A DNA stretch of 64,000 bases from Mycetohabitans endofungorum (GTDB lineage: Bacteria; Pseudomonadota; Gammaproteobacteria; Burkholderiales; Burkholderiaceae), in the NCBI RefSeq assembly GCF_002927045.1, contig NZ_PRDW01000011.1, positions 1 to 64,000 on the forward strand. The letters run 5' to 3'. Below are positions 1 to 64,000 of the stretch, one piece after another (within the stretch, counting starts at the first letter, position 1; the number at the start of each line of letters is the position of its first letter). The notes beneath the pieces were generated by a model. It saw only the letters and a list, made by a program, of their open reading frames with translations. It had not been told where the DNA came from and did not search any database. Position numbers and translations under genes: made by a program.

Positions 1-303
1 GCGCTTGGGGAGAATGTGTTTGACGGGTTTATAGTTGACTGGCTACTGGAGACGGGCACGGCCGAAGCGATTATCCAGTCGATCCGGCAGTCGCGCCACG
101 GCGACGCGCCCATTTTGTTGCTCACGGGTAAGCTGGTGACAGGCGAGGCGAACGAGGATGAGGTGGCGCGGGTGATCCAGCAATACGACGTGAAACCCTT
201 TGAAAAGCCGGCGCGACTGAACTGGGTGGCTGTGGAACTGGCGCGCCGGCTCAAGGCGGGGGGGCATCTGGCTAAGGCCGCGGGGTGTGATGCAGATAGA
301 TGA
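1..303 (+). CDS. Response-regulator receiver domain, C-terminal part (cut by window edge)
   Basis: The frame is open to the first base, so the gene begins upstream of the window. The visible 100 residues follow a CheY-like receiver. The segment FIVDW places Asp at the phospho-acceptor position at the end of strand 3. LLLTG supplies the conserved Thr/Ser after strand 4, and VKPFEKP supplies the invariant Lys-Pro after strand 5. The chain stops soon after the last receiver helix, so no output domain follows. It could be a stand-alone receiver, the C-terminal receiver of a hybrid kinase, or a regulator cut short by decay. No partner kinase is visible. Receiver identity rests on the spacing of the D, T and K residues. 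Confidence 0.7.
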   Translation, partial: ALGENVFDGFIVDWLLETGTAEAIIQSIRQSRHGDAPILLLTGKLVTGEANEDEVARVIQQYDVKPFEKPARLNWVAVELARRLKAGGHLAKAAGCDADR

Positions 304-1079
304 CGCCCTGCCATACCAATTCGCCGACGTGATGATCGCCGAGCGTGCCACGACGTTGATCCAGCATGAGTGGGGACCATCCATAACAAACGAGTCGCTG
401 CGCTGCAAACAGTGCCGGGGGAAAACCGCTTGCCGTGCAACACGGTAGGCGGCAGCGACGCCGCGCCTGCGTGGCTGTATCGTGCGTTGCTGCTGCAACA
501 GCGGTGTGGCACATCGCGGCGATGCAATGGGGAGGCACCCATTTCGAGCTTCATGTACCACTAGGGTAAATGCTAGTTGTTACTGGGGAGGTGATTGTTT
601 AATCTTCAAACCGTTCGACGCACCGCATTGCAGTGGAGAACGAGGAGACAAGTGGCGTAAAGCGCCCGAAAACGAAAGCGCTGTTGGATAAATGTCCAAC
701 AGCGCTTTTTATTTGCACCGTCGATTAATGTTTATTAGACAATTGCGTGATCGCCGATTGTATGTCAGCCACGATTCAAGAGGCCGTGTCACCCGGTGTG
801 ACTGTTGCGTGTGCCGGGCACGGTCACCATCATGATGACTGTTACGATCGTGCCCGGACTGCGCTTACCCTGCGCCGGCGGCCGCACCTGTCGTCACGAT
901 CGCGCTTGCCGCAGGCACGCTGCACCGCCGCACTCGCTATGCAAAATTACATAACCGGTCGATTGGGTATAGCGAGCCTGACGTGGACCAACCCGATTGT
1001 ATGATGCGCGGCAGCTGTGCGGGCGAGACCGGTGTACGTCCGATCATTATGCACGATGCGGTATTAGCGCAACGGGCGT
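304..1079. other. Gene-poor gap with no supported CDS
   Basis: The stretch between the receiver-domain gene and the decayed liv operon has only short overlapping frames without domain signal. The one clear element is the terminator hairpin at 675-710. It probably holds eroded sequence, since the operon that follows is itself degraded. Confidence 0.5.
675..710 (+). terminator. Rho-independent terminator
   Basis: A perfect 14-bp inverted repeat (675-688 with 695-708) encloses a 6-nt loop and runs into a T-tract. It is clear on the plus strand, and the A-rich left side also makes it plausible on the minus strand. The transcript it ends is not evident, because the nearest supported gene stops about 370 bases upstream. 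Confidence 0.75.
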
Positions 1080-1287
1080 ATGGAGAATCACGAAATGGAG
1101 GAGAGCGTGAGATCTGGTCGACTTAAAAGCGTGCACCGATTCGCCGTCTTTTCTGCGTCATCGCCGGACGGTGCAATGCATGCTCAACATGCCCATTCGC
1201 CTGCTGAGTGTCGGGGAAACTACCCGTGGCTTTTCCGAAACAATATTAATAATTTAAATAAGTGGCCAATCAACGGCATACACGCAT

Positions 1288-2142
1288 ACATACGGAACCG
1301 TGACTTCGCCGCTGCAGGCCTATGCGACTGCGTTTCTGGGCACCCGCTAGGGATCTCGCCATGGATCGGCCTGGTGGCCAGCGTCGTTATCACGGCGCTG
1401 GCCGCGCTGACGATCGGCGCCATCATGATGTGGCTGTCCGGGCACTTCCTGCCGCTGGGTACGATTGTTTGGAGCCTTTCTCTGTTCTTCCTGCTCGGCA
1501 ATATGGAATTGCTGGTCAAGTACGACGGGATCAACGGCATCCCGGCGCTCGAGTTGTTCGGCTGGATATTGGATAGTGACCGCAGCATCTACTACTTGAT
1601 TTGGATGGTGGTGCTGGCCACGGTCGTGTCGGTGCAAAACCTGCTGAACAGCCGGCCCGGACGTGCAATCCGTGCGTTGCGCGGCGGGGGGGCGCTGGCT
1701 GAAGCGATGGGCGTAAACACGACATAGATGAAGATCGTGATTTCGTGTATGCAGCGGTGCTGGCCTCGATTTCGGGCTTCCTGTACACGGCATTTGCAGC
1801 GTACCGTCAATCCGACGCCCTTCGGCCTGAACCATGGAATCGAGTTTCTGTTCGTGGCTGTCGTCGGCGGCATTAAGCATGTATGGGGTGCTGTGCTTGG
1901 CGCGGTGATCCTGATGGTGCTGCAGGATTGGCTGCAGTCGCTGCTGCCCAAGCTGCTCGGCGAGAATGGTAACTTCTTCAAGGTCATCGTGTTCGGCGTG
2001 CTGATGGTGTTGCTGCTGCAATATGCGCGCAACGGCGTCTGGCCTATCATCGTGCGCTTTTTACCGCGAAGTCGCCGGGCGCAAGCGCCGCAGTCAGTCC
2101 AGCCGCCGCTGCCGCAACGTGCAAAGCCAACGGCCGGCGAAC
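1288..2142 (+). pseudogene. livM-like branched-chain amino-acid ABC permease, decayed
   Basis: Hydrophobic LivM-type sequence runs in pieces through several frames. One block (about 1340-1727) includes IMMWLSGHFLPLGTIVWSLS and the loop VKYDGINGIP. It ends in SRPGRAIRALRGGGALAEAMG, which matches the conserved cytoplasmic EAA-type loop of LivM permeases. A frame change follows near 1730, and a second block (about 1818-2050) gives FLFVAVVGGIKHVWGAVLGA. The C-terminus then reads directly into livG-like sequence without a stop or a new start. An intact family member would import leucine, isoleucine and valine with LivH, LivG, LivF and a periplasmic binding protein. No livH is present. A stop near 1348 and the frame breaks rule out a functional product. 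Confidence 0.8.
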
Positions 2143-2736
2143 TGCGGCCTACGCGCGGCGAGATCGCGTTCCGCGGGCAATGCATCGATCGACTCCGTTC
2201 GCACGATATCGTCAAGCGGGGCATCGGTCGTACGTTCCACGTGAAATTGCCGTCAACCATGACAGTGGCTCGAAATTGTCACGATTGGCGACCATCTACA
2301 TGGAACGACTGGCGTATGGCGCAGTATCACGGGAGCTGAACGGCGCGGAGGAGACGTGCCTGCTGGGTGAGGCGGCAATGCAGATCAAGCGCGTGGGGCT
2401 GAAGAAGCAGATGTATGACGAAGCTGGCAGCCTCGCCCTGGCCAACGACGGATTCTGAAAATTGCCCGCGCGTTGTGCTATGACCCAACGCTGCTGCTGG
2501 ACGAGCCGGCAGCCGGGCTGCGATATTAGAAAAAACAGCAGTTTGCCGAGTTGTTGCGTCGCCTCAATACTGAAGGCGTGAGCGTGTTACTGGTCGAGCG
2601 CGGCATGGATTTCGTGATGAATTTGATCGACCATTTGGTCAGCATGGAATTCGGGGCGAAGATCGCGGTGGGATTGCCCAACGAAGTGCAAGCAGACCCC
2701 GTAGTGCTCGACGTGTATTTGGGGGATAGAGTCTGA
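2143..2736 (+). pseudogene. livG-like ABC transporter ATPase, decayed and missing its Walker A end
   Basis: The sequence joins livM-derived codons to the middle of a LivG-type ATPase (GEIAFRGQCIDRLRSHDIV, then GIGRTF). The N-terminal part with the Walker A loop is therefore deleted. Further on, in another frame, come the Walker B segment [10 protein letters not shown], an in-frame stop at about 2527, and the C-terminal part VSVLLVERGMDFVMNLIDHL (normally an H-loop region) ending at 2736. Loss of Walker A, frame changes near 2280 and 2458, and the internal stop make this a clear pseudogene. It lies between livM and livF remnants, as expected for a liv operon. Confidence 0.85.
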
Positions 2737-3444
2737 AGGCCACCGGTAACAATCTGGATAAAACCATCCTCGACGTGTCGCACTTGGGCGTGCGCTATGG
2801 CAAGATCGACGCGCTGCGCGATGCGCACATCAAGGTGGGCGCGGGGCAGAACGTGACGGTCATCGGGCGGACGGCGCGGGCAAGTTCACTTTGCTCAACG
2901 CTCTTATGGGATCGTTGCCAAGCACGGGCCACGCTCAGGGCTCGATCCGCTATCTGGGCGAAGACGTCAACGGCATCGAGGTGGAGCGCCGCGTCGCGCG
3001 TAGCATGTGTTTAGTGCTTGTGCCTATCGACGCAAGCGTGCCGGAGAACGCCACTACCTGAATCAGACCGAGCCGGTTTTCAGCTTGTTCTTCCGGCTCA
3101 AGGAGCGGCGCAAGCAAGCCGCGGGCACGCTGTCCGGCTGGGAGCGATAAATGTTGGCAGTGAGCCGCGCGTTGATGGGCAAGCCCGATCTGTTGATGCT
3201 CGACGGGCCCTGGGATTGGCGCCGCTGATCACGAAGGAGTCTTGCATATCATCGCGAACCTGCGCAGGACCGGCGTAGCGACGTTGTTGATTGAGCAGAA
3301 CGCGCGCGCCGCGTTGCAAACGTCCGATTCGGCTATGTGATAGAGACTGGCGACTTGGTGCGGGATGGCCCGGCGGCATCGCTTATGTTGAATCCTCGCG
3401 TGATTGCGACCTACTTGGACCTTGCCAAGAAGACCGCAGCGTAG
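2737..3444 (+). pseudogene. livF-like ABC transporter ATPase, decayed
   Basis: The start reads ILDVSHLGVRYGKIDALRD, typical of LivF, and then enters a damaged Walker A region (VIGRTARAS in one frame, GAGKFTLLNALMG in the next). SIRYLGEDVNGIEVERRVAR continues in the second frame. The signature and Walker B parts near 3130-3230 are broken by frame changes, with DGPWDW where a Walker B DEP would be expected. The C-terminus is recognisable (VIETGDLVRDGPAASLMLNP then VIATYLDLAKK) and ends at 3444. At least four frame breaks are visible. This is the last gene of a dead liv operon directly upstream of the mnmG promoter. Confidence 0.85.
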
Positions 3445-3631
3445 CGTTTCTTCGCGACCGGCCTTGCGGCTAGGGCCGGCGAGGCGAGGACGCCGAGAAG
3501 GGGGGCCGGGCTAACAAGGCCGCTGGGGTCATCCGGTGGCTTTGTCGTTTTCGGCGCAAATCCTCGGGGCGCAATGCCGTGGGCATCAAGTCAGCGCCGC
3601 TTCGTCCAGTATGAGGCGATGATTCCGCAGT

Positions 3632-3647
3632 TGTTTCACGTGAAACA
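3632..3647. promoter_or_regulatory. parS centromere site 1
   Basis: A perfect 16-bp palindrome, TGTTTCACGTGAAACA, identical to the broadly conserved chromosomal parS consensus that ParB binds and from which it spreads as a CTP-dependent clamp. It lies in the non-coding gap (3445-3769) upstream of mnmG, about 3.8 kb from parB. Together with the second copy inside mnmG it marks the origin-proximal centromere of the chromosome. Confidence 0.95.
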
Positions 3648-3682
3648 CGACGCTTTTTTCACGCATAGGTCGTGCGGGTTAA

Positions 3683-3710
3683 TTCACCAGCGTGGCTGAG
3701 CCGCTATAAT
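3683..3710 (+). promoter_or_regulatory. Sigma70-type promoter for mnmG-rsmG-parAB
   Basis: TTCACC at 3683-3688 and a perfect TATAAT at 3705-3710 are separated by 16 bp. This places a transcription start near 3717, about 50 bases before the mnmG ATG. The promoter lies only 35 bp from parS site 1, so ParB loading could influence it. That influence is an inference. Confidence 0.7.
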
Positions 3711-3769
3711 TCGCTGGTTCCCTTATCTCTTTTGCAGGGGCGCGCACGGTTGCTCGGCGCGTCATCATC

Positions 3770-5779
3770 ATGCTTTACCCCACCGAATTTGATGTCATCG
3801 TGGTTGGCGGCGGACATGCCGGCACCGAAGCCGCGCTTGCTTCCGCCCGGATGGGCGCGAAGACGTTGCTGCTGACCCATAACATCGAGACGCTTGGCCA
3901 GATGAGTTGCAATCCCTCGATTGGGGGCATTGGTAAAGGACACCTGGTCAAGGAGGTCGATGCTTTGGGTGGGGCAATGGCGGCTGCCACCGATGAAGCC
4001 GGAATCCAATTTCGTATTCTCAATTCGTCCAAAGGCCCCGCCGTTCGAGCGACTCGCGCACAAGCCGACCGTATCTTGTACAAGGCGGCGATTCGACGCC
4101 GTTTGGAAAACCAACCGAACCTGTGGTTGTTCCAGCAATCCGTTGACGACTTGATCATCGAAGGCGACTGTGTAGCAGGCGCTGTCACGCAGGTCGGCAT
4201 TCGCTTCCGTTCTCGTGCGGTTGTCTTGACCACAGGCACGTTCCTGGACGGCAAAATCCATGTCGGCCTGAACAACTATACGGGCGGTCGCGCCGGCGAT
4301 CCGGCCGCGGTGTCGCTGTCAGCGCGCCTGAAGGAACTGAAGCTACCACAGGGACGATTGAAGACCGGCACACCGCCCCGGATCGATGGCCGATCCATCG
4401 ATTTCTCGAAGCTGGAAGAGCAGCCGGGTGATTTGGATCCAATCCCGGTATTCTCGTTTCTGGGTCGCGTCGATCAGCACCCGCGGCAAGTGCCGTGCTG
4501 GGTGACGCATACGAACGCGCGGACGCACGAGATCATCCGTAGTGGTCTGGATCGCTCACCGATGTACACCGGCGTGATCGAAGGCGTAGGCCCCCGCTAT
4601 TGCCCCTCGATCGAGGACAAGATTCATCGATTCACCACCAAGGACTCCCATCAGATCTTTTTGGAGCCGGAAGGGTTGACGACGAACGAGTTCTATCCGA
4701 ATGGTGTCTCGACCAGCTTGCCGTTCGACGTGCAACTGAACCTGATTCGTTCGATGAAAGGTCTCGAGCACGCTCATATCCTGCGACCGGGCTATGCAAT
4801 CGAATATGATTATTTCGATCCACGGGCACTGAAGGCATCGCTGGAGACGAAGGCGATCACAGGATTGTTCTTTGCCGGACAAATCAACGGAACGACCGGG
4901 TATGAAGAAGCCGCTGCTCAGGGGCTACTGGCGGGCATCAATGCGGGGCGCTTTGTGCAACAGCGCGATGCATGGGTGCCCCGTCGCGACCAGGCGTACT
5001 TGGGTGTGCTCGTCGACGATCTTGTGACGCGGGGCGTCTCTGAGCCTTACCGCATGTTCACCAGCCGGGCTGAATACCGGTTGAGCCTGCGCGAAGACAA
5101 CGCCGATATGCGGCTGACGGAGGTCGGCCGGGAATTGGGTGTCGTCGACGATGCGCGGTGGGAGGCATTCTCGCGTAAACGCGATGCTGTTTCACGTGAA
5201 ACAGCCCGTTTGAAGTCGATATGGGTCAATCCTAAGACGTTGCCACAGGAGGATGCGATTGCGTTGCTGGGCAAGCCGATCGACCATGAATACAGCCTGG
5301 CGGATTTGTTGCGTCGTCCTGGAGTGGGCTATGACGGCTTGATGGCACTGCAGGCCAGCCGCTATGCGCCACCCGACGTATTGGTCGATGATCCGGGGCT
5401 ACTCGAGCAGGTCAAGTACCAGATCGAGATCGGGATCAAGTATCAAGGCTATATCGAGCGACAAGCAGGCGAAATCGAGCGAAACGAAGCGCATGAGAAC
5501 ACCCGGCTGCCGGCGGACTTGGATTACGCGCAGGTCCGCGGGTTGTCGTTCGAGGTCCGCCAAAAGCTGAATCATCATCGTCCTGAAACCATTGGCCAAG
5601 CCTCACGGATTTCCGGCGTGACACCCGCGGCCATTTCGCTGTTGATGGTTCATCTGAAGAAAGGCCTGGGTCGCTCGACACCGAAAAAAAGCGCGGTGGC
5701 GGCGAATACCACTCTCACTGAATCGGAAGCCGTCGATGCCACAACGGGCGCTTCCTCCACTCGGTCTACTGCGCAATGA
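3770..5779 (+). CDS. mnmG: tRNA uridine-5-carboxymethylaminomethyl modification enzyme MnmG (GidA)
   Basis: A 669-residue FAD protein that with MnmE installs the carboxymethylaminomethyl (or aminomethyl) group on U34 of tRNAs reading split-box codons. The N-terminal dinucleotide-binding motif [10 protein letters not shown] begins at residue 13. Both family signatures are present: [15 protein letters not shown] around residue 275, and a Gly/Ala-rich segment containing [16 protein letters not shown] near 370. The C-terminal helical MnmE-binding domain is complete. Length matches the family, with a short extra tail. There is no strong Shine-Dalgarno before the ATG. The stop overlaps the rsmG start by four bases. 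A perfect parS site lies inside the reading frame at 5188-5203, encoding AVSRETA. Confidence 0.97.
5188..5203. promoter_or_regulatory. parS centromere site 2, inside mnmG
   Basis: A second perfect TGTTTCACGTGAAACA lies within the mnmG coding sequence, about 1.56 kb from the first copy. Coding constraint has evidently accommodated the 16-bp ParB site. Clustered parS copies around gidA-parAB are usual for chromosomal partition loci. Confidence 0.95.
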
Positions 5780-6486
5780 TACGTACCGGGAATGGAGCAG
5801 TTCGAAACACGCCCGAAGACTTCGCGGCGCAACGGCCCGAGCTTGAGCGATTGTTGCGTGGCGGTGCCACTGAGCTGGGCGTTCCGCTGTCGGAAGGGCA
5901 GATCGGCGGATTGTTGGACTATGTCGGCTTGCTGGCGAAATGGAATGCGGTCTACAACCTGACGGCGATTCGCGAACCGCGCCAAATGGTGATCCAGCAC
6001 CTGCTCGATTCGCTGGCGATCGTGCCGCATATCGCGTCCCGTTCGCCAGCGTCATTGCTCGATGTCGGTTCGGGCGGTGGTCTGCCAGGGATCGTGATCG
6101 CGCTCGCTATGCCGTTCTGCGACGTAGTGACCAACGATATCGTGCACAAGAAAACCGCATTTCAGCAGCAAGCCAAGGGATGCTTGCGCTTGCCGAACCT
6201 GTCTATCGTGACCGGCCACGTGCAGACGTTGCGTGCCGAGACTGACGTACCGGGTCGATTCAATGCGATCGTATCGCGCGCGTTTGCGGAGCTGGCCGAT
6301 TTTGTTACGCTCGCTCGGCATTTGGTCACGCCAGGCGGCGCGTTGTGGGCCATGAAGGGCGTTCGTCCGGATGAGGAGATCGCCCGGTTGCCGGCTGGCG
6401 CGACAGTGCGCCAGGTCATTCATCTGACTGTTCCGTCGCTCGATGCCGAGCGTCATCTTGTTGAAATAGCCGTGGAGCCTGAATGA
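5776..6486 (+). CDS. rsmG: 16S rRNA (guanine527-N7)-methyltransferase RsmG (GidB)
   Basis: A 236-residue class I SAM-dependent methyltransferase that methylates N7 of G527 in 16S rRNA. The family segment [12 protein letters not shown] is at residues 55-66, and the SAM-binding glycine loop [12 protein letters not shown] is at about 94-105. A conserved acidic/Asn segment ([12 protein letters not shown]) and VSRAFAEL follow. Loss of RsmG gives low-level streptomycin resistance in other bacteria; here the gene is complete. It overlaps mnmG by ATGA at its start and parA by ATGA at its end, so the three genes are probably translationally coupled. Confidence 0.96.
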
Positions 6487-7325
6487 GCGATGCTGACAAC
6501 ACCCTGGCCGAGTCGCGCGTGGTGAACGCGACCAGTCCCGCAGGCCAGCAAGCCGTGGCCAAAATCTTTTGTATCGCGAACCAGAAGGGCGGCGTTGGCA
6601 AGACCACGACGTCGGTTAACCTTGCCGCGAGCCTGGTGATGCAGGGACAGCGCGTGTTGCTGATCGATCTCGATCCACAAGGCAACGCGACGATGGGCAG
6701 TGGCGTGGACAAGGCCAATTGCGATAACACTGTCTATGAGGTATTGGTCGACGGCGTGGCGATCGCCGATGCCTGCACCCGCGCGCCGACGTCGGGATAC
6801 GACGTGTTACCGGCGAATCGTGAGCTTGCGGGCGCCGAAGTCGAACTCGTGAGCGCGCCGCAACGCGAGCGACGGCTCAAGGACGCGCTAGCTAAGGTTG
6901 CCGATGCTTACGACTTCGTGCTGATCGACTGCCCGCCGGCATTATCGTTGCTGACCCTGAATGGTTTATGCGCGGCACATGGTGTGATCATCCCGATGCA
7001 GTGCGAGTACTTCGCGCTCGAGGGATTGTCCGACCTGGTCAATACCATCAAGCAGATTCACGCGAACCTGAATCGCGAGTTGACCGTGATCGGCCTGTTG
7101 CGGGTCATGTTCGATCCACGAATCACGCTGCAACAGCAGGTATCAGATCAATTGAAGCAGCATTTTGGCGACAAGGTATTCAATGCGGTGATTCCCCGCA
7201 ATGTCCGGTTGGCCGAAGCGCCTAGCTATGGGATGCCGGGCATCGTATTCGATGGTGCGTCACGGGGCGCCCAGGCATACCTGCAATTCGGTGCAGAAAT
7301 GATTGAGCGCGTGCGTGCGCTATAG
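6483..7325 (+). CDS. parA: Chromosome partitioning ATPase ParA (Soj)
   Basis: A 280-residue deviant Walker-type ATPase that moves ParB-parS complexes of the replicated origin along the nucleoid. The deviant Walker A motif KGGVGKT is at residues 35-41, A' is [11 protein letters not shown], and Walker B is [10 protein letters not shown]. It has only a short N-terminal extension and no helix-turn-helix, which marks the small chromosomal type and not the large plasmid Ia type. Its start overlaps the rsmG stop, and parB follows after a 66-bp gap. Confidence 0.96.
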
Positions 7326-7391
7326 GGCTTGTTTGCGCATGGACAGGTCGGGTGAAACAGGCGTCGCGGCGGAGCCGCGTCGTGAGGGACG

Positions 7392-8285
7392 ATGATGAAC
7401 GCAGCAGCAGTCAAGAAGAAGGGATTGGGTCGGGGCCTCGATGCACTGCTCGGGGGCAGTGCCGACATTACCGAGGCCGTCAAGCAGCAGGGCTTGCCGA
7501 GCGTGCTGCCGCTGGACCGGCTGCAACCCGGCAAATACCAGCCGCGCACGCGGATGGACGAAGGTGCATTACAGGAGCTTGCTGCGAGCATCCGCGCGCA
7601 GGGGTTGATGCAGCCAATTCTGGTGCGACCGGTGGCGGCGCAGCGCTATGAGATCATTGCCGGGGAGCGGCGCTTTCGCGCGGCACGGCTCGCCGGCCTC
7701 GACGAGGTGCCGGTGCTGGTCAAGCAGGTCGCGGACGAAGCGGCGGCCGCGATGGCGCTGATCGAGAATATTCAGCGCGAGGATCTCAATCCGCTCGAGG
7801 AGGCGCAGGGCATCCAGCGACTGCTCGACGAATTCAAGTTCACGCACGAGCAAGCAGCCGAGTCGCTCGGACGCTCGCGTAGCGCGGTGTCGAACCTGCT
7901 GCGATTGCTCAATCTGGCACAGCCGGTTCAGACCATGCTGCTGGCGGGCGATCTCGACATGGGACATGCCCGGGCACTGTTGGCAGTGGATGGTGCGACC
8001 CAGATCACGTTGGCGAACCAGGTGGTCAACCGCCGATTGTCGGTCCGTGAAACGGAGAAGCTAGTTGCGGCCACTGCCAAGGAGGCACCGCCATCGGCCA
8101 AGCGGGCGAGCCAGGAGCGCAGCCGTGACATCATGCGGCTCGAAGAGGAGGTGTCTGACCTGGTCGCGGCCACGGTCAGGATTAAGATGGGCCGACGTGG
8201 CCGTGGGCAGCTGACAATCGACTTTGGCAGCCTCGATGCATTGGATGGCATCCTGTTACGCCTGCGTCGCGACGCAACTGCGTGA
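7392..8285 (+). CDS. parB: Chromosome partitioning protein ParB (Spo0J)
   Basis: A 297-residue parS-binding CTPase clamp. A ParA-stimulating N-terminus rich in Lys and Gly (KKKGLGRGLDALL) is followed by the CTP-binding box with GERRFRAARLAG near 91-102 and ENIQREDLNPLEEAQ. A helix-turn-helix segment (THEQAAESLGRSRSAVSNLL) and a C-terminal dimerisation domain complete it. Two ATG codons sit in tandem at 7392 and 7395. It belongs with the two parS sites at 3632 and 5188. The next gene starts with a GTG that overlaps the stop by four bases. Confidence 0.96.
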   Translation: MMNAAAVKKKGLGRGLDALLGGSADITEAVKQQGLPSVLPLDRLQPGKYQPRTRMDEGALQELAASIRAQGLMQPILVRPVAAQRYEIIAGERRFRAARLAGLDEVPVLVKQVADEAAAAMALIENIQREDLNPLEEAQGIQRLLDEFKFTHEQAAESLGRSRSAVSNLLRLLNLAQPVQTMLLAGDLDMGHARALLAVDGATQITLANQVVNRRLSVRETEKLVAATAKEAPPSAKRASQERSRDIMRLEEEVSDLVAATVRIKMGRRGRGQLTIDFGSLDALDGILLRLRRDATA

Positions 8286-9475
8286 AGCTGCCTCACCAGG
8301 AGTCGTCGCGCCTCGTGCAACGCGCGCAGCCCGACGCTGTGCCACGCGGCACGGGCGCCGCCTATCGCCGGATCCGTCGCGTTATCGTGGCAGTGCGTCG
8401 CGGGTTTGCTAAGGAGCCCATACTGGCGACGCTGGTCGCTGCGTTCGTACTATTGCAGTGCGTTTACCCGCAGCCCTGGCGCACCATGCCGGCCCAAGTC
8501 GACTGGCAAACCGTGATGACGCTGGCTGGTCTGCTGATGCTGACCAAAGCGGTCGAATATTCAGGATTTCTGACATGGGCGTCGCATCGCCTGGTGCGTC
8601 GTATCCATAGTGAACGGGGCCTCGCGTTGTGGCTGCTCGCCGCCGGCTTGTCAACGCTGCTCACCAATGACGTTGCGTTATTTGTGGTCGTTCCCTTGAT
8701 GCTGTCGCTGCATGCGCTCGTGCCGCTGCCCGTCGGCCGCCTGGTGGTCCTCGTGGCTTTGGCGGTCAATGCCGGCTCCATCCTGACGCCGTTCGGCAAC
8801 CCGCAGAACCTGTTCCTGTGGCAGCGCAGCGGCGAGTCGTTTCTCGCGTTTATCGTCGCGCTTGCGCCGCTGTGCGCCGCGCTGATGGCCGTGCTGGTGG
8901 CGTTGACGCTGGTGATCTGCCGCTCGCGGCCATTGGACCTGTCGCGTGATCCATTGCCGGGCACGCTTGATTGGCCGTTGTTTTGCGCCGCCGTGGCCTC
9001 GTTTGCCGGCTTCGTGGCGCTGGCCGACGCACATCACGCCGGAATCGGCCTTGCGTTGGTGGCACTGGGCTTGGGGGCGTGGCGGCGCGATATTGTGATG
9101 CGCATCGACTGGCTGTTACTGCTGATCTTCGTGCTGATGTTCGTCGTGCTGCGCAGTGCTGCGTCGCTGCCGATCGTGCACCGGCTGCTGGCGGGCGCCG
9201 ATCTCACGCGGCCGGGGCCAGCCTACCTTGCCGGCGCACTGGTGTCGCAGCTCGTTAGCAATGTGCCGGCTGCGATCATGCTCGCCGAGTTCTCGCAGGA
9301 TTGGCGCGCGCTCGCATTCGGCGTCAGCGTTGGCGGCTTTGGCATCGCGATCGGTTCGCTGGCGAACCTCATTGCGATGCGTCTGGTCGGCGCGCATGGC
9401 TGCTGGTGGCGCTTTCACGCGATTTCGCTGCCATTTTACGTGCTTGCGTTGCTGCTGGGCGGGGTATTGTTATAG
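8282..9475 (+). CDS. SLC13/ArsB/NhaD-like (ion transporter superfamily) inner-membrane permease
   Basis: A 397-residue polytopic membrane protein with roughly ten to eleven hydrophobic segments. The re-entrant-loop signatures of the ion transporter superfamily appear twice: LSTLLTNDVALFVVVPL followed by FGNPQNLFL in the first half, and VSNVPAAIML in the second. These resemble SLC13, NhaD and CitMHS proteins, so the substrate may be Na+/H+, an oxyanion or a carboxylate; the sequence alone does not decide. The GTG start overlaps the parB stop (GTGA), implying translational coupling to the partition operon. A later in-frame start would remove the basic cytosolic N-terminus but not the membrane domain. 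Confidence 0.8.
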   Translation: MKLPHQESSRLVQRAQPDAVPRGTGAAYRRIRRVIVAVRRGFAKEPILATLVAAFVLLQCVYPQPWRTMPAQVDWQTVMTLAGLLMLTKAVEYSGFLTWASHRLVRRIHSERGLALWLLAAGLSTLLTNDVALFVVVPLMLSLHALVPLPVGRLVVLVALAVNAGSILTPFGNPQNLFLWQRSGESFLAFIVALAPLCAALMAVLVALTLVICRSRPLDLSRDPLPGTLDWPLFCAAVASFAGFVALADAHHAGIGLALVALGLGAWRRDIVMRIDWLLLLIFVLMFVVLRSAASLPIVHRLLAGADLTRPGPAYLAGALVSQLVSNVPAAIMLAEFSQDWRALAFGVSVGGFGIAIGSLANLIAMRLVGAHGCWWRFHAISLPFYVLALLLGGVLL

Positions 9476-9596
9476 CGCAGGCGTGCCCCATGACGCATGT
9501 CCGCGTTAGCGTGCAGTAAGGAAAAACCTGCGGCAAACGATGCTGCGCATCGCTGCACGCCGGGCCGGATGCGCGCGTGCCGGCGGCAATAAAGCC

Positions 9597-9625
9597 TTGA
9601 ATAGGCTGCAACAATCGCTTACAAT
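9597..9625 (+). promoter_or_regulatory. Sigma70-type promoter for the atp operon
   Basis: TTGAAT at 9597-9602 and TACAAT at 9620-9625 are separated by exactly 17 bp, about 70 bases upstream of atpI. This is a strong match to the housekeeping consensus in an otherwise GC-rich gap, and the expected place for transcription of the nine-gene ATP synthase operon. Confidence 0.7.
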
Positions 9626-9695
9626 CGCCCGGATTTATCAGCTTGCCTACCCCGAAAGGCGCGCGTAAGCGTGGTGGGGCTGCAAAGGATTTGTG

Positions 9696-10235
9696 ATGAC
9701 GACCGGCGTACCGGAAAACGAGCGTGATCCGGCCGTTGCGTCGGGTTCGGCGCCATCGCCTTGCAAGCCATCAAACCGGCCCGCCACTGCGCGCAACGAT
9801 TGGGACGACGAGCTGGAAGATAACGACATCGTTCCGCTCACCCGGGGCGAAGCCGAACGTATGTTCGGGCCGCAGGTGAGCCGTCCATCGCGTGTCACGC
9901 CGACGAAGGTCGTGGCAGCGCAAATGGTTGTATCCCTGGCAGCGGCGCTCGCGTGGTGGCTGTTTTCAAAGTCGCCGGGTCATGCTGCGCTGTCCGCGGT
10001 GTTGGGCGGGGCGATATGCTGGGTGCCGAGTGCGTTGTTCGCGGCACGCCTGAGGAGGAAGGGCAGCACCGAGAGCATTCTTGCCTGGGTGCTGGGCGAG
10101 GCGGTCAAGATCGCATCGACAGTCGCGATGTTTGTTGCGACCGCAATGCTGTATCGGAACGTCCACTGGCTGGCGCTGCTTGTCACCTACCTCATTGCGC
10201 TGAAAACGTACTGGCTCGCGCTGGCATGGCGCTGA
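9696..10235 (+). CDS. atpI: ATP synthase accessory subunit I
   Basis: A 179-residue membrane protein that assists assembly of the c-ring in other bacteria. A hydrophilic, acidic N-terminal tail of about 65 residues precedes four hydrophobic segments (for example QMVVSLAAALAWWLF and SAVLGGAICWVPSALFAARL). ATG 9696 is preferred over GTG 9693 because AAAGGA ends 6 bases before it. It is the first gene of the atp operon, 51 bp before atpB. Confidence 0.85.
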   Translation: MTTGVPENERDPAVASGSAPSPCKPSNRPATARNDWDDELEDNDIVPLTRGEAERMFGPQVSRPSRVTPTKVVAAQMVVSLAAALAWWLFSKSPGHAALSAVLGGAICWVPSALFAARLRRKGSTESILAWVLGEAVKIASTVAMFVATAMLYRNVHWLALLVTYLIALKTYWLALAWR

Positions 10236-10280
10236 GCGGTGCGGTACCCGACGAAGCAGGTTTTCGATTTATTGGATTGA

Positions 10281-11467
<1,187 letters not shown>

Positions 11468-11588
11468 GGTTTTCGGTTACCACGCGCCGCATGATGCGCG
11501 GCGTATTGAAGAAACGGGCGCGAGCTTCGCTAGATCCTGCGAACGCGCCCGCTTTCAATTCCGGCAAAGCTATCGTTAAGGAAACACC

Positions 11589-12059
11589 GTGAATCTGAAC
11601 GCAACTTTGATTGCGCAAATGGTCGTGTTCCTGGTCCTCGCGTGGTTCACGATGAAGTTCGTGTGGCCACCGCTGATCAGCGCGCTCGACGAACGTGCGA
11701 AGAAGATCGCCGATGGGCTGGCCGCCGCCGACAAGGGCAAGACGGAACTTGAGGCAGCACACAAGCGGATCGACCAGGAATTGGTGAACGCGCGCAATGA
11801 AGGGCAGCAGCGCATCGCGGAGGCGGAAAAGCGCGCGCAGCTCGTGGCCGACGAGATCAAGCGCAACGCACAGGCTGAAGCGGCGCGGATCATCGCGCAA
11901 GCGAAGGCCGAAGCCGAGCAACAAGTGGTCAAGGTCCGCGACGCGTTGCGCGGCGATGTTGCCGCATTGGCGGTCAAGGGTGCTGAGCAGATCTTGAAGC
12001 GCGAAATCGACCAGAACGCGCACGCCGAACTGCTGAACCAACTGAAAGCCGAGCTCTGA
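11589..12059 (+). CDS. atpF: F0F1 ATP synthase subunit b
   Basis: A 156-residue peripheral-stalk subunit. A single N-terminal membrane helix ([20 protein letters not shown]) is followed by a long charged coiled coil rich in Ala, Glu, Lys and Gln. It starts with GTG and has a good AAGGA upstream. A 121-bp gap separates it from atpE, and atpH begins 2 bp after its stop. Confidence 0.96.
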
Positions 12060-12061
12060 TC

Positions 12062-12610
12062 ATGGCCGAACTAGCAACCATCGCCCGTCCGTACGCCGAG
12101 GCGCTGTTTGGCGTAGCGTCGACCGATCGAGCCGCCGATCTGGCCGCCTGGTCTGCACTGGTGCAGGAGTTGGCGCAGGTTGCGCGTCTTCCCGAGGTGC
12201 TTTCGATTGTGTCGAGCCCGAAGGTGGGCCGCCAGCAAGTCGTCGACGTGCTACTTGCCGCGCTGAAGTCGCCGGCAAAGGACTCGTCTGCCGCGAAGAA
12301 CTTTGTGCAGATGCTGGTGGAAAACCACCGGGTTCAGTTGCTGCCCGAAATCGCTGCCCAGTTCGATGCATTGAAGAATGCACACGAAGGTGCGGCCGAC
12401 GTGACCATCGAGAGTGCGTTTGCGCTGGACGGGCAGTCGCTTGCCGATCTGGTCGCGGCGCTTGAGCGCAAGTTCCAGCGCAAGCTGAAGCCGGCGGTAA
12501 AGCTCGAGCCTGCACTAATTGGCGGCGTGCGGGTGACGGTCGGTGACGAAGTGCTCGATACCTCGGTCCGCGCGCGGCTCGCGGCGATGCAAACGGCGTT
12601 GACCGCATAA
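12062..12610 (+). CDS. atpH: F0F1 ATP synthase subunit delta
   Basis: A 182-residue subunit that links the b dimer to the top of the alpha/beta hexamer. The typical start ([15 protein letters not shown]) and the conserved C-terminal segment [20 protein letters not shown] are both present. It is packed 2 bp behind atpF in the operon. Confidence 0.95.
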
Positions 12611-12676
12611 CCGAATTGCGATCCGCCAGCGTCAAGCCAACGCGACGCGCAACAGAATTGAACATCAGGAGCGATT

Positions 12677-14218
<1,542 letters not shown>

Positions 14219-14297
14219 TCTCGGGAACGCGGACAGAATGCGGCCTGCATCGTGCGCTGTCACGACGGGCCGCGCCGCTTCGGACAAGGAGTAAGCA

Positions 14298-16645
<2,348 letters not shown>

Positions 16646-16750
16646 TCGGTCGGGTGTTCGTATCGGGGAGGCGTCCTCTTGTTGAGGGCGCCGGGATAGT
16701 CAAAACTGACCGTTCTCACCCCAGCGATTCACGCTCAACCAGGAGTCGAT

Positions 16751-17176
16751 ATGGCAACCATCAAAGTAGATGTCGTCAGCGCCGAGGAAAGTATTTTCTC
16801 GGGACACGCGAGATTCGTCGCGCTGCCGGGCGAAGCGGGTGAGCTGGGCATCCTGCCCGGCCACACGCCACTCATCACGCGTATCCGCCCGGGCTCCGTG
16901 CGTATCGAGGACGAAAATGGCGACGAGCAGTTCGTGTTCGTTGCCGGCGGCATCCTCGAAGTGCAGCCCGGCGCGGTGACGGTGCTCGCGGACACCGCGA
17001 TCCGTGGCGCGGAACTGGACGAGGCGAAGGCCGAGCAGGCGCGCAAGCGTGCCGAAGAGGCCTTGCAAAACACCGACTCGAACCTCGAGTACGCTACGGC
17101 ACAAGCCGAGCTGGCCTATGCCACTGCTCAACTTGCGGCCATCGCGCAACTGCGTCGTCGTCGCGGACAGCATTGA
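16751..17176 (+). CDS. atpC: F0F1 ATP synthase subunit epsilon
   Basis: A 141-residue central-stalk regulator. An N-terminal beta-barrel ([20 protein letters not shown], then [12 protein letters not shown]) is followed by a C-terminal helical hairpin rich in Ala and Glu that can inhibit ATP hydrolysis in other bacteria. AGGAG precedes the ATG. It is the last gene of the operon, and a strong terminator follows at 17223. Confidence 0.96.
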
Positions 17177-17222
17177 CCCGGACGTAGCTGCGGCAAGCGC
17201 GCGGCCGCGCCAGTCTGAACGG

Positions 17223-17251
17223 ACCCACATCGAACGATGTGGGTTTTTTTT
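17223..17251 (+). terminator. Rho-independent terminator of the atp operon
   Basis: A 10-bp perfect stem (17223-17232 with 17235-17244) closes a tight two-base gap and runs into eight T residues. It lies 47 bases after the atpC stop. Confidence 0.9.
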
Positions 17252-17389
17252 CGCCTTTTCGAGCGTTGCAGTTGCACCCGGGTTTCAATCGATGTCCAAT
17301 GGGATATTGCACGGTCACAACCCGATTGAAAGTTTCCCAATACGTCAACGTTCCCCTGAACGAATCAGAGGATAAAACCGGAGACGATC

Positions 17390-19120
17390 ATGGCCACTGC
17401 ACTCGTCTTGCCGCCGGCGCAAATCGAGCCTAAGGACGGTTGGTCCTATGTTCGTGGCCGTACCGATGTCCCACTGTCCGGGGCGACGGTGGGCGAGTTC
17501 CTTGGGCAGACCGCGCAACGCTTCGCTGACCGTCTGGCCGTCGTGTTCCGGGAGCAGGGCGTGCGCTGGACATGGCGCGAATTCTCCCAGGAGGTCGACG
17601 TGTTGGCTGCCGGGTTGGCGTCGCTGGGCATTGGCAAGGGGGACCGAGTCGGCATTTGGTCGCCGAACCGCGTCGAATGGCTGGTTACGCAGTTTGCGAC
17701 CGCGCGCATCGGCGCGATCCTCGTCAACATTAACCCCGCCTATCGGCTGGCCGAACTCGACTATGCATTGAACAAGGTTGGCTGCCGCGCGATTGTGGCC
17801 GCGGAGCAATTCAAGACGTCGCGGTATCTCGAAATGTTGCAGACGCTCGCACCGGAACTTGCGCAGCATGCGCCGGGGGAACTGCGGGCAGCGCGCCTGC
17901 CCGAGCTGCGCCACGTGATCAGGATGGGCACTGGCCAGACGCCGGGCATGCTGCGCTACGACGATCTGGTGCAGCAAGGACGCAGCCGCCTGGACATGGC
18001 GCAGCTCGCCGCGATAAGCGGCACGCTCGATGCGCATGACCCGATCAACATTCAGTTCACCAGCGGCACCACCGGCAACCCGAAGGGCGCTACGTTGACC
18101 CATCGCAATATCGTTAATAACGCGCGCTTCATTGCGATGTCGATGCGTCTGAGCGAGCAGGACCGGTTGTGTATCCCGGTGCCGCTGTATCACTGTTTCG
18201 GCATGGTGCTCGCGGTGCTCGCCTGTGTGTCCACCGGTGCCGCGATGGTATTCCCAGCGGAAGGGTTCGATCCGGCGGCCACGCTTGCCGCAGTGGCGCT
18301 CGAGCGATGCACGGCGCTGCACGGCGTGCCGACGATGTTTATTGCCGAGCTTGACCACCCCGATTTCGAGCAATATGACTTGAGCCAGCTGCGCACTGGC
18401 ATCATGGCTGGCTCACCGTGTCCGATCGAAACGATGAAGCGGGTTGTCGCACGCATGCACCTGGGCGAAATCACGATTGCGTATGGGATGACAGAGACGA
18501 GCCCTGTGTCATTCCAGAGTTCGACGTCAGACCCGCTCGAAAAGCGCACCACGACAGTGGGCCGGATCCAGCCGCACCTGGAGGCGAAGATCATTGATGC
18601 GCTGGGCAATATCGTGCTGGTCGGGCAGACCGGTGAGCTTTGCACCAAAGGCTATTCGGTGATGCAGGGCTATTGGGACGACGACAAAAAGACGCGCGAG
18701 TCGATCATCGACGGCTGGATGCATACGGGCGACCTGGCGACCCTGGACGCTCAGGGGTACTGTAATATCGTAGGACGGCTCAAGGACATGGTGATTCGTG
18801 GCGGCGAGAACATCTATCCGCGGGAGATCGAGGAATTCTTGTTTCGATATCCGAAGATACAGTCGGTGCAGGTCTTCGGGGTGCCGGACGCGCAATATGG
18901 CGAGGAGTTGTGCGCCTGGATCGTGTTGCGGCCCGGCGAGACGGCGACCGAGCAGGACATCCGGGACTTTTGCCATGGCCAGATCGCTCACTATAAAATT
19001 CCGAAATACGTCCGATTCGTGTCGGACTTGCCGATGACGGTAACGGGCAAGGTGCAGAAATTCGTGATGCGCGCCAAGATGATCGACGAGTTGAAGCTAT
19101 CGTCGGAGAAGACCGCGTAG
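17390..19120 (+). CDS. AMP-forming acyl-CoA synthetase
   Basis: A 576-residue member of the ANL adenylating family that activates a carboxylic acid, probably a medium- or long-chain fatty acid, as acyl-AMP and then acyl-CoA. The P-loop-like motif [16 protein letters not shown], the [11 protein letters not shown] motif, the hinge [16 protein letters not shown], and the catalytic lysine in [11 protein letters not shown] are all present. GGAG precedes the ATG. It stands alone between the atp terminator and hemE. The fine substrate cannot be read from the sequence. Names such as FadD-like or AcsA-like would both be guesses. Confidence 0.88.
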
Positions 19121-19136
19121 GCAGCCAGCGCGGGCA

Positions 19137-19165
19137 AAAAAAAGCGGGCTCAAAGCCCGCTAAAA
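19137..19165. terminator. Terminator-like hairpin after the acyl-CoA synthetase
   Basis: An 8-bp GC-rich stem (19143-19150 with 19154-19161) lies 17 bases after the stop, preceded by a run of A residues and followed by TAAAAA. On the plus strand the U-tract is eroded to a single T. On the minus strand it would have a full T-run. It is probably a once-bidirectional terminator. Confidence 0.55.
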
Positions 19166-19495
19166 ACCACACGCTACGGGGTTAGCGCGAGGAGACCATG
19201 GGTGGCGTTGCGTTACCGCGTCTGACGCGGCTCCAACAAGGATGCCCCTGCGCAAGAGGGCTTCGGCAGTGCCGACCGGTCTTCACGCGTCGTATCCGCT
19301 CATACGACACATCAGACCACATCCGTGTTGGAGCCCATCGGAAGCATTCTGAGCGAAACCCGCCACGCGTGGGGTAACAAAGTGTTTCAGGTTGTAACGT
19401 CCTTCCGATTGTTATTTGCAAGTGGATTGTTTCCGTAATCCGACTGTCGCTGCGCGCGTCCGTTAAAATGGTGCTTTTCCCGGGCAGAGCGCACC
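19166..19495. other. Non-coding gap before hemE
   Basis: About 330 bases with no supported CDS. A TAAAAT at 19463-19468 lies about 28 bases before the hemE start and could be a -10 element, but no convincing -35 is spaced with it. Nothing else is recognised. Confidence 0.4.
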
Positions 19496-20584
19496 GTGCC
19501 TCACAATCTCGCCAACGATACTTTCCTGCGCGCACTGCGGCGCGAACCGACTGAGTACACGCCGATCTGGTTGATGCGCCAGGCGGGCCGCTATTTGCCC
19601 GAGTACAACGCCACACGCGCCCGTGCGGGCAGTTTCCTCGGTTTGGCCAAGCAGCCTGACTACGCGACCGAGGTGACGCTACAGCCACTCGATCGCTACG
19701 CGCTCGATGCGGCCATCCTATTCTCGGACATTCTGACGATCCCCGATGCGATGGGGCTGGGGCTCGAATTCACGCCCGGCGAGGGGCCGCGCTTCGCGCG
19801 CCCGGTGCGCACCGAGGCCGACGTCGCCCGGCTTGCAGTGCCTGACATCGATGCGACGTTACGCTACGTGACCGATGCGCTTGCGCAGATCCGTCGCGCG
19901 TTGACCGGTGTCGACGGCCGCCAGCGCGTGCCGCTGATCGGCTTTTCTGGCTCGCCGTGGACGCTGGCGTGCTACATGGTCGAGGGCGGTGGCAGTGACG
20001 ACTTCCGTACCGTGAAGTCGATGCTGTATGCCAGGCCCGATCTGATGCACCGGATCCTGGAGGTCAATGCGCGCGCGGTCGCCGATTATCTGAACGCACA
20101 GATCGATGCCGGCGCGCAAGCGGTGATGATCTTCGATACCTGGGGCGGCGTGCTGGCCGACCGCATTTACCAGTCGTTTTCACTGCAGTACATGTCCCGG
20201 GTCGTCGCGGCGCTCAAGCGCGAACATGACGGCGAGCACGTCCCCGTGATTGCCTTTACCAAGGGCGGCGGGCAGTGGCTTGAAGCCATTGCCGCGAGCG
20301 GCGTCGATGCGGTGGGCTTGGACTGGACCGTTGATCTGGCGCGGGCGCGGACGCGAGTGGGCGGCCAGGTTGCCTTGCAAGGCAATCTTGACCCGAACGT
20401 GTTGTTTGCCCCGCCCGAAGTGATTCGCGCGCAGGCCCGGCAAGTGCTGGACGCTTACGGCAATCACCCAGGGCACGTATTCAACCTCGGGCATGGCATC
20501 TCGCAATTCACGCCAGCGCAGGCGGTCACCGAACTGGTCGACGAAGTACACCAGTACAGCCGCGCGATGCGCGCCGGCGAATGA
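19496..20584 (+). CDS. hemE: Uroporphyrinogen III decarboxylase
   Basis: A 362-residue cytosolic enzyme that decarboxylates the four acetate side chains of uroporphyrinogen III to give coproporphyrinogen III in heme synthesis. Both family signatures are present: [15 protein letters not shown] near residue 22 and [16 protein letters not shown] near 150. The active-site Asp lies in [13 protein letters not shown]. It begins with GTG, and no strong ribosome-binding site is seen. It is full length. Confidence 0.97.
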
Positions 20585-20689
20585 CCGCCGGTCGTTGCGG
20601 CAATGCCATAGCGTGGGCTCTGGTCGTCTGGGGCCCAGACTCGCGCAAACTGCGGTAACCGCGACTTGTCAAGACCTGCCGACGGCCAC

Positions 20690-20888
20690 TTATACACATT
20701 TTTTCGCCACCTTTGCTGCGCTGCGGATTTTGGTGTAGCACGGTAGCATCACGTGCAGCCTATTTGAATAAGTCATTGATTTGTAAGGAACTCAAATCGA
20801 GCCGACGCAATGCCCGATTTCGGCGAAAGGCGCGCCACTTGGTCGTTCCACGGGGGTGGCCGCGGGTTTTTACACAAAGTTATCCACA
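20690..20888. promoter_or_regulatory. DnaA-box-like 9-mers in the hemE-priA gap
   Basis: The 455-bp non-coding gap (20585-21039) contains TTATACACA at 20690-20698 and TTATCCACA at 20880-20888. Both fit the DnaA-box consensus TTATNCACA. TTTTACACA at 20868-20876 has one mismatch and sits 3 bases before the second. The surrounding sequence is less GC-rich than the flanking genes. They could regulate priA or neighbouring genes, titrate DnaA, or belong to an origin. No dnaA gene is in the window. Confidence 0.5.
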
Positions 20889-21039
20889 GGGTGCCGAGCG
20901 ACCATAAATTGTTACGATGAATCCATGGCTTAGCGGTGGTTGCGATGTTTTACTTTAACTTCACGCTGAACTGTCCCTTATTTTGGTGACGCTTCGCCGC
21001 GCCGGCTCGGACCGCTGTGGCTGCGCTGACACACGACCC

Positions 21040-23331
21040 ATGCAACCGACGCTTTTTCGTTACGTCCGAGTCGCGCTGGACCATCCGCTTTCGGCGCTGT
21101 ACGACTACCGCTGGACCTTGCCGTTGCAGCCGCTGCCCGGCATGCTTGTGCAAGTGCCATTTGGTCGCCGGCAGACAGTGGGACTGGTTATCGAGGTCGC
21201 GGATGAGACTGACGTGCCACAGGATCGATTGCGAGACGTCCAAAGCGCGTGCATCGATTGTCCGCCGCTGAGCGCGGACTGGCTTCAATTGATCGCGTTT
21301 GCCGCAGATTACTATCAGCGCGGCCGCGGCGAGGTAGCGTTGCCAGCGTTGCCGCAGGCGTTGCGCGATGCTGCCCGTTGGCCACGGTTGTTTGCCCGCG
21401 AGCCGGCTTATCGGCTGACGGCGGCCGGACGCAACAAGTTGCCTGACGCATTGCCGGCCCGTGCGGCGGCGTTGCGACGGCTTGCCCAGGCATTATTGCA
21501 GGCGGACACGCTGGGCGCTGATGAGGCCCGCGCGATACACCCGAAGGCCGTTGCGACGCTCGAGCAGTGGCAGGAGCGCGGATGGGTCCACGTGCAATGG
21601 CACAGCGCCGTCGAGGCACTGGAAATGAGCGGCGCGACGCAGCCACCGGGGCGGGCCGGGCACGATGTATCGTCACAGCTGGACCGGTGCACGGTGCCCG
21701 ATCTCAATGCTGAACAGCGTGCGGCGGTCGCGGCGATCGACGCCGCCCGCGGCTTCGCACCGTTCGTCTTGCATGGCGTGACCGGCAGTGGCAAAACCGA
21801 GGTGTACCTGCACGGCTTAGCTGCCTTGTTCGCCCGCCGGCCCGATGCGCAGGCGCTGGTGATGGTGCCGGAGATCAACCTGACGCCGCAATTCGAAGCG
21901 GTGTTCCGGGCGCGTTTTTCGCACTGGCCGGCCACCGCCTTGGTGACCTTGCACAGTGGTCTGGCGGACGGCGAGCGAGCGCGCAATTGGCTGGCGGCGC
22001 ACGCCGCCGGTGCGCGGATCGTACTGGGCACGCGCATGGCGGTGCTCGCTTCGTTGCCGCGGCTGGCGCTGATTATCGTCGATGAAGAACACGAGCCTGC
22101 CTATAAGCAACAAGAAGGGCTGCGCTACTCTGCACGGGACCTGGCGGTGTGGCGGGCCAAACAGTTGAGCCTCCCCGTCGTGCTCGGCTCGGCCACGCCG
22201 TCGCTCGAAACATGGTGGCACGCGTGCCAGCGCCGCTACACGACGTTGGCGTTGTCGCGGCGCGCGGTAGCGGACGCGGCGTTGCCCAGAGTCCGGCTAA
22301 TCGATATGGAGGCGGAGAAACAGGCGGGGCGCCATCGCGCGGACGGGTTGTCGATGCCGCTCGTGAAAGCGTTGCAGGAGCGCTTGGCGCGCGGTGAACA
22401 AAGCCTGGTGTTCCTGAACCGCCGGGGCTACGCGCCGGTGCTGGCCTGCGATGCGTGCGGCTGGGTCGCAGGCTGCCCGCGCTGCAGCGCGTATGTGGTG
22501 CTGCACAAGCCGGAGCAGCGCATGCGATGTCATCACTGCGGTGGGGAAAGCCGCATCCCGCGGGCATGCCCGGCGTGTGGCAACGTTGACTTGGCGCCGT
22601 TCGGCCGCGGTACGCAGCGTATCGAGGAGGCGCTCGGTGCGGCGGTACCTGGTGCGCGGGTGCTGCGCATCGATGCGGATAGCACGCGGCGCAAGGGCAG
22701 TGCACAGGCCTTGTTGTCAGGGGTGCACGCCGGCGATGTCGATATCCTGGTTGGCACGCAGATGATCGCAAAGGGACATGACTTCCAACGGGTTACGCTA
22801 GTCGGCGTGCTGAATGCGGACGCCGCGTTGTTCTCGCATGATTTTCGCGCGGGGGAACGGCTGTTTGCGCAATTGATGCAAGTCTCGGGCCGGGCCGGGC
22901 GGAGCGGCGCCTGCGGCGAGGTGCTGATCCAGACCGGGCATGCGCGGCACGCGTTATATGCGGCGCTGGCGCGCCACGATTACGTGGGCTTTGCCGAGAC
23001 GACACTGGCCGAGCGACGCGACGCGCATCTGCCGCCCTTCGTTTTCCAGGCTTTGCTGCGCGCCGAAGCACGCGGCTTGGACGATGCGCTGCGGTTTCTC
23101 AATGAGGCCGCTGCGATACTCGACGCGGTACCCGGCGCCGAGTGCGTGACGCGCTATGATCCGGTGCCGCTGAACATCGTCAAGGTGATGCACGTGCACC
23201 GCGCACAGCTACTGCTCGAAAGCGCTTCGCGTGCCGCGCTGCAGCGTACGCTGCGCGCCTGGATGCCGCGGCTGCGCGAACTCAAGGGAGCGCTGCGCTG
23301 GAATGTGGAAGTCGATCCGCTAGATATCTAA
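21040..23331 (+). CDS. priA: Primosomal protein N' (PriA helicase)
   Basis: A 763-residue superfamily 2 helicase that reloads the replisome at stalled forks. The N-terminal DNA-binding domain is FRYVRVALDHPLSALYDY. Walker A is HGVTGSGKTEVYLHGL, the DEEH box is in IIVDEEHEPAYKQQEG, and helicase motif III is LGSATPSLETW. The zinc-binding insertion has four CxxC pairs (CDAC, CPRC, CHHC, CPAC). ATG 21040 is chosen because the residues of the longer frame from 20983 are not PriA-like and the homologous start is MQPTLFRYV. It is full length. Confidence 0.95.
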   Translation: MQPTLFRYVRVALDHPLSALYDYRWTLPLQPLPGMLVQVPFGRRQTVGLVIEVADETDVPQDRLRDVQSACIDCPPLSADWLQLIAFAADYYQRGRGEVALPALPQALRDAARWPRLFAREPAYRLTAAGRNKLPDALPARAAALRRLAQALLQADTLGADEARAIHPKAVATLEQWQERGWVHVQWHSAVEALEMSGATQPPGRAGHDVSSQLDRCTVPDLNAEQRAAVAAIDAARGFAPFVLHGVTGSGKTEVYLHGLAALFARRPDAQALVMVPEINLTPQFEAVFRARFSHWPATALVTLHSGLADGERARNWLAAHAAGARIVLGTRMAVLASLPRLALIIVDEEHEPAYKQQEGLRYSARDLAVWRAKQLSLPVVLGSATPSLETWWHACQRRYTTLALSRRAVADAALPRVRLIDMEAEKQAGRHRADGLSMPLVKALQERLARGEQSLVFLNRRGYAPVLACDACGWVAGCPRCSAYVVLHKPEQRMRCHHCGGESRIPRACPACGNVDLAPFGRGTQRIEEALGAAVPGARVLRIDADSTRRKGSAQALLSGVHAGDVDILVGTQMIAKGHDFQRVTLVGVLNADAALFSHDFRAGERLFAQLMQVSGRAGRSGACGEVLIQTGHARHALYAALARHDYVGFAETTLAERRDAHLPPFVFQALLRAEARGLDDALRFLNEAAAILDAVPGAECVTRYDPVPLNIVKVMHVHRAQLLLESASRAALQRTLRAWMPRLRELKGALRWNVEVDPLDI

Positions 23332-24045
23332 GCGCGCATGGCATGACGCCCGATCCTTCGGCGAAGCCGTCGCTTTGCGCGCCGCGTCTGACTGGGTCAA
23401 ATCGCGCGGCAGCGTCGCGACGGCGCCTGCACTGGTCGCTCGGAACGGAAAGACGGAACCGCGGAGCGGAGAGACAGAACCGAAAGACGGAGACGAGCAG
23501 CACCGTCAACGGAGTAGCCGGCTGCGTGCTGTCAGTGCACGTGTTCGGTAGCTACTGGGCTGATTCCGGCTAATGAGTTCCCCGGTGACGGGCGAGCGCC
23601 GCAGCGGCGTGTCCGTCGGCGAGCCGATGCGGGTGTACGGCAGTTGTGCCGATTGCCGGCACCGCGACGCCGACGCAAAAAGTCTCGAGCACACCATGGC
23701 AGGTCTCTCCGTATTCAGTTTCTGCTTCGGTCCCGGCGTGGCCGATAGTTGCCGACGCCGGTTTGACGATTAACTGGTATCGCCGCGCGACGGGTGCGAT
23801 GCGCTTGCTCCGTCTTGCTGCGCCCTTCGTCTTGTTAACGGCGGGCTGCCCTATCCCGATGACTAGGGAAAACACCGACGCTCAGCCGCTCGATTCGTTG
23901 CGGGAGCAACTTAGTAAGTCGTTGTAAATAAACCATTTTATGCAGGCGCAACCATCGGCCGGAAAGGTTGCACCTTTTTAATGTACGAAGTAGGATCAGC
24001 CAGATTTTTCGAGTGGTCCGGCGGCGACGCCGATGGAAAGGAATC
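23332..24045. other. Gap between priA and putA, mostly without recognised genes
   Basis: A purine-rich tract at about 23437-23492 repeats GAAAGACGGA twice. Overlapping short frames on both strands show no family signal I recognise. The exception is a small frame with a lipoprotein signal at 23799-23927. The gap may be an eroded gene region plus the putA control region. Confidence 0.4.
23799..23927 (+). CDS. Possible 42-residue lipoprotein
   Basis: A short frame encodes a compact lipoprotein signal: RLLR at the N-terminus, a hydrophobic core (LAAPFVLL), and the lipobox LTAGC with Cys17. Cleavage would leave a 26-residue polar, charged tail ending in LREQLSKSL. This size and layout resemble entericidin-like or colicin-lysis lipoproteins, but no homology is claimed. 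No clear ribosome-binding site is seen. It could be a chance frame or the front of a decayed lipoprotein gene. Confidence 0.35.
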   Translation: MRLLRLAAPFVLLTAGCPIPMTRENTDAQPLDSLREQLSKSL

Positions 24046-27000
24046 ATGGCTAGCACCACCCTTGGCGTTAAGGTCGACGATCTGCTGCGGACCCGACTCA
24101 AAGAAGCGGCCCTGCGCCTGGAGCGCACGCCGCACTGGCTGGTCAAGCAGGCAATTTTCGCGTACCTGGAGAAAATCGAGCACGGTACGCTGCCCCCCGA
24201 GTTGTCGCTGTCCAATGGGGTGGCTGACGCCGGCGAGTCGGGCATCGAACCGGACGACGGCGCGCCGCACCCGTTCCTGGAATTTGCGCAGAACGTGCAG
24301 CCGCAGTCGGTGCTGCGTGCGGCGATCACCGCGGCCTATCGGCGTCCGGAGTCGGAGTGCGTGCCGTTCCTAATTGGGCAGGCGCAGCTGGCGGTGCCGC
24401 TGGTCAGCGGCGTGCAGGCGCTCGCTACGCGCTTGGTCGAGACGTTGCGCGCCAAGCGTACCGGCGGTGGCGTCGAAGGGTTGATCCATGAGTTCTCGCT
24501 GTCGAGCCAGGAAGGCGTTGCGCTGATGTGCCTGGCCGAGGCGCTGCTGCGGATTCCGGACCGGGCCACGCGCGATGCGCTGATCCGTGACAAGATCAGT
24601 CAGGGCGACTGGAAGTCGCACATCGGCCATGCCCCGTCGCTATTCGTCAACGCCGCGACGTGGGGCCTGATGATCACTGGCAAGCTGGTCGCGACCAACA
24701 GCGAGGCGGGCCTGTCATCGGCACTCACGCGGATAATCGGCAAGGGTGGCGAGCCGTTGATCCGCAAGGGCGTGGACATGGCAATGCGGTTGATGGGCGA
24801 GCAATTCGTCACCGGCGAGACGATTTCCGAGGCGTTGGCGAACAGCCGGAAATACGAGGCGCGCGGCTTCCGCTATTCGTATGACATGCTCGGCGAGGCG
24901 GCAACGACCGAGGAGGATGCTCAGCATTACTACGCATTGTACGAGCAGGCGATCCACGCGATCGGCAAGGCCGCCGGCGGGTGCGGCATCTACGAGGGAC
25001 CGGGGATCTCGATCAAGCTGTCGGCGCTGCATGCGCGATACTCGCGCGCGCAGTACGACCGCGTGATGAGCGAGTTGCGGCCGCGGGTGCGAGCGCTGGC
25101 GCGCTTGGCGCGCCGCTACGACATCGGCCTGAACATCGACGCGGAGGAAGCGGACCGGCTGGAGATCTCGCTGGATCTGCTCGAGGCATTGTGCTTCGAT
25201 CCGGAGCTAGCCGGCTGGAACGGCATCGGCTTTGTCGTGCAAGCGTACCAGAAGCGCTGTCCGTTCGTAATTGACTACTTGATCGATCTGGCTCGCCGCA
25301 GTCGCCATCGCCTGATGGTGCGGCTGGTCAAGGGCGCGTACTGGGACAGCGAGATCAAACGGGCGCAGGTGGACGGACTCGAAGACTACCCCGTGTACAC
25401 CCGCAAGATCTACACCGACGTGTCTTATCTCGCGTGTGCAAAGAAACTGCTGGGCGCGCCCGATGCAGTGTACCCTCAGTTTGCCACGCATAACGCCCAC
25501 ACGTTGTCGGCGATCTACCATGTTGCGGGCCAGAACTATTATCCGGGCCAGTACGAGTTCCAGTGCCTGCACGGGATGGGCGAGCCGCTGTATGAGGAAG
25601 TGACCGGCCGCGACAAGCTCAATCGCCCGTGCCGCGTGTACGCGCCGGTCGGTACCCATGAGACGCTGCTTGCGTATCTGGTGCGTCGGCTGCTGGAGAA
25701 CGGTGCGAACACGTCGTTCGTGAACCGGATTGCCGATGAGTCGGTGCCGCTGGCCGAGCTGGTGGCGGATCCTGTCGACGAGGCATCGCGGATCGTGCCG
25801 CTCGGGGCGCCGCACCCCAAGATCCCGTTGCCGCGCGCGCTGTATGGCAGCGAACGGGTCAACTCAATGGGGCTGGACCTGTCCAATGAGCATCGCCTCG
25901 CGTCGCTGTCCTCGGCATTACTCGCGAGCACCAACGTGATGTGGCATGCCGCGCCGACGCTGCAGCCCGGCGCGGTGATGAGTGGCACGCCGCGTGAGGT
26001 GCGCAACCCCGCCGATCATCGCGACGTGGTCGGCACGGTGGTGAACGCAACGGCCGAGCACGTGCAAGCCGCGCTCGCCAATGCGCTTGCCACCGCGCCG
26101 ATCTGGCAGGCCACGCCCGTGGAGGCACGCGCCGACTGTCTGGCCCGCGCCGCCGACCTGCTCGAAGCGCAGACCCATACGCTGATAGGGCTGATCGTGC
26201 GCGAGGCGGGCAAGTCGTTGCCGAATGCGATTTCTGAGATCCGTGAGGCGATCGATTTCCTGCGCTACTACTCGTCTCAGATCCGCGGCGAGCTTTCAAA
26301 CGACACGCACCGTCCGCTCGGGCCGATCGTCTGTATCAGTCCATGGAACTTCCCGCTGGCGATCTTCATGGGCCAGGTCGCGGCGGCGCTGGCCGCCGGC
26401 AATACGGTGCTGGCAAAACCCGCCGAGCAGACGCCGTTGATCGCCGCGCAGGCGGTACGCATCCTGCACGAGGCCGGCGTTCCAGCTGGCGCCGTGCAAT
26501 TGCTGCCCGGTGACGGGGAGACGGTGGGTGCTGCGCTGGTCGCCGATCCGCGTACCCGTGGCGTGATGTTTACTGGCTCCACTGAGGTCGCACGCTTGCT
26601 CAACCGTACGCTATCCGAACGGCTTGACCCGGACGGTAAGCCGATTGCGCTGATCGCCGAGACCGGCGGCCAGAATGCAATGATCGTCGATTCGTCGGCG
26701 CTGGCCGAGCAGGTCGTCGCGGACGTGCTGCAGTCGGCGTTCGACTCGGCCGGCCAGCGTTGCTCGGCGCTCCGCGTGCTGTGCCTGCAGGAGGACGTGG
26801 CGCAGCGTACGTTGCAGATGCTGACCGGCGCAATGCGTGAATTGTCGATTGGCAGTCCAGATCGTCTGTCCACCGACGTCGGCCCGGTCATCGATGCTGA
26901 AGCTAAGCGCGGCATCGAAGCGCATATTGCGGTGATGCGCGACAAGGGCCGCAAGGTGTTCCAGTTGCCGCTGCCGGACGGCTGTCAGCATGGCACGTTC

Positions 27001-27966
27001 GTGCCGCCGACACTGATTGAGCTTGACAGCATCGACGAGCTGGAGCGCGAGGTGTTCGGGCCGGTGCTGCATGTGGTGCGCTACCGACGCAATGCGCTGG
27101 AATCGCTGCTGGAGGCCATCCGTGCGACCGGCTACGGGCTGACACTGGGGATCCACACGCGGATTGATGAGACGATCGGTCACGTCATCGAACGCGCGCA
27201 TGTGGGCAATATCTATGTGAACCGAAACGTGATCGGCGCGGTGGTTGGTGTGCAGCCGTTCGGCGGAGAAGGGCTCTCGGGCACGGGGCCAAAGGCGGGC
27301 GGACCGCTGACCTTGCAGCGGCTGCTGGCCAAGCGTCCGAACGGCTTACCCGCGTCGCTGGCCAGGTCGCTGACGGAGCAGTCGCCGGCCGGCGGCGGAC
27401 CGGCGGCGCTCACGGCGTTTCGCGACTGGTTGATCGGCGAGCGCGATGCCCAGCTTGCCGCCTGTTGCGACGGCTACCTGAGCCAGGTGCTCGCCGGCGC
27501 CACGGTCGTGCTGCCGGGCCCGACCGGGGAGCGCAACACCTATGCGCTCAGCGCACGTGGCACAGTACTGTGCATCGCGTCGACGGCCAGCGGCGCACGC
27601 GCACAGTTGGCGGCGGTGCTGGCCACCGGCAACCGCGCGCTGTTCATCGGCGCGAGCGGCGAGCAACTGGTCGGTGCGCTGCCTGCCGCGTTGCGCAGCC
27701 ACGCGGCGGTGAGCCGCGACGGCGACCTCGGCCTCGAGTATGATGCCGTGCTGTTCGAGGGCGACAGCGATGTGTTGCAATCGCTGGTACGGCGGATCGC
27801 CGAGCGCGGTGGCCCGATCGTCAGCGTGCAGGGCGTTGCGGCCGGCGCGTTCGACGATGGCACCTTCAGCGACGGCTATGCGCTTGAGCGGCTGTTGACC
27901 GAGCGTTCGGTGAGCGTCAACACGGCCGCCGCGGGCGGTAATACAAGTTTGATGACAATCGGCTGA
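24046..27966 (+). CDS. putA: Trifunctional PutA: repressor, proline dehydrogenase and P5C dehydrogenase
   Basis: A 1306-residue protein that oxidises proline to glutamate in two steps and represses put genes. The N-terminal ribbon-helix-helix domain (TTLGVKVDDLLRTRLKEAA, residues 3-21) marks the DNA-binding type. The FAD proline dehydrogenase barrel shows FRYSYDMLGEAA, RLVKGAYWDSEIKRAQ and YPQFATHNAHT. The NAD aldehyde dehydrogenase domain has ISPWNFPLAIFMGQVAAALA, the Glu motif AETGGQNAM, and the catalytic Cys in SAGQRCSALR. A C-terminal flap domain follows. ATG 24046 after GGAAAGGA replaces the longer frame from 23968. No putP transporter is adjacent. Confidence 0.96.
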   Translation: MASTTLGVKVDDLLRTRLKEAALRLERTPHWLVKQAIFAYLEKIEHGTLPPELSLSNGVADAGESGIEPDDGAPHPFLEFAQNVQPQSVLRAAITAAYRRPESECVPFLIGQAQLAVPLVSGVQALATRLVETLRAKRTGGGVEGLIHEFSLSSQEGVALMCLAEALLRIPDRATRDALIRDKISQGDWKSHIGHAPSLFVNAATWGLMITGKLVATNSEAGLSSALTRIIGKGGEPLIRKGVDMAMRLMGEQFVTGETISEALANSRKYEARGFRYSYDMLGEAATTEEDAQHYYALYEQAIHAIGKAAGGCGIYEGPGISIKLSALHARYSRAQYDRVMSELRPRVRALARLARRYDIGLNIDAEEADRLEISLDLLEALCFDPELAGWNGIGFVVQAYQKRCPFVIDYLIDLARRSRHRLMVRLVKGAYWDSEIKRAQVDGLEDYPVYTRKIYTDVSYLACAKKLLGAPDAVYPQFATHNAHTLSAIYHVAGQNYYPGQYEFQCLHGMGEPLYEEVTGRDKLNRPCRVYAPVGTHETLLAYLVRRLLENGANTSFVNRIADESVPLAELVADPVDEASRIVPLGAPHPKIPLPRALYGSERVNSMGLDLSNEHRLASLSSALLASTNVMWHAAPTLQPGAVMSGTPREVRNPADHRDVVGTVVNATAEHVQAALANALATAPIWQATPVEARADCLARAADLLEAQTHTLIGLIVREAGKSLPNAISEIREAIDFLRYYSSQIRGELSNDTHRPLGPIVCISPWNFPLAIFMGQVAAALAAGNTVLAKPAEQTPLIAAQAVRILHEAGVPAGAVQLLPGDGETVGAALVADPRTRGVMFTGSTEVARLLNRTLSERLDPDGKPIALIAETGGQNAMIVDSSALAEQVVADVLQSAFDSAGQRCSALRVLCLQEDVAQRTLQMLTGAMRELSIGSPDRLSTDVGPVIDAEAKRGIEAHIAVMRDKGRKVFQLPLPDGCQHGTFVPPTLIELDSIDELEREVFGPVLHVVRYRRNALESLLEAIRATGYGLTLGIHTRIDETIGHVIERAHVGNIYVNRNVIGAVVGVQPFGGEGLSGTGPKAGGPLTLQRLLAKRPNGLPASLARSLTEQSPAGGGPAALTAFRDWLIGERDAQLAACCDGYLSQVLAGATVVLPGPTGERNTYALSARGTVLCIASTASGARAQLAAVLATGNRALFIGASGEQLVGALPAALRSHAAVSRDGDLGLEYDAVLFEGDSDVLQSLVRRIAERGGPIVSVQGVAAGAFDDGTFSDGYALERLLTERSVSVNTAAAGGNTSLMTIG

Positions 27967-28056
27967 ACACCACTTGGTCGCTTGGCACGAAGCGAGGCGG
28001 GGCACGGCGGCCCCCCGGGCGACGCCTCACCCTTAAAGCCAAAAGGAGATGTCTCG

Positions 28057-29208
28057 ATGGAACACACGATGAAAAAGCTGACAGGCGCGACGTTGTTCGC
28101 CGCCTTGTCGGTCACGGGGAGCGTAGCGCACGCGCAGCAGGCAGAGCAGGTGAAGGTGGGCTTTGCCGCACCGATGACCGGCGCCCAGGCGCACTATGGT
28201 AAGGACATGCAGAACGGCATTGTGCTTGCGATCGAGGACTTCAACGCGACCAAGCCGGTGATCGGCGGCAAGCCGGTGCAAATCGTGCTGGACACCGGCG
28301 ATGACCAGGCTGACCCGCGTACCGGCACGACCGTTGCGCAAAAGCTCGTCGACGACGGTATCAAGGGCATGCTCGGCCATTTCAACTCGGGGACAACGAT
28401 TCCGGCATCGCGCATCTATGCGAACGCCGGGATTGCGCAGATTGCGATGGCAACCGCGCCGGAATACACGCAGCAGGGCTACAAAACGACGTTCCGGATG
28501 ATGACCTCCGACACGCAGCAAGGCTCGGTGGCCGGCACGTTCGCGGTGAAGGCGCTGAAACTGAAGAAGGTTGTGATCATCGACGACCGGACCGCGTACG
28601 GCCAGGGCCTAGCCGATCAGTTTGAGAAGGCCGCGAAAGCCTCGGGCGCGAAGATTCTTGACCGCGAGTACACGAACGATAAAGCGGTCGACTTCAAGGC
28701 GATCCTGACCAAGGTGAAATCGATGACACCGGATCTGGTCTACTACGGCGGCGCAGACGCGCAGGCCGGCCCGATGGTCAAGCAAATGAAGGCGTTGGGC
28801 ATCAAGGCGCCGCTGATGGCCGGCGAAATGGTCAAGACCGACACATTTCTGAAGATTGCGGGCGACGCGGCCAACGGCACGATCGCGTCGCTGGCGGGGC
28901 TGCCGCTGGGAGAAATGCCGGGTGGCAAGGACTACGTCGCGAAGTACAAGAAGCGTTTCGGCGAAGAGGTGCAGACCTACTCGCCGTATGCGTACGATGG
29001 CGCGATGGCCATGTTCGACGCGATGAGGAAGGCCAACTCGACCGATCCGGCGAAGTACCTGCCGGCGCTGGCGAGGACCGATATGTCAGGCGTCACAGCC
29101 AAGCACGTCGCGTATGACGCGAAGGGCGACCTGAAGAACGGGGGCATCACGCTGTACAAGGTCGTCAACGGTCAATGGACCACGCTGCAAAGCGTAGGCG
29201 GTAAGTAA
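28057..29208 (+). CDS. Branched-chain amino-acid ABC transporter substrate-binding protein (LivK-like)
   Basis: A 383-residue periplasmic binding protein of the Leu/Ile/Val family. The Sec signal peptide (KKLTGATLFAALSVTGSVAH) is cut near AHA-QQ. The mature part opens with VKVGFAAPMTGAQAHYGKDM, and the two type I lobes are complete (GHFNSGTTIPAS, PDLVYYGGADAQAGPM). AAGGAG lies 9 bases before ATG 28057. An alternative start at 28069 gives the same signal. No permease or ATPase gene adjoins it, and the only liv permease/ATPase set in the window (1288-3444) is dead. It may therefore depend on components elsewhere or be functionally orphaned. Confidence 0.9.
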   Translation: MEHTMKKLTGATLFAALSVTGSVAHAQQAEQVKVGFAAPMTGAQAHYGKDMQNGIVLAIEDFNATKPVIGGKPVQIVLDTGDDQADPRTGTTVAQKLVDDGIKGMLGHFNSGTTIPASRIYANAGIAQIAMATAPEYTQQGYKTTFRMMTSDTQQGSVAGTFAVKALKLKKVVIIDDRTAYGQGLADQFEKAAKASGAKILDREYTNDKAVDFKAILTKVKSMTPDLVYYGGADAQAGPMVKQMKALGIKAPLMAGEMVKTDTFLKIAGDAANGTIASLAGLPLGEMPGGKDYVAKYKKRFGEEVQTYSPYAYDGAMAMFDAMRKANSTDPAKYLPALARTDMSGVTAKHVAYDAKGDLKNGGITLYKVVNGQWTTLQSVGGK

Positions 29209-29270
29209 GTCGCAGCTGAGCGTCCGTGCGTGGACGACACGGGCGGGCGGGTCGAACGGCAGCGTGAATG

Positions 29271-29298
29271 GACGAGCCCCCGAGTGGGGCTCGTCGCT
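29271..29298. terminator. Terminator hairpin between the LivK-like gene and sdaA
   Basis: A 10-bp GC-rich stem (29271-29280 with 29286-29295) follows the binding-protein gene. The T-tract is short (GCTTT). It lies in the convergent gap before sdaA. Confidence 0.6.
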
Positions 29299-29422
29299 TT
29301 GGTGCAGCCGGATGGCGCACGGGCTGATACCGCCACGCGTTGGTGGGCATGCACGGGGCGGCTTGCCGCTTCCACGCCGCCGGCCACGCAACGCAAGCTT
29401 ACTCGCTTATCCGCGTACCCTG

Positions 29423-30811
29423 TCAGCACTCGACGATGTTCACGGCGAGACCGCCGCGGGACGTCTCCTTGTATTTCGTTTTCATGTCGGCGCCGGTCTC
29501 GCGCATCGTCTTGATCACTGAATCGAGCGACACGTAATGCGAGCCGTCGCCGCGCAGCGCCATCCGCGCGGCATTGACGGCCTTGACCGAAGCCATCGCG
29601 TTGCGCTCGATACAGGGGATTTGCACCATGCCGCCCACCGGATCGCAGGTCAACCCCAGGTTGTGCTCCATGCCGATCTCTGCTGCATTCTCCACTTGCG
29701 CGGGCGTGGCCCCCATGACCGCGGTCAGCGCGCCGGCCGCCATCGAGCAGGCGACCCCGACCTCGCCCTGGCAACCGACCTCGGCGCCGGAGATTGATGC
29801 ATTGAGCTTGTACAGGATGCCGATCGCACCGGCGGTCAACAGGAAATCGATGACGCCCGCGTCGTTTGCGCCAGGCACAAAGCGCGTGTAGTAATGCAGC
29901 ACGGCTGGGATGATCCCGGCTGCGCCGTTCGTTGGCGCTGTCACCACGCGGGCCCCGGCTGCGTTTTCCTCGTTGACCGCGATCGCGTACAAATTGATCC
30001 AATCCACCATCGACAGCGGATCGCGCAATACCATCTCGGGCTTGCCCGACAGGTCGCGATACAACTGCGGCGCCCGCCGGCGCACCTGGAACGGGCCCGG
30101 CAGGTTGCCGTCTGCCGCAGGGTTGCCGATGCCGCAACCGCGCGCGACGCATGATTGCATCGCGTCCCAAATCTGCAGCAGATCAGCACGGATCGCGTCG
30201 TCGCTGCGCCATACCCGCTCGTTCTCGAACATCAGTTGCGCGATGGTGCGCCCGGTCTGCGTACATCGCTGCAACAGCTCGCTGCCGGTCGAGAACGGGT
30301 GCGGCAGCTGCTCGTGCGCATTGAGCACGCGTGTGTTGGACGCACCGGCCGTGACCACGAAGCCGCCTCCCACGGACAGATAGGTCGACTCGCGCAGCAC
30401 GCTGCCGTCGGCATCGAGCGCCCGTAGCTTCAAGCCGTTCGGATGCTCGGGTAACGCCTGTCGATAGAACACGATGTGCTCCTTCGGCAGGAACGGGATT
30501 GGGTGCGTGCCAAGCAGTGCCAGAGTGCGCGACGAGGTGACGTGCTCGAGCTTGTCCGCGATCGTCTCGGCCTGCACGGTGTCCGGCGCCTCGCCAAGCA
30601 GGCCGAGCATGACGCCACGGTCGGTGCCATGGCCCTTGCCGGTCGCACCGAGCGAGCCATACAACTCGACCTTGACCGATGCGGTGGCCGGCAGCAATTG
30701 GTCGCGCTGCAGGCCTTGTGCGAACAGTAGTGCGGCGCGCATCGGGCCGACCGTGTGCGAGCTCGACGGGCCAATGCCAATCTTGAACAAATCGAATACG
30801 CTGACGGCCAT
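29423..30811 (-). CDS. sdaA: L-serine ammonia-lyase, iron-sulfur type
   Basis: A 462-residue single-chain L-serine dehydratase that converts serine to pyruvate and ammonia with a [4Fe-4S] cluster. The N-terminal serine-binding motif [14 protein letters not shown] is near residue 16. The cluster-cysteine region is recognisable in [16 protein letters not shown] and [23 protein letters not shown] at 30811 is chosen over the longer frame because [19 protein letters not shown] is the family start. It lies on the same strand as gcvTHP, whose glycine breakdown feeds serine through one-carbon units. Confidence 0.95.
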
Positions 30812-30827
30812 GGCGACTCCAGAAGTG

Positions 30828-31718
30828 TCACGCCACACCCGTGGCCGGACCAGCGGGGCAGGCGGTTGCAATGTCGATGTTGCGCTCGCGCAGCCAGTTG
30901 CGGTTGTGCCGGCGCGCGGCCAGCGCGGCCATCACCAACGGCTGCAAATCATAGGTCGCGTAGTGCAGCGCGTCGCGCTCGCCAAAATCCCGTGTTGTGC
31001 CATCCGGGGCAATGTTTGTGCCGATCTGTTCGACGAACAACCGCTGCGCGGCATCGATTAACTTGCGATCATCCAGCGTGAACGCGGCCATCGCGATCAG
31101 CTTGACGCGATGGCTCTGCCAGTTGTTCGCGAACGTATGCCGGAGTGGCCGAGGCTGGCTGTCGATGCGCTCGACATAGCCGCGCGCCAGTTTGCGCAGG
31201 AACGCGATCGTCGCGTTGCGCGTTTTGGCCGGCAGTGCGCTGGCGGTCAGGTCGTACGCGAGAATCAAGCCATCGAGCTTCGTCTCGTCGATCGGATTGA
31301 AACTTGGCTGGTAAGTCGTGACCCACGCGTCGAGCAAGCGTGCGACATAACGCAGGAAGCGCTCGTCGCCGGTTGCGCGCCACGCGAGCGCGGCGTTGCG
31401 CATCAGCTTGAAATCCTTTTGCGCGTCGACACTTTGATCGTAAATGCCCTGGTGGGGCAGCGTGCCTTCGGTATGCAATCGATCCACCGCTCGCGGCGCG
31501 TTGTTGAGCCCCACGCAGGTCTGTTGCACTAGCGCACGCACCCCGGGGTCGGCATGAGTGCGCTCGCTGCTCTGCAGCGCTGGCGCCGCGCAAAAGTTTA
31601 TCGCTGCGCGCACCGACACCGCGCAGAGTAGGCCCAGCAGGCCCGCCATCGCGACGAGCGCGATCGTGGCGCGTGCGGCGGCACGGCGGCGTGTTGGATC
31701 GGATCGGAACGCGTCCAC
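30828..31718 (-). CDS. Alginate-lyase-family exported protein, probably C-terminally truncated
   Basis: A 296-residue protein with an N-terminal membrane or signal segment ([21 protein letters not shown]) and an alpha-helical alginate-lyase-type domain. The family pattern is visible in [20 protein letters not shown], then [25 protein letters not shown] and [20 protein letters not shown]. The last 20 or so residues ([18 protein letters not shown]) do not look like the family, and the protein ends about 80 residues earlier than I would expect. This suggests a deletion or frameshift at the 3' end, next to sdaA (16 bp away). Substrate unknown; activity doubtful. Confidence 0.6.
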
Positions 31719-32004
31719 TATTCAGGGCTCCGCTCTCTGGGCTGTGGTCGGATCGAGATGTTAGCCTTTCTTCGCGGATGGCTCACGCAAACGATGCGGT
31801 TCCGTGCGCTGAACCGTGCCGATTCTCGGTCGCGACGGCGCCGCGTGCAAGGCCCATGTGTTCGTGAAGCAACTGGACGAGTGAACAGCCCGTGCGGGAA
31901 CATGAGCGACGCATGCGTGGGTTGATCTGCAACGCACGCAAGCCTCTCTGTCGCGTTGGGCCGAAAACGTGGGGTTCGTTCGGCGCTAACGTGACAGTGT
32001 CGCG

Positions 32005-35007
<3,003 letters not shown>

Positions 35008-35071
35008 ATCGAAATCCTGTCGGCCCACACCGCCGCGACGCGCGGGGCCGGCGTGGACCCGTTGGGGTCAA

Positions 35072-35452
35072 TCAGGCGCCGATCGCCTGGCCGTACGCGG
35101 CCGCGTCGAGCAGTTGGTCCATCGCAGCGGTATCCGCGGGCTTGATACGGAACAACCAGGACTCGTACGGCGCGCCGTTGACCTGGTCCGGCGCGCTGGT
35201 CAGCGCGTCATTGGACTCGACGATCTCGCCAGCAACCGGCGCATAGATGTCGGAGGCCGCTTTGACTGACTCGATTACTGCAATCACGTCGCCGGCCTCG
35301 ACCTGCTTGCCGGCTTCCGGAAGTTCAAGGAACACGACGTCGCCCAGCGCTTCTTGTGCGTGGTCGGTGATGCCGATGGTCAGCGTGCCGTCGTCTTCCT
35401 TGCGAATCCACTCATGGGATTCGGTGTATTTGAGTTCGGCCGGGATGGTCAT
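35072..35452 (-). CDS. gcvH: Glycine cleavage system H protein
   Basis: A 126-residue lipoyl carrier of the glycine cleavage complex. The lipoylated lysine is in [23 protein letters not shown] stands 8 bases before the start codon. It lies between gcvT and gcvP in the T-H-P order, with a 90-bp gap to gcvT. Confidence 0.97.
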
Positions 35453-35542
35453 GGATGACTCCTGATATCGTTGAGGTCGTGAATCGGTGTGCTCGGCGCG
35501 GGCGGACCGTGCTCGGCGCGCGGCGGTGGCGGCGCGCCGCCG

Positions 35543-36661
35543 TCAGACGAGCGGCTTACCGTGGCGCACGAACGGCAGTTTAACCACCCGCGCGGGCAAC
35601 GCCTTATCGCGGATCACAACCTGTACTGTATCGCCGGCCGACACAGCCGTCGGCACGCGCGCCAATGCGATGGATTGCTGCAACGATGGCGAGAACGTGC
35701 CACTGGTGACCTCGCCGTCGCCGTGCGCAGTGAGCACCTTCTGGTGCGCACGCAGAATGCCAGCCGGCTTGCCCTGCGGATCCTTGTCCAGCACCAAGCC
35801 CACGAACGCCGCGCGCTGACCTTGCGCGCGCAACGCCGCGCTGCCGACGAAATCCCGCTCGCCTGACAAATCGACGGTCCACGCGAGGCCGGCGTCAAGC
35901 GGCGACACGTTTTCGTCCATGTCCTGCCCGTACAGATTCATGCCGGCCTCCAGCCGCAGCGTATCGCGCGCGCCCAGGCCGCATGGCTTGACGCCCTGCG
36001 CGGCCAGCGCCTGCCATAACGCTTGCACGTGTGCAGCTTCGACAATAAGCTCGAAACCATCCTCGCCGGTATAGCCGGTGCGGGCGACCATCAGTGCACC
36101 GAACGGTGTGCCGTCCACGCGCGTGGCGTTAAAGGGCTTGAGCGCTTCACCCGGCTGTTGCACCGTCGGCACGGCCTGCCCGACCTTCAACCGCGCATGC
36201 GGGCCTTGCACGGCGAGGATCGCCAGGTCCCGGCGCGGCGTCAGCGTGACGCCGAAGCTGCCTTCCGCATTGAGTTGGCCAAGCCAGCCGATGTCCTTGT
36301 CCGCGGTACCGGCGTTGACCACAGCGCGGAATGTATCGTCGGCGAAGTAGTACACGATTAGATCGTCGACTACCCCGCCGCTCGCGTTTAGCATGCACGA
36401 GTACAGTGCCCGGCCCGGTGTTTGCAGCTTGTCAACATTGTTGGCCAATGTCATGCGCAGGAACGCCCGTGCGCCAGCGCCGGCGATATCCACGACGCAC
36501 ATGTGCGACACGTCGAACATACCGGCGTCACTACGCACCGCGCGGTGCTCGTCAATCTGCGAGCCATAGTTCACCGGCATATCCCAGCCGCCGAAGTCGA
36601 CCATGCGTGCATGAAGCGCACGATGGACCGCGTTGAGCGGGGTGATCTTGAATTGTGTCAT
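35543..36661 (-). CDS. gcvT: Aminomethyltransferase (glycine cleavage T protein)
   Basis: A 372-residue tetrahydrofolate-dependent enzyme that releases ammonia from the GcvH-bound intermediate and forms 5,10-methylene-THF. The start [20 protein letters not shown] and the folate-binding region with [11 protein letters not shown] are typical. ATG 36661 is used because the upstream part of the longer frame is riboswitch leader. The gcvTHP operon is controlled by the glycine riboswitch at 36729-37024. Confidence 0.96.
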
Positions 36662-36728
36662 GAAAGCTCTCAGTAGCGCGAACACAAAAAGGCGCACGAG
36701 CATCCGGGCGGCGGTGGATGCATGCGTG

Positions 36729-37024
36729 CCCCCTCTGTCCTCGGTACCTGAGAGATTGCGCCGCGCGGCTTGCCTGCCACGCATCGGCGCGCGCCCCTTC
36801 GGTGGGTAGCCTGCGCCGCTGCGTTTACACGCGCACGGCTGCTACTACCGCTCTCCAGAGTGCGGCGCCGACCGGTTGGCGCACACGTGCCAACGGGCGG
36901 CGTGGCGCGCGACAACGAGTCGGCAGTCCGGCGCGCACGGTCCTTTTGCCTGAGAGTTTGTGGGTTGCCCCTTCGGCGGCACCGGCTTGCGATTCGTCGC
37001 ATGAAACCGGCGCGCTCTCCCGGC
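36729..37024 (-). promoter_or_regulatory. Tandem glycine riboswitch upstream of gcvTHP
   Basis: Read on the minus strand, two glycine aptamers appear in series. Aptamer 1 (about 37024-36937) begins GGGAGAGCGCG, has the core CGCCGAAGGGGCAACCC, and closes with AACTCTCAGGCAAAAGGACC. Aptamer 2 (about 36862-36729) begins CTGGAGAGCGG, has the core CACCGAAGGGGCG, and closes with AATCTCTCAGGTACCGAGGA. Such tandem sensors switch on glycine catabolism when glycine is plentiful. The roughly 70-nt spacer between the aptamers is long compared with common examples. No separate terminator was resolved; control may act at the gcvT start. Confidence 0.9.
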
Positions 37025-37333
37025 GCGCGTGGCGATTGTGCGCGCCGCGCGCCGCTGTGTCAATCGGCTCGCGCGAGCGACATCGGCTCGCGCGTGCGGC
37101 ATGCGGGTCCGCGCCGGTCCGGATCGGGACGCGCCAGTCATGGTGGCCGACGGCGGAGAACCCGCACGGGTTTTCATTGTGCGAAGTCCAGGAGCCGTCC
37201 GGTTGCCGCGCTTTCACGCGCCTTTTCGATGATCGCCAGGCCGTCGGCCGCATCACGGGCACTGACTGGCAGGCGCGGACCAGCGGCACATGGGTGTCGT
37301 TGGGCGTGGCCGTGCTGCGCGACGTGACGGTAT
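37025..37333. other. Gap between rep and the gcv leader
   Basis: About 310 bases. The gcv promoter should lie at its right-reading minus-strand end, but no confident -35/-10 pair was found in this GC-rich stretch. No gene is seen. Confidence 0.35.
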
Positions 37334-39472
37334 TCAGCCTGGCTGTTTCTGCAGCAGGGCCTTCAGGCTCGCCAGCCGGTCCTTGGGCGTCATCGGCGCT
37401 TCGTCCTGCGTGGGCGGCGGCGCATCGTCCAGACGCATTTCCGCAATAAAGCGGGACGGCTCGCACACGAGCGTCTCCCTCGCGCGCTTTCGCTTCTTGC
37501 AATAATTCAGATGCAGGCTGCGCTGCGCGCGCGTGATCGCGACATACATCAGGCGGCGCTCCTCCTCGATCCGCGCGTCGTCGATCAGCTCATCATCGGC
37601 GCCACCGCGGTGCGGAAGAATGCCTTCCTCAACGCCCACCAAAAACACGTGTGGATACTCGAGGCCCTTCGACGCATGGATGGTGGACAGGCGTACCGCG
37701 TCCGGATCTTCGTCCTTGCCATCGAGCATCGACATCAGCGCGACGGTCTGAATCAAACCCAGCAGGTTCTTGCCGGTATCGGCCAGTCCGTCCGCATTAT
37801 CGTAGCCGTATGCGTGTTGTTCGTCATCGTCATCGGCATCCTCGCCGCCTGGCTTGTCGGTTCCGCCGAGCGTGGCATCGCGCTCCGGTTTCGTGCCCTT
37901 CTTCTTGAGCCATTCGAGGAACTCGAGCACGTTCGTCCACTTGGTCTGCGCCTGGCGCTCGTCGAATGCGTCATACAGGTACGCTTCATAATGAATGGCT
38001 TCCATTAGATCATCCAGCAGCGTCGTTGCCGGGTCGGTGCTGGCCCGCGCCGCGATGCGCTGAATGAAATCGCAGAACACCCGCAGCGGCTCGACCTGAC
38101 GTGGCGACAGCCGCGCCTCAATGCCGCCCATATAGACTGCCTCGAACAGCGACACCTTCGCCTGGCCGGCAAACGAACCGAGCGCCTCTAGCGTCGTGTT
38201 GCCCACACCGCGGCGCGGCGTGGTGATCGCGCGGATGAACGCCGGATCGTCGTCGTGATTAGCGATCAGCCGGAGATAGGCGCAGATGTCCTTGATTTCG
38301 GCGCGATCGAAGAATGACTGTCCGCCGGACAACACGTACGGGATACGCTCGCGGCGCAGCACCTGCTCGAAGATCCGGGCCTGGAAGTTGCCCCGATACA
38401 GGATCGCATAGTTGCGGAACTGCGCGCGGCGTTCGAACTTGTGCGCCGATAGGCGGAACACCACCGATTCCGCTTCGTGCTCTTCGTCATTGCATGGCGT
38501 CACGGTAATCGTGTCACCCATGCCATGCTCGGACCACAGCTTCTTCTCGAACAGTTTCGGGTTTTGCGCGATCACGCTGTTCGCGGCGTTCAGGATGCGC
38601 ACCGTCGAGCGGTAGTTTTGCTCGAGTTTGATGACCTTCAGACGAGGGAAGTCCACCTGCAATTGCGCGAGGTTCTCCAATGTCGCGCCGCGCCAGCCGT
38701 AGATCGCCTGGTCATCGTCGCCGACTGCCGTGAACGCCGCGCGCGGACCGGCGAGCAGCTTCAGCAGCTCGTACTGGCACGCGTTGGTGTCCTGGTACTC
38801 GTCCACCAGCAGGTAGCGCAGCCGGTTCTGCCATTTGTCGCGCACCGGCTCATTGCCGCGGAACAATTCCGTGGGCAGCCGGATCAAGTCGTCGAAGTCC
38901 ACCGCCTGATACGCGTGCAGCGTCGCCGCGTAATTGCGGAACACGATCGCCGCCTGCATCTCGTCCTCGTTCTGCGCGAGCACACTGGCCTGTTCCGGCG
39001 TGACCATGCCGTTTTTCCATAGCGAGATGATCGACTGGATCCTGCGAATCAGTCCTTTATCCGTCGTGCCGACCTGCTCCTGAATCATGGCGAAGCAATC
39101 GTCCGCGTCCATGATCGAGAATTGCGGCTTCAAGCCGACATGTGCCGCTTCCTGACGCAGGATTTGTACGCCCAGCGAATGGAACGTGCATACCGTCAGC
39201 TGATTGACGGGCAATTTGCGGCCTTCCTTGCCAGGCGCCGTCAGCGTTTTGCCCTCGAGCAGCTTGCCAACCCGTTCGCGCATTTCGGCTGCCGCCTTGT
39301 TCGTGAAGGTGACCGCTGCAATGTGACGTGGCTCGAAACCTTTTGCCTCGATCAAATGGGCGATCTTCTGCGTGATGACACGCGTCTTACCACTGCCGGC
39401 GCCGGCAAGCACGAGGCAGGGGCCGTCGAGATAGGTGACGGCGGCACTTTGCGCGGGGTTTAGGCCATACAT
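37334..39472 (-). CDS. rep: ATP-dependent DNA helicase Rep
   Basis: A 712-residue superfamily 1A 3'-5' helicase that clears proteins ahead of replication forks. The start LNPAQSAAVTYLDGPCLVLA with Walker A AGAGSGKTRVIT and HIAAVTFTNKAAAEMRERV closely follows Rep, not UvrD. DEYQDTN, GDDDQAIYGWRGA, QNYRS, TIHASKGLEYPHVFL and VAITRA complete the helicase motifs. ATG 39472 is used because homologues start at this point. A short acidic insertion (GGEDADDDDEQHAYG) is present in the 2B/2A region. Confidence 0.93.
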   Translation of the reverse strand: MYGLNPAQSAAVTYLDGPCLVLAGAGSGKTRVITQKIAHLIEAKGFEPRHIAAVTFTNKAAAEMRERVGKLLEGKTLTAPGKEGRKLPVNQLTVCTFHSLGVQILRQEAAHVGLKPQFSIMDADDCFAMIQEQVGTTDKGLIRRIQSIISLWKNGMVTPEQASVLAQNEDEMQAAIVFRNYAATLHAYQAVDFDDLIRLPTELFRGNEPVRDKWQNRLRYLLVDEYQDTNACQYELLKLLAGPRAAFTAVGDDDQAIYGWRGATLENLAQLQVDFPRLKVIKLEQNYRSTVRILNAANSVIAQNPKLFEKKLWSEHGMGDTITVTPCNDEEHEAESVVFRLSAHKFERRAQFRNYAILYRGNFQARIFEQVLRRERIPYVLSGGQSFFDRAEIKDICAYLRLIANHDDDPAFIRAITTPRRGVGNTTLEALGSFAGQAKVSLFEAVYMGGIEARLSPRQVEPLRVFCDFIQRIAARASTDPATTLLDDLMEAIHYEAYLYDAFDERQAQTKWTNVLEFLEWLKKKGTKPERDATLGGTDKPGGEDADDDDEQHAYGYDNADGLADTGKNLLGLIQTVALMSMLDGKDEDPDAVRLSTIHASKGLEYPHVFLVGVEEGILPHRGGADDELIDDARIEEERRLMYVAITRAQRSLHLNYCKKRKRARETLVCEPSRFIAEMRLDDAPPPTQDEAPMTPKDRLASLKALLQKQPG

Positions 39473-39550
39473 GGAGCGTAGCGGAGGGCGACGACGCGCG
39501 CTGCACGGATGCATCGCGTCGAACGATGTGGTTCGCTGGGACCGGGGATG

Positions 39551-39578
39551 TTAACACAGCGGCGCTAACACAGCGGCG
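39551..39578. repeat. 14-bp tandem duplication
   Basis: The unit TAACACAGCGGCG with its preceding base occurs twice head to tail (39551-39564 and 39565-39578) just upstream of rep. It is a small local duplication with no evident function. Confidence 0.6.
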
Positions 39579-39654
39579 CGTCGTGGACAGCCGACGCGCC
39601 GCGTGGGCCTAAAGTTCGGAGACGGGTTGACTGCGCCGCTCCGTGCCGATCCGG

Positions 39655-40269
39655 CTATTTGGCTGCGCCTACCATATAGTCAACGGCCGCCTTAACGTCG
39701 GCATCGGACGCATTCGAGCCGCCTTTGGGCGGCATCGCGCCCTTGCCGTGCAGCGCGTAATGGTAGACAGTGTCCATCGACTCCTTTAGCCGTGGCGCCC
39801 AGGCGGCCTTGTCACCGAGCTTGGGTGCGCCGGCTACGCCGGCGCCATGACACGCTTGGCAGACCTGCTGGTACAGCGCCTTGCCGGTCTGCGCGGCGTC
39901 CGCGCTTGCGGACGTGGCGGCGCTGCCGGACGGCGGCGCCGAAGGAATCGCGGCGATTGCGGCTGCGGCGGCTTGCGCGTTGCTGCTACTTGCCGACGCG
40001 GCGGATTGCGTTGCGGCGGCCGATGTGTCGGACGCGCGTTGGCCTTGGCCTAGGGTGCTCGCGTCGCGGATCTCCACGTGGGCTACGGGTGCGATACGGC
40101 GGTAAACCTGCTCGTCCGACAAACCGTCGGTGCCGGCACCGGTGCGGGTGGCGTTGTCCACATAATTGACGAGCAACGCAATGATGATGACCGGGAGCGC
40201 AAAGCTGGCAATGACCAGCGCAATGAGTTGCTTCGGATTTTTGATTGGGGCTTCGTGTGCTTCGCTCAT
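39655..40269 (-). CDS. Membrane-anchored cytochrome c (class I, c5-like)
   Basis: A 204-residue protein with an N-terminal membrane anchor (IALVIASFALPVIIIALLVN), an Ala/Ser-rich linker, and a C-terminal heme domain. Heme attaches at CQACH, and the axial Met lies in GAMPPKGGS. The pattern fits small c5/cytochrome c-type electron carriers facing the periplasm. ATG 40269 is preferred over the much longer frame, whose N-terminus is not cytochrome-like. It is likely an electron donor to a terminal oxidase or other periplasmic partner. Confidence 0.88.
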   Translation of the reverse strand: MSEAHEAPIKNPKQLIALVIASFALPVIIIALLVNYVDNATRTGAGTDGLSDEQVYRRIAPVAHVEIRDASTLGQGQRASDTSAAATQSAASASSSNAQAAAAAIAAIPSAPPSGSAATSASADAAQTGKALYQQVCQACHGAGVAGAPKLGDKAAWAPRLKESMDTVYHYALHGKGAMPPKGGSNASDADVKAAVDYMVGAAK

Positions 40270-40640
40270 GCTGTCTCGTCTCTCTAATAATGGATTCGGT
40301 AAAGCGTGGTAGCGAACGACAGGACCTGCCAGAACGACTGCCGATAACAACCGTCGATCGATTATAGACGCAAAGAAACGGGACGTGACGGAGCTTCCCG
40401 TGCTATTAAGCGTGCGTTTGCCCAATCAGAGCCCGAATGTACCGGTGCAAATCTTTACCTCGCGTCGTCACCTACTGAGAGCTTGGTAGGCTGGGGGGCG
40501 TCCATGTACGGGAATCGGTGCGGGACCGCGATGGCTGGGGGCTGGTATTTCCCCCACATCGGATGGACGACACAGTCGAGTTGCGTTATACTTTTAGACT
40601 GCTTTGGCGTCCGTTTCCCTCGGATACCCTTCAATGCGAT
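40270..40640. other. Gap before tRNA-Arg
   Basis: About 370 bases with no supported CDS. TATACT at about 40587-40592 could be the -10 element of the tRNA gene; no clear -35 was found. Confidence 0.35.
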
Positions 40641-40716
40641 GCGCCCGTAGCTCAATGGATAGAGTACTGCCCTCCGAAGGCAGGGGTTGCTGGTTCGATC
40701 CCAGCCGGGCGCGCCA
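40641..40716 (+). tRNA. tRNA-Arg(CCG)
   Basis: A 76-nt cloverleaf with encoded CCA. The acceptor stem pairs GCGCCCG (40641-40647) with CGGGCGC (40706-40712). The anticodon stem CTGCC/GGCAG encloses CTCCGAA, giving anticodon CCG at 40675-40677, which reads CGG. The T arm is GCTGG/CCAGC around TTCGATC. Its 3' half is repeated at 42418, showing use as an integration target. Confidence 0.97.
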
Positions 40717-40734
40717 AGCTGGACAACGGTTTTC
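40679..40734. repeat. att direct repeat, proximal copy (in tRNA-Arg)
   Basis: A 56-bp segment spanning the anticodon-arm 3' side to 18 bases past the tRNA CCA. It matches 42418-42473 at 54 of 56 positions, with differences at 40700 and at the base after CCAA. This is the classic signature of site-specific integration at a tRNA 3' end. Confidence 0.9.
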
Positions 40735-40769
40735 TGCGATTCCCTCTTTCTGGGTTACCCCCGGTATAG

Positions 40770-41170
40770 CTAAAATACAGCTAACTTCCGTTCGTCGTGT
40801 AGCTTCGTGAGCGGCGTCACCCATTGCATCAGTTGGTCGGCATGACAGGTGCACGTACCGCTGCACCATCTCTAGCGTTTGCCAGCCGCCCAATTCCTTC
40901 AGCACCTGCAACGGCGTGCCGCGCTGCACGTGCCAACTCGCCCAGGTGTGCCGCAAGTCGTTTTTCGAAAATATAGGTACGCACAGCCTCTTCGATGAAA
41001 CGGGAAAACTTGCCCTTGCAGCCGCCGCCTTGCAATGCAAGGAACATGCGCGCGGACTAATCCGTGTCCGGCGACACGGCGATGTTCCAGCGAACCGTGT
41101 TCGTGAATGGTTTGTCACACACGTTTTGCCTTTCTCAAGGCGGCAATCCCGACTCCAGCGCGGTGACATC
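40770..41170 (-). pseudogene. Tyrosine integrase remnant, islet 1
   Basis: The C-terminal catalytic core is recognisable: NDLRHTWASWHVQRGTPLQ (RH box), LKELGGWQTLEMVQRYVHLS (second active-site box with Tyr). A frame change follows and ALMQW-type tail residues TPLTKLHDERKLAVF end at a stop at 40770-40772. The N-terminal half and core-binding domain are absent, so the gene is dead. It points at the tRNA-Arg att site, the position usual for the integrase of an element inserted there. Confidence 0.8.
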
Positions 41171-41224
41171 GCCAAATAATTGTTTGGCGACTTCTGTTTT
41201 GTAGGGCGCAGTGCTTGCCATTTT

Positions 41225-41236
41225 ACCTGAACAGGT
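41225..41236. promoter_or_regulatory. Candidate operator of the HigBA-type module
   Basis: An inverted repeat ACCTG-AA-CAGGT lies 13 bases before the toxin start, followed by an AT-rich TATAAA. The position suits autorepression by the downstream antitoxin, but this is inferred from position and symmetry only. Confidence 0.5.
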
Positions 41237-41249
41237 ATAAATTGTTTCC

Positions 41250-41627
41250 ATGTCTGGCAAAGAAAAACCGCTTGAATGGATCGCGAGCAGCTACAAGGAT
41301 CTGATGGCGTTGCCACCTGAGGTGCGCAGGCGTTTCGGTTATGCGCTGTCGTTGGCGCAGAGGGGCGATCAAGATGACGCTGTAAAAGTGCTCAAAGGTT
41401 TCGGCGGTGCCGGCGTGCTAGAGGTAGTCGAGGATGATGCTGGCGGCACGTACCGGGCCGTCTACACGGTGAAGTTTGCGGAAGCGGTGTTCGTCCTACA
41501 CTGCTTTCAGAAGAAGAGCAAGAGCGGGATCGCCACGCCGAAGGCAGACATAGACATCATTCGCGCTCGGCTGAAAGTGGCCGAAGCATGGGCACAGGAG
41601 CTACGAAATGCAAAAACGAATCATTAA
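41250..41627 (+). CDS. HigB-like (RelE superfamily, phage Gp49-type) toxin
   Basis: A 125-residue protein that would inhibit translation by cutting mRNA on the ribosome. It starts KPLEWIASSYKDLMALPPEV. The core GGTYRAVYTVKFAEAVFVLH with CFQKKSKSGIATPKADIDII is the hallmark of this subfamily, with basic residues on the last strand and the C-terminal helix. It overlaps the antitoxin gene by 20 bases, toxin first as in higBA. It lies inside the att-bounded islet, where it may act as an addiction module. Confidence 0.88.
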   Translation: MSGKEKPLEWIASSYKDLMALPPEVRRRFGYALSLAQRGDQDDAVKVLKGFGGAGVLEVVEDDAGGTYRAVYTVKFAEAVFVLHCFQKKSKSGIATPKADIDIIRARLKVAEAWAQELRNAKTNH

Positions 41628-41943
41628 AGGCGTCGAGGTTCAGCGCAGCTCAGGCAACGTCTTTGCCGACCTTGGACTGCCCGATGCCGAAAAGCTTAAG
41701 ATCAAGACCGGCCTGGTGGTCGAGATCAGGAAGGCAATGCGCGCCCTCGGGCTGACACAACAAGAAGCGGCCAAACGCATGGGCGTGCCGCAACCGAAGG
41801 TGTCAGGAATGATGCGTGGTGACTTTACCAACCTGTCTGAGCGCAAGCTAATGGACTGTTTGAACCGCCTCGGCTATGACATCGAAATAAAGGTGCGGCC
41901 GGCAGCCGAGCCGGTCGGACATCTGACGCTCGCGCTCGCTTGA
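41608..41943 (+). CDS. HigA-like XRE-family antitoxin
   Basis: A 111-residue protein that should neutralise the upstream toxin and repress the pair. The helix-turn-helix is LGLTQQEAAKRMGVPQPKVS, followed by the family segment MMRGDFTNLSERKLMDCLNR and YDIEIKVRP. Its start lies within the toxin gene, so the two are coupled. It is complete. Confidence 0.88.
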   Translation: MQKRIIKGVEVQRSSGNVFADLGLPDAEKLKIKTGLVVEIRKAMRALGLTQQEAAKRMGVPQPKVSGMMRGDFTNLSERKLMDCLNRLGYDIEIKVRPAAEPVGHLTLALA

Positions 41944-42417
41944 CCCAGTGCTACCCAATGGGTGCCTGCATTACCGATGAAGCGTGGGGCAACTGCCTCA
42001 CGAGAATATCGAGACGGCTTCGCTACTGCGTACTGTCGATGGTGCCTGCGTACTGTCGATTGTCGTGGACGATTGCACAGCGATCTTAACGATGACGAAT
42101 ACGCCACGCCGACGCAGCTTCGCACTGACCTGTTGACGCTGCATCAACTGCCGATGGCGGTCATCAACGAGGGATTGCGCAGCTAGGTCGCTGACCTCTG
42201 TTTAAATTAGCCGGCGATCTGGGCAAACAGGTTTCCTACATGATGACCAAGCTGGAAGAGATTCAGAACACGCTGTCAGAGTTGACGGCGCTGTATCCAG
42301 ACAGCTTGTGCTACGGTGAATTAGACGACGACTGCTTGTTCCGCACAAATCCTGGCGGCGGAATTGTCAGCGGTTCCGGCATACATCACCACGTTGGCAT
42401 GGTCAATCGCTTCCAAT
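41944..42417. other. Islet 1 remainder with eroded frames
   Basis: No intact gene. A 15-bp direct repeat, CTGCGTACTGTCGAT, occurs at 42026-42040 and 42046-42060. A frame from 42240 begins TKLEEIQNTLSELTALYPDS and then runs into the att repeat. It may be the front of a phage-type gene cut off by the recombination that formed the islet, but I do not recognise it. Confidence 0.45.
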
Positions 42418-42473
42418 GGCAGGGGTTGCTGGTTCGATTCCAGCCGGGCGCGCCAAACTGGACAACGGTTTTC
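42418..42473. repeat. att direct repeat, distal copy
   Basis: This 56-bp copy of the tRNA-Arg 3' region (54 of 56 identical to 40679-40734) lies 1739 bp downstream in the same orientation. It preserves the T arm, acceptor 3' strand, CCA and 17-18 further bases, and closes islet 1. Confidence 0.9.
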
Positions 42474-42504
42474 GGCGCTTTCGCTACTTCATCGATTTCT
42501 CCCA

Positions 42505-42700
42505 CTACAGTGAAATTACAGTTAGCTGGTGACGGCCAGCGGCGTTTCGATTGTCGCTGACGAGGTTTCCTGCGGTAACCTGATGATTGGAGCCGCCGGC
42601 AGGTACGGCCGTATCTACTGCGCCAGGTGAACCGCCGACAGGTGCGCGTAGCGCTGCATCATTTCGAGCGTTCCCCATCCACCATGTGCGCCGCAGACTG
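42505..42700 (-). pseudogene. Second tyrosine integrase remnant, beyond the distal att
   Basis: On the minus strand the sequence around 42640-42690 encodes GGWGTLEMMQRYAHLSAVHL, the integrase active-site Tyr box. It sits at the same distance and orientation from the distal att repeat as the first integrase does from the tRNA. The rest is missing. This suggests a second element once inserted in tandem at the same site. Confidence 0.7.
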
Positions 42701-43808
42701 TGTCACCAAAAGTCGCGAATACCGGCCAACTTGATTGTCGCCGTGCGGTCACTATTATCGCCGGCTTTATTCTGTACGCGACCGGTGCCGTGCCACCTAT
42801 CGACGTGGCATCAGCCTAGGGGTTCACACTATGTCGGTTTGAAGTTGGCTTTGGAGCGAGAAATCTCCAAAGCCCCAATTCAAGCAGATCGAGTATTGCC
42901 TGCTACGCTGGCGTGGCAATGTGAGCCCGAAGTTCTCAACGCGGTTTTTTAGGCGGAAAGTGACGCGATTTGCCTTCGCGCTTTGCGGTGAAGCGCCATG
43001 ATCTACTGCCTCTGTGCAGTTACGTTAAAAATATGGAGCGTTTTGTTTGCTTTATCTAAATTCAGGGTCAAGCCGGCTCTTCAATCGAAAGTTTCCCGCG
43101 TTGTCCTTTTCCCATTTATTGTTGTTATTGGCATGAATGCGCGTGCGTGAGTGCGGTATCTATTTTCCGTTTTGCGCTGTGCGGTCTCCTCATTCAATAT
43201 TTACCGACACAACACATCATTCTTTGCTTGCTGCCGAGAGGCTTGCCGACATCATCGCAAGTCGCGTATATGTGCCGCACTCCTGGAGCGAGCGAAACAA
43301 CGCGACGAGTGCCAGTGACAACGGCGCCCGTCAGGGGCCGATGAAGCGGAGTACTCCTAGGGTGATAGTGGAGTTTCCACAATAACCGTGCGGCAGTTTG
43401 TAAGCCTTGTACTCATGTGATTGCTTGTCGGATTATATTCGGTATGAAGCCGCTATGAAACACAAGGGATACTAAGCCGCCAATTATCATGGTGCATTTG
43501 CCAACACTCCTTGTTACGCGCCTGACGGGGAAATATACTAGGAGGTATTGTGACTAAGGAAAAGCCGAGGTGGGCTGACGAGGTATTAATTTAGGATCAG
43601 CTAACAAAACAGGTTACTATGGTTGCTAAGGAATGGAGATCAAGGTCGCAATGTAACTATTCCTGTTCCGCCTGGATCATTTTGGACACTTTGGATTAAC
43701 ACTACTTCTGTGGAGGATGTCTCGGAATCGTTAATACATAACTGTCGCTCACCATTCAAGCCATATTTATTCGTAATATAGTATCGAATCGATAATAAGA
43801 TTAATTAC
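42701..43808. other. Gene-poor, AT-richer accessory stretch
   Basis: About 1.1 kb without a supported gene. A 22-bp piece at about 42757-42780 (CGCCGGCTTTATTCTGTACG) nearly repeats the portal gene fragment at 44565-44590, so it is probably a scrap of phage portal sequence. Base composition becomes AT-richer from about 43000 on, unlike the core chromosome. Confidence 0.45.
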
Positions 43809-44216
43809 ATGCGTCAGGGATTAATTTTTATAGCCGTTGCATCTATCATAAGTGGATGCGCTCATACCACAGCGAATCCTGTACAAGTGGCACAGGTCGG
43901 CGACGAGAGCATGAGTTGCCGAACAATCGTCAACGAAATAGAAGACATGAAGGCGCTAGTACTTTCTACTCAAAGTGAGGGAAATGTTAAGACGGCCAAA
44001 AACGTTGGCTTGGGGGTGGCAGGTGCGTTCCTGCTTGTGCCATGGTTCTTTATGGATCTAGGGAACGCTCCTACGGTCGAGCAGAAAGCTGCGCAAGCGC
44101 GAATTAAGCGGCTTACAGCGTTGTATGAGGACAAAAAATGCGTAGGTCCAACTACGGATAGTGCAATAGCACCTGCGCCTGCAAGCAGTGCGACGGCGTC
44201 AAATAGCATGCAATGA
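43809..44216 (+). CDS. Small lipoprotein of unknown function
   Basis: A 135-residue protein with a lipoprotein signal (LIFIAVASIISGC, lipobox ISGC, Cys17). The mature part has MSCRTIVNEIEDMKALV, a Gly-rich hydrophobic stretch (VGLGVAGAFLLVPWFFMDL), and a helix ending QARIKRLTALYEDKKC. Two cysteines flank the helical core. Small lipoproteins with this layout (paired Cys, glycine-rich membrane-like middle, C-terminal coiled helix) are widespread in proteobacteria and phages but have no assigned role. It is more AT-rich than the core genes, consistent with acquisition by transfer. Confidence 0.65.
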   Translation: MRQGLIFIAVASIISGCAHTTANPVQVAQVGDESMSCRTIVNEIEDMKALVLSTQSEGNVKTAKNVGLGVAGAFLLVPWFFMDLGNAPTVEQKAAQARIKRLTALYEDKKCVGPTTDSAIAPAPASSATASNSMQ

Positions 44217-44233
44217 TCGAAGGCGGCCTCACT

Positions 44234-44490
44234 TCACACATACCGCCCGAACCACACCACGCGCCCAATGACAGCGCCCCCCGCTGATCATTCACGTCTT
44301 CTATTGGCGCCTCATACGACGGCGGGTAATTTGGGTTCGCGGAGATTACCCGAAGAAAGGGGCCGTGCAAGCGTTGCAGTCGCTTCACAAGTAGCTGACC
44401 GTCCACTCGAATAACGTAGATGCCGTTCTGCGACGACGTGAATGCATAATTGATAAGAATATTGTCACCGTCGTGCAGCACAGGGTACCT
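44234..44490 (-). pseudogene. Phage repressor (peptidase S24 domain) C-terminal fragment
   Basis: On the minus strand, PVLHDGDNILINYAFTSSQ followed by GIYVIRVDGQLLVKRLQRLH and VISANPNYPP is the C-terminal LexA/CI-type S24 domain, with the catalytic lysine expected in VDGQLLVKRL. A frame change at the C-run near 44276-44282 precedes the true tail VIGRVVWFGRYV. The DNA-binding N-terminal half is gone, replaced at about 44485 by the portal fragment on the other strand. Confidence 0.75.
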
Positions 44491-44971
44491 TGGCGCATTG
44501 CACGCGGCGTGGCTCAACGAGTCATCGACGCTGTTTCGGTGTCGCTACTACGAGAATGGCAGTCACGCCGGCTTTATCCTGTACGTGACGGATCCGGCAC
44601 AGAATCAGGACAACATGCGCGCCGCGCTCAAAAGCGCGAAGGGGCCGGGCAATTTCCGTAACCTCTTTTACTACACGCCCCATGGCAAGAAAGACGGGAT
44701 CCAGCTGATTCCGGTATCGGAAGCGGCCGCCAAAGACGAGTGCTTCAATATCAGGAATGCCACACGTGATAATTTGCTGGCCGCACACCGCGTGCCGCCG
44801 CAATGGCTGGGGATCGTGTCGGGCAACACCGGCGGCTTTGAGGCGGCCAAAGTGTTCGGGCGCAATAAGATCCTGCCGCTGCAGGCGCAGTTTCTGGCGT
44901 TCAACGAATGGGTGGGCGATGAAGTCGTACGGTTCGAGCCGTACGCGAACGACGTTCAGGCGGCAGCCTGA
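44484..44971 (+). pseudogene. Phage portal protein (PBSX-type) C-terminal fragment
   Basis: The frame reads LGALHAAWLNESSTLFRCRY, YENGSHAGFILYVTD, then HRVPPQWLGIVSGNTGGFEA and FNEWVGDEVVRFEPY, the C-terminal half of a head-tail portal protein. The N-terminal half is missing and the start is a chance one. The 5' end abuts the repressor remnant, so two distant phage genes have been joined by deletion or inversion. Confidence 0.8.
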
Positions 44972-45095
44972 GTCGTCGCGAACGCGGGTTGCCTGCCATG
45001 GCCTTTGCATTTTTTCTTGTGACGGCGACGAGCGGAAGCCCGCAACGCATACGGTACTGCTCGCCGTGGCAAATTAGCGACTATAACTCGCACAT

Positions 45096-45125
45096 GCATA
45101 TACTAGACCGTCTGGTACAGTATAT
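45096..45125. promoter_or_regulatory. Candidate TetR-family operator and promoter for doxX-tetR
   Basis: The segment around TAGACCGTCTGGTACAGTA holds the palindrome AGACCGTCT, a shape common in operators of TetR-family regulators. AT-rich TATATACT follows. It lies 30-60 bases before the doxX start, so autoregulation by the TetR gene of the operon is likely but unproven. Confidence 0.5.
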
Positions 45126-45156
45126 ACTTCCCCGACATCAATCTTCGGGACCGTGA

Positions 45157-45558
45157 ATGCCAACTTTTCTCGCCGTTGTTCTGGGAAGTCCGATCATTTT
45201 GGTAGTCGGTCGGATAATTCTCACGACGCTTTTCTGGAGCGCCGGTATCTTTGGACTATTTAACTTTTCATCCATCGTTTCGGAAATGGAAGCTGTTGTC
45301 CTTCCCGCGCCAGCCGCTTTTGCGGTTGCGACGATATCGGTGCAGCTCCTTGGATCGTTTCTTCTGATTGGAAACTTCAATGGCTGGGGGTGGATCGGTG
45401 CGGGCGCACTCGGAGTGTTCACGCTTTTAACCATCCCTTACGGTCACGCATTTTGGACTTTCCCGGAGCCGCGTCGAACCGAAGAATTGCATATCGCGCT
45501 CGAACATATTTCGGTTGCAGGCGGTATGCTGATGGCAGCAATTGCCACTCTAAAATGA
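45157..45558 (+). CDS. DoxX-family inner-membrane protein
   Basis: A 133-residue, four-helix membrane protein. The first part has ILTTLFWSAGIFGLFNF, and the family segment YGHAFWTFPEPRRTEELHIA leads to LEHISVAGGMLMAA. DoxX proteins are often linked to redox or electrophile stress responses. It overlaps the tetR start by four bases (ATGA), so the regulator probably controls it. Confidence 0.8.
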   Translation: MPTFLAVVLGSPIILVVGRIILTTLFWSAGIFGLFNFSSIVSEMEAVVLPAPAAFAVATISVQLLGSFLLIGNFNGWGWIGAGALGVFTLLTIPYGHAFWTFPEPRRTEELHIALEHISVAGGMLMAAIATLK

Positions 45559-46250
45559 TTGCATTTCAAATGACATCATCACGTGGACGACCTAAAGACC
45601 TTGTCAAGCGCGAGGCAATTCTTGATGCGGCGCGCGCGCTGCTTTTAGAGCACGGCGCAGACGTTACAACAAGCGCTATTGCCTCTCAAGCAGGAGTAGC
45701 AAAGGCCACCCTTTTTGCGCACTTTCCAGATAAGGATGATTTAATAGATGCGGTGATACGGCGCGAGTCCGACCGCACGGTGACTGATACAGAATATGAG
45801 AAAAGCTTGGCAATGGATATTGTGCCTGCGCTTCATGAATTCGGGATCCGCTTCGTGCGGTTTATCAATGAGCGCGAGATAGCCGGATGGGACCGGCTAA
45901 TCGCAGCAGCCGCAAAAAGGAACCCTGAGCTACCAAAACGCTTCTTTGCCAGCGGTCCAGGGCGCGGACAAACCATTCTAACCTCCCTCATCCAAGATGG
46001 GATCAAAAAGGGCAGATTGAGAGAATGTAATGCCGTACAGGCGGCGGATGACCTCGCCGGCCTCTGGATTGGCTTCTCTAACCTTGAGGTCAAGCTTGGG
46101 GCACGCGCTCCGTTCACTGCTGCACAGCTAAAGAAGAAGGTCGATCACGGTATCAACGTGTTTATGAAATTTTATGGGTCAAGTGACTTTGGGAGTGAGG
46201 GGACATTGTCAACAAAGAGCGCTCGAGAAGGATCCACTAGGGCTCGCTGA
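45555..46250 (+). CDS. TetR/AcrR-family transcriptional regulator
   Basis: A 231-residue regulator. The helix-turn-helix lies in KREAILDAARALLLEHGADV and TSAIASQAGVAKATLFAHFP. The ligand-binding domain follows (AMDIVPALHEFGIRFVRFIN). ATG 45555 overlaps the doxX stop; the longer frame from 45390 runs out of phase through doxX. The last 30 residues (after FMKFYGSS) may be non-native, because the gene end overlaps the BrnA-like remnant on the other strand. Confidence 0.85.
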   Translation: MIAFQMTSSRGRPKDLVKREAILDAARALLLEHGADVTTSAIASQAGVAKATLFAHFPDKDDLIDAVIRRESDRTVTDTEYEKSLAMDIVPALHEFGIRFVRFINEREIAGWDRLIAAAAKRNPELPKRFFASGPGRGQTILTSLIQDGIKKGRLRECNAVQAADDLAGLWIGFSNLEVKLGARAPFTAAQLKKKVDHGINVFMKFYGSSDFGSEGTLSTKSAREGSTRAR

Positions 46251-46447
46251 GCGGCAGTGGCTTCGGGCAATTCGGCTAACAATCGTTCGGCTTCCACCTG
46301 GGTCATCCTTCGGCCGTCCACCCGTCGCTTCATCTGTGCAAACTGTTCGTCAGTGGGCACGAACGTATCCGCATCAGCGGCAATGCCGCGCTCGATTGCG
46401 GCTTCTTCCTGCGCAGTGTTACGAATCAATTTCAGTTGCTTGTTCAT
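46172..46447 (-). pseudogene. BrnA-like antitoxin, C-terminus lost
   Basis: The first 40 residues (NKQLKLIRNTAQEEAAIERG, then ADADTFVPTDEQFAQMKR) follow the BrnA-type antitoxin N-terminus. After that the frame diverges; a GRPK motif typical of the DNA-binding part appears in a different frame, indicating a frameshift. The ribbon-helix-helix end is not recovered. It overlaps the tetR 3' end. Confidence 0.55.
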
Positions 46448-46500
46448 AGCGGCTAATCTCCCGGTTATTGGCTTTGCGCAGACTGATCACGCGAAACGTG
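46445..46500 (-). pseudogene. BrnT-like toxin, C-terminal scrap
   Basis: On the minus strand just upstream of the BrnA-like frame, the codons read FRVISLRKANNREISRYEQ, the C-terminal strand and helix of BrnT/RelE-fold toxins, overlapping the antitoxin start as in brnTA operons. Everything before this has been lost at about 46500. Confidence 0.65.
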
Positions 46501-46719
46501 TCACCGCCCGCATTGGCTGACCCAAATCAAGTTCGTCGACACGGTAATCGGGACAATATTGCTGCATCGGTAGCATGATGCTGCAAGGGCGGCCGCCTTG
46601 CATACGGCCCTGTGGATTGTCTCGCTCGGGTAGTATGTCGCATGCTGGCCAGTGCGCCAGTCGGCAGAGCCAAGGCGGGACGGCGTCCGGCTCAAGGCGG
46701 GTTCGGCCAAACGGTGCCG

Positions 46720-46962
46720 ATGACAAAGAGCAAGATCCGCATCCAGAACTTCCTGCCGAATATGCCGCTTTTCAGCGCGTTGGCCGCATGCGAAATCGAC
46801 CGCCTGGCGCTTGGCGCAACCCGCGTTCAATTGACGCGAGGTCTTGAGTTCGTTGAACGCCGGCATCACGTCCTGCCCCTGGGTGGCGTCATCACTCTCA
46901 TCGCCGGCTCGTCCAGCCGTGCCTTAGGCAGTTCAGACAGTGGCCCGAGGGCCACAGTCTAA
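46720..46962 (+). pseudogene. Crp/Fnr-family regulator, N-terminal fragment
   Basis: The frame KIRIQNFLPNMPLFSALAAC and EIDRLALGATRVQLTRG is the start of a Crp/Fnr-type cyclic-nucleotide-binding domain. After about 46850 similarity stops, and neither the beta-barrel nor the DNA-binding domain is found. An insertion or deletion cut the gene. Confidence 0.65.
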
Positions 46963-47001
46963 GAAGCTAATGTGCGCCTATTCATTGGCATATTCATAAC
47001 T

Positions 47002-47413
47002 TCACTTCTCAAGATATGCGTCGTCCACAAAAATTCGGACAGGTCCGTTCTGATTTTCACACACCATAAGTACCTGCCGAATCCGTGTAGGGTATAAAGT
47101 GGTCAATGACATTTTGTGCTCCGCGAGCTTATAGCCGCGGCTCTGAACGACGGCCAGCAACGTGGGGGTGCTTTGGGCAATCAATGAGTGGGTGATGATC
47201 AAAATTGTCGACAACATCTGCGTCGTTAGGCTCAGTAACTTGAGCAAATCGACGGTACTACGCGCATCCAAACTCGCTAAAGGAGCACGGACATTCAGTA
47301 TGGGTCGCGGATAGATGTCAGGCGGCAGTTTTGGGCTGATCCGTGCATGAATGCCTTTGTGTTTTCCCTTTTTGCACCGATGCGTAGCACAGTTTGCCCT
47401 GACACCACCTGCT
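47002..47413 (-). pseudogene. Unrecognised eroded frame
   Basis: A minus-strand frame is open for about 136 codons from 47413 to 47002 but has no ATG or GTG near its beginning; the first usable start is a TTG at 47271 (89 residues). It contains a Cys-rich basic piece (CATHRCKKGKHKGIH) and ends RIRQVLMVCENQNGPVRIFV. No family is recognised. It is probably the remains of a larger gene lying against the IS element. Confidence 0.3.
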
Positions 47414-47477
47414 CAAACGGCTTCTGCCATACCTTCTAAAAGCTGCGGAGGTGGCACTGAAATTCATTAGTTTATTA

Positions 47478-48327
47478 GAGCGTGTCATGCATTTTCATAA
47501 CGGGTACAGCATGAGCATAGCGAAGACGACGAAATGCAGGCCGGCCAAGGTTTCGGGCAGGCGCTCGCCGTCACGTGCCAGTTGCCTGAACCGGTTAAGC
47601 CAGGCAAAACTGCGCTCGGCCACCCAGCGGCGGGGCAGCAGCACGAAGCCCTTCTTTGCCTCAGGCAGTTTGATGACCTGCAGCTCCATGCCTTCATCGC
47701 GAGCGGCCTGCGCAGGCGTGCCGCCCGTATAGCCCTGGTCAGCCAATGCAAGTTTCACCGTCTAAGCGGTGACATGCTGAACTTGACGCGCAAGCTCGGC
47801 CACCTGTGCGCGCTCCTGCGCGTTGGCCGGCGTAATGTGCACCGCCAGCAGCAGGCCCAGCGTGTCCACAGCCATATGAACCTTGCTGCCTCGCTTGCGC
47901 TTATGACCGTCGTAACCCGCACACGGAGCGCTTTCGCACGTGGACTGCAACGTGCGTCCATCCAGGATAACTGCACTGGGCTGACCCTGGCGCTGTTGCG
48001 CCACCACGCGCAGCACCGAACGCAAATCGTTGGCCATCGCTTCGAAGCAACCCGCGTTCAGCCAACGCTGCGTTTGCTGGTAGACCCGTTCCCATGGCGG
48101 AAAGTTGGTCGGCAGCATACACCAGGATGCACCCGCTCGTGCCACCCAGCGCAGCGCGTTGAACATTTCACGCAGTTCGTATCGACGTCTGCGGTGCGTT
48201 TTCGTTCATTAAAGTCAGGTAGGGAGCGGCGAAGCTCCATTCCTCATCCGATACATCCGTTGGATAAGGCTTGCGTTCTGTCATCCCCACAGGATAACAA
48301 CTCTGCCCAAAAATGCCTAACGCGCTC
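47478..48327 (-). mobile_element. IS5-family insertion sequence (decayed)
   Basis: An 850-bp element. Imperfect terminal repeats begin GAGCGTGTCATGCATTTT at the left and, read inward from the right, GAGCGCGTTAGGCATTTTT. TA flanks both ends (47476-47477 and 48328-48329), a likely target duplication. It carries one transposase gene on the minus strand that is inactivated, so it could move only if supplied with transposase in trans. Confidence 0.85.
47495..48285 (-). pseudogene. IS5-family transposase
   Basis: The protein opens TERKPYPTDVSDEEWSFAAP. After about 35 codons the frame shifts and MFNALRWVARAGASWCMLPT continues, with the DDE-type AVILDGRTLQST, HKRKRGSKVHMAVDTLG and DQGYTGG, ending with [20 protein letters not shown]. 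An in-frame TAG at 47762-47764 separates the HVTA and [11 protein letters not shown] parts. One frameshift plus one nonsense codon make it a pseudogene. Confidence 0.9.
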
Positions 48328-48382
48328 TAGATTGCCAGAGTTTTGGTTTAGATTTTCTCCATATAATCAATAAGGTGCTTGG

Positions 48383-49432
48383 ATGAAAAAACAGCATTGT
48401 CCACAATTTAAAATTTTGTCGATTATGCTCGGCGTAATCATGATGCTCGTGGGCTGCGGAGGGAATACACCAAGCACCTCGAGTCAAAATGATAAAGACT
48501 TTATCTCACCTACTTCGGGATCTGGATTGTCCGACTCATTGAAGGAAAGCCGGACACCAGATTTCTTAGCAGCGGAGACAGTGAAGAGAACCGCCACCAA
48601 TTTTTCAGATATGCAAGCGGCTAGTGCTGCATTGACGACTTCACGGACAGAGCAGCACATCACCTCAAATGATGAGAATGTCCGGTTACCTTTCGTATCG
48701 GAAGGAGCGTCTCCAATCCCAACTCCATTCACACCCCGTTCACCCAACGCGGGGAGCGTCAGCTTCGAGCCGATACCGTCACGCCTACAAAAGATAAAGA
48801 GTATGTTGCACTATCGACAGGTCAAGTGCTTCGATAGCATCGAAGATAAAAATTTTGCCTTGCTCGTATTTAGGCTGATGAATAGGTTTCGGCTCAATGA
48901 CGATAGCATGCTTGCTGTGATCAGAGCACTGAATCTACTGCATCACCATAATTTCGAACGCTATGTCGTTTTGTTGGACGTCTATGGTGATCCTGATGAA
49001 GAGCGCCATAGGCGTTACGATCATGTATCGTCATTGTTCGACATCATTGCGCACAGCGCAATGGCAACCGAGTCATGGCGTTATCCACCTGATCCATTTA
49101 TTTATCAAATTAATCAATTTCTTCTTAGTGATGCGCTTGGCGTGTTAGGTCAGGCAATGTTATTGCAAAAGTCTGTGGAACAGGGTCGGGGTGCCCAAAA
49201 TTTGGTCGATTTCAGCGAGATTCGCGAAAAATTCGAGTCGTACGTTAGTGAACACGAAAATATTTACATTGATTTAAAGAAGGTTGAGCTTAAATTATCC
49301 GGAAATAGCGCGTCGTTATCTGCGCCGCTCGCTCCCGCATACTCCATTTCACCGAACTGTCGATGTTGGATACACTGGAAATGGGCGCACGCACTCGACG
49401 AAACCTGTAAAAAGGGGGTTGAAAGAAGGTGA
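48383..49432 (+). CDS. Large lipoprotein of unknown function
   Basis: A 349-residue protein with a lipoprotein signal (FKILSIMLGVIMMLVGC, Cys25). A low-complexity Ser/Thr/Pro-rich region of about 110 residues follows, then a helical domain beginning near IPSRLQKIKSMLHYRQVKC and rich in LLHHHNFERYVVLLDVYGDP-type segments. I recognise no family. It is clearly more AT-rich than core genes and sits directly behind an IS element, so recent acquisition is likely. The last 35 residues (after LAPAYSISPN) are basic and Trp/Cys-rich and may come from a shifted or recombined end. Surface exposure or host interaction is possible but unsupported. Confidence 0.65.
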   Translation: MKKQHCPQFKILSIMLGVIMMLVGCGGNTPSTSSQNDKDFISPTSGSGLSDSLKESRTPDFLAAETVKRTATNFSDMQAASAALTTSRTEQHITSNDENVRLPFVSEGASPIPTPFTPRSPNAGSVSFEPIPSRLQKIKSMLHYRQVKCFDSIEDKNFALLVFRLMNRFRLNDDSMLAVIRALNLLHHHNFERYVVLLDVYGDPDEERHRRYDHVSSLFDIIAHSAMATESWRYPPDPFIYQINQFLLSDALGVLGQAMLLQKSVEQGRGAQNLVDFSEIREKFESYVSEHENIYIDLKKVELKLSGNSASLSAPLAPAYSISPNCRCWIHWKWAHALDETCKKGVERR

Positions 49433-49587
49433 ATATATAAATATTGGGAGATACAACGTGTAAATTTCTGGTTATGAATGCGTTGTCGGACCGCGCCTAT
49501 ACTATCTGTCAATGATCGCTGCTATGGCAGCCAAACCGGATCGACGTGTTGGCGTCATAGCGGGATCGGCGTAATGTCGCTACGACG

Positions 49588-49945
49588 CCGTAACCGAAGC
49601 GCGTGTCGAACTTCCATCAACGAGTGAAAATTCCACCCCTGGTCGGTTCGGCACACTTTCGGATAGCCGCGCAAACGCGCTGCTCGGTCCAACGCTTGGG
49701 CGACGTACAAGCTCGAGATGCCGTGGTCCACGACGATATCGACAGCCTCTTTTGTGAAATCGTTGACGATGATCAGGCACTTCAGACACCGCCCGTTCGG
49801 CAGCGCGTCTATCACGCAATCGATCGACCCAATCTCGTCGGGTCCACTGGACAACGTCAGCTACTCGCTTTCAATCATGACGCTGTGGCGCCGCCGACGG
49901 CGCCGCACGGCCAGCCCCGCTTCGCGATAAACGCGCGAGCCGGCA
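49588..49945 (-). pseudogene. IS3-family transposase (OrfB) fragment
   Basis: On the minus strand the rve-type integrase core is partly readable: VYREAGLAVRRRRRRR, then an in-frame stop, then IDCVIDALPNGRCLKCLIIV, NDFTKEAVDIVVDHGISSLY and RGYPKVCRTDQGWNF. The two catalytic Asp blocks are present, but the C-terminal Glu block and the start are missing. It abuts the nitronate monooxygenase-like gene. Confidence 0.8.
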
Positions 49946-50039
49946 GCGCATTTTGTTGACGAAGATTAAAGTGGGCCGCCCGCGTTTGCCGCACACTGCC
50001 ATTTTGGGCGCGCTGCCGCCATCGTCGAGAGGTTTAACC

Positions 50040-51305
50040 GTGCTTGTGCAAAATGTCGTATGCGAACGCCTTAAGATCAAGGGCAGGACACTGCTGCCGA
50101 TTGTACAGGGAGGCATGGGCGTGGGCGTGTCTGCACATCGTCTAGCGGGAACTGTCGCATCGCTCGGTGCGGTGGGCACGATTTCGAGTGTGGACTTGCG
50201 CCGTCACCATCCGGATTTAATGGAACAAAGCCGGCGTTCGCGCGACCGGCAATTGATCGATTCGCTGAATCTGGAGGCGCTGCGCCGGGAAGTGGTCGCC
50301 GCATTGCAGCTGGCTTCGGGCAATGGCCTGGTCGCGGTCAACGTGATGCGCGCGGTGTCCTCATATGCATCATACGTCACCCAGGCATGCGAAAGTGGCG
50401 CAGGTGCAGTCGTGGTCGGCGCGGGGCTGCCGTTGGACCTGCCGGAGCTGACCGCCGACTTTCCGAACGTGGCGTTGATCCCGATCTTGTCGGATGCGCG
50501 CGGTATCGGCCTGGTGCTGAAAAAGTGGATGCGCAGAAACCGCCTGCCGGACGCCATTATCATCGAGAACCCCCGTTATGCGGCTGGGCATCTCGGCGCG
50601 CCGACGCTCGATGGGTTCGACCATCCGAACTATGCGTTCCAGCATGTGCTGGAAGGCGCGCGCGAATTGTTCAAGACGCTTGGGCTGGAGGTGGAGAATA
50701 TCCCGTTGATTGTCGCGGGGGGAATCCACAGCCACGAGCAGGTTCGGCATCTGCTCGACCTCGACGCCAGCGCCGTGCAACTGGGAACCGCGTTCGCGGT
50801 GACGGAAGAAGGTGACGCGCATCCGAATTTCAAAAAGGTGCTGGTCGAGGCGAAGCCAGAAGACATCGTGACGTTCATGAGCGTGGCCGGCTTGCCTGCG
50901 CGCGCCGTGCGCACGCCGTGGCTGGCCAGCTACCTCGAGAAGGAACAGAAGCTGCAGCGGGCCGCCAAGCCGCGGCGATGCACGGTCGGATTCGACTGCC
51001 TGCAGCAGTGCGGGCTGCGCGATGGCATTGGCAAGCATGGGCAGTTCTGCATTGATATGAGGCTGGCCCATGCGCTCTCGGGTGACGTCGAGCGCGGATT
51101 GTTCTTTCGCGGCTCGGAAACATTGCCGTTCGGCCACGCAATCCGTCCGGTGCGCGAGTTACTCGACTATCTGCTGGGTGGCGTGACACAGACGCGTGCG
51201 CCGACGACAGCGGCTCGGCCATATACAGATGCAGGGCCGTTCCGCCGGTGTATTTCCGCTGCAACTCGTCCTGGTGCTCCAATGCCTCAAACGGATCGTC
51301 GGTAA
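50040..51305 (+). CDS. Nitronate monooxygenase-like flavoprotein
   Basis: A 421-residue TIM-barrel FMN protein of the 2-nitropropane dioxygenase family. It starts LKIKGRTLLPIVQGGMGVGV, with the phosphate-binding IPLIVAGGIHSHEQVRHLL and VQLGTAFAVTEEGDAHP. A Cys-containing C-terminal part (CTVGFDCLQQCGLRDGIG) follows the barrel. GTG 50040 or GTG 50046 are the likely starts; the longer frame from 49953 enters IS-associated sequence. About 35 C-terminal residues after LLGGVTQTRA overlap an antisense nrdD scrap and are probably not native. The physiological substrate is unknown. Confidence 0.85.
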   Translation: MLVQNVVCERLKIKGRTLLPIVQGGMGVGVSAHRLAGTVASLGAVGTISSVDLRRHHPDLMEQSRRSRDRQLIDSLNLEALRREVVAALQLASGNGLVAVNVMRAVSSYASYVTQACESGAGAVVVGAGLPLDLPELTADFPNVALIPILSDARGIGLVLKKWMRRNRLPDAIIIENPRYAAGHLGAPTLDGFDHPNYAFQHVLEGARELFKTLGLEVENIPLIVAGGIHSHEQVRHLLDLDASAVQLGTAFAVTEEGDAHPNFKKVLVEAKPEDIVTFMSVAGLPARAVRTPWLASYLEKEQKLQRAAKPRRCTVGFDCLQQCGLRDGIGKHGQFCIDMRLAHALSGDVERGLFFRGSETLPFGHAIRPVRELLDYLLGGVTQTRAPTTAARPYTDAGPFRRCISAATRPGAPMPQTDRR

Positions 51306-51355
51306 GCCGACCGGCAGTTGCGAAGAGTTGGTGTAGTACGGGTTCTCAGGTGTGT
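51200..51355 (-). pseudogene. Anaerobic ribonucleotide reductase (nrdD) fragment
   Basis: On the minus strand, TPENPYYTNSSQLPVG continues after a one-base frameshift as TDDPFEALEHQDELQRKYTG and GTALHLYMAEPLSSA. This is a C-terminal segment of the class III ribonucleoside-triphosphate reductase large chain. Only about 50 codons remain, overlapping the 3' end of the nitronate monooxygenase-like gene. The organism has therefore lost this copy. Confidence 0.75.
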
Positions 51356-51455
51356 CGGCCGAACTGCAATGAGAAAATCCGGCGTTCGATGCACATTGGG
51401 TCGTCGACCTCTGAGCTGACGGCCGGCACCGCGCCGGCCGCGCGCGGCACATGGG

Positions 51456-51986
51456 CTACAGCATCCGGCGCAGCGTCCGGTCCCGCAGCAGCACGTGACG
51501 GCCGATCGCGGCCAATGCATGCAATCCGATCACCCAGTAGAACAGGTTGCCGGTGAATTTGTGCATTGCCTTGAGCAGTGGTCGCGCGACGGGATCTGCG
51601 CCAATTAGCCGGATGTCCAGCCCGACGATCGGCAGCGAGACCGGGTTGCCACCGGCGTTGACCATCAGGATGCCGAGCAGCGGCTGCGTGAAGATGAACA
51701 GATACAGCGCCAAGTGCACGACGCGCGCGAGGAACACCAGTATGCGCGTCGACTCGACCTCTGCGGGCACCCCGTGCCACAGGCGCCAGAGTAACCGCAG
51801 CGACGCGAGGGCCAGCACCAGCGAGCCGGAACAGAAATGAATCGTGTTCCAGAACGCGCGGCTGTCGCTGCCTTTCGGGCCGCGTACCTCGATCGCGACA
51901 TAGGCGAGTGCAACGAGCAGGAAAATCGCCCAGTGCAAGAAAATGGCGGGTTTGGAATAACGATCCGTCGCGGGGGTGGCGGGCAT
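51456..51986 (-). CDS. Cytochrome b561
   Basis: A 176-residue inner-membrane diheme cytochrome with four membrane helices. Histidine ligands are suggested in PAIFLHWAIFLLVALAYVAI, RVVHLALYLFIF, MHKFTGNLFYWVIGLHALAA and IGRH. It starts at ATG 51986 after AGAGGA; the longer frames are not conserved. Bacterial members move electrons from quinol and can oxidise superoxide. It stands alone. Confidence 0.88.
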   Translation of the reverse strand: MPATPATDRYSKPAIFLHWAIFLLVALAYVAIEVRGPKGSDSRAFWNTIHFCSGSLVLALASLRLLWRLWHGVPAEVESTRILVFLARVVHLALYLFIFTQPLLGILMVNAGGNPVSLPIVGLDIRLIGADPVARPLLKAMHKFTGNLFYWVIGLHALAAIGRHVLLRDRTLRRML

Positions 51987-52069
51987 CTTGATATCCTCTG
52001 TTGTTGTGATGGTGGGCCGGGCGACCGGCAGGTCGGACGTCATGGCGCGTCGATTGACAAGCAGCCATC

Positions 52070-52375
52070 GACGGCCATCGCCTCATCGGCGAGCGCTGCC
52101 GTGCGCTGAACGTCGATACCATTATCGTTTCCGATGTGCGCTGGCTGGTCAATGCCGACTACCACGTAAACTGCAACGCTCGTTTTCGAGGAACGTACAC
52201 GAGCAACGAGTTGCCGCACTTCATCCAGGACATGACGTATGTGTACCCGGGCAACCCCGCGTTGGGACGGTTGATTGCTCAGACTGCGACCGAGTACGGC
52301 GTGCACACGCACGCGCACGAGATTGACGGCCGTGGCGCGAACGTGACTACGCCGGGCAACTGCCAACGATACTGA
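52070..52375 (+). pseudogene. Extradiol dioxygenase (HpaD-like) fragment
   Basis: The codons read DGHRLIGERCRALNVDTIIV, SDVRWLVNADYHVNCNARFR, then GTYTSNELPHFIQDM and YPGNPALGRLIAQTATEYGV. This follows the N-terminal half of 3,4-dihydroxyphenylacetate 2,3-dioxygenase, a homoprotocatechuate-pathway enzyme. A frame change sits near 52135 and the C-terminal half is gone, so the pathway is not functional from this copy. Confidence 0.75.
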
Positions 52376-52479
52376 TTTGGCAATTTCCTAGCGCTGCCTT
52401 AATTTCAATTCTTAAAATTATCGGTCGCAAACAGCCTGATAATCGAGAAGCGAGGAAAAATAAGAAACGGACAATCCGC

Positions 52480-53085
52480 CCGGATCCTGGTGCTGGACGA
52501 TGGCCGTTTCTATGTGCGATACATGAAGGCCGACATACCGAGTGCGCTGGCCGGCGTGGTCGCAGGTACGAACGCATCGGGCGACGGGAGCGTCGCCCAT
52601 GGCAGCGGCATCGACTACAACTACGGCGACCCAGGCGTAACGACGCTGACCTGGAGCGGCATGTATGCGGCCCGCCAAGCAATCGCGGCCAAGGCGACCT
52701 AGGCGGACGGCAGAACGGCACAACTGAATGCGCGCTATGATCCGCGCTGGGCCCGAGCGACGTTGGTGGCCGCGACCGGCAGCTTTTGCGGCGTGGGGAT
52801 GACTCACCGGGAGACACAAGTCGATTTCGATGCCCTGCGGCTCACCGTAGACGCCAAGAGGGCATCGTCGGCCTGTCACAGCATTGTCGGTTTTCCGGTA
52901 CGCTCGCGCCGCGCGTAGGCAGCAACGTCTATGACGCGACACTGAATTTCGATGGCGGCGTCGGTTGCTGCGCCTACCCGGCTACCCCGGAGAGCGGGAT
53001 CGCCGTGATGCACGATACGCAACTGGAAATGTTTGTCCAAACGCCCGACAAATCCAGCATTCTGCTCGTCATGGAAAAGCAGTAG
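52480..53085 (+). pseudogene. Exported hypothetical protein, broken
   Basis: A repetitive beta-type exported protein can be pieced together: LVLDDGRFYVRYMKAD, AGTNASGDGSVAHGSGIDYN, then a TAG at 52700. It continues ADGRTAQLNARYDPRWAR and, in a shifted frame, FSGTLAPRVGSNVYDATLNF with GIAVMHDTQLEMFVQTPDKS. Burkholderia-type genomes carry short surface or lipoproteins of this style with repeating GTYT/DG units; the function is unknown. The start and signal are not found. At least one stop and one frameshift are present. Confidence 0.6.
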
Positions 53086-53486
53086 CGGGCTACGTGCCCA
53101 ATCCGGGCGTTGCGGCCCCGACGTGCACCAACGGCGGCGATTGTTGCGACGATGATTCACACCTCAATGATCCGAGACGCTGGAAAAACGCTGGGGGTTA
53201 TGCTATCCTGCTACGCTTTGGAGCGAGAAGGGTGTCCCGGTTGACCTGTTCCGGTGTTCCACCGCTTCTCATCGCGCCCGCCTACGCGTTTGCTTCCCCC
53301 CATATTCCCTGAGGGCCTGCCCGCCATCGTGCGGCCGGCGCAGTTGTGGTCCGATTTTCCGGGCACGTCAGTACTGCTGCGGCGCCCATCGGGCTTCCGC
53401 GTGTCGACGCGTCTTGCGTGAGCGGGGGGGAAAGCGGCAATGCAAGGCGACAGGGCGATGAACGTATTGAACCAGCCAGGGACAAC

Positions 53487-53699
53487 ATGACCACGATTGT
53501 TATCAAGGAAAACGAGCCGTTCGAAGTGGCAATCCGCCGCTTTCGCCGAACCATCGAGCGCAATGGCCTGATCGCCGAGTTGCGCGAGCGCCAGTCGTAC
53601 GAGAAGCCGACGGCTGTGCGCAAGCGTAAGAAGGCCGCCGCAGTCAAGCGCCTGCAGCGTCGTCTGCGTAGCCAGCAACTTCCGAAGAAGCTCCACTAA
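53487..53699 (+). CDS. rpsU: 30S ribosomal protein S21
   Basis: A 70-residue basic protein of the small subunit. [20 protein letters not shown] followed by an Arg/Lys-rich helical tail ([20 protein letters not shown]) is diagnostic. ATG 53487 is preceded by AGGGAC. A strong terminator follows at 53741. The usual downstream partners yqeY and dnaG are absent, replaced by eroded sequence. Confidence 0.96.
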
Positions 53700-53740
53700 A
53701 CGGCTTGCCGGTCCGCCCGCAGGCGGATACGCATCGATTC

Positions 53741-53773
53741 AAACGGCCCATGTCCACCGGACATGGGCCGTTT
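53741..53773. terminator. Rho-independent terminator after rpsU
   Basis: A perfect 15-bp stem (53741-53755 with 53759-53773) has a 3-nt loop and TTT at the end. Its AAA/TTT ends make it usable from both strands. It lies 41 bases after rpsU. Confidence 0.85.
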
Positions 53774-53859
53774 GTCGCCTTTGCGTCGATGATGGCGGCC
53801 CAAGCTGGCGCTCGAAGGTACCGTAAGCACAATCGTAGTTGCGCGAGATACCTGCCGAC

Positions 53860-54173
53860 AATACGTTATTCGCCCATGTCGGGGAAGTGTTGGCGCATGC
53901 CTTCCATGCTGCCGCAGTGAAATGCGGTTCAGGTGACCCGGCACAGCAAGTCGCATCTCAAATCGAACTGCTGCGCAATCGAGGCAAGGCGGTTTTGCCA
54001 GTCGCGATGAATTGGTGAGCTGGTGCACCCGTGCTACCCAGTCGCGCTATGCTGCGCTCGCGCCGACTGTGCTGGCGCATGCCGACCACCCGTTTGCCGC
54101 GCGCTTGCTTGCCGAGGCCGGCCGCGATATCGACGCGATGGCCGCCACACAATCGCCGAGCGTGCTGCGCTGA
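53860..54173 (+). pseudogene. Eroded gene, possibly a BadF/BadG-type sugar kinase end
   Basis: One frame reads ADNTLFAHVGEVLAHAFHAA and stops near 54018. Another, from 54004, reads RDELVSWCTRATQSRYAALA and PTVLAHADHPFAARLLAEAG, ending at 54173. The second part resembles the C-terminal region of BadF/BadG/BcrA-type N-acetylglucosamine kinases; the first is not recognised. Frame change and lack of start point to a relic. Confidence 0.4.
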
Positions 54174-54289
54174 AGTGGCGTTAAAGTGGTATGCTTTAGC
54201 GCGTTTCACGCGCGTGGATGCGTGGATAGCACGCGGCCGTGCGTGCAAACCGTATCTCGCCAGCGTACTTCGTTCTCAGTGACCTATCT

Positions 54290-55108
54290 ATGTACCAAGT
54301 CATCGCCACTGATCTGGACGGCACGCTGCTCAATAGCGATCACCAGGTCGATCCGTTCACTGTCGCCACACTGCAGGAGTTGCAAGCGCGCGGCCTGCAT
54401 TTCGTGATCGCGACCGGGCGGCATTTCCGCGACGTTGCGGGAATCCGTGACCGGCTCGGCATCCGGCCGTATCTGGTCACTTCCAACGGCGCGCGCGTGC
54501 ACGACGTGCGAGACAACCGTATCCATGCGCACGACCTGCCCGAGGATATCGTCAAACGGCTAGTGGCGCCCGATATCGCCGGCACGCACGGCCGTGTCAT
54601 CGTCAACTTGTTTGTCGACGATGCATGGCTGATCGATCGCGAAGCGCCTCAGCTGTTGACGTTCCATCAGGATTCCGGATTTCGCTACGAGGTTGCCAAC
54701 CTCGCGGCACATGATGGCCAAGGGGTGGCGAAGGTACTGTACATCGGAGACGCCGCTGACCTGCGCGTTGTCGAGCGTAACCTGGCTCGGCATTTCGGGG
54801 ATGCGTTGTACGTGACGTATTCGCTGCCCGATTGCCTCGAGGTGATGGCCGCTAGCGTGTCGAAGGGACGTGCGCTGGCACTCGTGCTCGAGCAACTTGG
54901 CCTGTCCGCCGAACGGTGCATCGCGTTCGGCGACAACATGAACGACATCGACATGCTGGAGTCAGTCGGACACCCGTTCATGATGGGCAACGCCAACCCC
55001 GGATTGATCGCGCGGCTACCCCATGTCCCACGCATCGGCAACAATTTCGAGGCCGGTGTCGCCCATCATTTGCGCGCATTGTTCGCACCGCAGCGCGAGC
55101 CCGCTTAA
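54290..55108 (+). CDS. Cof-type HAD-family phosphatase
   Basis: A 272-residue haloacid dehalogenase-like hydrolase with a C2B cap. Motif I is IATDLDGTLLNS, motif II is FVIATGRHF, the lysine is in SVSKGRALA, and motif IV is FGDNMNDIDML. ATG 54290 is preferred because the family starts a few residues before motif I. Members act on sugar phosphates, FMN or similar compounds; the substrate is not predictable. Confidence 0.9.
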   Translation: MYQVIATDLDGTLLNSDHQVDPFTVATLQELQARGLHFVIATGRHFRDVAGIRDRLGIRPYLVTSNGARVHDVRDNRIHAHDLPEDIVKRLVAPDIAGTHGRVIVNLFVDDAWLIDREAPQLLTFHQDSGFRYEVANLAAHDGQGVAKVLYIGDAADLRVVERNLARHFGDALYVTYSLPDCLEVMAASVSKGRALALVLEQLGLSAERCIAFGDNMNDIDMLESVGHPFMMGNANPGLIARLPHVPRIGNNFEAGVAHHLRALFAPQREPA

Positions 55109-55111
55109 AGC

Positions 55112-55216
55112 GGAGACAGTCGTCGTCATAGCCATAATAGACGGGGCGAGGAGCGACATACACTGCGGGTGGCGGCGCATAGACCGGTGCGGGTGACGCC
55201 GCCACGCGGGCGGCTT
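55112..55216 (-). pseudogene. Pro/Tyr-rich exported-protein fragment
   Basis: On the minus strand directly after the glycosyltransferase gene, a frame reads PAPVYAPPPAVYVAPRPVYY, a PVYxAPxP repeat like the tails of small exported proteins. The coding context on both sides is lost. Confidence 0.35.
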
Positions 55217-55218
55217 TG

Positions 55219-56283
55219 TCAGCCTGCCGCAACCTTGCGAAGCATCGGCTGGCGCGCGCCGCGCGCCAATGACGCATACGCGTCGACGTAATGCTGTGCC
55301 ATGATCCGCGCCGTAAAGCGCTGTTCGAAGCGCGCGCGGATTTGTTCGCGGGACAGCGCCTCTACCTGCAACAAAGCAGCCACTGCGCCGTTGACATCCT
55401 CGCAAATGAAGCCGGTTACGCCGTGCTCGACCACCTCGGGCACTGAGCCGCGGTTGAAAGCGATCACCGGCGTGCCACATGCCATCGATTCGATCATGAC
55501 CAGTCCAAACGGCTCACACCAATCGATCGGGAACAACAACGCTTTCGCGCCGGACAAGAAAGCAGGCTTCTGTGCTTCGTTGATTTCGCCAATGAATTCG
55601 ACATCGCCGAGTGAGAGTAGAGGCTCGATCTCGTTCTTGAAGTACTCGCGATCGACCTTGTCGACCTTGGCGGCGATTTTCAGCGGCAGGCCGGCCTGCG
55701 CGGCGATGCGGATCGCGTGATCGACGCGCTTTTCCGGGCAGATGCGGCCTAGGAACGCCAAGTACGTCGGCTTGATGTCCGTTTGCGGCACGAGTAGGTT
55801 TTCCGGCAGTCCATGATAGATGGTATCGACCCACCCGGCACGCGGCAGCGGCACGCGCTGTGAATCCGAGATCGAAATGACGTGTGCCTGCGGGAAGCTG
55901 TCAAAGATCGGTTGCAGCTCCGGCAGGTCTAGGCGCCCATGAAGTGTGGTGACGAACGGCGTGTCGATCTGCGAGAACAGGGGCAACGGCAAATAATCAA
56001 GGTGAAAATGCAGGATGTCGAACTCGTGGGCCACGCGGCGCACCTGTTCGAGCATCAACATATGCGGCGCCATCCAGTCGCGGATGGACGGGTCCAGGCG
56101 CAATGCTTGGGGCCACGCCGCTTCAAGGCGTGCCGAAGTATGCGAGTCGCCGCTCGCGAACAGTGTCACATCTTGACCCAGCTCCACCAGCCCTTCCGTC
56201 AGGTATGACACCACGCGCTCGGTGCCTCCGTAGAGTTTGGGCGGCACAGCTTCGTGCAGCGGTGCGATTTGTGCGATACGCAT
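55219..56283 (-). CDS. Glycosyltransferase family 4 protein
   Basis: A 354-residue GT-B enzyme. The N-terminal domain has the acceptor-side loop KLYGGTERVV and the pattern LHFHLDYLPLPLF. The C-terminal nucleotide-sugar domain has AFLGRICPEKRVDHAIRIA and the E(x7)E motif in EPFGLVMIESMACGTPVIAF. AAGGAG precedes the ATG. The sugar and acceptor are unknown; no polysaccharide cluster adjoins it. It is complete. Confidence 0.9.
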   Translation of the reverse strand: MRIAQIAPLHEAVPPKLYGGTERVVSYLTEGLVELGQDVTLFASGDSHTSARLEAAWPQALRLDPSIRDWMAPHMLMLEQVRRVAHEFDILHFHLDYLPLPLFSQIDTPFVTTLHGRLDLPELQPIFDSFPQAHVISISDSQRVPLPRAGWVDTIYHGLPENLLVPQTDIKPTYLAFLGRICPEKRVDHAIRIAAQAGLPLKIAAKVDKVDREYFKNEIEPLLSLGDVEFIGEINEAQKPAFLSGAKALLFPIDWCEPFGLVMIESMACGTPVIAFNRGSVPEVVEHGVTGFICEDVNGAVAALLQVEALSREQIRARFEQRFTARIMAQHYVDAYASLARGARQPMLRKVAAG

Positions 56284-56547
56284 TGCGTGCTCTCCTTACG
56301 AAAAATCGCCCTGCGCCTCGTTGCTGGAGGCGCTGCGTGTGGGCAACGCGGAAAAAATCGGCGAATCGGGCCACCGGTATGCCGCAGTCGCGGTCAGCCC
56401 GACGGATCGCGATATCGCGATCGAAAGTTTTATTATCGAGGCGAGAGCGAGGAATTCGAGCAATTTTTCAAACTTTTAATATTGTTACAGCACGAAACAT
56501 CGGCGCAACATCGCATTCCGATCCATTGCGCCGCATTAGCACATCGT

Positions 56548-56882
56548 GAGGCGCGACGAACGCCGAGTGTGCTACAGAACTCGATTCACGTTGGGCAGCG
56601 TGGTATGGCGCACCGATCGACGGCGAGCAAGTGCGTACACTGATGGCCGAGACGCGTTCGTTCCTGCAGGAATTGCCCGTGTCGACACAGGCCAACAACG
56701 TGCAGTTGCTCGAGTACATGTCGGCCAACCGGCATGAGCAGCTCACCGCCGCGCATGCCCCATATTCGACGGGGAGTCCGTCGAGCCTGCCCTATGATCC
56801 GCAGATCAATTACGAAGGGCGTACCGACAGCGTCACCAACCAGTCCCAGGTCGATGATCTATTGACCAGTCTTGGGCTCTGA
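56548..56882 (+). pseudogene. Unrecognised C-terminal gene remnant
   Basis: The frame is open from a stop at about 56547 and has no strong start. It reads ELDSRWAAWYGAPIDGEQVR, then ETRSFLQELPVSTQANNVQL, and ends DSVTNQSQVDDLLTSLGL. It looks like the tail of a helical secreted or effector-like protein, but no family can be named. It ends 3 bases before the DUF2844 frame. Confidence 0.35.
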
Positions 56883-56884
56883 GA

Positions 56885-57229
56885 TTGAGTAAAAGATGGG
56901 CGCGCAAATGCGTCGCCGCGTACGATTGCAACCCATTGGAACAGGAACGGGGCACCGTGGTGCGCGAGTACATTGCCGATGGCACCGTATTCGGCATCGC
57001 CTGGCCCGGCCCTCAAATGCCCGAGATGCGCACGTTGCTGGGTACCTACTTCCCACAGTACGTTAGCGACATCCAGGCGCAACGCCGTGAACAGGGCGGC
57101 CACGGGCCGGTGTGGATGCGCAGCGGCGAGCTAGTCGTACATTCGGGCAGGCACATGGGCGACTTCAGCGGGCAAGCCTTCCTACCGCGGGCCTTGCCGG
57201 CCGGCATGACCGAAGCGGATATCCGCTGA
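56885..57229 (+). CDS. DUF2844 protein, N-terminus probably lost
   Basis: A 114-residue frame with only a TTG start. From residue 23 on it matches the DUF2844 domain: GTVVREYIADGTVFGIAWPG, LLGTYFPQYVSDIQAQ, GELVVHSGRHMGDFSGQAFL. Family members normally carry a Sec signal, but here the first 22 residues (KRWARKCVAAYDCNP) have none, so the start has been damaged. The next gene follows after 16 bp. DUF2844 and DUF3443 genes are typically neighbours in Burkholderia-type bacteria, suggesting a shared envelope task. Confidence 0.7.
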   Translation: MSKRWARKCVAAYDCNPLEQERGTVVREYIADGTVFGIAWPGPQMPEMRTLLGTYFPQYVSDIQAQRREQGGHGPVWMRSGELVVHSGRHMGDFSGQAFLPRALPAGMTEADIR

Positions 57230-57245
57230 ACACAGGAGTGCTATC

Positions 57246-58463
57246 GTGACCCTAGTCAATACACGCCGCGGGCTCGCATGGCGCGCCGCGGCGCTCATGG
57301 GCGCCATAACGCTGGCCGCGTGCGGAAGCGGCGGCAATGCCAATTCGGCGGCCAGTTCTGCCCCCCTGGCAGCCAACGTTGTGCCGATCACGGTGGCGCA
57401 GGGGCTCGACCGGGTGGCCAACATCGGCACCGTGTCCGTCACCATCTGCGCGGCTGGCAACGCCGCGCAGTGCCAGACGCTTGACAACATCCAACTCGAC
57501 ACGGGTTCGTATGGCTTACGGGTGGTCGCCGCGGAATTGTCACCCACATTGCGCGGCGCGCTGCAGCAGGCCACCGTGCCCAATTCGAATGCGCCGCTTG
57601 CTTCGTGCGCGTTGTTCGCGGACGGGTATTCGTTCGGTTCGGTGCGCATTGCTGACGTGACGCTAGGCGGGCGGACCGCCAGTGCGATCCCAATCCATTT
57701 AATCGGCGATTCTAAATTTCCGACGGTGCCGTCCGACTGCGTCGTGGGTCGATCGGAGAACGCCGCGTCGGAGTTGCATTCTCGCGGCATCCTCGGTGTC
57801 GGGGCGGCGGCCGTGGATTGCGGCAACCGATGCGCGACCAATGCGGCCGCCAGTTCCTACTTCAACTGCGCGAGTGCGTCCAACTGCGTGCAAACCGTCG
57901 TGCCGCTTGCCCAACAGATCGCGAAACCGGTGGCGAACGTGCCGGTCGACAACAATGGCGTAATCGTCGATATGCCCGCAATCGGCCCCTCGGGACAGTC
58001 TTCAGTCAGCGGCACCTTGTTGCTGGGTATCGGCACCGCATCCAACAACCGGCTGGGCAGCGGTGCGATGGTATTGACCACCGATGATTCCGGTAGCTTC
58101 AGCGCGACGTACAACGGCTCGAGGATCACCGGGTTCACCGATACCGGCTCCAACGGCCTGTTCTTCACCGACGCGTCGTTGCCCGTATGCGGCTCCGGCA
58201 GCCCGTTCTATTGCCCGCCCGGCCAACAGGCCAAGCTCCTCACCGTGACGGGCGCGAATGGCGCCACCCAGGCCGTCAATCTCAACGTGGGCAATGCGTC
58301 GATGCTGCTCAGCACGCCTAATACGTTTGCGCTCAACGATTTGGCCGGACCGATGCCCCGCTACTTCGACTTAGGCATGCCGTTTTTCTATGGGCGGCGC
58401 GTGGCGGTGGCGATCAGCGGCAAGTCCACGCCATCAGGCAATGGTCCCTATGTGGCATTTTGA
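57246..58463 (+). CDS. DUF3443 lipoprotein with pepsin-like aspartic protease features
   Basis: A 405-residue lipoprotein (signal AAALMGAITLAAC, Cys26) that I assign to DUF3443. Two DTGS motifs occur: IQLDTGSYGLRV (Asp85) and FTDTGSNGLFF (Asp299). The first is followed by GILGVG (residues 181-186), and the second by YFDLGMPFFYGRRVAVAI near 373-390. This order, DTG then hydrophobic-hydrophobic-Gly in both halves, is the bilobal arrangement of A1 (pepsin-like) proteases. Cysteines at 68/76, 121/165, 192/196 and 208/214 could form disulfides. AGGAG precedes the GTG start. A membrane-anchored periplasmic protease role is inferred, not shown. Confidence 0.8.
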   Translation: MTLVNTRRGLAWRAAALMGAITLAACGSGGNANSAASSAPLAANVVPITVAQGLDRVANIGTVSVTICAAGNAAQCQTLDNIQLDTGSYGLRVVAAELSPTLRGALQQATVPNSNAPLASCALFADGYSFGSVRIADVTLGGRTASAIPIHLIGDSKFPTVPSDCVVGRSENAASELHSRGILGVGAAAVDCGNRCATNAAASSYFNCASASNCVQTVVPLAQQIAKPVANVPVDNNGVIVDMPAIGPSGQSSVSGTLLLGIGTASNNRLGSGAMVLTTDDSGSFSATYNGSRITGFTDTGSNGLFFTDASLPVCGSGSPFYCPPGQQAKLLTVTGANGATQAVNLNVGNASMLLSTPNTFALNDLAGPMPRYFDLGMPFFYGRRVAVAISGKSTPSGNGPYVAF

Positions 58464-58480
58464 CGTGATGCACTGAGTGA

Positions 58481-58508
58481 CCGGTAACCGGTAACCGGTA
58501 ACCGGTGG
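58481..58508. repeat. 7-bp tandem repeat
   Basis: CCGGTAA is repeated three times with a fourth diverged unit (CCGGTGG). The repeats overlap themselves as palindromic ACCGGT. It lies just after the DUF3443 gene; slippage could change copy number. Confidence 0.75.
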
Positions 58509-58640
58509 CCGCGGGACGGAATCCCGGCACGAAGTATCGCAGGAAAGACGGCGTTGACTTGCGAAATAACCCGGGCGAGAGCCAAAGGAAGCGCGTCAAC
58601 CCCCACACCGCGGACCATTTGCCGAACTGCTTGTCTTGCG
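58508..58640 (-). pseudogene. Metal-dependent hydrolase (PF10118-like) C-terminal scrap
   Basis: On the minus strand the frame reads KQFGKWSAVWGLTRFLWLSP and GLFRKSTPSFLRYFVPGFRP. This resembles the C-terminal part of small membrane-associated metal-dependent hydrolases. Everything N-terminal is missing, and flanking frames do not continue it. Confidence 0.45.
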
Positions 58641-58816
58641 CGCGTCCAAGCTCACCGAGTACCGAGCGCCCAAGACGCTGTCGCTCCGCGACGTTGCATA
58701 GGGTGCTGCAAAGCCTGCTCGGCGAAGCCGTGCCGAGTCGCGACATGCGCATCATCGTCGAGTCACAGTCACGGCGGACAGCGACCTGGCGATGATTTCG
58801 CCCGTGGTCCGGCGTG

Positions 58817-59587
58817 TCAACCGACAAAGGCCTTCTCGACCACATAGTGGCCCGGAGCCGAATTGCTGCCTTCGGTGAAGCCCATGCCATCGAGCAGTTG
58901 CCGTGTGTCACGCAGCATATGCGGACTCCCACACAACATGATGCGGTCGTTGTCGATCGAGAACGGCGGCACGCCGAGCCGCTCGAACAATCCGCCCGTT
59001 TCGATCAGCTCCGTGATGCGCCCGCGATTCTGGAACGGCTCACGCGTCACGGTCGGGAAATACACCAGTTTATCGCGGATCAGCTCGCCGATATGCTCGT
59101 GCTGTGGCAAATGCTCGGTGATGTACTCCTTGTACGCAAGCTCGTCGACGAAACGGCAGGTATGCGTGAGCACGATCTTCTCGTAGCGATCGTAGACGTC
59201 CGGGTCCTTGATGACCGACATGAACGGAGCCAGGCCGGTGCCGGTGGATAGCAGCCACAGCGTCTTGCCGGGCAACAGGTTGTCGACTACCAGCGTGCCA
59301 GTCGGTTTCTTGCCAATGTAGATCTGATCGCCCACTTTCAGGTGCTGCAGCCGCGACGTTAGCGGGCCGTCCTGCACCTTGATGCTCAGGAATTCGAGGT
59401 TTTCCTCGTAGTTCGCGCTCGCCAGGCTATACGCGCGCAGCAGCGGTTTGCCATCCACTTCCAGGCCGACCATCGTAAACTGACCGTTATCAAAACGAAA
59501 GCCCGGATCGCGAGTGCAAGTGAAGCTGAACAGCGTGTCAGTCCAGTGATGCACGCTGAGAACGGTTTGTTGGGTCAGGTTGCTCAT
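58817..59587 (-). CDS. fpr: Ferredoxin/flavodoxin-NADP+ reductase
   Basis: A 256-residue FAD enzyme. The FAD motif RAYSLAS is near residue 51. The NADP-binding part has LLSTGTGLAPFMSVIKDP and MLCGSPHMLRDTRQLLD. The C-terminus GHYVVEKAFVG is typical of the bacterial subclass. It exchanges electrons between NADPH and ferredoxin or flavodoxin, often in oxidative-stress response. It is complete and monocistronic as far as visible. Confidence 0.95.
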   Translation of the reverse strand: MSNLTQQTVLSVHHWTDTLFSFTCTRDPGFRFDNGQFTMVGLEVDGKPLLRAYSLASANYEENLEFLSIKVQDGPLTSRLQHLKVGDQIYIGKKPTGTLVVDNLLPGKTLWLLSTGTGLAPFMSVIKDPDVYDRYEKIVLTHTCRFVDELAYKEYITEHLPQHEHIGELIRDKLVYFPTVTREPFQNRGRITELIETGGLFERLGVPPFSIDNDRIMLCGSPHMLRDTRQLLDGMGFTEGSNSAPGHYVVEKAFVG

Positions 59588-59779
59588 GGTGTTTCAGTCG
59601 GATCGGTGGCCGTCGGGCCCGGCACGCGCGACGGTCTGGCTAAAAAGTATCAGGCAAGTTACCATTTTAACGCGTCGCGGCAAAGTTAACCGATGCTTGG
59701 GCAATGGCGCGTCGCCAGACGTGACGAGCGGCACGCGGGGCAACGGGTAGTAGGCGCATTGCAACGCCGTGGACCCGTC

Positions 59780-60610
59780 CTAGTCCAGCCGCAACCGCGC
59801 TATGTACGGCAAGTGGTCCGATAACCACGCGGTGCGGGGTGCGGGCTCGAGCCATTGCATTGGCGTGACGCCCCGTACGAACATCTTATCCAGCGCCAGC
59901 GCGGGCGAGAAGGCGGGAAACGTCTTGCCAGCCTCGCCCAGCGTTGAGGCTACCTCGCGCAAACCGATCTCGGCGAATAACGGCTCCGAGTCGTTCTTCC
60001 AGTCGTTAAAATCGCCGGCGAGCACCAACGGGCCGGTTGCCGCCTCGCGGGCGATCCAATGGGCGATCCAGTTCATCTGGCGCAATCGCGACTGGCGGGT
60101 GAGCGCCAGATGGACGCACAGCAATGTGATCGGCGTGTTGTAAAGCGTCGCACGCGCCACCAGCAAGCCCCGCTTCTCGAAGCGGTGCGCGGAAATGTCC
60201 CAGCGCCCTCCTAGGTCGAGCGGATGCGGCGACAGGATCGCATTGCCGTGTCGCCACGATGGCTTGAAGACATTTGGCCCGAGCGCCAGCTGCAAGCGCA
60301 ATGCTTGCGCTATTTCGGTAGCCTGGCACTGCCACACGTCGGTAAGCGCGCCTTGCAGCGGCTCGCCGAAGCCATTGCTGGCCAGCACGGGCGCGGGCAT
60401 CCGGCGCGCCATGGCCTCCTGCAGGAAATACAGGTCGGCCGGCGTTGCCTGCATCCAGCGTTGCATCGACTGCCATGCCTGCAAGCCGAGCGGCGAGCGG
60501 CCCTTGTGCAAATTCCAACTGACGGCGACGAATTCCTTGTCGCCGGTGCACGGCACGTTGGGCAAGGTATCGCCGTGTCGCATCGGTCGACTATCCTTAC
60601 GCGAGTTCAT
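59780..60610 (-). CDS. Endonuclease/exonuclease/phosphatase-family hydrolase
   Basis: A 276-residue EEP-fold protein. The metal and phosphate motifs are visible: SWNLHKGRSP, FLQEAMARR (Glu ligand), VHLALTRQSRLRQMNWI, LAGDFNDW, and the final SDHLPYIARLRL. ATG 60610 is chosen; the longer frame runs into the next gene. In related bacteria such genes precede a cardiolipin synthase, but none follows here. Substrate (DNA, phospholipid or other phosphodiester) is not predictable. Confidence 0.85.
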   Translation of the reverse strand: MNSRKDSRPMRHGDTLPNVPCTGDKEFVAVSWNLHKGRSPLGLQAWQSMQRWMQATPADLYFLQEAMARRMPAPVLASNGFGEPLQGALTDVWQCQATEIAQALRLQLALGPNVFKPSWRHGNAILSPHPLDLGGRWDISAHRFEKRGLLVARATLYNTPITLLCVHLALTRQSRLRQMNWIAHWIAREAATGPLVLAGDFNDWKNDSEPLFAEIGLREVASTLGEAGKTFPAFSPALALDKMFVRGVTPMQWLEPAPRTAWLSDHLPYIARLRLD

Positions 60611-60617
60611 CACCCGC

Positions 60618-61121
60618 TCACTGTTCCACAATGCTCGCCTGTACGCGATAGATGAGTTGCGGGTCGTGGTCCACCAGCTTCCACGATACCGTTCGCCCGG
60701 GCGGCACGAGCAGGCCGGGATGGACAGCGGTGACTCGACGCGGCTGCGGGGGCAGCGCACAACCCTCAGCGGTCTGTGCGGCACGCGTATCCTCGAAGAT
60801 CTCCTGTACGTCCAGCGACAGAACCGCCTTGCCGTCGTCAACGTGGGTCGGCGACACGGTCAGCGTGCGCGACAACTCGACGCTGGCCACCGGTTGGTTC
60901 TGGCAACCGACCTCATGCACGACGCTACGCTTGTGTGTCTCCGACTTCGCTTGGCCGACCGTGGTCGTTGCGCCAAAATGGTCGACGCTGCGTCCATCCT
61001 GCACAACTTCGACATCCCAGCGTACCTTTGGCGGGCCATCTTGTGCGCATGCCATGGCGGCGGCCAAGGCCAGCAGCACGCCTGTGGCGAGTGTACGAAG
61101 GGCATTCAACAGACTTGTCAT
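60618..61121 (-). CDS. Exported protein of unknown function
   Basis: A 167-residue protein with a Sec signal (LLNALRTLATGVLLALAAAM, cut near ACA-QD). The mature part is beta-rich (KVRWDVEVVQDGRSVDHFGA, VELSRTLTVSPTHVDDG, RVTAVHPGLLVPPGRTVSWK) with two cysteines. It lies 7 bp upstream of the EEP hydrolase on the same strand, so they are probably cotranscribed. No family is recognised. Confidence 0.7.
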   Translation of the reverse strand: MTSLLNALRTLATGVLLALAAAMACAQDGPPKVRWDVEVVQDGRSVDHFGATTTVGQAKSETHKRSVVHEVGCQNQPVASVELSRTLTVSPTHVDDGKAVLSLDVQEIFEDTRAAQTAEGCALPPQPRRVTAVHPGLLVPPGRTVSWKLVDHDPQLIYRVQASIVEQ

Positions 61122-61339
61122 AAGGGGTTCTGACCTAGGTCGCCGCGATGGGTTCACGCCCCGCGCGGCGCCCGGGGTCTGCGTGCGCGAAACAGTCATG
61201 ATAGCGGGGTTTGGTCGCGTGTGCGTGCGCGACGCGGCGTTGGCAGCAACGTCGCGCGACTGCTAGCTTGCACAACTTATTGACGCCGATACACTGAATT
61301 GGCGCCGCGCGGGGCGGCGTGGCAGCAGAGGAGGTGAAT

Positions 61340-62317
61340 ATGACTAACGCAATGGTCAGGCAGGAAATCGCGGTGGCGGCTTTCAAGCCGATCTATGACT
61401 TAAGTCAGATCGAGACGGCCTTGCATGACTTGTCCGATGGCGCCAGCGAGGCGTTGCGAAGCACCTACGAGAAAATGCTGAAGATCGGCGCGTTGCGCTT
61501 TTGCGTCAAGCCCAACCGGTTGCCGTCGATCGACGCGCTCGTCGACGAGTCGCCGAACTTTAGCGAGCCGCTGGAGGACGTGCGCAAACAGATCGCGCTG
61601 GTGGCCGAGACTGACGACAGGCTCGAATTGATGCCCATGCTGCTGCTGGGCGAACCCGGCATCGGCAAGACGCACTTTGCCCGGCAACTCGCGCGTCTGG
61701 TCGGCACCGGCTATCACTATGTCGCGATGAGCTCGCTCACTGCGGGCTGGATCCTGTCCGGGGCGTCGTCGCAGTGGAAGAACGCCAAGCCAGGCAAGAT
61801 CTTCGACGCGCTGGTCAACGGCGCTTATGCGAATCCGCTGGTGCTGGTCGACGAAATCGACAAGGCCGGCGGCGATGCGCAGTACGATCCGCTCGGCGCG
61901 CTGTATGCGCTGCTCGAGCACGACACCGCGCAGTCGTTCATCGACGAGTTCGCCGAAGTGCCCATCGATGCATCCAGTGTTCTTTGGGTCGCGACGGCCA
62001 ACGACGTGCACCGCATCCCGGAGCCGATCCTGAACCGGATGAGCGTCTATGAGATCCCGACGCCGGATCGCGATGGTGCGCGCCGTATTGCCCAGTCGAT
62101 CTACTCAGAGATCCGCGAATCGCACGCATGGGGCGCGCGTTTTCCGCAAGCGCTCGAAGAAGCGCCGCTGGACGTGCTGTCGAGCTTGTCGCCGCGCGTG
62201 ATGCGGCGTGCCATCCTCCACGGCTTCGGCAATGCGCGGCTGGCGGGACGCGATGCGGTGAGCGCGCACGACGTGGTACTCGATCGCCACGCGCGCAGAC
62301 GCTCAATCGGTTTCTGA
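61340..62317 (+). CDS. AAA+ ATPase (Lon/MoxR-like core, no protease domain)
   Basis: A 325-residue AAA+ protein. Walker A is LLGEPGIGKTHFARQLARLV near residue 109, and Walker B is PLVLVDEIDKAGG. Sensor 1 is VLWVATANDVHRIPEPILNR with an arginine finger candidate, and the lid domain follows to RSIGF. The N-terminal 90 residues are helical and not recognised. GAGGAGGTG lies before ATG 61340. The core resembles Lon's ATPase, but there is no Ser-Lys protease domain, so it may be a stand-alone chaperone/remodeller. It is monocistronic. Confidence 0.8.
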   Translation: MTNAMVRQEIAVAAFKPIYDLSQIETALHDLSDGASEALRSTYEKMLKIGALRFCVKPNRLPSIDALVDESPNFSEPLEDVRKQIALVAETDDRLELMPMLLLGEPGIGKTHFARQLARLVGTGYHYVAMSSLTAGWILSGASSQWKNAKPGKIFDALVNGAYANPLVLVDEIDKAGGDAQYDPLGALYALLEHDTAQSFIDEFAEVPIDASSVLWVATANDVHRIPEPILNRMSVYEIPTPDRDGARRIAQSIYSEIRESHAWGARFPQALEEAPLDVLSSLSPRVMRRAILHGFGNARLAGRDAVSAHDVVLDRHARRRSIGF

Positions 62318-62347
62318 CGCCGCCCGGGCCGCGCGCGCCGTGCGCGG

Positions 62348-62542
62348 CTATAGCAGCCGCACGATCAGCGAGCCCAGCAGCGTCAACAGCAGCGTCGACA
62401 TGAACGGCAACGGCAGGCGGCGGCCGCGCCAGCTGAGCGCGAGGTCACCGGGTAAGCGACCGATGCCCAGCCGGGCGAGCCAAGGCCAGGTTGCGCTGAG
62501 GATCGCGGTTGCCATGAAGGTGGTCAGCAGCCAACGGAACAT
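62348..62542 (-). CDS. DUF2905 small membrane protein
   Basis: A 64-residue protein with two hydrophobic segments (WLLTTFMATAILSATWPWLA and STLLLTLLGSLIVRLL) joined by the conserved loop GIGRLPGDLALSWRGRRLPL. The GRLPGDL motif is typical of DUF2905. It lies 20 bp after the methyltransferase gene on the same strand and is likely cotranscribed. Function unknown. Confidence 0.85.
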   Translation of the reverse strand: MFRWLLTTFMATAILSATWPWLARLGIGRLPGDLALSWRGRRLPLPFMSTLLLTLLGSLIVRLL

Positions 62543-62562
62543 GGGCAGGCTAGCCTCATGAG

Positions 62563-63753
62563 TCACAGCATGTGCGAACGGTCGCCGCGCTCGAACGCGC
62601 CCAGTGCGACATCCATGCCGCGGCAAAACGCGATCACTTTGAACAGCTCGCCCATCTCCGCCTCGGACAGCAGCTTCTGTACTGCATTGGCCGCGGGCAG
62701 GAAGCGGGCCGGGTCGGCCGGGTCCAGTTGCGCCAGCGAGTCCGTAATGCCCGCGTTCATCAGAAAGCGCGCTTGCGACGTGTATCCGAGCAAATGCGCG
62801 CCCGCGTCGTGGGCTGCCTGCTCGATGGCGCTGAACTGCACATGCGCGGTGATGTCCTGCAAACCGGGGTAGAGGAACGGGTCGCCGTGCGCGCGATGCC
62901 GGTAGTGGCACATCAGCGTGCCCTGCGTGCGCTGCGAATGGTAATACTCAGCGGCCGGGAAACCATAATCGACGAACAACGCGGCGCCGCGGCCGAGCGT
63001 CGAGCACACGGTGCGCACGAACGCGGCTGCCGCCTCGTGTGTCTCGGTCACGTAGTCGTGCCGGCCAGGGACATACGCGAGCGCGGCCGGCACGGCGGCG
63101 GTGGCCAGAGGCCGGTCGGCGAACACGAAGCGGCTCGCATCCGCCACGGCGACGCCGCGTTCATGCCAGAGGCCGTCCTGCCGCGCAAACAGACGCACGG
63201 GCATGGCGTCCAGCACTTCGTTGCCGACGATCACGCCATCCACGCGCTCGGGCAGCGCATCAACCCATTGGACGCAAGGGGCGAACTGTGGTGCGGTTTC
63301 CGCAATGCACTCGCGCTGGCGCGCGCGCAACTCGCCGGACAATTCCACGATCGTGTAGCGCGCGCACCCGACACCGAGCGCATCCAACGTGCGCAGCAGG
63401 CCAGCGGCGAACTTACCTGTTCCCGCCCCGAATTCGACTACGTGGCGCGTGCCGGTGGCGCCGAGTATCTCGGCCACTGGCTTGGCGAACGTCTGCGCAA
63501 ACAGCGGCGAGAGTTCCGGCGCGGTGATGAAGTCACTACCGTCGTCGGGGCCGCGGCCGAACTTGACTGAACCACCGCTGTAGTAGCCTAGGCCCGGCGT
63601 ATAGAGCGCAAGTTCCATGTACCGGTCGAATGGCAGCCAGCCTCCGGCCGCGGCGATTTGCCTAGCGATGTGCTGCACTAACGCGCGCAAGTGCGCGAGC
63701 GCAGTATCGCCAGGAACAGGTAAACTATCGGGCTGCGTCGTATTCGGCTTCAT
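62563..63753 (-). CDS. MidA/NDUFAF7-like SAM-dependent methyltransferase
   Basis: A 396-residue COG1565-type methyltransferase. The start has FDRYMELALYTPGLGYYSGG, the first family block, and the SAM loop is VVEFGAGTGKFAAGLLRTL. VGNEVLDAMPVRLF and ALFVDYGFPAAEYYHSQRTQ follow. In mitochondria the homologue NDUFAF7 methylates an arginine of complex I; the bacterial target is unknown. It starts 13 bp from the divergent SDR gene, so their promoters must overlap coding or each other. Confidence 0.9.
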   Translation of the reverse strand: MKPNTTQPDSLPVPGDTALAHLRALVQHIARQIAAAGGWLPFDRYMELALYTPGLGYYSGGSVKFGRGPDDGSDFITAPELSPLFAQTFAKPVAEILGATGTRHVVEFGAGTGKFAAGLLRTLDALGVGCARYTIVELSGELRARQRECIAETAPQFAPCVQWVDALPERVDGVIVGNEVLDAMPVRLFARQDGLWHERGVAVADASRFVFADRPLATAAVPAALAYVPGRHDYVTETHEAAAAFVRTVCSTLGRGAALFVDYGFPAAEYYHSQRTQGTLMCHYRHRAHGDPFLYPGLQDITAHVQFSAIEQAAHDAGAHLLGYTSQARFLMNAGITDSLAQLDPADPARFLPAANAVQKLLSEAEMGELFKVIAFCRGMDVALGAFERGDRSHML

Positions 63754-63766
63754 TCCGGCATTGTAA

Positions 63767-64000
63767 ATGAGCGACCCGTCGTGCGCCGGTCAGCATCCGG
63801 CTTTCTCCTCTTGCGCGCCGCCCGCGCGTCGTGCCGCACTGGTAACCGGCGCGGCACGGCGCATCGGCCGTGCGCTGGCGCTCGGCATGGCCTCGCGGGG
63901 CTGGGACATTGCGCTCCACTACCATACGTCCGAGGCCGACGCGCAGTCGCTGGCCGCCGACATCCAGGCGCTGGGCCGGCGTGCTGTCGCGTTGCGCGCC
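63767..64000 (+). CDS. Short-chain dehydrogenase (pteridine-reductase-like), cut by window end
   Basis: The first 78 codons are visible. The NADP-binding motif is ALVTGAARRIGRALALGMAS with the variant TGxxxRIG, followed by HYHTSEADAQSLAADIQALG. The Arg-rich glycine loop resembles FolM/PTR1-type pteridine reductases. The active-site SxnYxxxK lies beyond the window. The gene is divergent from the methyltransferase. Confidence 0.8.
   Translation, partial: MSDPSCAGQHPAFSSCAPPARRAALVTGAARRIGRALALGMASRGWDIALHYHTSEADAQSLAADIQALGRRAVALRA

Follow-up and report, generated by a model that had tools for sequence, protein, structure and literature searches.

The question raised by this locus is whether a DUF3443 lipoprotein in which the tetrapeptide DTGS occurs twice is a bilobal, pepsin-type aspartic protease held in the envelope of a bacterium. 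The protein is encoded in the window, by which we mean the whole stretch of 64,000 nucleotides of Mycetohabitans endofungorum that was analysed (contig NZ_PRDW01000011.1, positions 1 to 64,000 of the forward strand). We assign a probability of about 0.72 to the reading that DUF3443 is an exported, mostly lipid-anchored family with a pepsin fold, most of whose members are probably envelope aspartic endopeptidases and which works together with a second family, DUF2844.

An initial annotation, made from the letters alone, had placed the open reading frame in DUF3443, and this assignment was borne out by the PF11925 profile, which matches residues 42–405 with 419.6 bits (cut-off 25) and an E value of 1.3e-125. 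No other match to the family was found in the source genome. AGGAG, which resembles a ribosome-binding site, stands directly before the GTG start, and 16 bases lie between the stop of the upstream frame and this start. The two DTGS motifs were found at residues 85–88 and 299–302, 214 residues apart as had been claimed, and the first is followed by the hydrophobic-hydrophobic-Gly element that had been pointed out (I-L-G, within GILG at residues 181–184). The proposed lipid anchor fits the lipobox LAAC at residues 23–26, in which Cys26 would be the anchored residue, and 70 of the 80 named relatives have a lipobox-like motif ahead of the domain, as judged by pattern match only, the other 10 being unmatched by the simple pattern used. 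Shortly past the stop codon lies a tandem repeat of about four units of 7 bases (58480–58506). The features of the locus are collected in Table 1.

Table 1. Features of the DUF2844-DUF3443 locus, with residue numbers of the DUF3443 protein in brackets
Feature	Position in window	Strand	Basis
cheZ relict, 3' part	56571..56879	+	tblastn with L032 CheZ residues 94-236, E 4e-24; PF04344 on 56631-56879
Truncated DUF2844 partner gene, conserved domain kept	56885..57229	+	PF11005, E 9.1e-32, from profile position 25; comparison with L112
DUF3443 lipoprotein, predicted bilobal pepsin-like aspartic protease	57246..58463	+	GTG start, 405 aa; ORF, PF11925, model, Foldseek, VIA
Predicted signal peptide and lipobox LAAC (23-26), residues 1-26	57246..57323	+	motif position; type II signal judged by eye
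First putative catalytic motif D85-T-G-S (85-88)	57498..57509	+	motif position; conservation in alignments A1 and A2
F124, candidate flap residue (place of pepsin Tyr75), turn of predicted hairpin	57615..57617	+	model secondary structure; alignment
First putative psi-loop motif G-I-L-G (181-184)	57786..57797	+	motif position; alignments
Second putative catalytic motif D299-T-G-S (299-302)	58140..58151	+	motif position; conservation in alignments A1 and A2
Second putative psi-loop segment YFDLGMPFF (373-381), strictly D-L-G	58362..58388	+	motif position; alignments
flhA relict, short, weak	58646..58780	+	tblastn with L032 FlhA residues 526-570, E 7e-5

Residues 42–405 were modelled with AlphaFold2 on alignment A2, described below, with a mean pLDDT of 96.3 and a pTM of 0.93. 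When the model was compared with the PDB in Foldseek, 524 matches were obtained at E ≤ 0.001, the top one being rhizopuspepsin (2apr, E 1.5e-12), and all 50 of the matches listed are pepsin-type aspartic proteases, among them endothiapepsin, BACE1, cathepsin D, pepsin and plasmepsin. Over the whole chain, the query-normalised TM-scores of the matches listed were only moderate, at 0.49–0.59, with an rmsd of 5.6–8.9. A second look at Foldseek's own matches with VIA-align 2 (VIA) gave Z scores of 21.8–24.1 among the 50 matches listed, with alignments that start at model residue 1, 2 or 4 and end at 364; the Irpex lacteus proteinase 1wkr was aligned over 279 residues (Z 24.1, rmsd 3.2) and porcine pepsin 6xcy over 267 (Z 22.6). 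We take 2apr, 1wkr and pepsin to be members of peptidase family A1. The DUF3443 protein is thus predicted with high confidence to have a bilobal pepsin fold across the modelled chain, and the comparison with family A1 proteases, by which the initial annotation had proposed to check its reading, gave a pepsin-like fold over that whole chain and not an unrelated one. In the model a single chain forms both lobes, and D-[TS]-G-S occurs once before the middle and once in the second half.

At the level of sequence the same kinship is hardly visible. A phmmer search of the PDB with the window protein returned no sequences at E ≤ 10, and the A2 profile likewise returned no matches. The classical pepsin model PF00026 matched 0 of the 60 A2 members at E ≤ 10, a search in which the HMMER filters drop most matches above about 0.1, and none of three proteins was named by NCBIfam at E ≤ 1. 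HHalign of A2 against a pepsin profile reached an E value of 0.16 at best, with the columns misplaced; this was a weak test, with a profile of 4 or 2 sequences. The model Asp_protease_2 was matched weakly and below its cut-off in 15 of the 60 A2 members at E ≤ 10 (best 3.1e-4), and in the six members inspected the match overlaps the second motif, while in alignment A1 a match to an aspartic-protease model at E ≤ 1 was obtained for only one member of 29 (Asp_protease_2, 0.012). One A2 member of the 60, L093, matches PE-PGRS_C over residues 37–161, in its first half (E 5.6e-6, 26.3 bits against a cut-off of 33). These sub-cut-off matches hint in the same direction as the fold. DUF3443 belongs with family A1 by its fold and not by the sequence-profile test with PF00026.

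In order to follow the motifs through the family, we used two main alignments. Alignment A1 contains 29 rows obtained with the DUF3443 family profile and is free of pattern bias. Alignment A2 contains the window protein and 59 of 80 named loci, which are the best 80 of 542 confirmed; these 60 of the 81 available sequences leave out 21 named loci by choice, mostly near-duplicates, and a further set, A3, retains 57 of the 81 after removal at 90% identity. The locus search behind A2 used a pattern built on the segment G-x-P-F-F-x-G, so that the invariance of this segment in A2 is partly by construction. D85 is kept in 60/60 sequences of A2 and in all 28 rows of alignment A1 that have the position, and D299 in 60/60 and 28/29; the homologues therefore keep both Asp residues, as the initial annotation expected of a pepsin-like family, and a family in which the two residues vary was not what we found. 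Thr86, Ser88, Gly184, Gly301, Ser302 and Gly377 are each present in 60/60 members of A2, in which nine cysteines are also invariant; in alignment A1, G377 is found in 29/29 rows and F380 in 27/29. The residue two before D85, Gln in the window, is Gln in 54/60 members of A2 and in 8/29 rows of alignment A1. The claim of a hydrophobic-hydrophobic-Gly element after the second DTGS held only in part: the segment YFDLGMPFF is present at 373–381, and the residues before G377 form a short strand in the model, but the element reads D375-L376-G377, and Asp is not hydrophobic. Asp stands two positions ahead of G377 in 53/60 members of A2 (24/29 in alignment A1), so that the likeness to pepsin at this point is not literal. 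Both D-[TS]-G-[STA] motifs are intact in 51 of the 60 members of A2. G87, the Gly of the first motif, is replaced by Ala in 7/60 and by Glu in 2/60, with the Asp kept, in members from several lineages (L060, L061, L067, L070, L071, L083, L084, L097 and L104); a change or loss of activity is possible in these nine relatives. The motif of L008 reads DTAS, and in one paralogue (L020, 1501–2592) both catalytic motifs have been lost.

DUF3443 and the small secreted protein encoded upstream of it, DUF2844, form a near-obligate pair, which is newly described here. With the DUF2844 fragment of the window as query, matches were found at 106 of 110 loci, not all of them independent (at least L011/L079 and L012/L054 are probably the same places), always upstream of DUF3443 and on the same strand. 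The four loci without a match are L010, a truncated DUF3443 copy; L027, a sub-cut-off DUF3443 match that is probably no true member; the motif-less paralogue L020, which has no DUF2844 within its 1.5-kb flanks; and L015, whose catalytic motifs are kept although its 1.5-kb flank contains no partner. The phylum and order samples were treated as the same genome draws for both families. Among the 398 genomes of the phylum sample, an identical set of 10 passes the cut-offs of both families, and one further genome (G176) has a sub-cut-off DUF3443 match only; classical pepsin (PF00026) was found in 6/398, as against the 10/398 with DUF3443 over its cut-off. Among the 300 genomes of the order sample, 36 have a DUF3443 match, in 35 of them over the cut-off. 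DUF2844 was matched in 31 genomes, every one of which belongs to these 36; the remaining five are G489 and G651, G527 with a sub-cut-off match, and G596 and G680 with partial matches. Pairwise distances within the two families are correlated (42 loci, r 0.82, against at most 0.24 in 2,000 permutations), although shared ancestry of the whole locus also raises r.

With starts chosen by scoring, most DUF2844 proteins begin with a signal-peptide-like stretch; they also have a linker, in which Ala and Ser are often abundant, and a domain about 105 residues long. A model of the domain (pLDDT 86.9, pTM 0.77) had no Foldseek match in the PDB at E ≤ 0.001, the best being 0.31, and a best VIA Z of 5.1. 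Because these fold matches are insignificant, any role given to DUF2844 is a guess; kinship with the DUF2874 family or with BLIP-like proteins appeared in weak Foldseek rows only and is not relied on here. Two DUF2844-DUF3443 modules stand in tandem in one genome (L137 and L139, G355:C3, about 402000–406100), which has six matches to each family. At L022 the DUF2844 match (131–430) and the DUF3443 match (1501–2601) are about 1.07 kb apart, in contrast to the close spacing elsewhere, and there may be something between them.

The window itself carries a damaged version of this module. Judging from the relicts on either side, the locus appears to be the remnant of a lost chemotaxis or flagellar cluster around a DUF2844-DUF3443 pair. 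Relative to G007, a genome of the same genus with both genes intact, 372 bp are missing between two copies of a 7-bp repeat, and with this deletion the start codon and signal peptide of DUF2844 have gone. Since its partner has lost the signal peptide, the window's DUF3443 probably acts alone, or else the module is decaying. It is possible, though doubtful in our view, that this copy is a non-functional, decaying remnant of what is otherwise a protease family. The truncation of DUF2844 and the relict state of the flanking cheZ and flhA are in keeping with decay, as is the record of the genus, in which DUF3443 is matched in 3 of 8 genomes, the source genome included: the C-terminal part of the gene alone remains in G001, and G004 has no DUF3443 match. 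The dN/dS ratios also exceed those of neighbouring genes. Against G007 they are 0.229 for DUF3443 and 0.282 for the DUF2844 fragment, and two neighbours have 0.079 and 0.011; in the comparison with G001, the part of DUF3443 that both genomes keep gives 0.297, and three neighbours give 0.057, 0.048 and 0.101. These values indicate that DUF3443 is still under moderate constraint, less than its neighbours. The ratio of 0.229 is nevertheless well under 1, though the average spans time before the deletion too, and the open reading frame is uninterrupted: it keeps both motifs, and its GTG is preceded by a sequence resembling a ribosome-binding site. In G007 both genes survive intact, which likewise speaks against decay.

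A different doubt concerns the whole family, since a pepsin fold may be kept without catalysis. Some plant pepsin-like proteins have turned into inhibitors, and DUF3443 could in the same way be an envelope pseudoprotease or binding protein, which we think unlikely. The predicted flap is a hairpin of model strands 76–83 and 86–99 with F124 (model residue 83) at its turn, and Phe occupies this position in 59/60 members of A2 and in 26 of the 28 rows of alignment A1 that have the residue. F124 is probably the equivalent of pepsin Tyr75, an assignment drawn from the position of the turn. In their 2009 survey, Rawlings and Bateman state that activity had been demonstrated for no Phe75 homologue, and that rhizopuspepsin was weakened by a Tyr75Phe change (PMC2761423). 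The enzyme reading is weakened by this probable Phe flap, by the Ala or Glu in place of G87 in 9/60 members and by the one paralogue without both motifs, and the unusual D-L-G psi-loop also suits a protein without catalysis. On the other side, both Asp residues (alignments A1 and A2) and Thr86, Ser88, Gly301 and Ser302 (A2) are kept beyond what a binding surface would need. The motif-less L020 is also without DUF2844 in its 1.5-kb flanks, but the motif-bearing L015 lacks it likewise. Catalysis by DUF3443 is what we infer from the model and the conserved motifs, and the family is probably one of exported proteases within a two-gene module.

A cheZ, flhB or flhA neighbour at 45 of the 80 named loci (the best 80 of 542) raised the possibility of a flagellar role. 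Such a role is not favoured: 24 of the 80 loci stand beside a bamC-type (NlpB) gene and 11 beside neither, some of the 11 being short contigs with their neighbours outside the sequence, and full-length DUF3443 occurs in genomes of the window's genus that gave no flagellin match. The neighbour families were confirmed in Pfam for one representative each. No flagellin match was found in four of four genomes of the genus tested, two of which retain a full-length DUF3443 ORF, and in each of the four the sole FlhA-family match scores below the best copies of two comparison genomes. The only FlhB- and FlhA-family matches of the source genome lie at G000:C6 99235–102382 and are 31–35% identical to flagellar ones; they would belong to a type III secretion apparatus rather than to flagellar genes. 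The modules beside the bamC-type (NlpB/DapX) lipoprotein gene are a second type of arrangement, seen at L063 (3635–4864) and at 23 similar loci of the 80 named. Finally, a chance recurrence of DTGS in a protein with a high content, by reading, of Ser, Gly, Thr and Ala is extremely improbable and was rejected, since shuffled versions of the window protein contained at least two DTGS in 16 of 200,000 cases (at least two D[ST]G[ST] in 249 of 200,000), the family conserves the motifs, which is a stronger argument than their rarity in shuffles, and the fold match extends over the whole chain.

Set beside known aspartic proteases, the endopeptidase reading of DUF3443 finds several partial parallels. 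With peptidase family A1 (pepsin, 2apr, 1wkr) it shares the predicted bilobal single chain, two D-[TS]-G-S motifs, psi-loop Gly segments and conserved cysteines; it differs in that sequence comparison detects no similarity to PF00026 or PDB chains, and in its lipid anchor, probable Phe flap, D-L-G psi-loop and separate partner gene. The C-terminal domain of mycobacterial PecA/PE_PGRS16 (PE-PGRS_C; PDB 4EHC) is likewise an exported bacterial aspartic-protease domain with two Asp motifs, although 4EHC is absent among the 50 matches listed by Foldseek and by VIA. According to one report, PecA is an active surface protease, secreted by a type VII system, which cleaves PE_PGRS proteins as well as itself (PMC6819658); DUF3443, in contrast, is a lipoprotein of Pseudomonadota that is paired with DUF2844. 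Shewasins A and D, bacterial members of family A1 and, like PecA, relatives by fold, are also described as pepsin-type with two catalytic motifs, shewasin A having neither signal peptide nor prosegment and shewasin D, in its native form, accumulating mainly in the cytoplasm (PMC4814920), whereas for DUF3443 export and lipid anchoring are predicted. The enzymes of P. fluorescens (PMC11957791) and P. aeruginosa (PMC12239564), retropepsin-like by title and abstract, and in P. aeruginosa secreted by title, are further bacterial aspartic proteases; DUF3443 differs in having two lobes per chain. The 2009 survey listed homologues of pepsin from seven species of bacteria, and none of these homologues had a predicted signal peptide (PMC2761423). 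No paper mentioning DUF3443 or DUF2844 by name was found in the literature searched, and among papers on pepsin-like Burkholderia proteins and prokaryotic family A1, none describes DUF3443 in its title or the start of its abstract.

A possible mechanism for the putative DUF3443 protease follows that of pepsin. D85 and D299 would together activate a water molecule, while the flap hairpin with F124 at its turn would close over the substrate. Disulfides could link the conserved cysteines in the oxidising periplasm, and Cys26, lipidated and followed by a flexible linker, would hold the domain on the outer membrane. DUF2844 would most likely be a cognate regulator of DUF3443, either an inhibitor or a chaperone, or else its dedicated substrate. 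A more specific proposal is that DUF2844 restrains or helps to fold a lipid-anchored bacterial pepsin in trans, much as the covalent prosegment does in eukaryotic pepsinogens; this we hold to be rather unlikely. If it were true, exported bacterial pepsins would be widespread in the order and would have been overlooked because the sequence profiles of family A1 miss them. If DUF3443 is active, it would be a widespread pepsin of the bacterial envelope, and would provide a test case for how a pepsin may be controlled without a covalent prosegment.
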